A stretch of 38,693 nt of DNA. Source: Thermoanaerobaculia bacterium (lineage in GTDB: Bacteria > Acidobacteriota > Thermoanaerobaculia > Thermoanaerobaculales > Sulfomarinibacteraceae). Of this stretch, positions 1 through 38,693 are shown in pieces. The stretch is taken from assembly GCA_027061805.1 (NCBI GenBank), contig JAMOWA010000043.1, positions 1 through 38,693 of the forward strand, written 5' to 3'. A program made the position numbers and the translations under genes. Each line of letters opens with the position of its first letter. The first letter of the stretch is position 1. Below the pieces are notes generated by a model. The model had not been told where the DNA came from. It ran no database searches and saw only the letters and a list, made by a program, of their open reading frames with translations.

Positions 1-281
1 GTACCAAGGCGAAGGAAAGCATCCCGACACGGACGACTGGCAATCTCAAGATTGCCGGGGCGTTCTTGCACCGATGACTGGCCATCGGAGCCTTGGCGAC
101 TCGGTCTGGTGGGTTTCGTCTGCCTTAGTAAATCCAGAATTTTTCTGTCTTCTTCCTGATCCAGAAAATCCGTGCAATCCGTGGTTCATTTTCCCGGGTG
201 GGTGGGGGCCGATGCCGCAGGAATCCACCTCGATCCACGACTCTTGCAACAGGCTCACGTTTCACGAACGGTGGGCGGCCG
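1..281. other. Non-coding left edge with small palindromes
   Basis: I see no convincing gene here. The stretch is more AT-rich than the rest, especially around 120-200. It holds a near-perfect palindrome at 39-56 (GGCAATCT, CA, AGATTGCC) and a 6-bp hairpin at 71-88 (CCGATG, 6-nt loop, CATCGG). At 252-280 is a short TTCAC-type motif followed by a GGGCGGC run, resembling the repeat tracts at 7603-7813 and 31231-31283. It lies downstream of the minus-strand fusion gene. No T-tract terminator is evident. Confidence 0.5.
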
Positions 282-3200
282 TCAGCTCGGCTCGCCCTCC
301 GTGGGCTTGACCGGGCCGAGGGTGGGGAGGGTGGGAAGCCCCATCCCGGCCGAGGACCACCCGGCACCATCGCCCTCCCGGCCGGCTCGCAGGACGTTGG
401 CCGGGTAGAAGGGGCACCCCTCCCGGTGGCAGTCCCGGTTGATCCCCGCCTGGTGACACACCAGCTTCTCGTCCGCGGCCAGCCGGATCCCGATGACCTC
501 CTCCGAGAGCTCGGAGGCCGCGAGCAGCGCCTCCCAGCTGTCCCGCTGGCAGCACCGTGCGGCCTCGTACCGGCCGATGCGCTGGAGGACCCGGATCGTG
601 ACATCGTGCAGCTGGTGGCGGCGGTGCCCCTCGTAGGGGTTGGCGCCGAGGATCACCGAGAACGCCGTGGCCACGCCGAGCCCGCCCCCGCAGGCTCCCA
701 GGAAGGCGCAGGCCCCACCCGGCACGGTCTTCCCCCGCTCCACAGCCATGGCCACGTGGCTGTCCTCGAGCTCCAGGCCCGAGGCCCGGGCCACGGAGAC
801 GATGACGGCCGGCACCAGGGCGTGGTACTCCGGCCCGTGGATGGGAATGGCGGGGTGCCGCCGTATCCGGTCGAACAGGACCAGCATGTCGGTCTCCCGC
901 AACGCCGTGCACAACGACGTGATCACCTCGAGGGCATCGCGGCTGTGGCACTCGTCGCAGACGAAGTGTCCCTTGCCGCACCGGGCGCTGGTGGGCAGCG
1001 TCCGCCCGCAGTAGGCACAGGCCATCTCCTCGGCGACGGCCAGGTACTCCAGGGGCTCACCGCACACCATGCAGCCCTCGCGGTCGGTGATGCGGGGCGG
1101 CGGCGCCGGCCGCTCCTCCGCCGGGGACGGCGGCACGAAGCACGCGCAGCCCGCACCCAGGTCCACGTTGGTGACCGCCCCCTCCCCGTCCAGCAGGAAC
1201 ACGGACTCGTCCTCGGGGAAGGGGCCCGGCACCGCAAGCTCCACCGTCGCGCCCCGGGGCACGAGGGTCCCGTCCTCGGTGACCACCGCCGCCCAGGGCC
1301 CGCGGAAGATCACGGACCGCCGCTCGGTCTCCGACGGCCGGTACGCGGCGTAGGTCAGCGAGAAGAAGCGGTACCCCCGGACGGTGCGGTAGGGGAAGCG
1401 CTTGAGGACCCGGATCCCGGAGAACCCGCACTCGGCGAGCAGCGCGAGAAGCTCCTCCTGGCGCATGGCGCCCCCGAGGCACTCGCCCCGGAGCTTCTCG
1501 TTGTAGCGGATCTCCAGGGGGATGGGGCCGTCGCTGACCACGTCGGCGATCACCAGGCGGCCTCCAGGACGCAGCACCCTGCGGATCTCGCCGAAGGTCC
1601 TGCGCTTGTCCACCGACAGGTTGATCACGCAGTTGGAGAGCACCACGTCGGCCGAGGAATCCGCGAGGGGGATCGCCTCCAGCAGCCCCTTCTCGAAGGC
1701 GACGTTGCCGTACCCCAGCTCCGCCTCCACCTTCCGGGCGCCCTCCCGGGCCAGCCGCAGCATCTCGTCCAGCATGTCCACGCCGACCACCCGGCCCGTG
1801 GGGCCGACCCTCTGCGCCGCGATGAAGCACTCCACCCCGGCCCCGCAACCCAGGTCCACCACGGTCTCGCCCTCCACGAGACCGGCGTCCAGCACGGGGC
1901 TGCCGCAGCCGTAGCTGCGGGCGCGGGCGGCCTCGGGGACGTGCTCGAGCGCCTCCTCGCCGTAGCCCACGGGGTTGGCGATGTCCTCGAGCGGCTCCGC
2001 GGCGGCGGAGGCGTAGAACTCCTTGGCCAGGGTGTGGCCGTCCTTGCCGGGCAGCGAGAGCACGCAGTTGGAGTGGGCCAGTCCCACGGCCGCGTCCTCC
2101 TCGCCGCAGACCTCGAGCCGCTCGCCCATGCGTGCACGGAGCGCGGGGAAGGGCACCGCGTCCTCCGGCCCCGCCTCGGAGACCATGAGCCACAGGGCGG
2201 TCCGGTTGTACAGCTCCACCCAGGGGTCGTGGCCCGTGAAGCTCCGGCCCGCCACCCAGCTGTGGTCCACGTCGCCCCCGCCCACGAGGAACCGCAGGGG
2301 GTTCTCCATGGCGGCGGGGTCGTCCACCAGCGTGGCCCTCCGCAGGCGCTCCAGCGCCTCGCCCTCCCGCCACGCCGTCTCGAGCCCGTCGTCCACGTGG
2401 CCCGCGGCCAGCTCCCGCTCGAAGACCAGGGCGGCGGTGGGGTACACGATGCCGTCCGGGCCCACGGCCACCGACTGCCAGCCGGCGTTGGAGAGGTCGA
2501 AACGGGTCCCCGGCAGGGAGAACACCTGGCTCCGGAGGATCTCCACGTTGTCCACCTCGATGCCGGCCCGGGCCGCCGTCTCCGCGGCCGACTTCAGACC
2601 TCCGAACACCCGCTCCACGGGGGGAAGATCGGCCCGGTCCCCCTTGCCCTTGACGAAGTACCAGAGGTAGTGGACCGAGGGCACGCCCAGGCGCGCGGCC
2701 ACCTCCACGGGGTGGGCCATGTGGTCCACGTTGCTCCGGCCAACCGTCATGGCCAGGGAGACGGGGAAGCCCATGGCGAGGAGCTCCTCCACCCGCCGGA
2801 GCAGCCGGTCGTGGGCCCCCTCGCCCCTGTAGCGGTCATGGTCCTCCGGCGGGCCGTCCAGGCTCACCTGGAAGTGGAACCTGTCCCGGGGCAGACGCTC
2901 CAGGACCCCCCTGAGCCGGGGTACGGCCAGGGCGTTGGTCATCAGGACGGTGTGGGTGTCGTCACGGCGGGCCAGCCGGTCCAGCAGCTCCGGCAGGCCG
3001 GGATGGATCAGGGGCTCGCCACCCGTCAGGTAGAAGATCCGGCACCCCAGGTCCTCCGCCTCGTCCACCACGCGGAGCAGCCTCGCGGTGTCGAGCTCCA
3101 GGGAGGCCTCGGGGGACGACGCGAAGAGGCAGTGGGTGCAGGCCAGGTTGCACCGGTTCGTCACGTGGAGCCAGCACTCGCGGAGGGCCTCCAGCTTCAG

Positions 3201-3497
3201 CCGCCCGGCACGGCCCCCGTAGGGCTCGGGCTCGACCCGGGGGAACCTCGCCAGGAACAGGTCCACCTGGGCCCGGGCGGCCTCCTCCGGAAGGCCGGCG
3301 TCCCTGGCGAGGGCCCGCACCGCAGCAGCGGGATCGCCCGATCGCCCGAGCCCGGTGAGCACGAGGTCGCCGCGGCGGTTGGGAACCACCCAGTGTGGGC
3401 CCTCCGGGTGCACCCACACCGCGGTGCCCTCCCACTCGAGCCTGCACCATCCACGGACCGGGGAGCCGTTCGCTCCCCCTGAAGGGGTCGATACCAT
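282..3497 (-). CDS. PqqD-like / radical SAM / ArsM-like methyltransferase / DUF5714-like fusion protein
   Basis: This 1071-residue cytoplasmic protein appears to join four modules. Residues about 20-85 resemble a PqqD-type peptide-recognition fold (inferred from pattern only). Residues about 108-300 are a radical SAM domain with the cluster motif C116-x3-C120-x2-C123 and TGGEP at 158-162. Residues about 338-415 look like a SPASM domain that has lost its cysteines (GPDGIVYPT, then GGG at 406-408). Residues about 505-720 are a class I methyltransferase with motif I VDLGCGAG (547-554). C531, C623 and C673 sit in the contexts YGCGSP, SNCVINL and GECLGGA that carry the three conserved cysteines of arsenite methyltransferases (ArsM). 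Residues about 805-1035 are DUF5714-like, with CxxC pairs 809/812 and 827/830, C840/C847/C850, and a later C930/C936/C982/C983 group. Substrate is unknown; metalloid or thiol chemistry is a guess. A GGAGG lies 11 nt before the ATG, longer than usual here. It follows radC with a 67-bp gap and has its own candidate promoter. Confidence 0.85.
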   Translation of the reverse strand: MVSTPSGGANGSPVRGWCRLEWEGTAVWVHPEGPHWVVPNRRGDLVLTGLGRSGDPAAAVRALARDAGLPEEAARAQVDLFLARFPRVEPEPYGGRAGRLKLEALRECWLHVTNRCNLACTHCLFASSPEASLELDTARLLRVVDEAEDLGCRIFYLTGGEPLIHPGLPELLDRLARRDDTHTVLMTNALAVPRLRGVLERLPRDRFHFQVSLDGPPEDHDRYRGEGAHDRLLRRVEELLAMGFPVSLAMTVGRSNVDHMAHPVEVAARLGVPSVHYLWYFVKGKGDRADLPPVERVFGGLKSAAETAARAGIEVDNVEILRSQVFSLPGTRFDLSNAGWQSVAVGPDGIVYPTAALVFERELAAGHVDDGLETAWREGEALERLRRATLVDDPAAMENPLRFLVGGGDVDHSWVAGRSFTGHDPWVELYNRTALWLMVSEAGPEDAVPFPALRARMGERLEVCGEEDAAVGLAHSNCVLSLPGKDGHTLAKEFYASAAAEPLEDIANPVGYGEEALEHVPEAARARSYGCGSPVLDAGLVEGETVVDLGCGAGVECFIAAQRVGPTGRVVGVDMLDEMLRLAREGARKVEAELGYGNVAFEKGLLEAIPLADSSADVVLSNCVINLSVDKRRTFGEIRRVLRPGGRLVIADVVSDGPIPLEIRYNEKLRGECLGGAMRQEELLALLAECGFSGIRVLKRFPYRTVRGYRFFSLTYAAYRPSETERRSVIFRGPWAAVVTEDGTLVPRGATVELAVPGPFPEDESVFLLDGEGAVTNVDLGAGCACFVPPSPAEERPAPPPRITDREGCMVCGEPLEYLAVAEEMACAYCGRTLPTSARCGKGHFVCDECHSRDALEVITSLCTALRETDMLVLFDRIRRHPAIPIHGPEYHALVPAVIVSVARASGLELEDSHVAMAVERGKTVPGGACAFLGACGGGLGVATAFSVILGANPYEGHRRHQLHDVTIRVLQRIGRYEAARCCQRDSWEALLAASELSEEVIGIRLAADEKLVCHQAGINRDCHREGCPFYPANVLRAGREGDGAGWSSAGMGLPTLPTLGPVKPTEGEPS

Positions 3498-3527
3498 GCG
3501 CCTGGTCTCCTCCCTCCCCCGGAGCCG

Positions 3528-3556
3528 ATGCTACCCGCGCCACCTCCTTGATGCAA
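3528..3556 (-). promoter_or_regulatory. Candidate sigma-70 promoter for the radical SAM fusion gene
   Basis: On the minus strand TTGCAT (3556-3551), a 17-bp spacer and TAGCAT (3533-3528) lie in the short gap between radC and the fusion gene. The match is partial (TTG of the -35; 4 of 6 in the -10). Read-through from radC is equally possible. Confidence 0.4.
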
Positions 3557-3564
3557 AGCCCTCA

Positions 3565-4257
3565 TCAGGGGGAGAACACCGCCGGGTGGGATGCCCTGAG
3601 CGAGAGCCAGCGTCCCCCGGCCACGATCAGGTGGTCCAGGACGTCCACACCCACCACTCCACCCCCTTGTACCAGGCGCCGCGTCAGCTCCAGGTCATCG
3701 GCGCTGGGGTCGAGGATGCCCGTGGGGTGGTTGTGGAAGAGCAGCAGGCCCGAGGCCCCGTCCAGGAGGGCCAGCCGGAAGAGCTCCGCCGCGTCCACCG
3801 GGGCCGTGCGGCGGGTCCCCGCCGAGAGCTCATGAAGACGGATCAGGCCGTGGCGACCGTCCAGGGTCAGGAAGCCGAAGACCTCCCTGGGCCGGTCCCT
3901 CAGGTGCGCCACCAGGAAGCTGCCGGCCACCTCCGGGCGGTCCAGCCTGCGGGCGGCCCGGAGCTCCGCAGCCGCAAGCCGCCGCGCCAGCTCCACCGCA
4001 GCCGTGAGGCCGGCCGCCTTGGCGGGGCCGACACCCTTGCGCCTCGCCAGGGCGGCCGGTTCCAGGCGGGCCAGCCCGGCGAGTCCGCCACACCCGGCGA
4101 GCAGCTCCGTGGCCAGCCCCACGGCGCCCACGCCGCGGTGGCCCGTGCGAAGCAGCACCGCCAGGAGCTCCGCATCGGTGAGCACACGGGCACCGTGCTC
4201 GAGAAGGCGCTCCCGGGGCCGCTGCGAGGGATCCATGTGCCGGATGCACATGTCCAT
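3565..4257 (-). CDS. radC: RadC-family JAB/MPN domain protein
   Basis: This 230-residue protein is an ordinary-length RadC (YsxA/RadC family). Residues 8-100 form the N-terminal UPF0758 helix-hairpin-helix part, including RRKGVGPAKA. Residues 105-230 are the JAB1/MPN metalloprotease-like domain with a complete JAMM motif: H175-N-H177, seven residues, S185 and D188. The family was first linked to DNA repair, but its biochemical role is not settled. A longer frame reaches 4422, but the ATG at 4257 has a GGGGAGG ribosome site 4-5 nt upstream and begins where homologous RadC proteins begin, so I chose it. It is divergent from the PerR-type gene, with the fusion gene downstream on the same strand. 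Confidence 0.92.
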   Translation of the reverse strand: MDMCIRHMDPSQRPRERLLEHGARVLTDAELLAVLLRTGHRGVGAVGLATELLAGCGGLAGLARLEPAALARRKGVGPAKAAGLTAAVELARRLAAAELRAARRLDRPEVAGSFLVAHLRDRPREVFGFLTLDGRHGLIRLHELSAGTRRTAPVDAAELFRLALLDGASGLLLFHNHPTGILDPSADDLELTRRLVQGGGVVGVDVLDHLIVAGGRWLSLRASHPAVFSP

Positions 4258-4288
4258 GGTTCCTCCCCGCAGCGTGGATGGTGGATCC

Positions 4289-4297
4289 ATCATAGCA
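4289..4297 (-). promoter_or_regulatory. Extended -10 promoter for radC
   Basis: The minus strand reads TGCTATGAT, an extended -10 (TGn plus TATGAT), 31 nt before the radC ATG. No good -35 is visible, as is usual for extended -10 promoters. Confidence 0.55.
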
Positions 4298-4343
4298 GGC
4301 TCCGCCACCCGCCGGCCCGGTGACGAGGATATTGCTCCTTTCG

Positions 4344-4355
4344 TATTCAGGAATA
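4344..4355. promoter_or_regulatory. Inverted repeat TATTC-AG-GAATA, possible operator
   Basis: A perfect 5-bp inverted repeat with a 2-bp spacer sits directly upstream of the PerR-type gene's promoter, in the shared divergent region. AT-rich dyads are typical Fur/PerR-family operators, so autoregulation is plausible. It does not match the classic 15-bp PerR box closely. Confidence 0.35.
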
Positions 4356-4359
4356 ACTC

Positions 4360-4388
4360 TCGACAAGTGTGACGATGTGTGGAATAAT
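4360..4388 (+). promoter_or_regulatory. Sigma-70 promoter of the PerR-type regulator
   Basis: TCGACA (4360-4365), a 17-bp spacer and AATAAT (4383-4388) match the -35 and -10 consensus at 5 of 6 each. Predicted transcription starts near 4395, giving a leader of about 30 nt with GGAGG at 4415-4419. Confidence 0.7.
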
Positions 4389-4424
4389 ACTCACCAGCCT
4401 GGAAGACACCTCCTGGAGGCACTC

Positions 4425-4832
4425 ATGGTACGGAAGGTTCGGACAAGGGAAACCCGGCAGAGGCGGCTGGTTCTCGAGACCCTTCGGGCCACCAAGACCC
4501 ATCCCACCGCAGAGTGGATCTTCGAGCATGTCCGGGAGAGGATGCCGAGCATCTCCCTTGGAACGGTCTACCGGAACCTGAATGTCCTCCGGGACGAGGG
4601 CCTCGTCCGGGAGCTCCGGGTCAATGGCAGGACGGCCCACTGGGACGCCGACCTCTCGCCCCACGCCCACTTCGTGTGCGCAACGTGCGGCGTGATTCGC
4701 GACGTGGAGGGGGTTCCTCCCCTGGACTGGAGGGGGCTGAAGGACCTCGTGGGCTGCGAGGTGCACCACCAGCGTATCGACTTCCACGGCGAGTGTCCGT
4801 CGTGCCTGCGGCAGCAGGAACCCTCGAACTGA
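4425..4832 (+). CDS. perR: Fur-family regulator, PerR type
   Basis: This is a 135-residue winged-helix metalloregulator. Residues 1-70 form the DNA-binding domain (HPTAEWIF, then SLGTVYRNL); residues 75-135 form the dimerisation and metal domain. Structural zinc cysteines are C85/C88 and C124/C127. Compared with Bacillus subtilis PerR, the regulatory-metal ligands H37, D85, H91, H93 and D104 fall at H26, D74, H80, H82 and D93, a constant offset of 11, so the full peroxide-sensing set is present. This supports PerR over Fur, although no peroxidase gene is nearby to confirm the regulon. The ATG at 4425 was chosen over an upstream in-frame start because GGAGG ends 5 nt before it and the promoter lies just upstream. 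A DUF2905 gene follows after 48 bp, probably co-transcribed. Confidence 0.9.
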   Translation: MVRKVRTRETRQRRLVLETLRATKTHPTAEWIFEHVRERMPSISLGTVYRNLNVLRDEGLVRELRVNGRTAHWDADLSPHAHFVCATCGVIRDVEGVPPLDWRGLKDLVGCEVHHQRIDFHGECPSCLRQQEPSN

Positions 4833-4880
4833 GGAGATGGTGGCGCCGGACCCCGTTCCGGCGCTGACCATCACTGGACC

Positions 4881-5105
4881 ATGGAACCCCACGGCACACT
4901 GGGCAAGGCGCTTCTCGTGGCGGGAGCGGTACTCTGTCTCACCGGGCTCGCGATCCTTCTGCTCCCCCGGGCGTTTCCCCTGGGTCGCCTTCCCGGAGAC
5001 CTGGTCTTCAGGGGGCGCGGTGTCACGGTCTTCGTTCCCCTGGCCACGAGCCTGCTGCTCTCTGTGCTCCTGACGCTGCTTCTCAACCTCTTCTTCAGGA
5101 GGTGA
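4881..5105 (+). CDS. DUF2905-family small membrane protein
   Basis: This 74-residue protein has two predicted transmembrane helices (about 8-30 and 48-70) joined by a loop with the motif GRLPGDLVFRGRG. That layout and motif are those of DUF2905, a short bacterial inner-membrane family of unknown function. The N-terminus is short, so both ends probably face the same side of the membrane. It follows the PerR-type gene by 48 bp on the same strand. Its last 11 bp overlap tail-to-tail with the end of the small NifU-type gene on the other strand, so the two transcripts are antisense at their 3' ends. No clear terminator separates them. Confidence 0.8.
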   Translation: MEPHGTLGKALLVAGAVLCLTGLAILLLPRAFPLGRLPGDLVFRGRGVTVFVPLATSLLLSVLLTLLLNLFFRR

Positions 5106-5349
5106 CGCTCACCACGCGCTCGATCTCGGGAGCGAACAGCCTGACCCGCTCCTCCACGAAATCAACGAGCGTGCTGGAGGCCATCGGGCAGCCGTCACAC
5201 GCACCCAGGAGCCGGACCCGGACCTCCCGGCCCACCACCTCCACGAGCTCCACCCCGCCCCCGTCGGCCTCCAGCGCGGGCCGTACCTCGTCCAGGGCCA
5301 TGAGGATCCTGGCCTCCAGGGGCAGATCGGCGGCCACCCACGCCGTCAT
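5095..5349 (-). CDS. Small NifU C-terminal-domain protein (Fe-S carrier)
   Basis: This 84-residue protein is essentially a stand-alone NifU C-terminal domain, residues about 12-82. It has the conserved LEADGGGVELVEV stretch and the cluster-binding pair C51-x2-C54 in GACDGCPMAS. Such proteins bind a [4Fe-4S] cluster at a dimer interface and pass it to client proteins. The ATG at 5349 is preceded by a GAGGTG ribosome site. A longer frame extends upstream but carries no recognisable protein. The gene is divergent from the ECF sigma gene and overlaps the DUF2905 gene by 11 bp at its 3' end. The window also encodes NfuA, a second NifU-domain protein. Confidence 0.85.
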   Translation of the reverse strand: MTAWVAADLPLEARILMALDEVRPALEADGGGVELVEVVGREVRVRLLGACDGCPMASSTLVDFVEERVRLFAPEIERVVSVTS

Positions 5350-5507
5350 GGGGTCCACCTCAACCCGGGGGCTGTCCGGTAGTCCACGATCACGCCTTCG
5401 TCTCCCCGGACCCCGCCTCGCCTGTATGATGTGGGGGGGGTCCTCACACCGAAACCGGCCGGACCGGCCGGCTATTCCACCGGGAGGAACCGCGGCGCCC
5501 CTGTGAT

Positions 5508-5535
5508 GGGAACTTTTCTCCCGCCGCTGCGTTTC
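5508..5535 (+). promoter_or_regulatory. ECF-type promoter, probably autoregulated
   Basis: GGGAACTTTT (5508-5517) contains the ECF -35 core GGAAC. It is followed after a 16-bp spacer by CGTTTC (5530-5535), which fits ECF -10 elements. The predicted start is about 10 nt before the sigma factor ATG. Position and spacing suggest the sigma factor transcribes its own operon. Confidence 0.6.
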
Positions 5536-5552
5536 CCAGAACGAGGACGAAG

Positions 5553-6143
5553 ATGGACGATCTCGAGACCACCGTGGAACGCTGCCGGACCGGGGACGAC
5601 GAGGCCTGGTCGGCGCTGGTGAGCGCCACCATGGGTTCCATCTACCGCCTCTGCGCCTCGTTCGCCCCCTCGGCCGCCCAGGCCGAGGAGCTCGCACAGG
5701 ACGTGTACCTCAAGATCTGGGAAAACCTGGAACAGTACAGGGCCGGATCCAACTTCATGGCGTGGGCCTACCGGGTTGCCAGGAACCTGCTCATCGATGC
5801 CCACCGGCGGGGACGTCACGAACGGAACGCCGCATGGCTCGACCCCGAGGTGCTGGAACGCCTCCCGGGCTCCGACGACCCCCACCACCAGACGGAGCGG
5901 CGGGAGCGCCTCCGCCTGGTCGCCCAGGGCCTGGCCCAGATCGAGGAGGACCTGGCCCGCCTGGTCCTGCTCCGGGACTTCGCGGGCCTGAGCTACCAGG
6001 AGATGGCGGAGGGCCTGAACCTTCCGCTGGGAACCGTGAAATCCCGCCTGAACCGGGCGCGCCTCGAGCTGGCCACGGCCGTCCAGAGGCGCCTGAAGAT
6101 CCGCCCGGTCCCGGCCGGAACCGCCTCCGGAGAGGTCTCATGA
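5553..6143 (+). CDS. ECF RNA polymerase sigma factor
   Basis: This is a 196-residue sigma-70 family factor of ECF type. Region 2 spans about residues 25-92, with EELAQDVYLKIWENL and the promoter-melting segment FMAWAYRVARNLLIDAHRR. A short linker leads to region 4 at about 130-178, with the helix-turn-helix LSYQEMAEGLNLPLGTVKSRL. It directs RNA polymerase to stress-type promoters when released from its anti-sigma factor. Its stop overlaps the ATG of the anti-sigma gene (ATGA, 6140-6143), and a third membrane-protein gene follows in the same way. A weak GAGGA site precedes the ATG. What it responds to cannot be read from the sequence. Confidence 0.92.
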   Translation: MDDLETTVERCRTGDDEAWSALVSATMGSIYRLCASFAPSAAQAEELAQDVYLKIWENLEQYRAGSNFMAWAYRVARNLLIDAHRRGRHERNAAWLDPEVLERLPGSDDPHHQTERRERLRLVAQGLAQIEEDLARLVLLRDFAGLSYQEMAEGLNLPLGTVKSRLNRARLELATAVQRRLKIRPVPAGTASGEVS

Positions 6144-6883
6144 ACCGGTGTGACGAGATCCGCGAGCTCCTTCCCGCCTTCGTGGAAGGCGAGCTGGAGC
6201 CCCGGGACACCGGCACGGTGACGGCCCATCTCGAGGAGTGTGCCGCCTGCCGGGAGACCGAGGAGGCGCTCCGCCTGATCGCCGCAGCAGGAGCGGGGCT
6301 CCAGGCGGTCACCCCACCGGAGCACCTCACCGGCATGATCACGGCAACGCCCTGCGCCCGGTGGCTGGGGCTGCTGCACGGCGCCGTGGATCGCGACCTC
6401 GAACCCGAGGTCCTGGCGAGGCTCCTCGGACACCTGGAGAGCTGCGAGGGATGCCGGCGGGCCTGGGACGACCTGACGCTGATCCACCAGGTGGCGAAGG
6501 CTCTCGTTCCGCCCCCGGGCCTGGAGCACCGGTGCCGCAACATCACCGGCCTGCCGCAGCGGGAGGCCCGGATCTTCGGGTTCCGGACCGCCACGGCCGC
6601 GGCCTACCTGCTGGCCGTCCTGACCACGCTCCTGCTGGGCAACCCCGTGACGCTGGCGCGCCACGAGTCCGGCATCGTCCACCAGGCGAGGAGCGTGGTC
6701 CGCGAGACCGTCTCCACCGTGACCGACGAGAGCCGTGGCGAGCTCCGCCTGATGCTGTGGCGCACCTGGCAGTGGGGCAGGCAGCAGGCCGAGGTGCTCC
6801 GGGAGCTCGTCGCCGGCCCCGAGAACGACACCACCCCGGCACCCGAGGAGGTGCCGGACCAGGACCAAGGAGGACGCGAATGA
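6140..6883 (+). CDS. Membrane anti-sigma factor with two zinc-finger (zf-HC2) domains
   Basis: This 247-residue protein carries two putative zinc-binding anti-sigma modules in tandem. The first uses C4, H30, C34 and C37; the second uses C72, H98, C102 and C105. Both show the H-x3-C-x2-C signature of the ZAS family. A single transmembrane helix lies at about 150-168, leaving a C-terminal part of about 80 residues outside, ending in an acidic proline-rich tail. It should bind and inhibit the sigma factor encoded just upstream, with which it shares an ATGA overlap. Most zf-HC2 anti-sigmas have one finger. It overlaps the next gene by ATGA as well. Confidence 0.88.
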   Translation: MNRCDEIRELLPAFVEGELEPRDTGTVTAHLEECAACRETEEALRLIAAAGAGLQAVTPPEHLTGMITATPCARWLGLLHGAVDRDLEPEVLARLLGHLESCEGCRRAWDDLTLIHQVAKALVPPPGLEHRCRNITGLPQREARIFGFRTATAAAYLLAVLTTLLLGNPVTLARHESGIVHQARSVVRETVSTVTDESRGELRLMLWRTWQWGRQQAEVLRELVAGPENDTTPAPEEVPDQDQGGRE

Positions 6884-7548
6884 ACGACCACGACACCAAC
6901 CCGAACGCTCCGGGCACGCCCCCGAAACCGCCCGTTCCCCCCGCCCGGCAGGAGAAGACCGAGCAGGAACAGTCACTGCCTCCGCGGCCTCCCGCCCAAC
7001 CCACGCCCGCCGCGCAGCGGGCGCCGGAACAGCCGGCGGTCCCGGTCCCACCGCCACCGGCCGCCATGCCCGCCTCCCCGCTCCGGAAGTCGCCCGCACT
7101 GGCCGTGATCCTCTCCTTCTTCACGGGACTGGGCCACCTCTACCTGGGCCTCTACCAGCGCGGCATCGTGTTCTTCGCGCTCTTCGCCGGCGCCATCGCC
7201 CTGACCACCAACATCGGGGAGCTGGGCATCCTGATCCCCTTCGTCTGGTTCTTCGGCCTCATCGACGCCTACCGCCAGGCCCAGCTCATCAACCTGGGCG
7301 GCCTGGAGGAGCCCACCCCGGCCTCGCGGAAGCAGTCCAACCTGGGGTTCGGTGTCTTCCTCACGGTCCTGGGCGCCGTGCTGCTGATCAACAAGTTCTA
7401 CCCCCTCGACTTCACCTGGCTCCGCGAGTGGTGGCCCGTGGCCCTGGTGCTCCTCGGCCTCCACCTCATCGCGAGCGCATGGTACGAACGGAAGAAGCAG
7501 GAGGAGGTGGACCGGCGGAAGGCCGAGGAGGACGGACCGGACTTCTGA
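6880..7548 (+). CDS. Proline-rich TM2/DUF5668-like membrane protein
   Basis: This 222-residue protein has a disordered proline- and glutamine-rich cytoplasmic tail (residues 1-70), then hydrophobic segments at about 72-90, 93-110, 114-130, 155-170 and 185-200. The end is charged and lysine/glutamate-rich. The LSFFTGLGHLYLGLYQRG segment resembles TM2-type membrane domains. The later segment, with GAVLLINKF and EWWPVALVLLGL, resembles the LiaI/DUF5668 fold found in envelope-stress proteins. It is the third gene of the sigma/anti-sigma operon, joined by ATGA. This suggests a role in membrane-stress sensing or response, but that is inferred from position only. Confidence 0.75.
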   Translation: MNDHDTNPNAPGTPPKPPVPPARQEKTEQEQSLPPRPPAQPTPAAQRAPEQPAVPVPPPPAAMPASPLRKSPALAVILSFFTGLGHLYLGLYQRGIVFFALFAGAIALTTNIGELGILIPFVWFFGLIDAYRQAQLINLGGLEEPTPASRKQSNLGFGVFLTVLGAVLLINKFYPLDFTWLREWWPVALVLLGLHLIASAWYERKKQEEVDRRKAEEDGPDF

Positions 7549-7602
7549 ACGCTCCACACACGAAGCCCTCGCGCCCCCCGGCTGCGGCCCCTCCTCCGGG
7601 GC

Positions 7603-7625
7603 GGGCGGGCGGCTTCACCCTTCAC
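7603..7625. repeat. Direct repeat copy 1 (23 bp)
   Basis: This is an exact match to 7759-7781. It begins with GGGCGGGCGGC and ends with TTCACCCTTCAC. The copies are 156 bp apart and in the same orientation. Confidence 0.85.
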
Positions 7626-7634
7626 GTCTTCATC

Positions 7635-7662
7635 GTGAAACGTGAAAGGTGAAACGTGAAAC
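7635..7662. repeat. Four tandem GTGAAAC/G heptamers
   Basis: Four consecutive 7-bp units read GTGAAAC, GTGAAAG, GTGAAAC and GTGAAAC. The preceding TTCAC motifs are their reverse complement, so the block can fold back on itself. Confidence 0.85.
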
Positions 7663-7758
7663 GAATGAGGCACTTCCGGTGAGAAGGCCAAGGGCTGCTG
7701 CGCAAACGCCGGGAAGAGACGCCAAGCCACCCACTCCCCTGCCCCCGTGCTCCCGGAC

Positions 7759-7813
7759 GGGCGGGCGGCTTCACCCTTCACTCTTCACATCTTCACTTCC
7801 TCACGTCCTCACC
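7759..7813. repeat. Direct repeat copy 2 and TTCAC/CTCAC tract
   Basis: This contains the second copy of the 23-bp repeat (7759-7781), followed by irregular TTCAC and CTCAC units at 5-8 bp intervals to 7813. A related tract occurs at 31231-31283. Confidence 0.75.
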
Positions 7814-7823
7814 AACAACAAAC

Positions 7824-7845
7824 GGGGCGCCCGCAGGGGCGCCCC
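7824..7845 (-). terminator. Rho-independent terminator of the Ig-like protein gene
   Basis: A perfect 9-bp stem (GGGGCGCCC / GGGCGCCCC) with a 4-nt loop is followed on the minus strand by GTTTGTTGTT. It lies 23 bp past the stop of the minus-strand secreted-protein gene. Confidence 0.85.
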
Positions 7846-7867
7846 GGGAAGCTCGCCGGGACCCGGC

Positions 7868-9553
7868 TCAGTCGTTCAGGTTGTCCACGATGAAGGTCCG
7901 CTGACCCACGAAGTTCTTGTTGCCATCGCGGTCCAGCGAGCGGATGACGAGGTAATGCTCCCCGTCGGTCAGCATCGTGGTATCCAGGTCGTAGGCGAAC
8001 CCGGCATCCTCCGTCCAGCAGATGGGCCACCACGGCTGGGACTCCATCAGCTCGGGGCTGTCCAGGTGGTCGTCGGCGAGCCCCATGAGCTTGCCATCCA
8101 CGTAGACCTCCACACGCTCGATTTCCTGGAAATCGATGGCCCACCCGGTCACGGGATAGATGCCGGCCACCCTCTCCATGTTCGTCGGCGTGTAGATGTC
8201 GCCGAAGGAGTAGCAGTCGATGTCACAGTTCCCGCACCGGATGATCACGGGGATGGTGCCGATCTTCGAGCTGTAGCCTTCGAAGTCGGTGGCCCGGACC
8301 GTCAGCCAGTGGAGGCCCTGCTGGAAGCCCTTGTTGTAGAGGAGGTCCTGGACGTTCACCGCGAGGATGTAGCCGCTGTCCTTGGAGGCCGGCACGTCGG
8401 GGAACATCCTGTGGATGTCAAGGCGCTCGATCCCGAGGTAGTTCACGTAGCGCTGGTAGAAATCCAGGTAGAACTGGTCCACGGGGGCCTTGGCCAGAGA
8501 GACACCGTCGATCAGGAGCTCCACGGAGGCCACGCCTCCCAGGTCGTGACGGCTTCCCACGTCGAGCACCCATCCGGCAACCCACTCCCACTGGGTTGGA
8601 TCCACCGGATCCGGCTCCCAGCCAGGAGGCGCCGACCATCCCGGCTCGCCAGGCTGGACCTCGCCCTCGCAGTAGACACCGATGTAGTGGTTCTCGATGG
8701 GCCACTCGATGCGGCCGAACGGCGCCAGGTTGCGCCCGTTGTTGAAGACCTGCACGAAGCGCTGCCCGATCACCCTGGAGGCGCCCTCGTCGTCCCACAG
8801 CCGCACCGCGAGGGTGTGCACGCCGTTGGTGAACTTCGTGGTGTTCAGCATCCGCACGAAGCCGGAGCTGGCGGCGTCGGGATCGGACGGGAAGCGGTTC
8901 TGGACATCGGGACGGGGAATCCCGAGCTCGGCACCGCCGATCACCTGGCCGTCCACCAGGATCTCCACCTTCGTGACCTCGCCGTCATCCAGGGCCCAGC
9001 CCGACACGGGGAAGACACTGTCCATGGGCTGGGCGGGGCCCGGCAGCTCGAGCTCGCCGAAGGGGGCCTGGTTGAGGTCCTTGTTCACCGTGACGGAACG
9101 GTTTCCGAAATCCTCCGTGGTGCTGTCGGAGAAGGTCACCCGAAGGAACAGGGTGTGTGCCCCGTTGGTCAGGGAATCCGCATCGAAAGAGGTGCTGAAA
9201 CCCGGGTACGGCTGTGCGCTGGCGGCCACCCAGGGGTAGGCCTGCAGCACGTCATAGCGGGGCTTATTGATGTCCACACTGGCGAGGTACACGCCATCCA
9301 CGTAGAGGTCGATATTGCTCACCCCACGCGGGTCGACGATCCAGCCGGCCACCTCCACGAGGCCCGCGACAACGGCCTCCTCCGGCGGGGTGTCCAGCCA
9401 GAACATCGTCTGCTGACCCATTCCCGCCGGCGCTTCGTGAACGACGCTGGCTGAGACCTTTTCCAGCACAACATCGGTGCTCCCCGCCTGCACCGCCTGG
9501 GGGATCAACAGGGCCAGAGAAACGAGCGCAACACCGATCATCGAGTGACGCAT
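7868..9553 (-). CDS. Secreted protein with four Ig-like repeats
   Basis: This 561-residue protein begins with a clear signal peptide (MRHSMIGVALVSLALL, cleavage likely after AVQA at about 24). The mature part consists of four diverged repeats of about 110-130 residues. Each has a pattern like V-x-GW-x-hD, V-x-VDG, a gap, SGF or AGF, then NG-x-HTL-x-hR-x-D. This suits bacterial Ig-like beta-sandwich domains. The third-to-fourth junction holds a small cysteine cluster (RCGNCDIDC). There is no enzyme motif or anchor; it is probably exported and structural or adhesive. A longer frame reaches 9583, but the ATG at 9553 has GGAGG 7 nt upstream and starts the signal peptide. A strong promoter and a terminator bracket it, so it is likely monocistronic. 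Confidence 0.82.
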   Translation of the reverse strand: MRHSMIGVALVSLALLIPQAVQAGSTDVVLEKVSASVVHEAPAGMGQQTMFWLDTPPEEAVVAGLVEVAGWIVDPRGVSNIDLYVDGVYLASVDINKPRYDVLQAYPWVAASAQPYPGFSTSFDADSLTNGAHTLFLRVTFSDSTTEDFGNRSVTVNKDLNQAPFGELELPGPAQPMDSVFPVSGWALDDGEVTKVEILVDGQVIGGAELGIPRPDVQNRFPSDPDAASSGFVRMLNTTKFTNGVHTLAVRLWDDEGASRVIGQRFVQVFNNGRNLAPFGRIEWPIENHYIGVYCEGEVQPGEPGWSAPPGWEPDPVDPTQWEWVAGWVLDVGSRHDLGGVASVELLIDGVSLAKAPVDQFYLDFYQRYVNYLGIERLDIHRMFPDVPASKDSGYILAVNVQDLLYNKGFQQGLHWLTVRATDFEGYSSKIGTIPVIIRCGNCDIDCYSFGDIYTPTNMERVAGIYPVTGWAIDFQEIERVEVYVDGKLMGLADDHLDSPELMESQPWWPICWTEDAGFAYDLDTTMLTDGEHYLVIRSLDRDGNKNFVGQRTFIVDNLND

Positions 9554-9576
9554 TCTTCTTCCTCCCTGAAAAAACA

Positions 9577-9588
9577 AGCTCATGAGCT
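9577..9588. promoter_or_regulatory. 12-bp palindrome AGCTCATGAGCT in the Ig-like gene leader
   Basis: This perfect palindrome lies within the predicted 5' leader of the secreted Ig-like protein, between its promoter and ribosome site. It could be an operator or a small RNA hairpin; there is no direct evidence for either. Confidence 0.3.
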
Positions 9589-9606
9589 GAAAACCTCTCG
9601 CCCGAA

Positions 9607-9636
9607 ATCATATACCACACGTGTTCTGCTGGTCAA
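9607..9636 (-). promoter_or_regulatory. Sigma-70 promoter of the Ig-like protein gene
   Basis: On the minus strand TTGACC (9636-9631), an 18-bp spacer and TATGAT (9612-9607) form a strong match. An overlapping TATATG gives a 16-bp spacer. The leader is about 45 nt to the ATG at 9553. Confidence 0.75.
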
Positions 9637-9662
9637 ACACAATCCCTCACACAATTGCCCGC

Positions 9663-9698
9663 AAAAAAGCCGCGGACACCCCCGAGGTGACCCCGCGC
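9663..9698 (-). terminator. Probable terminator of the deacetylase-like gene
   Basis: On the minus strand an imperfect GC-rich hairpin (CACC ... GGTG core with bulged outer stem) is followed directly by six T. It lies 25-60 bp past the stop at 9723. The stem is imperfect, so confidence is moderate. Confidence 0.5.
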
Positions 9699-9722
9699 AC
9701 ATTCTCCGCCGGTTTTCGGCCC

Positions 9723-10712
9723 TCACGAGGCTCCAGTCACGGCGGGCCTCTCCCCGGGGATCACCAGGCTCGCCACGTGGGCCCGGGCCGACCTGCCCAG
9801 CGCCTGGAGGTCGTATCCGCCCTCCAGCAGGGAGAGAATCCTCCCCCCGCCCCAGGTCTCGGCGGCCTGGACGATGGCCCGCGTCATGCGCTCGAACCCG
9901 GCCTCCGTGACCTCCATGCCCCCCAACGGGTCCCCGGCGTGGGCGTCAAAACCGGCCGACACCACGATGGCGGCGGGCTTCAGACGTGAGCCCAGCTCCT
10001 CGAGGCCCGCCTCCAGGGCGGAGGCGTACACGGCGTCGTCGGCACCCACCGCCAGCGGGAAGTTCCGGGTGGCCCCGCGGCCCGCACCCTCCCCCACCTC
10101 GTCCGCAGCGCCGGTCCCGGGGTAGAAGGGATACCTGTGGACCGAGAGATACCCCACGTCCGGGCGCTCCCAGAACAGGCGCTGGGTCCCGTTGCCGTGG
10201 TGGACGTCGAAGTCCACCACCAGCACTGGTGCCTGCCAGGCCCGGGCGATGACCTCGGCGGCCAGGGCGGCGTTGTTGAAGAAGCAGAAGCCCATGGCGC
10301 GGTCGGCCTCGGCGTGATGGCCCGGTGGCCGGACGGCGAGGAACGCGCGGTGGAGCCGTCCGTTCACCAGGTCGAGAGCCGCCTGCACGGCCAGCCCGGC
10401 CGCCGCGAGGGCCGCCCGGAGGGTGCCCTCCGAGACGGGGTTGTCCGGTCCGTCCAGGGTGGACGGGGCCCGCTCGACGGCCTCCACCAGCCTCAGGATC
10501 AGGCTGGGCTCGTGGAGCCACCTGATCACGCCCAGGATGTCGTCGTCCGGGGGGAGGACCGCCTCCTGCTCCAGTTCCCACGGGCCGCCGTTGGCCGCCA
10601 GGGCCCCCAGCACGGACCGGAGCCTCGCGGGCACCTCCGGATGCCCCGGCCGCGGGACGTGCCGGAGCTGGTCGGGATGGGACCGGACCTCCACGATGTC
10701 GCTTGCCTTCAC
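9723..10712 (-). CDS. Histone-deacetylase-family (AcuC-like) zinc amidohydrolase
   Basis: This 329-residue protein has the full class I/II deacetylase motif series: RPPGHHAE with the general-base pair H132/H133, GFCFFNN (141-147), DFDVHHGNGT with zinc ligands D169 and H171, PFYPGTG, SAGFDAHAGDPLG with third ligand D256, and LEGGYD with Y300. Bacterial members remove acyl groups from protein lysines, acetyl-polyamines or related amides; the substrate cannot be read here. No signal peptide is seen, so it acts in the cytoplasm. Translation starts at a GTG (10712). The minus strand has TATGAT ending 6 nt before it and no room for a ribosome site, so a leaderless mRNA is likely. It is divergent from the flippase-like gene over 25 bp. 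Confidence 0.9.
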   Translation of the reverse strand: MKASDIVEVRSHPDQLRHVPRPGHPEVPARLRSVLGALAANGGPWELEQEAVLPPDDDILGVIRWLHEPSLILRLVEAVERAPSTLDGPDNPVSEGTLRAALAAAGLAVQAALDLVNGRLHRAFLAVRPPGHHAEADRAMGFCFFNNAALAAEVIARAWQAPVLVVDFDVHHGNGTQRLFWERPDVGYLSVHRYPFYPGTGAADEVGEGAGRGATRNFPLAVGADDAVYASALEAGLEELGSRLKPAAIVVSAGFDAHAGDPLGGMEVTEAGFERMTRAIVQAAETWGGGRILSLLEGGYDLQALGRSARAHVASLVIPGERPAVTGAS

Positions 10713-10718
10713 GGGGGC

Positions 10719-10728
10719 ATCATACTAC
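10719..10728. promoter_or_regulatory. Overlapping divergent -10 elements
   Basis: CATCATACTA between the two divergent genes gives TATGAT on the minus strand (10724-10719) and CATACT/TACTAC on the plus strand. Distances to the start codons are 6 nt (GTG 10712) and about 9-11 nt (ATG 10738), leaving little or no leader on either side. Confidence 0.5.
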
Positions 10729-10737
10729 CCTCGCCCC

Positions 10738-11769
10738 ATGGCCAAACGAACCGTCCGGGTGGTGGTGTCGCTGGTGCTGATGGCGGTGCTCGTGGCCCTG
10801 TTCCTGTGGAACGTGGATCTCGGGGAGGTGGGCAGGACCCTGGAGCGGGCCCACCCGGGCTGGCTGCTGGCCGCCGTGGCCCTGGCCCTGTTCTCCTACT
10901 GGCTCCGGGCGATCCGGATCATCCTGATCCTCCGGCCTGTGGGTCGCGTCCGGCACACGTCGGCGGTCCTGGCCACGGCCGTGGGCTACGCCGCCATGTC
11001 GCTCCTCCCCGCCCGGATGGGGGATCTCGTCCGCCCGATCGTCATCTCCCGGCGGGACGGGCTGCCCGTCTCGGCGACACTGGCCTCCATCCTGACCGAG
11101 CGCCTGTTCGATCTCTGGACCATCGTGCTGGCCTTCCTGCTGTTCACGTTCGACCCGCCCGCCATGGAGCTCGGCATCGAGGCCAGGCGCTCGCTCCACA
11201 CCCTCAAGCTGGCGGGCTGGGTGCTGGGCACGGGCCTGGTCCTGGGATCCCTGGTCCTCCTCGGCCTCTTCAGGTACCAGGAACGCTTCATCCATCTCCT
11301 CACGTGGCCGTTCCGGAAGCTCATTCCGCGATGGGAGGGCGCCGTCGCCGCGTTCCTCGGCCACTTCCTGGACGGATTGAAGGTCCTCCAGCGGCCACGG
11401 GACCTTGTGGCCACCCTGGTGGCCTCGGCCGCGGTGTGGTGGGTCATCTTCTTCCAGGTGAAGGCCACCCTCCTGGCCTTCGGCGTGGACCTCCCCATGC
11501 CGGCCGCCTACCTCATGGTCACCCTCTCCGTCATCGGGCTGGCCATCCCCACCCCGGGAGGCGTGGGCGGGTTCCACAAGGCGTTCCAGTTCGGGCTCAC
11601 CGCCTTCTTCGGGCTGGAGCTCAACCGCGCCACGGGCATCGCCATCGCCTACCACGCCACCTGCTTCCTGCCCATCACGGTGGTGGGCCTCGCCTGCCTG
11701 CCGGTGCTGGGCCTCACGCTCAGGGACACCACCCACATGGCCGACGAGATCGGCACCACGGAGCCGTAG
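10738..11769 (+). CDS. Flippase-like (lysylphosphatidylglycerol synthase TM region, UPF0104) membrane protein
   Basis: This 343-residue polytopic protein has about eight hydrophobic segments, an RxGDLVRP motif near residue 95 (LLPARMGDLVRP) and IPTPGGVGGFHKAFQ near 270. Both are hallmarks of the AglD/MprF-like TM family (UPF0104, YbhN), which is associated with lipid or glycolipid translocation. The substrate is unknown. The ATG at 10738 begins the first hydrophobic segment; no ribosome site precedes it, and a -10-like element lies about 10 nt upstream. nrdR starts 2 nt after the last base of the stop codon (1 nt gap), so this gene heads a four-gene coupled run with nrdR, hsp20 and lon. Confidence 0.85.
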   Translation: MAKRTVRVVVSLVLMAVLVALFLWNVDLGEVGRTLERAHPGWLLAAVALALFSYWLRAIRIILILRPVGRVRHTSAVLATAVGYAAMSLLPARMGDLVRPIVISRRDGLPVSATLASILTERLFDLWTIVLAFLLFTFDPPAMELGIEARRSLHTLKLAGWVLGTGLVLGSLVLLGLFRYQERFIHLLTWPFRKLIPRWEGAVAAFLGHFLDGLKVLQRPRDLVATLVASAAVWWVIFFQVKATLLAFGVDLPMPAAYLMVTLSVIGLAIPTPGGVGGFHKAFQFGLTAFFGLELNRATGIAIAYHATCFLPITVVGLACLPVLGLTLRDTTHMADEIGTTEP

Positions 11770-11770
11770 C

Positions 11771-12238
11771 ATGCGCTGCCCGTTCTGCACCCACCCGGAG
11801 AGCCGCGTGGTGGATTCCCGAGAGGTCAAGGAGGCCCGGGAAATCCGGCGGAGGCGAGAATGCACGGGGTGCGGCCGGAGGTTTACCACCTACGAGAGGA
11901 TCGAGGAGGTTCCCGCCTCCGTGGTCAAGCGCGACGGACGGCGGGAGAGCTTCGACCGGGAGAAACTGCTGGGCGGCCTCCTGAAGGCCTGCGAGAAGAG
12001 ACCCGTCCCGCGGCGCGAGCTGGCGGCCATCGCCGACGCCGTGGAGGCGGAGATCGCCACGCGGGAGGATCGTGAGATGTCCAGCGAGGAGATCGGCAAC
12101 CTGGTGATCGAGAGGCTTCGTCACCTGGACCAGGTGGCCTACGTGCGGTTTGCCAGCGTGTACCGCCGGTTCGAGGACGTGAACCAGTTCATGGAGGAGC
12201 TGCGCCGCCTCCTGATCCAGCGGGAGGAAGAGCCATGA
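11771..12238 (+). CDS. nrdR: Transcriptional repressor NrdR
   Basis: This 155-residue protein matches NrdR in length and layout. It begins at the zinc ribbon with C3/C6 and C31/C34 (MRCPFC, CTGCGRRFTTYER). An ATP-cone follows at about 48-138, including VVKRDGRRESFDREKL. NrdR senses ATP/dATP and represses ribonucleotide reductase operons by binding paired NrdR boxes. No reductase gene is in the window. It lies 1 nt after the flippase-like gene and shares an ATGA junction with hsp20 (12235-12238). Many genomes place nrdR beside ribD, glyA or DNA-replication genes instead. Confidence 0.95.
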   Translation: MRCPFCTHPESRVVDSREVKEAREIRRRRECTGCGRRFTTYERIEEVPASVVKRDGRRESFDREKLLGGLLKACEKRPVPRRELAAIADAVEAEIATREDREMSSEEIGNLVIERLRHLDQVAYVRFASVYRRFEDVNQFMEELRRLLIQREEEP

Positions 12239-12687
12239 TGCCGCGGTTCGGACCTTACGGACGCATCCAGATCCTCAAGGCCGAGATCAATCGCCTCATC
12301 GACCTGCTCCTGGAGGAGCCCGTGACAGGCTCCCCCGGGTGGCACCCCCCCGTGGACATCCTGGACGGAGCCAGCGAGCTCAGCGTCGTGGTGGAGCTCC
12401 CGGGGGTCGGGGCGAACGATCTCACGGTGGAGTTCAGACATCATGTCCTGATGGTCCGGGGCGGCAAGCGCCGGCTGGAGAGCGAGCCCCAGGCCCGCCG
12501 GTACCACCTCATGGAACGGTTCATCGGCGCCTTCCAGGTGGCGGTGGAGATCCCCCAGCCCGTGGATCCCGCCTCGGCGCGGGCGGTCCTCGCCCAGGGA
12601 ATCCTCACCGTGACCTTTCCCCGCCTTGACGACAGGCGGGACCAGCCCTTCACCCTGACCGTCAAGGAGGAACGGCCCCATGAGTGA
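12235..12687 (+). CDS. Small heat-shock protein (Hsp20/alpha-crystallin)
   Basis: This 150-residue protein has a short N-terminal helix-rich arm (1-35), an alpha-crystallin domain (about 38-130, PPVDILDGASELSVVVELPGV ... ) and a C-terminal tail. The domain's typical end reads AQGILTVTFP, corresponding to the family's A-x-x-x-G-h-L motif. sHSPs hold unfolding proteins in a refoldable state without ATP. The coding region overlaps nrdR by ATGA and the lon start by 8 bp. The chaperone and the protease are therefore translated together, which fits holding unfolded proteins and then degrading them. Confidence 0.92.
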   Translation: MMPRFGPYGRIQILKAEINRLIDLLLEEPVTGSPGWHPPVDILDGASELSVVVELPGVGANDLTVEFRHHVLMVRGGKRRLESEPQARRYHLMERFIGAFQVAVEIPQPVDPASARAVLAQGILTVTFPRLDDRRDQPFTLTVKEERPHE

Positions 12688-15106
12688 TCAGACAATGGTC
12701 GTGACACCCGAGGAGGAGGAGGTCATCCACATTCCGGACGTCCTCCCGGTCATGGCACTGAAGGACGCCGTGCTGTTCCCGTACGTCATCGTGCCCCTCT
12801 CCGTGGGCCGGGACCGGTCCGTCAGGGCCGTGGACGAGGCCCTCTCGGCCAACCGGCTGATCCTCCTGGTCACCCAGAAGGATCCCACCATCGAGGAGCC
12901 GGGGCCGGAGGACCTGTACGAGATCGGCTGCGTGGCGGTCATCATGCGGATGCTCAAGCTCCCGGACGGCAACATCCGGATCCTTGTCCAGGGTCAGGCC
13001 CGCGCCCGCGTGGACTACTTCACGAAGACCGAGCCCTACCTCGAGGCCCGGCTCACCCGGCTGGAGGAGCCGCGCATCCCGGAGGGGGAGCTGCAGGTGG
13101 AGGCCCTGGTCCGCTCCGTGAAGCAGGGGCTCGAGAAGGTCACCAGCCTGGGCAAGCAGATCTCCCCCGAGGTCATGCTCATCGCCGCCAACCTGGACGA
13201 CCCGCTCCGGCTGGCCGACCTGGCCGCCTCGAACCTCTCGCTCAAGGTGGCCGACGCCCAGAAGGTCCTGGAGACCCTGGACCCGGTGGACCGTCTCAAG
13301 CTGGTCCACGAGCTGCTCACCCGGGAGATCTCGCTGCTGGAGATGCAGCAGGAGATCTCCTCCCAGGTCCGGGGCGAGATGGACAGGAGCCAGCGCGAGT
13401 ACTTCCTCCGGCAGCAGCTCAAGGCCATCCAGAAGGAGCTGGGCGAGGGCGAGGACCTGGAGCAGGAGCTGGAGGAGTACCGGCGGAAGGCCGAGGAGGC
13501 CGGACTCTCCGAGGAGGCCCGGGAGGAGTTCGACAAGCAGCTCAAGCGGCTGGCCAGCATGCACCCCGACTCCGCGGAGGCCTCCGTGCTCCGGACCTGG
13601 CTGGACTGGATCACCTCCCTGCCCTGGTCGAAGGTGACCGAGGACAACCTGGACGTGGCCCGGGCCCGCACCATCCTGGACGAGGACCACTACGACCTGG
13701 AGAAGATCAAGGAACGGATCATCGAGTTCCTGGCGGTGCGCCAGCTCAAGCCGGACTCCAAGGGCCCCATCCTGTGCTTCGTGGGTCCGCCCGGCGTGGG
13801 CAAGACCTCGCTCGGGCGCAGCATCGCCCGGGCCCTGGGGCGGAAGTTCATCCGGATCTCCCTGGGCGGCGTGCGGGACGAGGCCGAGATCCGGGGCCAC
13901 CGCCGCACCTACGTGGGGGCGCTTCCCGGGCGCATCATCCAGGGCATCAACCAGGCCGGCACCTCCAACCCCGTCTTCATGCTGGACGAGGTGGACAAGA
14001 TCGGCGCCGACTTCCGGGGCGACCCCTCCTCGGCGCTGCTGGAGGTCCTGGACCCCGAGCAGAACCACGCCTTCAGGGACCACTACCTGGGCGTGGCCTA
14101 CGACCTGTCGAGGGTGCTCTTCATCGCCACCGCCAACATCACCGACACCATCCAGCCCGCCTTCCTGGACCGGATGGAGGTGATCCAGCTCTCGGGCTAC
14201 ACCGAGGAGGAGAAGATCGAGATCGCCCGGCGGCACCTGATCCCCAAGCAGCTGGAGGAGAACGGCCTCGAGCCGGGGCAGGTGGAGCTCACCACGCCCG
14301 CCCTGCGCCTGCTCATCGACGGCTACACCCGGGAGGCGGGCCTCCGCAACCTGGAGCGCCAGATCGGCTCGGTGTTCCGCAAGGTGGCGGTGCGCCTGGC
14401 CGAGGGCAAGCCCGCCCCGAAGCGCATCACCCCCGCCATGGTGGAGCGCTGGCTGGGCGCCCGGAAGTTCCTGCCCGAGTCCCAGCTCAAGGAGGACCGC
14501 GTGGGCGTGGTCACGGGCCTGGCCTACACGCCCTACGGCGGGGACGTGCTCTTCATCGAGGCCCTGGCCTTCCCCGGGAAGGCCGACCTCAGGCTCACGG
14601 GGTCGCTGGGCGACGTGATGAAGGAGTCCGCCCAGGCGGCGCTCTCCTTCGCCCGGGCCAACGCCGTGGACTACGGCATCGCCCCGGACTGGTTCGACAG
14701 CCACACCATCCACGTGCACGTGCCGGCTGGGGCCATCCCCAAGGACGGTCCCTCGGCGGGCGTCACCATGCTGACCGCCATCATCTCCGTGGCCTCTGGC
14801 CGCCAGGTGCGCCACGATCTGGCCATGACCGGGGAGATCACGCTGCGTGGCGACGTGCTCCCGGTGGGCGGCATCAAGGAGAAGGTGCTGGCGGCGCTCC
14901 GCGCCGGGGTCACCGACATCCTCCTGCCCGAGGAGAACCGCCGGGACGCGGCCGATCTCCCGCCCAAGGCGCGGCGGGCGGCCTCCATCCGCTTCGTCCG
15001 TCACGCCCGGGAGGTGCTCGCCGAGGCGCTGAGGAGTGGAGAAGGTGAGGAGGTCAGCAACCGTCTTGGATGTCAAGCCCTGGCCGGGTCCGGGGACCAG
15101 GGTTGA
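12680..15106 (+). CDS. lon: ATP-dependent protease Lon (LonA)
   Basis: This 808-residue protein has the complete LonA layout: substrate-binding LAN domain (about 22-215), coiled-coil-rich linker, and AAA+ module with Walker A GPPGVGKT (369-376) and Walker B D436/E437. The serine protease domain has the catalytic dyad S692 (DGPSAG) and K733 (GGIKEK). It degrades misfolded and regulatory proteins in the cytoplasm. The ATG overlaps the hsp20 end. The last about 11 codons, after the usual Lon end (EVLAEAL and a charged stretch), lie in sequence that on the opposite strand is the tail of an IS110-type transposase. The present stop therefore seems to come from that fossil. The rest appears intact and active. 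Confidence 0.96.
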
Positions 15107-15206
15107 TTGTCCCTGACCATGGCACTCATGATGGTGAGGAGCTTCCTGGCCACGGCGGTGAGGGCGGACACCTCGGCCGGGTGCCCTTCAGCTACCGGAT
15201 GAAGCG
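15073..15206 (-). pseudogene. IS110-family transposase C-terminal remnant
   Basis: Read on the minus strand, 15174-15073 encodes EVSALTAVARKLLTIMSAM and, after it, VRDNQPW and a short tail ending at a TGA (15075-15073). This matches the very characteristic C-terminus of IS110/IS116/IS902 transposases (xxxMRKLLxxxNAMxRDxxPW). Further upstream, 15206-15182 reads RFIR, a stop codon (TAG) and LKG in another frame, as expected for a decayed gene with one nonsense and one frameshift change. Nothing recognisable continues beyond 15206. The fossil overlaps the 3' end of lon. Identification rests on about 35 residues. Confidence 0.7.
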
Positions 15207-15411
15207 GGGGGCGCGTCCGGGACGACCACCGGACGCGGCCGCCGTCTCCCGCCGCCCCTCACCGCCGCCGTCCCCGATCCCCGACGCCGCCATCCGCCCC
15301 CGGACCCCGGCCCGAAACGGGCCCGCACACGGGTTTCCCTTGACATTCGCCAGAAGAAGGAGTAATCAGCCATTTGGGACAGCAATCGGCCGGAGGACCG
15401 GGAGGAGACCC
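15107..15411. other. Intergenic region: IS fossil and regulator promoter
   Basis: The left third is the transposase remnant. 15207-15335 is GC-rich, with no gene I can support. A TTGACA box and GGGAGGAG ribosome site for the next gene lie at the right end. Confidence 0.6.
15340..15366 (+). promoter_or_regulatory. Candidate promoter of the HTH/EIIA regulator
   Basis: An exact TTGACA at 15340-15345 is followed by AGTAAT (15361-15366) with a short 15-bp spacer. The -35 is perfect, but the spacing is suboptimal. Confidence 0.4.
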
Positions 15412-16125
15412 ATGGAAGCGTACATGACAGCCAAGGAAGCCGCTGAATACCTGAAGCTCGCCGAGCGGACACTGGTCCGTCTGGCCCACGAGGGGAAGAT
15501 CCCCGGGGTGAAGATCGGGGGGCAGTGGCGCTTCCGGAGGGCCCTGCTGGACGAGTACCTGGACACCCTGGCCTCGGCCTCCGTGGCCTCGGCGGCCGGC
15601 AACCCCGAGCAGGTGATCGACGCGCCGCTCACGGAGATCTTCTCGGTGGAGAACGTGATCCCCGACCTGGAGGCGGCCGATCGCGCCGGGGTGATCCACA
15701 CCATGGTGGAGCACGTGACGGGGCTGGGCCTCGTCAACGACCCGCAGTGGCTCGAGGCCGCCCTCGCGGCCCGGGAGCGCCTGGTCCCCACGGCCGTGCC
15801 CGAGGGCGTGGCCTTCCTCCACGCGCGCCGGCGGTCCCCGGACAAGTTCCCCCAGCAGTTCATCGCGCTGGCACGGTCCAGGGACGGCGTCGTCTTCGGG
15901 TCCCCGGACATGGGCAGGACCCACCTGTTCTTCCTCCTGGCGCTGCGCAACGATGCGCTGCACCTGAGGTGGCTGTCCCGGCTGGCCTGGATCGTGCGGA
16001 ACTCCACGCGGATGGCCCGCCTGGTGGACGCCGGCGACGCCGAGGAGATCTACGCTGCCATGCTGGAGGCGTCGGAAGCCCTGCCCACCTCGTTGCGGCC
16101 CACCGGGATGGCGGCGGGCCGGTAG
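15412..16125 (+). CDS. Excisionase-type HTH / PTS EIIA-like domain protein
   Basis: This 237-residue protein joins a MerR/excisionase-type winged HTH (residues 4-52: [20 protein letters not shown], then [16 protein letters not shown]) to a PTS EIIA type-2 domain (about 72-225). H137 in GVAFLHAR occupies the phosphorylated-histidine position of EIIA (family pattern GxAxPHxR). It is therefore probably a DNA-binding regulator controlled by, or structurally derived from, phosphotransfer. No PTS transport genes are in the window. The ATG is preceded by GGGAGGAG. A monocistronic arrangement is likely, since acpP downstream has its own promoter. Such fusions are reported in PTS-poor phyla, but the ligand here is unknown. 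Confidence 0.85.
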
Positions 16126-16213
16126 ACCACCTGCGGACGCACGGTGCAGCGGCTGCGGATCGCCCGGACCGTGGGGGACGGGTTGGCGAAGGAAGCTCTC
16201 GCCGCGGGCGGGC

Positions 16214-16242
16214 TTGCGCCCCTCCTCGCCCTGTGCTATCAC
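16214..16242 (+). promoter_or_regulatory. acpP-fabF promoter
   Basis: TTGCGC (16214-16219), a 17-bp spacer and TATCAC (16237-16242), the latter preceded by TGC so that it forms an extended -10. The leader is about 40 nt, with GGAGG 7 nt before the acpP ATG. Confidence 0.65.
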
Positions 16243-16289
16243 GTACGCGCTCCTCGGGAAGGGAGCCAAGACATTCTGGAGGATTGGGT

Positions 16290-16526
16290 ATGAATATCGA
16301 AGCCAAGGTCAAGGAGATCATCGTCAAGCAGCTCGGCGTGGATCCGGAGAAGGTGACCCTCGAGGCGTCGTTCGTGGATGACCTGGGGGCGGACTCCCTG
16401 GACACGGTGGAGCTGGTGATGGCGTTCGAGGAGGAGTTCGGGGTGGAGATCCCGGACGAGGCTGCCGAGAAGATCGCAACGGTGAAGGACGCCGTCGACT
16501 ACATCAAAGAGCACGCGGAGGCCTGA
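16290..16526 (+). CDS. acpP: Acyl carrier protein
   Basis: This 78-residue acidic protein has the canonical ACP fold and the DSL motif [11 protein letters not shown]36 is the 4'-phosphopantetheine attachment site. It carries growing acyl chains for type II fatty-acid synthesis in the cytoplasm. Length and sequence are typical. Its stop (TGA 16524-16526) overlaps the fabF start codon by one base, so the carrier and its condensing enzyme are co-translated, the common acpP-fabF arrangement. A good promoter and GGAGG site lie upstream. The usual partners fabD and fabG are not in the window. Confidence 0.96.
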
Positions 16527-17767
16527 TGATGACCCGCCGGGTGGTGGTGACCGGCATGGGGCTGGTCACGCCGCTGGGGCACACGGTCGAGAGCACGTGG
16601 CAGGCCCTGCTGGACGGCACCAGCGGCGTGGGGTTCATCACGGCGTTTGACGCCTCGGACTTCGCGGTGAAGATCGCGGCCGAGGTCAGGGATCTCGACA
16701 TCTCCCGGTGGCTTGACGTCAAGGAGGCGCGCCGATTCGGCCGGCACGTTCACCTCGCCGTGGCGGCCTCGGAGATGGCCCTCGAGAACTCCGGCCTCGA
16801 GATCACGGAGGAGAACGCCGAGAGGGTCGGTGTCGTCATCGGATCGGGCATCGGCGGCCTCGGGCTCATCGAGGAGCAGCACGAGATCCTCAGGACCCGG
16901 GGACCCCGGAGGGTGTCCCCCTTCTTCATCCCCGGGGCCATCATCAACATGAGCTCGGGAATCGTCAGCATCCGCACGGGGGCCAGGGGGCCCAACAGTG
17001 CCACGGTGACAGCCTGCTCCACCTCCGCCCATGCCATCGGCGACGCGCTCATGTACGTCCGTCACGGGTACGCGGATGCCATCATCTGCGGGGGATCCGA
17101 GTCGGTGGTGACGCCACTGACGGTGGCGGGCTTCGCCTCCATGCGGGCACTCTCCACGCGCAACGACGAGCCCGAGCGGGCCTCACGGCCCTGGGACCGG
17201 GACCGCGACGGCTTCGTCATCGGCGAGGGGGCCGCGGTGGTGGTCCTGGAGGAGCTGGAGCACGCCAGGAGGCGCGGCGCCCCGATCCTCGCGGAGGTCC
17301 TGGGCTTCGGCATGAGCTCCGACGCCTACCACATCTCGGCGCCGTGCGAGGACGGTGACGGGGCCATCCGGGTGATGCGGGTGGCGCTCGAGGACGCCGG
17401 CGTGGCGGCCGAGAACGTGGACTACATCAATGCCCACGGGACGAGCACGCCCCTGGGAGACCGCGTGGAGACCATCGCCATCAAGGCGGTGTTCGGCGAC
17501 CACGCCCGCAGGGTGGCAGTGTCCTCCACCAAGTCCATGACGGGCCACCTCCTGGGTGCGGCGGGAAGCCTGGAGTTCGCGGTCTGCGTCCTGGCCATGC
17601 GGGACGGGGTGGTACCACCCACGATCAACCTGGACGACCCCGAGCCCGAGAACGACCTGGACTACGTTCCCCACACGGCCAGGGAGATGCCGGTCGACGT
17701 GGCCCTGACCAACTCCTTCGGCTTCGGCGGAACCAACGCCTGCCTGGTGGTGGGCCGGGCCGACTGA
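16526..17767 (+). CDS. fabF: Beta-ketoacyl-ACP synthase II
   Basis: This 413-residue protein is a full-length KAS II. The catalytic triad motifs are present: C164 in TACSTSAHA, histidine in [11 protein letters not shown], and histidine in GHLLGAAGS. The glycine-rich [12 protein letters not shown] end is also present. It condenses malonyl-ACP with acyl-ACP to elongate fatty acids and is involved in temperature-dependent adjustment of unsaturation in some bacteria. Two adjacent ATGs (16526 and 16529) are possible starts and differ by one residue. It is coupled to acpP. The CLC gene 48 bp downstream may or may not be in the same transcript; no terminator is visible. Confidence 0.96.
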
Positions 17768-17815
17768 GGAACGGCCGGCTGGGAGGACGCTCTGGCTCAA
17801 CCCCGGCCCGGTGCC

Positions 17816-19627
17816 ATGTCGAGTGCGGCGGTCCTGCGTCACCGCATCGTCCATTTCGTGGGAAGGTTGCACTTCTACGACTTCGGGCGGTGGCTGCTGC
17901 TGGCGTCGCTCATCGGTATCGTGGCGGGCCTGGGTGCGGCCTTCCTCACCTGGGGCGTGGAGGCCCTCTCCCACCTCCTCCATGTGGAGCTGGCCGGGGC
18001 CCTGATCCCGGGCCACGGCAAGGGTGCCAGCGCCGACTGGCACTCGCCCACCAGGCCCTGGGTGCTGCTGATCATCCTGCCGGTGGCCGGTCTCGTGGTG
18101 GGGTGGCTGGTCCAGACCTTCGCCCCCGAGGCCGAGGGCCACGGCACCGACGCGGTGATCCGGGCCATCCACAGGGAACGCTCGGTGATCCGGAAGCGGG
18201 TCCCCGCGGTGAAGCTGCTGGCCTCCATCCTCACCATCGGCTCGGGCGGGTCGGCGGGCCGGGAGGGCCCGGTGGCCCAGGTGGGCGCCGGCTTCGGGAG
18301 CTACCTGTCCCGGTTGCTGAACCTGTCCTCGAAGGATCGCCAGCTCCTGGTCATCGCCGGCATGGCCGCGGGCATCGGCGGCATGTTCCGGGCACCGCTG
18401 GGAGGAGCGCTCTTCTCCATCGAGGTGCTGTACTCGGAGAACGACTTCGAGTCCGAGGCGCTGATCCCGGCGGTGATCGCCGCCATCGTCGCCTACGTGG
18501 TCAACGCCTCCTTCACGGGGTGGGGTCACATCTTCGCCGCGCCGGAGGTGGCCTTCTCCCACCCCGTGGAGCTGCTCTCCTACGTGGTGCTGGGGATGCT
18601 CCTCGCCGTGGTGGGGATCATCTACGTGAAGGTCTTCTACGGGGTCCGGGACCTGGTGTTCCGGCCCCTGCCGGTGCCCGCGTGGACCAGGCCGGGGATC
18701 GGCGGGCTCCTCCTGGCCCTCCTGGCGCTGGCGGTGCCCCAGGTGATGGGAGGCGGGTACGGGTGGCTCCAGCTGACCCTCGACGGGAACCTTCCCCTCA
18801 AGCTCCTGCTCATCCTCCTGCCCGCCAAGATCATGGCCACCGCCCTCACCATCTCCTCCGGCGGATCCGGCGGCGTGTTCGCCCCCTCGCTCATCATCGG
18901 CGGGATCACCGGGGCCGTCTTCGCCGAGCTGGCCGTCCGGGTGGCCCCCGGCGCGGCGCCCCCCGCCGCCGCCTGCGTGCTCGTGGGCATGGGGGGGTTC
19001 TTCTCCGGCGTGGCCAAGGTGCCCATCGCCTCGCTGATCATGGTGGCCGAGATGAGCGGGTCCTACGACCTCCTGGTGCCCATGATGCTGGTGGGCTCCG
19101 TGGCGTTCCTCCTGACGCGGGGCGTCACCATCTACGAGGAGCAGGTCCCGGGGAGGATCGATTCCCCGGCGCACCTGGGCGAGTTCCAGGTGGACGTGCT
19201 GGAGCAGCTCCGGGTGAGCGACGTGGTGGACACCTCGGCGCCCATCGTGACGGTGTCGCCGGGGACCCCCTTCCGGACCATCCTCCAGATGGTCTCGGAG
19301 AGCGGGCAGGAGTACTTCCCCGTGGTGAACGGTGAGGGCCGGCTCATCGGCATGTTTTCCATGGAGGACGTGCGGCGCGTGGTGGCCACGCCAGAGGTCT
19401 GGTCCCTGCTGGTGGCCGACGACCTCGGCGTGGCGGGGTCGGGAGTGGTCTACCTGGACCCCGATGAGGACCTCCACACGGCGTTGCGGAAGTTCATGGC
19501 AGCCCAGGTGAGCGTCCTCCCGGTGCTGGAGGGCCCGCCGCCGTCCCGTCTGCTGGGGCTCCTGTCGCACCACGAGTTGATGCAGGCCTACGACAGGGTG
19601 GTGCACAGGCTCCAGGAGCCCGCCTGA
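17816..19627 (+). CDS. CLC-family chloride channel/transporter with C-terminal CBS pair
   Basis: This 603-residue membrane protein has the CLC core (about 25-440) and a tandem CBS domain regulatory region (about 465-600). The gating glutamate is present as E150 in SGGSAGREGP. Relative to E. coli ClcA, the internal proton glutamate E203 aligns with V204 (FSIEV against FIIEE). The anion-coordinating GSGIP loop reads GHGTD (108-112), so Ser107 is replaced by His. Valine at the proton site is typical of CLC channels rather than proton-coupled exchangers. CBS pairs often bind adenine nucleotides. No ribosome site is clear before the ATG at 17816. The 3' end abuts a truncated S9-peptidase gene on the other strand. 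Confidence 0.92.
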   Translation: MSSAAVLRHRIVHFVGRLHFYDFGRWLLLASLIGIVAGLGAAFLTWGVEALSHLLHVELAGALIPGHGKGASADWHSPTRPWVLLIILPVAGLVVGWLVQTFAPEAEGHGTDAVIRAIHRERSVIRKRVPAVKLLASILTIGSGGSAGREGPVAQVGAGFGSYLSRLLNLSSKDRQLLVIAGMAAGIGGMFRAPLGGALFSIEVLYSENDFESEALIPAVIAAIVAYVVNASFTGWGHIFAAPEVAFSHPVELLSYVVLGMLLAVVGIIYVKVFYGVRDLVFRPLPVPAWTRPGIGGLLLALLALAVPQVMGGGYGWLQLTLDGNLPLKLLLILLPAKIMATALTISSGGSGGVFAPSLIIGGITGAVFAELAVRVAPGAAPPAAACVLVGMGGFFSGVAKVPIASLIMVAEMSGSYDLLVPMMLVGSVAFLLTRGVTIYEEQVPGRIDSPAHLGEFQVDVLEQLRVSDVVDTSAPIVTVSPGTPFRTILQMVSESGQEYFPVVNGEGRLIGMFSMEDVRRVVATPEVWSLLVADDLGVAGSGVVYLDPDEDLHTALRKFMAAQVSVLPVLEGPPPSRLLGLLSHHELMQAYDRVVHRLQEPA

Positions 19628-20422
19628 CGTCCTCCCGGGATCCGCCGACGCCGGGCTCCAGAGCTGGGGCGGGGTGTCCGGTGCGCTTCGGACGGCCACC
19701 ACGGTGCGGCCGTCGCCTGAGACGGCAGCCGCGGTGATCCCCTCCACCTCCCCGGCCAGGGTGTCGATGGCGACGCTGCGGGGGGAGACGGTGGCCCGGG
19801 CCAGCCGCCGGTGCACGTCCCCGGCGACGCCCAGGATCGCGCCGCCGGAGAAGGGCCGCACGAAGGCGATCTCCTCGTTGGCCCCCGTGGGCACCGGCTC
19901 GAGGCCCTCCATGCCGTCCCGCCAGAAGGCCAGCCGGAGGCGGCCGGCAGCCAGGTTCTCCAGGTCCGTGGTCTCGGTGAAGACGGCCAGCGCCACGCCT
20001 TCCGGGGTGAAGGCGAGCTTCTCGGGCAGGACGGCACGGGACACCTCGAGTTCACGGGAGGCCCGCGGCTCCACGGTCGTGAGCACCAGGTGCGGTGTGC
20101 CGCGGTGGTCGGCCTCCCAGTGGGGGGAGGTGTCGGAGTCGTGACCCACCGTGAGCTCCACGGTGACCGGGTCCTCTCCCAGCGTGCTGAGGCGGAGATC
20201 TCCCACCAGCCGGTGCTTCTTCTCGTCCGGCCGGCGCAGGACCCAGACCACCCGGCTTCCGTCCGGTGCCAGATCCATGTCACCGGGACGTTCCTGGTGC
20301 ACCACGGTCTCCGCCCGCCACACGGGATCGGGCGGCGGAGCCTCCTTCGTGGATGTGGCGAGGGCCATACCCCCGGTGAACAGGGCCAAGGCGACGGCGA
20401 TGACCTGGGCAGCAGCACGCAT
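19628..20422 (-). pseudogene. 3'-truncated S9-peptidase beta-propeller fragment
   Basis: From an ATG at 20422 the minus strand encodes a signal peptide (MRAAAQVIAVALALFTGGMA) and about 240 residues. These resemble the N-terminal propeller of S9 prolyl-oligopeptidase-like proteins (DMDLAPDGSRVVWVLRR, SPHWEADHRG, AAVSGDGRTVVAVRS, then PPQLWSP). The similarity stops at about 19640, just outside the clcA-like stop codon. No in-frame stop follows until 17183, antisense to the CLC and fabF genes. The remaining blades and the catalytic hydrolase domain are missing, so I read it as a gene cut by a rearrangement at the CLC 3' end. An intact stand-alone S9-type hydrolase lies at 23158 on the other strand. 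Confidence 0.65.
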
Positions 20423-20466
20423 CTCGACCTCCCGGCGGCGGCCTGGCACGTGGCCCGGTGCCCGGA

Positions 20467-21219
20467 TCAGGGGTGGAGCATGGCGGCGAGCTGACGGAAG
20501 CAGCGACCTACGCGATCCCGGAAGGTCTCGGCGCGCCGCCCGCGGCGGGGTTCGATCCACGCGGGAACATACGGATCCATGGTGGCGGCCACCCTCTGCA
20601 CGTCCTCGTCTGTCATCGGGGGTTTCACGGCGACGAGGTGGTAGATCACCTGATCGCAGACATCGAGGTGACCCAACCGCATCTTTCGTTGCAGCCACGG
20701 AGGGAAGTTCCTGTAGCGATCGAAGTACAGGAACTCCATGCGGACCAGCCTGAGGTCGAGCCGCGGCCTGGTGTGCTCCGAGGTGGAGAGCCCCCAGATC
20801 GTTCCGTGCGGAGGGCGGTACCATTCCGCCGCGTCCACGGTGCAGGTACCGGCATCGGTCCAGAAGCGGGGGCTGTGCTCGTTGAAGATCTCGTGGTGGA
20901 AGGGGTTGGCGAGGTTGAGCCCCTGCTGCCCGTAGGGCGCCACGATGGCCACCTGGGCACCGGGACGGCAGATCCGCCAGATCTCCTCCATCACGGGCAC
21001 CAGGTTCCGGACGTGCTCCAGCGAGTGGCTCGCGTGGACGAGGTCCGCACAGGAATCGGCGACGGGCAGCGGCCGCTCGAGATCCGCCACCACGTCGACT
21101 CCGGGAAGCGGGGAGTGATCCACCCCCACGAAGCCGGGGAGGGCCTTTGTGCCACAGCCCAGGTCGATGCGAACCGGAGGATGCGGGATCCGCTCCGGGG
21201 TCTCGCCTTCGTACGCCAT
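20467..21219 (-). CDS. Class I SAM-dependent methyltransferase
   Basis: This 250-residue protein has motif I RIDLGCGTKALPGF, an acidic motif II (VGVDHSP) and HASHSLEHVRNL, the pattern of Methyltransf_11-type enzymes. These often act on lipids, quinones or sugar moieties of surface glycans. The C-terminal half (FYFDRYRNFPPWLQRKMRL and beyond) is not recognised. No membrane segment is seen. The ATG at 21219 was preferred to the upstream GTG at 21225 because GGGAAAGG lies 5 nt before it. The gene ends 44 bp from the truncated propeller gene start on the same strand and is divergent from tmk. The substrate cannot be inferred. Confidence 0.82.
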   Translation of the reverse strand: MAYEGETPERIPHPPVRIDLGCGTKALPGFVGVDHSPLPGVDVVADLERPLPVADSCADLVHASHSLEHVRNLVPVMEEIWRICRPGAQVAIVAPYGQQGLNLANPFHHEIFNEHSPRFWTDAGTCTVDAAEWYRPPHGTIWGLSTSEHTRPRLDLRLVRMEFLYFDRYRNFPPWLQRKMRLGHLDVCDQVIYHLVAVKPPMTDEDVQRVAATMDPYVPAWIEPRRGRRAETFRDRVGRCFRQLAAMLHP

Positions 21220-21400
21220 ATGCACCTTTCCCGTTGCTCATGCCGGGACAGTCGCTCGCAGCACTTCCCGCCCCAGGATGCCACCCCGGGGAGGGGTTTG
21301 TCCAGGTTCCCGTCCGGTGACGGGCCTCCGGGCACCGTCCGGTCCTGGTGGATCCCGGCTGATCCCGGAGGACACGGCGGCACGCCCACGGGCCAGGGGG

Positions 21401-21406
21401 TATACT
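21401..21406 (+). promoter_or_regulatory. -10 element immediately upstream of tmk
   Basis: TATACT ends 7 nt before the tmk ATG in very GC-rich DNA, with no Shine-Dalgarno in between. The predicted transcript start coincides with the A of the start codon, suggesting a leaderless mRNA. No good -35 is seen. Confidence 0.55.
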
Positions 21407-21413
21407 CGCCTCC

Positions 21414-22043
21414 ATGGGACGGGGCTGGTTCATCACCTTCGAGGGCGGGGAGGGGTCCGGCAAGACCACCCAGGTCCGCCGACTGGAGGAGCACCTGCGG
21501 GGTGGGGGGCACGAGGTGGTGGTGACCCGGGAGCCCGGGGGCACGGCGGTGGCGGAGGCGGTCCGGGCCGTTCTGCTCGACCCGGCGCAGGACCCGGATC
21601 CGCTGACGGAGCTCTTCCTGCTGGAGGCCGCCCGCCGCGACCACGTGGAACGGGTGATCCGTCCCGCGCTGGAACGTGGCGCCGTGGTGCTCTGCGACCG
21701 CTTTGCCGACTCCTCGGTGGTGTACCAGGGGCTCGTGGGAGGCGTGGAAGCTGCGACCGTCGAGAGGCTCAACCGGCTCGCCACCGGGGGGCTGGAGCCG
21801 GACCTGACCTTCGTCCTGGACCTCCCCGCCGAGGAGGGCCTGGCCCGCGTGGGCCGCCGCAACGGTGGCGGCTCGGGCAACAGGATCGACGGGCATCCGC
21901 TGGAGTTCCACAGGCGCGTCCGCGACGCCTTCCTGGAGCTGGCTCGCCGGGGAGGCCGGAGGTTCAGGATCCTCCCGGCCAGGCAGGACGAGGATCGCCT
22001 GTTCGAGCTCCTGCTGGACGAGCTGCCGGAGGAGCTGCGATGA
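21414..22043 (+). CDS. tmk: Thymidylate kinase
   Basis: This 209-residue protein has the P-loop GGEGSGKTT (11-19), TREPGGT, the CDRFADSSVVYQG motif (a DRY/DRF-type signature) and an arginine/glycine-rich LID region (VGRRNGGGSGNR). It phosphorylates dTMP to dTDP for DNA synthesis. It overlaps holB by ATGA (22040-22043); tmk-holB is a widely conserved pair. The TATACT box 7 nt upstream and lack of a ribosome site point to leaderless translation. Length and motif order are normal for the family. Confidence 0.96.
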   Translation: MGRGWFITFEGGEGSGKTTQVRRLEEHLRGGGHEVVVTREPGGTAVAEAVRAVLLDPAQDPDPLTELFLLEAARRDHVERVIRPALERGAVVLCDRFADSSVVYQGLVGGVEAATVERLNRLATGGLEPDLTFVLDLPAEEGLARVGRRNGGGSGNRIDGHPLEFHRRVRDAFLELARRGGRRFRILPARQDEDRLFELLLDELPEELR

Positions 22044-22966
22044 CCGTGCCGTGGTGGGACGACGACACCGGTGTGCTCGACCGGGATCGCTTCGGGGAGC
22101 AGGTGGAGGATATTCTCCAGCGGGCCCGCAGGGCACAGCTGGAGGGCCACCTGCCCCACGGTCTGCTCCTGGTGGGGCTCGAGGGGATGGGCCGCGAGCT
22201 CGCCGCCGTGGAGCTCGCCGCCATGCTCACCTGCCCCGAGAACGCCGGGCCGTGGTGCGGGTGCAACAGCTGCCGGCGTGTGCGGCGTGGCATCCACCCC
22301 GATGTGGAACGGGTCGCGTACGATCCGGACCTCAAGGGCACGAAGGACGTCATCAAGGCCGACCAGGTCCGGGACACCATCGTCTCGAAGGTCGGTGCCC
22401 GGCCCTATGAGGGCATGGCCCGCGTCTGGATCCTCGACAGGGTGGAGCGCCAGTGGTTTCCTCCGTCCCCGGCCAACGTGTTCCTCAAGACCCTGGAGGA
22501 ACCACCGCCGGCCGTTCACTTCATCCTCCTGGCGGCCAATCCCGGGTCGGTGCTGCCCACCATCCGCTCCCGCTGTCAGACCCTCCGGCTGCCCGGAGCG
22601 GTGGCCCTGGCGGCCCGGGAGGGGGATGAGCTCCCCGAGCTGATCGCCTCGGGGGAGGGGGCGAGGGAGTTCGCCCGGCGGGTCCGTGCGGCCCTCACCG
22701 AGGCCGCCGGCGGGGACCCCCTGGCCCTGGTGGTGGTCTCCCGGTCCCTGCCCGGAGAGCCCTGGGTGTACCAGGCCGCCGCGGCCGCAGCCCTGGAGCT
22801 CGCCACCTCGGGCACGGGGGCCGACGGTGGGGAGGGCTTCTCCAGGCTGGCCGCACGGCTCGTGGAGGCCGAGTCGCGGGCCCGTGTCCTGAACATCCGC
22901 CCCGAGCGCCTGATCCTCTCCTGCCTCATGCAGTGGTACGAGGAGGCGGTGGAGGGAGCGGCATGA
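22040..22966 (+). CDS. holB: DNA polymerase III delta' subunit (clamp loader)
   Basis: This 308-residue AAA+ protein has the four-cysteine zinc module C65, C73, C75, C78 (CPENAGPWCGCNSC) and the LEEPP and TIRSRCQTLRL (SRC motif) signatures of clamp-loader subunits. The Walker A position reads GLEGMGREL (46-54), with lysine replaced by arginine. This agrees with delta', which does not need to hydrolyse ATP. The central part has PYEGMARVWILDRVERQ. The C-terminal third is poorly conserved. It is coupled by ATGA to tmk upstream and to a 56-residue ORF downstream. The role is loading the beta clamp together with gamma/tau and delta. Confidence 0.9.
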   Translation: MTVPWWDDDTGVLDRDRFGEQVEDILQRARRAQLEGHLPHGLLLVGLEGMGRELAAVELAAMLTCPENAGPWCGCNSCRRVRRGIHPDVERVAYDPDLKGTKDVIKADQVRDTIVSKVGARPYEGMARVWILDRVERQWFPPSPANVFLKTLEEPPPAVHFILLAANPGSVLPTIRSRCQTLRLPGAVALAAREGDELPELIASGEGAREFARRVRAALTEAAGGDPLALVVVSRSLPGEPWVYQAAAAAALELATSGTGADGGEGFSRLAARLVEAESRARVLNIRPERLILSCLMQWYEEAVEGAA

Positions 22967-23133
22967 GACCGGGAACGGTCCTCCGGGAACGGGCCCGTGA
23001 CCGCGGGTTCCTGTCCCGGCTGCGTCCCCCGTGCTCCGGGGCGATCGTGGAAACGTGGGTGAGGGAGAATGGGGACACGGAGGCGCCCGTGGACCCGGAG
23101 CGCGCCCGTGCCCTGGTGGCGGCACTCCGGTGA
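22963..23133 (+). CDS. Small hypothetical protein
   Basis: A 56-residue ORF begins at an ATG that overlaps the holB stop (ATGA) and ends 24 bp before the S9-type hydrolase gene. It is arginine-rich at the start (RPGTVLRERARDRGFLSRLR) and ends DPERARALVAALR. I do not recognise a family. Support is limited to its position in a coupled run, sensible length and codon use like its neighbours. It could also be a chance ORF. Confidence 0.45.
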   Translation: MRPGTVLRERARDRGFLSRLRPPCSGAIVETWVRENGDTEAPVDPERARALVAALR

Positions 23134-23157
23134 GACGGGTGACAGGAGGAGGTTGAC

Positions 23158-24228
23158 ATGAGGAGAATCGGACTCGCGATGCTGCTCGGCCTGGCGGTTG
23201 TGGCGACCGGGGCACCCGCTGCCGCGGACGGAGGGAAGCCGGAGCCCTCACGGATGGAGAGGCTCGTGGCCGCCCAGGAACACGCCCACGACGTTCTGGC
23301 CAAGAAGATCGACGACATCCTGTGGTACCAGCGGGTGAGCGACGTGGCCGTGATCGACAAGGTCCGGATCTACGGGCCGCCCCGGTGGAAGGAGCCCAAC
23401 CCCGACGCCATCGGCGCGGGCAACCCGGTGAAGTTCTACTGCTACGTGTTCACCCCCAGGGAACCCGCGTCCGGGAAGCTTCCTCTCCTGGTCCTGCCCC
23501 ACGGGGGCGTCCACGGGGATTTCACCACCTACTACGCCCACATCGTCCGGGAGCTCATGGCCCAGGGCTACGTCGTGGTGGCCCCGGAGTACCGGGGCTC
23601 CACGGGCTACGGGAGATGGCTCTTCGAGCTCATCGACTACGGCGGGCTGGAGGTGGAGGACTGCCTGGCCGCGCGAGACTGGGCGGTGGCCAACCACCCC
23701 CGGGTGGACCCGAAGCGGGTGGGGATCCTGGGCTGGAGCCACGGAGGGCTCATCGCGCTCATGAGCCTGTTCAACCACCCGGATTCCTACGCCTGCGCCT
23801 TCGCGGGAGTCCCGGTCTCCGACCTGGTACTCCGCATGGGCTACATGGACCAGGAGTACCGGGACCTCTACGAGGCGCCCTACTTCATCGGCCAGTCGGC
23901 CAACGAGAACCTGGAGGAGTACAAGAGGCGCTCGCCGGTCTGGCACGTGGAGAAGCTGAAAAAGCCCCTGCGCATCCACACCAACGTCCACGACGAGGAC
24001 GTGAACTACGTGGAGGTGGAGCACCTCATCCAGGCGCTGAAGGCCGCGGGCAAGGACTTCGAGTACGAGGTCTCGGACGTGCCGGGGGGCCACAGCTTCG
24101 ACCGGCTGGACACCCCCGAGGCCTGGTCCTACAGGAAGAAGATCTACGCCTTCCTGGCCCGATACCTGAAGCCGCCCCACCCCGGTGTCCGGCTGGGGGT
24201 GAGTGCCGCGGGGATCGCGGCACCGTGA
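23158..24228 (+). CDS. Secreted alpha/beta hydrolase, S9 prolyl-oligopeptidase type
   Basis: This 356-residue protein has a signal peptide (MRRIGLAMLLGLAVVATG, cleavage after about AAA at 23) and a stand-alone S9 catalytic domain. There is no beta-propeller. Features are HGGVHGDFTTYYAHIVRELM, PEYRGSTGYG, nucleophile S194 in GWSHGG, acid Asp in VHDEDV near 279-281, and H312 in GGHSFD. The N-terminal part (about 30-100) contains VSDVAVIDKVRIYGPPRW. It is probably a periplasmic or secreted peptidase or esterase; a carboxylic-ester substrate is equally possible. AGGAGG precedes the ATG. Downstream lies a second, unrelated alpha/beta hydrolase gene. Confidence 0.88.
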   Translation: MRRIGLAMLLGLAVVATGAPAAADGGKPEPSRMERLVAAQEHAHDVLAKKIDDILWYQRVSDVAVIDKVRIYGPPRWKEPNPDAIGAGNPVKFYCYVFTPREPASGKLPLLVLPHGGVHGDFTTYYAHIVRELMAQGYVVVAPEYRGSTGYGRWLFELIDYGGLEVEDCLAARDWAVANHPRVDPKRVGILGWSHGGLIALMSLFNHPDSYACAFAGVPVSDLVLRMGYMDQEYRDLYEAPYFIGQSANENLEEYKRRSPVWHVEKLKKPLRIHTNVHDEDVNYVEVEHLIQALKAAGKDFEYEVSDVPGGHSFDRLDTPEAWSYRKKIYAFLARYLKPPHPGVRLGVSAAGIAAP

Positions 24229-24258
24229 GGCCGGGGCGGATGGATCGGGTGTGACGGC

Positions 24259-25119
24259 ATGGGGTGGAACGCGCTCCCGCGGCTCGAGGGCTGGAGACGG
24301 TGGGGGGCGTCCGGCCCCCTGCTGCACCTCGCCCCGGCCAATGGCTTCCCTCCGGGGGCATACCGCCAGCTGGCCGAGGCACTGGCGGTCCGGGCCCGGG
24401 TGGTGGCCGCCCCGCTGCTCCCCCTGAGACCGGGGACCGACCCCCGCAATGTGAGGTCGTGGACCGACGTGGCCGAGGACCTGGGACGGCAGCTCCGGGA
24501 GGCGGGCCTCGAGGATCTCGTGGGCATCGGTCACAGCCTGGGCGCCGTGGTCACCGCCCTGGCCGCCACAGCGGACCCCGGGCTGTTCCGTGGACTGGTG
24601 CTGGTGGACCCCGTGCTCTTCACCGGGAGGCGACGGCTGCTCTGGTCGGTGATGCAGCGGGCCGGGCTGGCACACCACTTCCGGCTCGCCCGGGGTGCCA
24701 GGGAACGCCGTGACCGGTGGGAGTGCCGGGACGACGTGCTGAAGGCCTGGAGGCGGAGAAGGGTCTTCGCGTCGTGGGCACCCGGCGTGCTGGAGGACTA
24801 CGTCATCGAGGGTACGAGGGAGGCGGAGGGGGGCGGCGTGGAGCTGGTGTTCCCCAGGGAGTGGGAGGCGCGGCTCTTCCAGGTGACCCCCCCCGACCCC
24901 TGGAGTGCGATCCGCAGGATCGGGGTTCCGGTGCTGGCGGTGCGGGGCGAGGGTTCGGACACCTTCCTTCCGGAGGCCGCCCGTCGCCTCGGCCGGGAGC
25001 TCCCCGGGGCCCGGGTGGTGGAGGTGCCCGGGACGGGTCACTTCGTACCCATGGAGCGGCCCCGGGAGCTGGCGGAGATCATCCTGGACTTCGTGAACGG
25101 GCTGGACGACCCGGCCTGA
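24259..25119 (+). CDS. Alpha/beta hydrolase
   Basis: This 286-residue cytoplasmic protein has the nucleophile elbow GHSLGA (S93), an aspartate in the GxxD region after the last strands (RGEGSDTF) and catalytic H261 in GTGHFVPMERP. It resembles the broad serine-hydrolase group of epoxide hydrolases, esterases and acyl-transfer enzymes. The oxyanion part begins HLAPANGFPPGAYRQL. The exact substrate cannot be predicted. The start at 24259 lacks a good ribosome site, but no better in-frame start is seen. It follows the S9-type hydrolase by 30 bp and precedes nfuA, which has its own promoter. Confidence 0.85.
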   Translation: MGWNALPRLEGWRRWGASGPLLHLAPANGFPPGAYRQLAEALAVRARVVAAPLLPLRPGTDPRNVRSWTDVAEDLGRQLREAGLEDLVGIGHSLGAVVTALAATADPGLFRGLVLVDPVLFTGRRRLLWSVMQRAGLAHHFRLARGARERRDRWECRDDVLKAWRRRRVFASWAPGVLEDYVIEGTREAEGGGVELVFPREWEARLFQVTPPDPWSAIRRIGVPVLAVRGEGSDTFLPEAARRLGRELPGARVVEVPGTGHFVPMERPRELAEIILDFVNGLDDPA

Positions 25120-25150
25120 GGAACGGGTGTGCCCTCTTCCCGGTGTCGGG

Positions 25151-25156
25151 TATCAT
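25151..25156 (+). promoter_or_regulatory. -10 element upstream of nfuA
   Basis: TATCAT lies 38 bp before the nfuA ATG in GC-rich DNA, giving a short leader that includes GGAGG at 25184-25188. No convincing -35 is visible. Confidence 0.45.
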
Positions 25157-25193
25157 GGGGGCCCGCCGGAGATCGTCCGGCATGGAGGTTTCG

Positions 25194-25763
25194 ATGATCA
25201 CTGTCACCGACGAGGCCCAGAAGAAGGTCCTCGAGTTCATGGAACAGACCCAGGAGTCCTGCAAGGGCCTGAGGATCAGGGCCCGCAAGCTGGGCCACCA
25301 TACCTTCGCCTACGACCTCACGCTGGTGCTGGAGGGCGAGGACACCGCACAGGACGTGGTCCACGAGATGGACCACATCACGGTGTTCCTCGATCCCCAG
25401 AGCGCGGAGTGGCTGGAGGGCACCACCGTGGAGTTCGTCACCGACGAGCGCGGCTCGGGGTTCAAGATCGACAACCCCCAGGCAAAGGTGGAGTGGGACG
25501 ACCCCGTGGCCCAGAAGGTCCAGGAGGTCCTGGACGAGAAGGTGGCTCCGGCCCTGGCCTCGCACGGCGGATGGGTGGAGCTGGTCCGGGTGGAGGGTGA
25601 CACCGCGGTGGTCCAGCTGGGCGGCGGCTGCCAGGGGTGCGGCATGGCCAGCGTGACCCTCACGGACGGCATCCAGAAGGCCATCCTGGAATCGGTGCCG
25701 GAGATCCAGCGGGTGGTGGACGCCACCGATCACGCGAGCGGCGACAACCCCTACTTCAGCTGA
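25194..25763 (+). CDS. nfuA: NfuA-type Fe-S cluster carrier
   Basis: This 189-residue protein has the two-part NfuA layout. Residues 1-100 form a degenerate A-type (IscA/HesB-like) domain that has lost the cluster cysteines. Residues 105-175 form a NifU C-terminal domain with C146-x2-C149 (GGGCQGCGMAS). NfuA carries [4Fe-4S] clusters to acceptors such as lipoyl synthase, aconitase and radical SAM enzymes. The ATG at 25194 has GGAGG at 5-nt spacing and a TATCAT box upstream, so I chose it over longer frames. A GC hairpin (25772-25787) lies after the stop and may help end transcription, but it lacks a T-tract. Confidence 0.92.
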   Translation: MITVTDEAQKKVLEFMEQTQESCKGLRIRARKLGHHTFAYDLTLVLEGEDTAQDVVHEMDHITVFLDPQSAEWLEGTTVEFVTDERGSGFKIDNPQAKVEWDDPVAQKVQEVLDEKVAPALASHGGWVELVRVEGDTAVVQLGGGCQGCGMASVTLTDGIQKAILESVPEIQRVVDATDHASGDNPYFS

Positions 25764-25826
25764 GGAAGACGGCCCGGCCCGCCGGGCGGAAATGTTCACG
25801 CGTCCTGCACCCGAGCGGAGTTCCCG

Positions 25827-25832
25827 TACAAT
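25827..25832 (+). promoter_or_regulatory. -10 element immediately upstream of the P-loop ATPase gene
   Basis: TACAAT ends 6 nt before the ATG at 25839, with no ribosome site in between, another probable leaderless transcript. The -35 is unclear. Confidence 0.5.
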
Positions 25833-25838
25833 GCGTCC

Positions 25839-26417
25839 ATGAAGATCGCGCTCATGGGCACCCACGGGGTCGGCAAGACCACCCTCTGCTTCGAGCTGGC
25901 CGCCAACCTCAAGCGCAGGGGGCTCGACGTGGAGATCGTCCGCGAGGTGGCCCGTCACTGCCCCCTGCCCATCAACCAGCAGACCACCCGCGAGGCCCAG
26001 GAGTGGATCCTCCACACACAGATGGCCGGGGAGATCGAGGCCGCCGCCCGGCACGAGGTGGTGCTCTGCGACCGGTCGGTGCTGGACAACTACTGCTACA
26101 TGGTCCACGGGGTGGGCAGCACTCCCGAGTGGGAACGGATGCTGGACCGCTGGATCCCCACCTACGATCTCCTGGTGTACGTCCCCATGTGGATCCGGCC
26201 CACATGGGACGGCGTGCGGGCCGTCGAGCCCGGCTTCCAGGAGCAGATCGACCTCCTTCTCGAGGGCATGATCTCCGTCCGCGGGCTCACCCCCCTCCGC
26301 CTGCCAGCCCAGGAGAGGGACTCCTGGAGCGCCCGGCTCACCGAGGCCATCGCCTCGAAGCTCGACCCGACCCTCCCCCTCTTCGGGGAGGATGAGCTCG
26401 ACGGGGGGGCGGGATGA
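25839..26417 (+). CDS. P-loop ATPase, AAA_28/kinase-like
   Basis: This 192-residue protein has the Walker A motif GTHGVGKTT (8-16) and later VLCDRSVLDNYCYM, resembling the DR[S/Y] pattern of nucleotide or nicotinamide-riboside-type kinases. The family (AAA_28) includes small ATP-binding proteins of uncertain substrate and some NadR/thymidylate-kinase relatives. It overlaps the following LOG-family gene by ATGA (26414-26417). The pairing suggests a linked nucleotide-processing step, for example kinase and phosphoribohydrolase acting on the same nucleoside pool. That is inference. No other domain is present. Confidence 0.8.
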   Translation: MKIALMGTHGVGKTTLCFELAANLKRRGLDVEIVREVARHCPLPINQQTTREAQEWILHTQMAGEIEAAARHEVVLCDRSVLDNYCYMVHGVGSTPEWERMLDRWIPTYDLLVYVPMWIRPTWDGVRAVEPGFQEQIDLLLEGMISVRGLTPLRLPAQERDSWSARLTEAIASKLDPTLPLFGEDELDGGAG

Positions 26418-27202
26418 CGGACCACGGCCGGTCCCGTCCCCACGGCGGCGCGCCCCACGGCGGGGAGGCCACGACCTCCCGGGAGGTGGCCCACGTCATC
26501 GACCGGTCCGTGGAGCAGCTGTGGGCCACCATCGAGCGGCTGGAACGCCTCCAGCCCCGCAACGTGGAGGACTTCCGCGTCTCCGTCTTCGGATCCTCCA
26601 GGATCGAAGCGGGGGACCCCCTCTACGGCGAGGCGCGCGACCTGGCGCGGAGGCTCGCCGAGGCGGGGTGCCAGATCGTCACCGGGGGGGGCGCCGGCCT
26701 GATGCAGGCGGCCAACGAGGGTGCCTCGTCCGGGCACATCACCGGCCCCGCCCCGGGCGAGGGCGTCCCCGTGAGGCTCGTGGGCGGTGACGAGGTCCGC
26801 CCCTTCGTGGAGCGGGTCTACCGCCACAGGACCTTCTTCTCCAGGCTCCACCACTTCGTCCGGCTCTCGTCGGCGTTCGTGGTCTTCCCGGGGGGCATCG
26901 GCTCCATCCTCGAGGCCATGATGATCTGGCAGCTCCTCCAGGTGCACCACCTCCCGCCGGTGCCCTTCGTGCTGTACGGCCACCACTGGGACGGCCTCCT
27001 CGACTGGATGCGCGACACGGTGGTGGACGGCGGCTACGCCGACCCGGACGACCTCGAGATCCCGCTCCGCGTGGACACCGTGGACGCCGTGATGGAGATC
27101 ATCGGCGCCGAGCTGGAGCGCTTCAGGAGGAACCGGGAGCCCCTGGTCCCCGACCGTCCTCCCGGTGGAGGCCCCCACCGTCCACGCAGGTGCGGTTCCT
27201 GA
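26414..27202 (+). CDS. LOG-family (TIGR00730) nucleotide phosphoribohydrolase-like protein
   Basis: This 262-residue protein has an N-terminal extension of about 50 residues, then a Rossmann-like domain with the two LOG signatures: GGGAGLMQAANEGA and PGGIGSILE. The latter differs from the canonical PGGxGTxxE by T to S. The YRHRTFF segment matches the family's conserved arginine region. Relatives hydrolyse nucleoside monophosphates or cytokinin riboside phosphates; substrate here is not known. The C-terminal tail (about 240-262) is proline- and arginine-rich and probably disordered. It overlaps the P-loop ATPase gene by ATGA. Confidence 0.88.
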   Translation: MTDHGRSRPHGGAPHGGEATTSREVAHVIDRSVEQLWATIERLERLQPRNVEDFRVSVFGSSRIEAGDPLYGEARDLARRLAEAGCQIVTGGGAGLMQAANEGASSGHITGPAPGEGVPVRLVGGDEVRPFVERVYRHRTFFSRLHHFVRLSSAFVVFPGGIGSILEAMMIWQLLQVHHLPPVPFVLYGHHWDGLLDWMRDTVVDGGYADPDDLEIPLRVDTVDAVMEIIGAELERFRRNREPLVPDRPPGGGPHRPRRCGS

Positions 27203-27303
27203 GGCACGCCAGCGAGAGATCGATCCCGCCCCCCTTCCTCCCCCATGGTGGCCTGCAACCCCAGGCCGCCGACGCTGCCCGCGTCCTCCCCCTCCGTCCG
27301 CCG

Positions 27304-27320
27304 TACAATGGCCCCGGAGG
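27304..27320 (+). promoter_or_regulatory. -10 element and ribosome site of the M1-M28-PDZ gene
   Basis: TACAAT at 27304-27309, then GGAGG at 27316-27320, 5 nt before the ATG at 27326. This fixes the start and predicts a leader of only about 10 nt. Confidence 0.6.
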
Positions 27321-27325
27321 TTCCC

Positions 27326-30300
27326 ATGCGCATGCCCCACCGTTCGTGGATCCCGCTCCTGTCCCTGGCCCTCGGCCTCACCGTCGCCGCACCCGCCCGG
27401 GCGGCGAACCCGCACCACGCACTCCAGGTCCGCCTGGATCCGGCCGGCCACCGGCTGGAGGTGGCGGACACGCTCACGCTCGACGGGGTCACGGCGGACG
27501 CCGACGGGACGTTCCACTTCGTCCTGCACGCGGGTCTCGACCCCACCGTGGTGACGCCGGGCTGGGCCCTGGAGGCCGTGGACGGCCCCGTGGACGCCGC
27601 CTTCCTGGGCATCAACGCCACCTCCGAGACCGCGGGGAAGGTGCCCCTCGAGGGCTACCGTCTCCACCCGCCCGGCCACGGGGCCACGGGTCCCGTGGAG
27701 ATCCGCTACGCCGGGGTCGTCGACCACCCCCTCGCCACCTCCGGCGAGGAGTACCAGCGCAGCTTCTCGGAGACGCCGGGGATCATCGGCCCCGACGGGG
27801 TCTTCCTGGCGGGCAGCACCGCCTGGGTCCCCACCTTCGGTGACGGGCTCGTCACCTTCACGCTCACGGTCGGCGGCCTGACGCCCCCCTGGGACGTGGT
27901 GAGCCAGGGCGGGCGGACCCGCCACGAGACGGCGCCGGACGGTACCCGCACCACCACCTGGGAGTGCACGAGCCCCCAGGAGGAGGTCTACCTCGTGGCG
28001 GGCCCCTGGCACGAGTACTCGGCCACGGCCGGGAAGACCACGCTCCACGCCTTCCTCCGCCAGGATGATCCCGCCCTGGCCGACAGGTACCTCAAGGCCA
28101 CGCGCCGCCACCTCAAGCTCTACGAGAGCATGCTGCCCCCCTTCCCCTACCCCTCTTTCGCACTGGTGGAGAACTTCTGGGAGACGGGCTACGGCATGCC
28201 CGGGTTCACGCTCCTGGGTCCCCGGGTCATCCGCTTCCCCTGGATCCTGACCTCCTCCTACCCCCACGAGCTCCTCCACAACTGGTGGGGCAACTCCGCC
28301 TACGTGGACTTCGCCACCGGCAACTGGTGCGAGGGGCTCACCGCCTACATGGCCGACCACCTCTTCGCCGAACAGAAGGGCCGGGGTGCGGTCTACCGGA
28401 GGGCCACACTCAAGAAGTACACCGATTTCGCGAAGGGGGACAAGGACTTCCCGCTGTCGCAGTTCCACAGCCGCTTTTCGGCGGCCTCGGAGGCCGTGGG
28501 CTACGGCAAGAGCCTCATGCTCTTCCACATGGTCCGGCGGGCGGTGGGCAACGAGACCTTCCTCCAGGCCATGTCCCGCTTCTGGGAGTCGGAGAAGTTC
28601 ACACGGGCCTCCTTCGCCGACATCGCGCGGGCCGTCTCGGAGACCTCCGGGGGCGACTGGAACCATTTCTTCGAGACCTGGGTGAACAGGGTGGGCGCGC
28701 CCCGGCTGGAGATCGTCTCCGTCACCGCCACCGAGACCCCCGACAGCCCCGACCACCCCTGGGAGGTGCACCTGGAGCTCCGCCAGGTCCACGAGGGCGA
28801 TCCGTGGCCCATGAGCGTCCCCGTGGCGGTGACCGTGGAGGGTCGTGAGGAGGCCATCATGGCCGAGGTGGGCACCTGCCTCGCCTCCTGTGCGCTCACC
28901 ATCCCGTGCCCATCCCGCCCCCTCCGGGTGGACGTGGACCCGGCCTTCGACGTGATGCGGCGCCTGGATCCGCTGGAGGTCCCGCCCGCCCTCTCCACCC
29001 TCTTCGGCAGCAAGGATGCCACCTTCGTCCTCCCCTCCGGTGCGCCCCCGGCCGAGCTCGAGGCGTGGAAGGCACTGGCCGCGCACTGGGCCGCCCCGGG
29101 AGAGCCCCGGATGGTGCTCGACAGCGAGGCCCCGGCACTGCCGGGAGGATCGGTCTGGGTGCTGGGCCGGAGCAACCGGTTTGCCCCCGAGGTGGCCCGC
29201 CGCGTGGCCGCCCAGGGAGTCACGCTCGAGAAGGACGCCGTGACCGTGGCCGGCAAGCGATTCGGCCTCGACGCGCCCTCCGTGGTCCTGGTGGCCCGGG
29301 CGGACGACCCCTCGGCGGCCCTGGGCTGGGTGGCCGCCGCCCCCGCGGGAGCCATCGGCGCCCTGGCCCGCAAGCTGCCCCACTACACCCGCTACTCCTG
29401 GCTGGCCTTCACCGGCGAGGACGCTGACAATACCGGCAAGGGCATGTGGAAGCCCCTGGAGTCCCCGCTGGTGCGGAACCTGACGGACGGCCCCCTGCCC
29501 GAGCTGCGGCTCCCGGAGCGCGAGCCCCTGGCCCAGCTCCCGCCCGCCTTCGACGCGGCGGCCATGAAGGCCACCGTGGACCATCTGGCGGCCCCCGGGA
29601 TGGAGGGGCGCGGCGTGGGGACGCCGCAGCTCGAACGGGCCACCGCCTGGGTGGAGGCACGGCTCCGGGACGCGGGGCTCGAGCCCGCCGGCACGGAGGG
29701 CTACCGCCAGTCGTGGAGCTGGACCGGCGGCGACCCGCCCCACGAGATCACGCTGACCAACCTGCTGGCCCGGATCCCCGGCACGGACCCCGCGCTCGCG
29801 GACCACCCCGTGCTGGTGATGGCCCACCTGGACCACCTGGGCCATGGCTGGCCGGACGTCCGGCCCGGCAACGAGGGAAAGATCCACCCCGGCGCCGACG
29901 ACAACGCCTCGGGCGTGGCCGTCCTGCTCGAGCTCGCCCGCACCATGGCCGCCGAGCCCCGCAGGCCCCGCCCCGTGCTCTTCGCCGTGGTCACCGCCGA
30001 GGAGGCGGGGCTCGTGGGCTCCCGCCACCTCATGGCCTCGCTGCCGCCGGAGAAGCTGCCCTACGCCTGCGTCAACCTGGACACCGTGGGGCGGCTGTCC
30101 GAGGGCAAGCTCCACGTGCTCAACACCGACTCGGCGAAGGAGTGGAAGTTCCTGTGGATGGGCGTGGGCCACACCACCGGCGCCCCGGTGGCCATCGTCC
30201 CCGAGCCCCTGGACGCCTCCGACCAGGGTGCCTGCCTGGAGCGGGGCGTCCCGGCCGTGCAGCTCTTCTCGGGGCCCACCACGGACTACCACAAGCCCAC

Positions 30301-30727
30301 GGACACGCCGGACAAGATCGACGCCGACGGGATGGCCGTGGTGGCCGAGGCGGCCCACGAGGCCGTGGCCTACCTGGCCGAGCGCACCGAGCCGCTGACC
30401 GTCACCATCGGACCGGCGAGGCCGGCGCCCCCGGCGGGCGGCCCGCCGCCGCGGCCGGGTGGCCGCCGCGCCGGCATCGGCACCGTGCCCGACTTCGCCT
30501 TCGGCGGCCCCGGCGTCCGGGTGGACCGCGTGGTGCCCGGCTCGCCCGCCGAGGCAGCCGGCCTCGCCGCCGGTGACGTGATCACCGCCATGGACGGGAA
30601 GGCCGTGGGCGGCCTCCGGGACTACTCCCGCCTGCTCAAGGGGCACCAGCCCGGCGACACCGTGACGCTGACCGTCCTCCGGGACGGCGTGGAGAAGAAG
30701 GTGGAGGTCACGCTGGGGGAGCGGTGA
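27326..30727 (+). CDS. Secreted M1-like / M28 / PDZ metallopeptidase fusion
   Basis: This 1133-residue protein starts with a signal peptide (MRMPHRSWIPLLSLALGLTV, cleavage after about ARA). Residues about 30-220 form an M1-type N-terminal region. Residues about 220-520 form a gluzincin catalytic domain with H314-E-L-L-H318 and third ligand E336 in NWCEGL. The spacing is 17 rather than the usual 18 residues. Residues about 750-1010 form an M28 peptidase with metal ligands H834 (AHLDHLG), D858 (GADDNASG), the E892/E893 pair (TAEEAG), D in NLDTVG and H in DYHKPTDT. A PDZ domain (about 1045-1133) ends the protein. It is probably a periplasmic or exported aminopeptidase system. Two different zinc peptidases in one chain are unusual. 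The promoter and GGAGG fix the start over the longer frame from 27245. Confidence 0.9.
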   Translation: MRMPHRSWIPLLSLALGLTVAAPARAANPHHALQVRLDPAGHRLEVADTLTLDGVTADADGTFHFVLHAGLDPTVVTPGWALEAVDGPVDAAFLGINATSETAGKVPLEGYRLHPPGHGATGPVEIRYAGVVDHPLATSGEEYQRSFSETPGIIGPDGVFLAGSTAWVPTFGDGLVTFTLTVGGLTPPWDVVSQGGRTRHETAPDGTRTTTWECTSPQEEVYLVAGPWHEYSATAGKTTLHAFLRQDDPALADRYLKATRRHLKLYESMLPPFPYPSFALVENFWETGYGMPGFTLLGPRVIRFPWILTSSYPHELLHNWWGNSAYVDFATGNWCEGLTAYMADHLFAEQKGRGAVYRRATLKKYTDFAKGDKDFPLSQFHSRFSAASEAVGYGKSLMLFHMVRRAVGNETFLQAMSRFWESEKFTRASFADIARAVSETSGGDWNHFFETWVNRVGAPRLEIVSVTATETPDSPDHPWEVHLELRQVHEGDPWPMSVPVAVTVEGREEAIMAEVGTCLASCALTIPCPSRPLRVDVDPAFDVMRRLDPLEVPPALSTLFGSKDATFVLPSGAPPAELEAWKALAAHWAAPGEPRMVLDSEAPALPGGSVWVLGRSNRFAPEVARRVAAQGVTLEKDAVTVAGKRFGLDAPSVVLVARADDPSAALGWVAAAPAGAIGALARKLPHYTRYSWLAFTGEDADNTGKGMWKPLESPLVRNLTDGPLPELRLPEREPLAQLPPAFDAAAMKATVDHLAAPGMEGRGVGTPQLERATAWVEARLRDAGLEPAGTEGYRQSWSWTGGDPPHEITLTNLLARIPGTDPALADHPVLVMAHLDHLGHGWPDVRPGNEGKIHPGADDNASGVAVLLELARTMAAEPRRPRPVLFAVVTAEEAGLVGSRHLMASLPPEKLPYACVNLDTVGRLSEGKLHVLNTDSAKEWKFLWMGVGHTTGAPVAIVPEPLDASDQGACLERGVPAVQLFSGPTTDYHKPTDTPDKIDADGMAVVAEAAHEAVAYLAERTEPLTVTIGPARPAPPAGGPPPRPGGRRAGIGTVPDFAFGGPGVRVDRVVPGSPAEAAGLAAGDVITAMDGKAVGGLRDYSRLLKGHQPGDTVTLTVLRDGVEKKVEVTLGER

Positions 30728-30759
30728 GGGCGTGAGGACGTCCCCCGCCCGGCCGGGAC

Positions 30760-30795
30760 GAGCAGAGGAGCAGGGGTGCAGGGGTGCAGGGGAGC
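30760..30795. repeat. GCAGGGGT octamer tandem
   Basis: Near-identical 8-bp units (CAGGGGTG, CAGGGGTG, CAGGGGAG) follow a GAGCAGAGGAG lead-in. This is short tandem DNA just past the M1-M28-PDZ gene. Confidence 0.7.
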
Positions 30796-30809
30796 GCGAC
30801 ACCGCCAGG

Positions 30810-30940
30810 GTCACCGTCACGGACACGGTCACGGACGCGGACCCTGCCGCTGTCCCTGACCCTGGCACTGTCCCCGTTCCTGACCCAGACCTTGTCCATG
30901 ACCGTGGCCCTGTCCCAGGCCCGGACTCCGACGCGGCCGC
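30810..30940. repeat. Degenerate period-6 low-complexity block
   Basis: First GTCACGGACACGGTCACGGA, then a drifting series of CTGTCC, CTGACC, CTGGC and CCTGAC units. The period is roughly 6 with frequent changes. It has no open frame of biological appearance. Confidence 0.5.
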
Positions 30941-31130
30941 CGTCCACTGCCCCCGACCCTTCTCCGAGCTCCGGCGGCCGGGTCCGTGCTCCCGCACGGC
31001 CCCGCCGTCCTCCTCCGGCGAGGCTTGGCGGTGTGATTGCCGGGTGGGGCTTCGGCCTCGCCGGAGTGCGGGCGGGCCGCCTCCCACGATGGCGGGCCAC
31101 TTCTCCGTGCGTTCTTCCCGTGCGGAGCCC

Positions 31131-31186
31131 GGTACGGCGTTTCCCTGGTGTCCGGGTCTGGAGAGCGTCACGGGAAACGCCGTACC
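31131..31186. repeat. 15-bp perfect inverted repeat
   Basis: GGTACGGCGTTTCCC (31131-31145) and GGGAAACGCCGTACC (31172-31186) are exact reverse complements separated by 26 bp. Partial complementarity continues outside the arms. No T-tract follows, so this is not an ordinary terminator. Confidence 0.8.
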
Positions 31187-31230
31187 CGGCACACGCCGCC
31201 GGGCGCCACCTTCTCCGGGTGGGTAGGGGA

Positions 31231-31283
31231 CGTCTTTACTTCCTCACCTCTTCACCCTTCACCTCTTCACCCGGGGCGGGCGG
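31231..31283. repeat. TTCAC/CTCAC tract with GGGCGGGCGGC
   Basis: Repeated CTCAC and TTCAC units followed by CCGGGGCGGGCGGC. This shares both components with the tracts at 7603-7813, in the opposite order. Confidence 0.6.
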
Positions 31284-31417
31284 CGGTCCTCCACGCCTCC
31301 CCCGCCCTTCCCTTTTCCTCCGTTTCTGCCATAATCCGCCCGATCGGCGGCGGGGCCGGCCCCCGCCCCGGCAGGGACGCGAGCCCCGGCGGCTCCGGAA
31401 AGGACCGGTCCGGCACC

Positions 31418-32631
31418 ATGACCATCTCCCTCATCGGCCGTTCCATCGGCGAATCGGTCACCCTCAAGCTCAACGAGACGGCAGCCATCCTCAGGGCCAA
31501 GGGCGACCCCGTCATCCACCTGGGAGGCGGCGAGCCCAAGGGCAAGCCCCCCCTGGACGCCCTCCTGGCCGCCTCGGCGCTGCTCAACAGCGGCGAGGTC
31601 CGCTACACCCCCGCGGACGGCATCCCCGCCCTCAAGCAGGCCATCATCCGCTACACGGAGGAGTTCTACGGGCGCTCCCCGGCACCGGAGAACGTCATGG
31701 CCTCCGGGGGTGCCAAGCAGGCCATCATGGTCTGTCTCCAGGCCATCGTGAACCCCCAGGAGGAGGTCATCTTCCCGGCCCCCTACTGGGTGAGCTACCC
31801 CGAGATGGTCAAGCTGGTGGGTGGCGTCCCCGTCCCCGTGCATCCCGAGGACGGCAGCTTCACCCCCCGGATCCAGGACATCGAGCAGGTGGTGAGCTCC
31901 TACACCCGGGCGGTGATCATCAACAGCCCCAACAACCCCTCGGGCGCCGTCTACCCCGAGTCCTTCATCGCCGACATCGTGGACTTCTGCGAGCGGCGGG
32001 GGCTCTACCTCATCATGGACGACATCTACCACCGGCTGATCTTCGACGGCCGCACCCCCGTCAACTGCTACGACTTCGCGAAGGACCACAGCGAGAACTC
32101 CAGACTCGTGGTCATCAACGGGATCTCCAAGCAGTACGCCATGACGGGCTTCCGCATCGGCTGGGCGGTGGCCAACCGCAGGCTCATCGAGGTGATGACC
32201 AACATCCAGGGCCACCAGACCTCGGGTCCCTCGGCCCTGCTGCAGCACGCGGCCGTGGGAGCCATCAACGGCATCCAGAGCAGCGTGAATTCGCTGAGGC
32301 TCACCCTGGAGAACAACCGCAACGTGCTCATGGACCGCCTCCGCTCCTTCAACGGGGTCCACGTGCGCGAGCCGGGCGGGACCTTCTACAGCTTCGCCGA
32401 CTTCTCGGCCTACGAGAAGGACTCGGTGAAGCTGGCCAACTTCCTGCTCGAGAAGGTCCAGGTGGTGACCGTCCCCGGTGCCGAGTTCGGCATGGACGGC
32501 CACCTGCGGATCTCCTTCTGCGGCTCCATCAAGGACATCACCGAGGGGATCGAGCGCATGAAGTGGGCCCTGGACCCCGACGCGCCCAACGAGCTCTACA
32601 TCGGCGACCGCAAGCTTGTGAGGGACTGGAC

Positions 32632-32635
<4 letters not shown>
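31418..32635 (+). CDS. Aspartate-type aminotransferase (fold type I, PLP)
   Basis: This 405-residue protein is a class I/II aminotransferase of the aspartate aminotransferase Igamma-like group. It has NSPNNPSG (169-176), DDIYHRLIF, the PLP lysine K238 in GISKQYAMTGFRIGW and the phosphate/carboxylate arginine R246. It transfers an amino group between an amino acid, probably aspartate, and 2-oxoglutarate. Its stop overlaps the pckA ATG (32632-32635), so oxaloacetate from aspartate would pass directly to PEP formation. The ATG at 31418 has only a weak, distant ribosome site (AAGGA). Longer upstream frames run through repeat DNA and are unlikely. Confidence 0.92.
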
Positions 32636-34284
<1,649 letters not shown>

Positions 34285-34378
34285 TCCACGCTCGTCTCCG
34301 GAACTCTTCGGCTGCGGTGGCGATGTCGCCATGGTCCCGGGTCGCGGGGCGGCAGGGACTCTCCCCATTCCTGTGGTA

Positions 34379-34394
34379 CCGTTGAATCCAACGG
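34379..34394 (+). promoter_or_regulatory. Hairpin upstream of the kinase-TPR gene
   Basis: CCGTTG-AATC-CAACGG, a perfect 6-bp stem with a 4-nt loop, ends 35 nt before the GGAGG site. It may be an operator dyad or leader hairpin. A TACCGT overlapping it is a poor -10. Confidence 0.35.
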
Positions 34395-34439
34395 AACGCT
34401 TCGCAATCCATTGGTCTGGCCGGCTTGCTGGAGGCAGGC

Positions 34440-37400
34440 GTGAAGTACGAGACGGCGACACCCATCGGGCGTGGTGGCATGGGCGATGTGGCCCGGGCCT
34501 GGGACCCCGCACTCAGGAGGTGGGTGGCGCTCAAGTTCCTCCGCTCCGACGACCCCGACCTCGAGGAAAGGATGATTCGGGAGGCCCGGGCCCAGGCGCG
34601 CGTGGAGCATCCCAACGTCTGTCCCGTGTACGAGGTGGGCCGGCACCAGGGCCGCATTTTCATTGCGATGCAGTTCATCGACGGCAGGCCGTTGGACCAA
34701 CTCATGCCGCAACTCGGGCCGGAGCAGGCGGCAAGTCTCGTGAAAACTGTGGCGGAAGCGATCCACGCCGCGCACGGCGTGGGCCTGATCCACCGGGACG
34801 TCAAGCCGGCGAACATCATCGTCGAGGAGACACCGGAGGGTCTCAAACCCTGGGTCGTGGACTTCGGCATCGCACGAGAACAGGACCTTCCCGGATTGAG
34901 CATGACAGGGCAAATCGTGGGGACGCCCGGGTACCTCTCCCCGGAACAGGCTCGCGGAGAAGTTGCCACCATCGACCGGCGCAGCGACGTGTTCTCCCTG
35001 GGAATCGTGCTCTACGAGCTACTCTCCGGCGGGAAACCTTTCCCCGGGGAGAGCGTTGCCGAAATGCTGGTGAACCTCCTGGAGGAGGAGCCCATCCCCC
35101 TTCGGAAGGCCGCGCCGCACGTGCCACGCGAACTTGAAACGATCACCATGAAATGCCTGGAGCCAGAGCGCGACCGCCGGTATCCCTCCGCACGGGCTCT
35201 CGCAGAGGACCTGGACCGCTTCCTGAAGGGCGAGCCGGTGGAGGCGCAACGGCAGAACGTCCTCGGCAGGGCCTGGCGCCGGGCCCGGCGCCACCCGCGG
35301 ATGACGGCGGCCATTGTGTTCCTGGTGGTCGTCGGGACCGTGCTTCTGGGAATGACGATCCATACCCGGATCACGGCGGTGCGCCGCGAGCAACTCGCCC
35401 AGCGTTTCGGCAGGGAGGTCGAGAGCGCGCAGAGGACTCTCGAGCTGGCCTACCTGCGGCCCCGGCACGATATCCGGCTCGATATCGCCAGGGTTCGCCA
35501 GCAGATCGAGTGGATCGGCTCGGAGTCGGCACGGCTCGGCCCGTGGGCCCGCGGCATTGGCAACGCTGCCATGGGACGGGCACTCCTGGCTCTGGATGAT
35601 CCTGGCGCGGCCCGGGTTCATCTCGAGGAAGCATGGCGGCAGGGCGAGCGAACACCCAGGGTGGCCGCAGCACTGGCCCTTTCCCTGACAGCGCTGTACA
35701 GATCGGCCCTGGAGGATGCCCGGCGGATCCGCACGCCCCAGCTGCGTCAGCAGAGGCTGCACAGGGCCGACAGGGATCTCCGGGGCCCGGCAATACTCTA
35801 CCTGGGGAAGGTCAACCCCGGCGACGAGCAGGCCGCCTACCTGCAGGCGACCTTTTCCTTCCTCTCGGGCAAGGATGCGGAGGCGCTCTCCCTTCTGGAC
35901 CGGATCAAGAAGACCAGACCGTTCTTCTACGACGCCGACCTGCTGGCTGGTGCCATTCACCGCCGACGTTACGAAGCCAGGGCGGATGCCGGAGATTCCC
36001 GGGAGGAGCGAGAGGAGTTCCTCCTGGCCAAACACGCCTTCGAGGAAGCCGCGGTCATCGGAGAGAGCGACCCCCGGCCACTTCAAGAGCTCTGTTCCCT
36101 CTGGGTACAGGCACTTCGCCTCCGCTTCTACAGTTCCGGGGAGGGCATGGCCACGGCTCGGGACGCTGCCCTGGAGGCTTGCGGCGCGGCACTGACGATC
36201 AACCCGGACTCTGTCGCCGCTCACATCGGGGCGGGCAGGGCCTACCGGTACTGGTCGGACTTCCAGCAATGGCAGGGACGAGCTGCGGCCGAATCTCTGG
36301 AGGCCGGCCGGGCCCATGCGCGGGAGGCCCTACGGCTCGACCCCGACAATGTCGAGGCGTACACCCTGATCGGCGTGCTCCACCGGTTGGCGGCCGACCA
36401 GCTGGCCGGGACCGGCGAGGATCCCGTTCCGGACCTGCAGGGCGCAGTGGCCGCCTACCAGGAGGCCATCCGGCTGGAACCCGACGACTCCAGCGCGCTG
36501 CTCAGCCTTGCCGTCGCCGAGCTCAGTCTTGGCGCCGCAGCCCGGGCTCGTGGAGAGGATCCCATCCCCGCCTTCCATTCGGCGGAGGAGGTCTCGCGGC
36601 GCGCCATCACGATGCAGCCGAAGCTCGTCGGTGCCTGGGTCAACCTTGGAATCGCCCGGGCACAGCGTGCCATCACCCTCCGTGATCGGGGAAAGGATTC
36701 CGATCCCGTCTTCGATGCCGGGGCCGCGGCGCTCGATCACGCCATCGAGATCAACCCGGCGTTCACCACCGCACACTGCAACCTCGGCGAGCTCCTGCTC
36801 CGGCAGGCGGAGGGCCGGTTGTGGAGGGGACAGGACCCGGGACCCCTCGTTCTCCGGGCGAACGGGCTCCTGGAGATCACCCGCGCCGCGTATCCATCCT
36901 GGGCCGGAGCGTACTACCTGGCCGCATTCGGCCACGCACTGGTGGCCGAACACGCCCGCCGCAGTGGACGGAATCCCGGTGCCGAACTCGACCGGGCCCG
37001 GCAGCTGGTGGCCTCGGGCCGTGCCATCCGGTCCAACGACGCGGAGGGCCTGGTGCTCGGATCCTACGCCGCTCTCGTGGAGGCTCGTCACGCGATGGAC
37101 CACCGCCAGGACCCCCGGCCCGCGGTCCACACCGGGCTGAAAATGGCCCAGGAGGCGCTCGCCATCAACCCGTCGAGCGCCCCCGCGTGGCTTCGCAAGG
37201 CCGAGCTTCTTGCCGTCGAGACCAGCTGGAAACGTTCCAGGGGCCGCCCTGTCGGCTCCACCCTTGCCCGCGCCGAGAAGGCCCTCGCCCGCGCCCGCTC
37301 CCTCAACGCCGGTCCGCTGGAGAGTGGGCTGGTCGAGGCCGCCCTGTGGCTGGAACGTGCCCGCTCGCGGGCCGCCCGTGGATCGGCCAACGCCCGTGAC

Positions 37401-37502
37401 GCCGTCATTCACGGGCTCCGGGCAGCCGAGGACGTCCTGTTCCTTGCCCCGACCATGATGGAGGCCCAGCAGCTTCGCTCTCAGCTCCGGAGTCTCCTGT
37501 AG
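34440..37502 (+). CDS. Membrane Ser/Thr protein kinase with TPR sensor domain
   Basis: This 1020-residue protein has a PknB-type kinase domain (1-265): glycine loop G10-RGGMG, ATP lysine K32, catalytic loop HRDVKPAN (D120), DFG (141-143) and the activation segment GTPGYLSPEQ. A single transmembrane helix (about 289-307) is followed by about 700 residues of TPR-like helical repeats (for example AREALRLDPDNVEAYTLIGV, YQEAIRLEPDDSSALLSLAV). Kinases of this type usually phosphorylate cytoplasmic targets in response to an external ligand bound by the repeats. I start at the GTG (34440), because GGAGG ends 5 nt before it. An in-frame TTG at 34425 has no such site. Codon use is somewhat less GC-biased than in its neighbours. 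Confidence 0.93.
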   Translation: MKYETATPIGRGGMGDVARAWDPALRRWVALKFLRSDDPDLEERMIREARAQARVEHPNVCPVYEVGRHQGRIFIAMQFIDGRPLDQLMPQLGPEQAASLVKTVAEAIHAAHGVGLIHRDVKPANIIVEETPEGLKPWVVDFGIAREQDLPGLSMTGQIVGTPGYLSPEQARGEVATIDRRSDVFSLGIVLYELLSGGKPFPGESVAEMLVNLLEEEPIPLRKAAPHVPRELETITMKCLEPERDRRYPSARALAEDLDRFLKGEPVEAQRQNVLGRAWRRARRHPRMTAAIVFLVVVGTVLLGMTIHTRITAVRREQLAQRFGREVESAQRTLELAYLRPRHDIRLDIARVRQQIEWIGSESARLGPWARGIGNAAMGRALLALDDPGAARVHLEEAWRQGERTPRVAAALALSLTALYRSALEDARRIRTPQLRQQRLHRADRDLRGPAILYLGKVNPGDEQAAYLQATFSFLSGKDAEALSLLDRIKKTRPFFYDADLLAGAIHRRRYEARADAGDSREEREEFLLAKHAFEEAAVIGESDPRPLQELCSLWVQALRLRFYSSGEGMATARDAALEACGAALTINPDSVAAHIGAGRAYRYWSDFQQWQGRAAAESLEAGRAHAREALRLDPDNVEAYTLIGVLHRLAADQLAGTGEDPVPDLQGAVAAYQEAIRLEPDDSSALLSLAVAELSLGAAARARGEDPIPAFHSAEEVSRRAITMQPKLVGAWVNLGIARAQRAITLRDRGKDSDPVFDAGAAALDHAIEINPAFTTAHCNLGELLLRQAEGRLWRGQDPGPLVLRANGLLEITRAAYPSWAGAYYLAAFGHALVAEHARRSGRNPGAELDRARQLVASGRAIRSNDAEGLVLGSYAALVEARHAMDHRQDPRPAVHTGLKMAQEALAINPSSAPAWLRKAELLAVETSWKRSRGRPVGSTLARAEKALARARSLNAGPLESGLVEAALWLERARSRAARGSANARDAVIHGLRAAEDVLFLAPTMMEAQQLRSQLRSLL

Positions 37503-37800
37503 GCCATCGCAGGGCACCGCGGAGTACCCGGTGCGCCACGATGGCGGGGAAGGTCCCTCCGCTTCGCGGCCCTGATGGGCCGTTCTGGCCGGGAGGACGG
37601 CCGCCGGGGGCCGCCACCGGCACGACGCCGGTCCCATCCCCGGGATTTCGGTCCCACGGGCGGGACCGCCGGGACGTCTCCCCGGCCGGTGGGTTTTCAC
37701 GCAACCCACCACCTGACAGCAGGTTGACTCCCCGGCGCATCGACCTTCCCCTCCTGGCACGGATCGTGGAATACCTCCCCCCGAACCAAGGAGGCCGATC
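37503..37800. other. Intergenic region with hairpins
   Basis: 298 bp without a gene. It contains CGGTCCC/GGGACCG (about 37649-37668), the tandem hairpins at 37688-37724, a TTGACT (37724-37729) with no good -10 and the GGAGG site of the last gene (37790-37794). Confidence 0.5.
37688..37724 (+). promoter_or_regulatory. Tandem leader hairpins before the secreted-protein gene
   Basis: Hairpin 1: GGTGGGTT (37688-37695), 7-nt loop, AACCCACC (37703-37710). Directly adjacent hairpin 2: ACCTG-ACAG-CAGGT (37711-37724). The 3' arms can re-pair (CAACC with GGTTG), which would allow alternative folding. No known riboswitch class is recognised. Confidence 0.4.
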
Positions 37801-38693
37801 ATGAAAAGAACCCTGTTCCGTACACTCGCCGTGGCGATCGCCCTCGCGCTCGCCGCCCCCCTGACCGCCGGCGTCCCCGGCACGGACATCTTCATCCCCT
37901 CCGCCGCCCGCGCTGCCGGCGCCAACGGCTCCCAGTGGTACGCCACCGTCTGGATCCACAACCCTGGCACCCACGCCGCCCAGGTCAGCATCGCCTTCCT
38001 GAAGCGCAACCAGGCCAACGGCTCCCCCGTCACCCAGACCGTCACCGTGGACCCCGGCGAGACCCTCAAGCTCGCCGACGTCTTCCTCGACGCCTTCGGC
38101 CTCGACAGCGCCATCGGCGCCCTCCGCTTCCAGAGCTCCACCAAGATCGTCGTCTCCGCCCGCTCCTACAACCTCACCGAGGCGGGCCTCGCCGACTCCC
38201 AGGGCCAGTTCATGGCCGCCATGCCCTCCACCCTGGCCATCGAACCGGGAGAGAAGACCTCCATCCCCGGCATCACCCAGCCCGCGGACGGGTCCTTCCG
38301 CTGCAACTTCGGCCTGCTGGAGACCGCCGGGGGCACCCCCGACGTCCGCGTGGCCCTCTACGACCGCGACGGCGTGGAGCAGGCCTCCAGGGTCTACACC
38401 CTCGCCCCCTTCGAACCCGTCCAGTTCAACCTCTCGAACATCGCACCGGGGCTCACCGCGGACGGCGGCCGCCTCGAGGTGGAGGTCCTCTCCGGCCCCG
38501 GCAGGGTCCTGACCTTCGCCTCCATGGTCGGCAACGGCACCGTCTCCCAGGACCCCTCCACCCTCGAGATGGAGTACGAGCTCGTCCAGGGCACCGGGAC
38601 CGGCATCGAGAGCGTGGAGCACGACGCCACCCTGACCGGCGACGGCACTCCCTCCAGCCCCCTGGGCATCGCCGACCACGGCGTCACCAACGC
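37801..38693 (+). CDS. Secreted protein, 5' part only (window edge)
   Basis: At least 297 residues are visible; the frame is open to the window end. A signal peptide (MKRTLFRTLAVAIALALAAP, cleavage near LTAG) leads into two beta-rich segments. The first is FIPSAARAAGANGSQWYATV with WIHNPGTHAAQVSIAFLKRN, a pattern common in secreted Acidobacteriota-like proteins. The second is TLAPFEPVQFNLSNIAPG with DGGRLEVEVLSGPG. Near the edge lies DATLTGDGTPSSPLGIADH, resembling the repeated motif of tail-fibre and trimeric-surface proteins, so a fibrous C-terminus may follow. GGAGG lies 6 nt before the ATG. Function is unknown. Confidence 0.8.
   Translation, partial: MKRTLFRTLAVAIALALAAPLTAGVPGTDIFIPSAARAAGANGSQWYATVWIHNPGTHAAQVSIAFLKRNQANGSPVTQTVTVDPGETLKLADVFLDAFGLDSAIGALRFQSSTKIVVSARSYNLTEAGLADSQGQFMAAMPSTLAIEPGEKTSIPGITQPADGSFRCNFGLLETAGGTPDVRVALYDRDGVEQASRVYTLAPFEPVQFNLSNIAPGLTADGGRLEVEVLSGPGRVLTFASMVGNGTVSQDPSTLEMEYELVQGTGTGIESVEHDATLTGDGTPSSPLGIADHGVTN

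Follow-up and report, generated by a model that had tools for sequence, protein, structure and literature searches.

A conserved one-chain fusion of radical SAM, ArsM-type methyltransferase and DUF5714 domains in Acidobacteriota as a candidate enzyme of organoarsenical synthesis

The window analysed here, the whole of a 38,693-nucleotide stretch of contig C43 from a Thermoanaerobaculia genome (G000; 3.1 Mb), carries near one end a long gene that runs on the minus strand from position 3497 down to 282, ends in a stop codon at 284-282 and contains zero internal stops. Because the contig ends 281 bases on, the sequence beyond the 3' side of this gene is not visible. Upstream lies a RadC gene on the same strand and then, on the other strand, a gene for a PerR/Fur-type regulator; neither neighbour suggests a pathway. 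The gene and its parts are as follows.

282..3497, minus strand: fusion gene (PqqD/RRE-like, radical SAM, ArsM-type methyltransferase and DUF5714), 1071 aa
3507..3511, minus strand: AGGAG ribosome-binding site, 9 nt ahead of the ATG, as read from the sequence
3243..3455, minus strand: PqqD/RRE-like N-terminal domain, residues 15-85, by fold only, the PqqD Pfam match being sub-threshold
2733..3164, minus strand: radical SAM core, residues 112-255 (Pfam range; CteB Z 30.6)
3129..3152, minus strand: CxxxCxxC cluster motif, C116/C120/C123, invariant in 34 aligned fusions
2163..2510, minus strand: SPASM-like region, residues 330-445, with the motif cysteines gone (NAGWxS...YPT/S)
2064..2108, minus strand: C464 and HxNC (H475, N477, C478), invariant, between the radical SAM and methyltransferase parts
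1170..1985, minus strand: ArsM-type methyltransferase including its C-terminal domain, residues 505-776 (NCBIfam ArsM; CmArsM 4fr0; tree)
1905..1907, minus strand: C531 (YGCGSP), aligned with CmArsM C72
1629..1631, minus strand: C623 (SNCVINL), aligned with CmArsM C174
1479..1481, minus strand: C673 (GECLGGA), aligned with CmArsM C224
942..1082, minus strand: zinc-ribbon-like Cys/His cluster, residues 806-852, invariant in 34 fusions, with weak Zn-ribbon matches
405..923, minus strand: DUF5714 helical domain, residues 859-1031, with HGPExH, GGxCxxxGxCG, RCC and C..C..C (Pfam, invariant residues, model)

An earlier note on this DNA had read four parts in one chain, and both the parts and their order hold. 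Pfam recognizes Radical_SAM at residues 112-255 (E 2e-23), Methyltransf_31 at 542-683 (E 3e-32) and DUF5714 (PF18978) at 859-1031 (E 2e-50, 171 bits against a gathering score of 26.2). In NCBIfam, ArsM is the best match on residues 501-704 (E 3e-67), and none of the NCBIfam models among the matches listed for the protein reaches its cut-off. The PqqD part was recovered at the level of fold: PF05402 scores 14.1 bits in the fusion protein, below its gathering score of 23.4, and PqqD is absent from the families listed at E 0.01 for the 34 aligned fusions. This assignment stands because, in an AlphaFold2 model built from a 34-row alignment (mean pLDDT 85), residues 18-84, ahead of the radical SAM barrel, take the β-β-β-α-α-α topology of PqqD/RRE domains, and because CteB, a sactisynthase made of RRE, radical SAM and SPASM parts, aligns from residue 15 onwards (residues 15-445; Z 30.6, rmsd 3.6, 405 residues).

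The radical SAM part combines C116/C120/C123 with a GGEP motif (159-162) and a partial barrel; CxxxCxxC and GGEP are invariant in the 34 aligned fusions, which come from two phyla, and so are C464 and C478. In the fusions displayed, the auxiliary-cluster cysteines of SPASM have given way to N, T or S, and the Pfam SPASM model matches weakly in 3 of the 34; this part of the protein resembles a sactipeptide synthase that has lost its SPASM cysteines. In a tree of radical SAM domains, the fusions fall together (87/89) with the proteins of a second Acidobacteriota group, hereafter two-module proteins, which consist of radical SAM and ArsM only and end in Cys-Cys, and they stand apart from ArsS (100/100) and from TrsS. 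The ArsS model (TIGR04167, cut-off 300 bits) has no match in this genome at E 1e-20, and neither ArsL (NF040542, cut-off 450 bits) nor TrsS (NF045646, cut-off 490 bits) is among the best 25 radical SAM families of the fusion protein, where the top score is 103 bits. ArsL falls in a further radical SAM group, in which the further matches, beside the NF040542 model, are HpnR/BchE-type families. As judged from sequence, then, the radical SAM part of the fusion is neither ArsS, ArsL nor TrsS.

The methyltransferase part is, by predicted fold, cysteines and tree, an ArsM domain, in agreement with the type first proposed for it. Residues 510-776 of the model align with CmArsM (4fr0; Z 28.8, rmsd 5.9, 255 residues, 34% identity), and C531, C623 and C673, invariant in 34/34 aligned fusions, correspond to its arsenic cysteines C72, C174 and C224 (solved structures exist for its mutants C72A, 5eg5, and C224A, 5jx7). 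The N-terminal CC motif (C44) reads LCC in the two-module proteins and in the ArsM of locus L038, and NP in the fusions. With NF008823 (ArsM), the fusion protein scores 227.1 bits, below the cut-off of 263, as against 80 bits with DVU_1556. Among 97 methyltransferase domains placed in a tree, those linked to DUF5714 form a single clade (100/98), in which a few oddly labelled rows are contig-truncated, split or mislabelled fusions; a larger group (100/99) unites this clade with the ArsM of arsenosugar and arsinothricin pathways and with the two-module proteins, and 30 plain ArsM lie outside it.

The remainder of the chain is rich in conserved cysteines. The zinc-ribbon-like cluster comprises C809, C812, C827, C830, C840, H844, C847, C850 and H851, and at least 15 Cys/His residues in the DUF5714 part are invariant in the 34 aligned fusions. 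Modelled alone, this part reaches a pLDDT of 93 and has no match among solved structures (E 0.8 at best in Foldseek, Z 3.8 at best in VIA), a result that is no proof of a novel fold; the backbone of the DUF5714-domain tree is unresolved. The model for MbdU (NF045648), a DUF5714-type double selenoprotein (PMC13188914), matches residues 803-1034 with 130.6 bits over 232 residues, under its cut-off of 600, and no in-frame TGA, as selenocysteine would need (MbdU is defined by two), occurs in the fusion gene. Of 37 relatives, 11 match C_GCAxxG_C_C (PF09719) weakly (E 1e-4 at best), and the fusion protein itself gives no match.

The joining of these parts in one protein is genuine and conserved. The three-module order was found in 41 genomes, namely seven Acidobacteriota (G000, G004, G007, G009, G016, G264 and, across a contig break, G135) and 34 of the 395 genomes of the phylum to which a Desulfobacterales genome belongs; some of the latter fusions are cut by contig ends, and many of the surveyed genomes are metagenome-assembled. 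The closest relatives are in Thermoanaerobaculia genomes, and all 34 aligned fusions from the two phyla contain the radical SAM, methyltransferase and DUF5714 Pfam domains. An assembly join or missed stop, the artefacts that the earlier note had considered, is ruled out because genomes independent of one another, some with 43% identity and from another phylum, share the architecture. Among in-frame stops reported for some relatives, the one in L036 proved to be the codon that ends the gene, where the match stops; in the remaining aligned fusions the frames are open throughout. A natural split of the fusion occurs in G643 (L149): there DUF5714 has a gene of its own, the ATG of which overlaps the radical SAM-ArsM stop codon (TGATG), with the order kept; it was accepted as such because the junction is free of N and shows this overlap. 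The two frames of L150 were set aside as evidence of a split because a run of N adjoins them, and L043/L068 and L117/L144, considered as split genes, look like contig-broken fusions instead. The plasmid collection yielded no full-length relative, only matches to ArsM or DUF5714 parts, and a literature search found neither a paper on DUF5714 nor an ArsM-radical SAM fusion.

Across the 395 genomes surveyed, of which 34 have the fusion, 186 the arsenosugar glycosyltransferase TIGR04282 and 120 ArsS, the fusion tracks TIGR04282 and nearly excludes ArsS. TIGR04282, a hypothetical equivalog whose 'arsenosugar' label is itself inferred, is present in 33 of the 34 fusion genomes, all except G796, compared with 153 of the 361 others (p 6e-11), and ArsS in 1 of 34 compared with 119 of 361 (p 6e-5); the 186 TIGR04282 genomes divide into 113 with ArsS only, 32 with the fusion only, 1 with both and 40 with neither (p 7e-15), each of these p values ignoring shared descent. 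When the two-module proteins are included, 54 genomes have one or the other architecture, with ArsS in 4 and TIGR04282 over its cut-off in 49. TIGR04282 lies at most about 6 kb from the fusion in 12 genomes (G004, G425, G466, G496, G502, G581, G634, G641, G653, G715, G753 and G758; random-position probability 2e-18), and arsenosugar-type genes are the most widespread neighbour clusters of the fusions. In locus L141, for example, TIGR04283, TIGR04282, the fusion, a TVP38-like gene and a MerA-like FAD reductase gene form one run, and TVP38/FAD relatives are near the fusion in 13 loci. In most genomes, G000 included, the fusion stands apart from the glycosyltransferases. In G000, contig C57 carries TIGR04282 next to TIGR04283, each scoring over its cut-off, and a search of this genome found no ArsS and no ArsM match other than the fusion.

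As the fusion, in the bacteria that have it, almost always replaces ArsS, a complex organic arsenic compound is probably made in one chain, and we lean, with measured confidence, towards an organoarsenical-synthesis enzyme that acts in place of the two proteins, ArsM and ArsS, on which arsenosugar-type pathways otherwise draw. The linked pathway that the earlier note had drawn from the fusion is supported, and the substrate, which it had regarded as unknown along with the product, is not wholly so: cysteines, tree, neighbours and co-occurrence point to arsenic and to an arsenosugar-type pathway. Trivalent arsenic would be bound by C531, C623 and C673 and methylated from SAM, a step that the residues support well. 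With its [4Fe-4S] cluster, the radical SAM barrel would then cleave another SAM molecule and join a group derived from it to the methylated arsenic. This group would most likely be 5'-deoxyadenosyl, because the fusion replaces ArsS, whose adenosylation of arsenic is published (cited in PMC12159101); as the fusion's radical SAM part lies outside the ArsS family, it is gene exchange alone that suggests it. The product would be processed by the glycosyltransferases TIGR04282 and TIGR04283, usually encoded in the same genome. More speculatively, and going by its cysteines only, DUF5714 may be a Cys-rich metal/thiol domain that would hold As(III), reduce it or relay it from one active site to the other, a role that would fall to the Cys-Cys tail found at the same place in the two-module homologues.

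The one-chain arrangement is new, and the closest reading of its chemistry is known arsenic methylation plus a radical As-C bond; the undescribed chemistry for which the gene had been singled out is possible. One form of it, which we consider conceivable though doubtful, is a self-contained synthase that methylates arsenic and afterwards ties it, by radical formation of an As-C bond, to a group unlike those of ArsS and ArsL, the latter transferring 3-amino-3-carboxypropyl (PMC8552651), with DUF5714 as a new arsenic-holding or arsenic-reducing module that ferries the metalloid between the two active sites.

Because the radical SAM part is not ArsS, its product need not be that of ArsS. A different organoarsenical, in which arsenic is bonded to 3-amino-3-carboxypropyl or another skeleton and DUF5714 and the RRE-like domain select the carrier or co-substrate, would fit the position of the fusions outside the ArsS clade, the absence of their extra domains from the ArsM/ArsS pair and the use of ArsM in arsinothricin synthesis as well. 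However, ArsL belongs to another radical SAM group, with HpnR/BchE-type relatives, and the gene that the fusion replaces in TIGR04282 genomes is ArsS, which makes such a product unlikely. ArsM chemistry is the best-supported part of the protein, and detoxification might be its whole purpose, with As(III) methylated for efflux or volatilization and the radical SAM part accessory or deprived of its role; yet the invariance of CxxxCxxC and GGEP in 34 fusions of two phyla, the grouping of the fusion ArsM apart from plain ArsM and the strong tie to TIGR04282 render this improbable.

We give still less credence to two readings that lead away from arsenic. Among solved folds, CteB comes closest to the N-terminal half, and an RRE-like domain is present, as expected of a peptide-modifying enzyme with a CteB-like RRE, radical SAM and SPASM-like layout whose methyltransferase acts on the same peptide, but the SPASM cysteines are gone, the methyltransferase keeps the full ArsM cysteine set and arsenosugar-type genes are the commonest neighbour clusters, leaving little room for this explanation. 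Similarly remote is a TrsS-like or selenium/other-metalloid system, in which DUF5714 would be the sign of a pathway for selenium or a metal, with Sb, Se, Te or Hg as what the ArsM part acts on: a separate DUF5714 gene does adjoin TrsS in L153 and L154, and MbdU is a selenoprotein of DUF5714 type, but the radical SAM and methyltransferase parts are not of the TrsS and DVU_1556 types, the fusion gene lacks an in-frame TGA and its neighbours are arsenosugar-type.

If the fusion does act in place of ArsM and ArsS, members of the Acidobacteriota and of the phylum of the Desulfobacterales genome would build arsenosugar-type compounds by a second, unrelated radical SAM solution fused to ArsM, a route beyond the ArsM and ArsS pair known from cyanobacteria. 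This would explain genomes that have arsenosugar glycosyltransferases without ArsS, provide a marker gene for the making of complex organoarsenicals in such bacteria, give DUF5714 a testable role and offer a single protein in which to study how two SAM-dependent reactions act on the same arsenic atom.

Among known systems, the ArsM and ArsS pair (NF038099 and TIGR04167) likewise couples an ArsM-type methyltransferase to a radical SAM enzyme and is partnered with TIGR04282/TIGR04283, but consists of two genes, draws on another radical SAM family and lacks both the PqqD/RRE-like and the DUF5714 domains. The two-module proteins (L009-L011, L044-L055) share with the fusion the N-terminal part, a radical SAM domain without SPASM cysteines, the HSNC motif, ArsM and similar neighbours; they differ in being mostly 830-860 aa long, with the Cys-Cys tail and no DUF5714, and their methyltransferases group with free ArsM and not with the fusion clade. 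Arsinothricin synthesis (ArsQML) likewise has a radical SAM enzyme for the As-C bond and an ArsM that methylates the product, although from separate genes and with ArsL of a different radical SAM group. CteB, for all its likeness in fold, is 15% identical to the fusion, which adds ArsM and DUF5714. The earlier note had named a TrsS/TrsM group in which comparable parts are neighbouring genes, and such loci do exist: in L153 and L154, TrsS (NF045646, 549 bits) adjoins a separate DUF5714 gene, 46% identical to that of the fusion, and a DVU_1556-type methyltransferase, so that all three parts share one locus. The parts of the fusion are nevertheless of other types, with ArsM outscoring DVU_1556 in the methyltransferase and the radical SAM domain in its own clade, and the TrsS loci are linked to an acyl-CoA ligase and a molybdenum hydroxylase.

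The methyltransferase and radical SAM (rSAM) trees conflict over the placement of the two-module proteins, the Acidobacteriota rSAM-ArsM chains without DUF5714. Their rSAM is sister to that of the fusions, whereas their methyltransferase falls with the free arsenosugar-type ArsM; this conflict suggests that modules were exchanged or that an rSAM was lost.

The DUF5714 module also occurs as a gene of its own, and a fusion can have a distant DUF5714-like protein beside it:

L149 (genome G643), 6545-9642: rSAM-ArsM gene and separate DUF5714 gene
L140 (G454), 10468-11160: second DUF5714-like protein

The split in L149 is a natural form, the end of the rSAM-ArsM gene overlapping the start of the DUF5714 gene in TGATG. 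Immediately upstream of the fusion in L140 lies the distant DUF5714-like protein (27% identical). DUF5714 is, moreover, a neighbour of TrsS in L153 and L154 (G677 and G633), where a single locus, searched in L154, combines both with a DVU_1556-type methyltransferase, a DVU_1553-type CoA ligase, a dicluster protein and a molybdenum hydroxylase.

Other genes of note at these loci:

L073 (G029), 10846-11688: PrdB/GrdB-like frame (PrdB model match)
L034, 5268-6509; L035, 3739-4932; L037, 13463-14620: porin-like gene
L035, 6623-10543: PhnD-like binding protein, histidine kinase and sigma-54-type regulator
L147 (G505), 3646-5949: 767-aa protein, TVP38-like in its first part

The L073 frame, immediately after a two-module gene, is interrupted by a single TGA immediately ahead of MCNQ and matches the PrdB model at E 2e-40 with TGA read as Sec; its product is likely a UxxC-type selenoprotein. 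The porin-like gene is conserved directly after the fusion in three Thermoanaerobaculia genomes, and the L035 copy had no NCBIfam match; the window's contig ends on the corresponding side. The L035 set, close to the fusion, may be similar in layout to the arsenite-sensing AioXSR. The L147 protein, TVP38-like at its beginning and clustering with FAD reductases, apparently fuses two arsenosugar-cluster neighbours.
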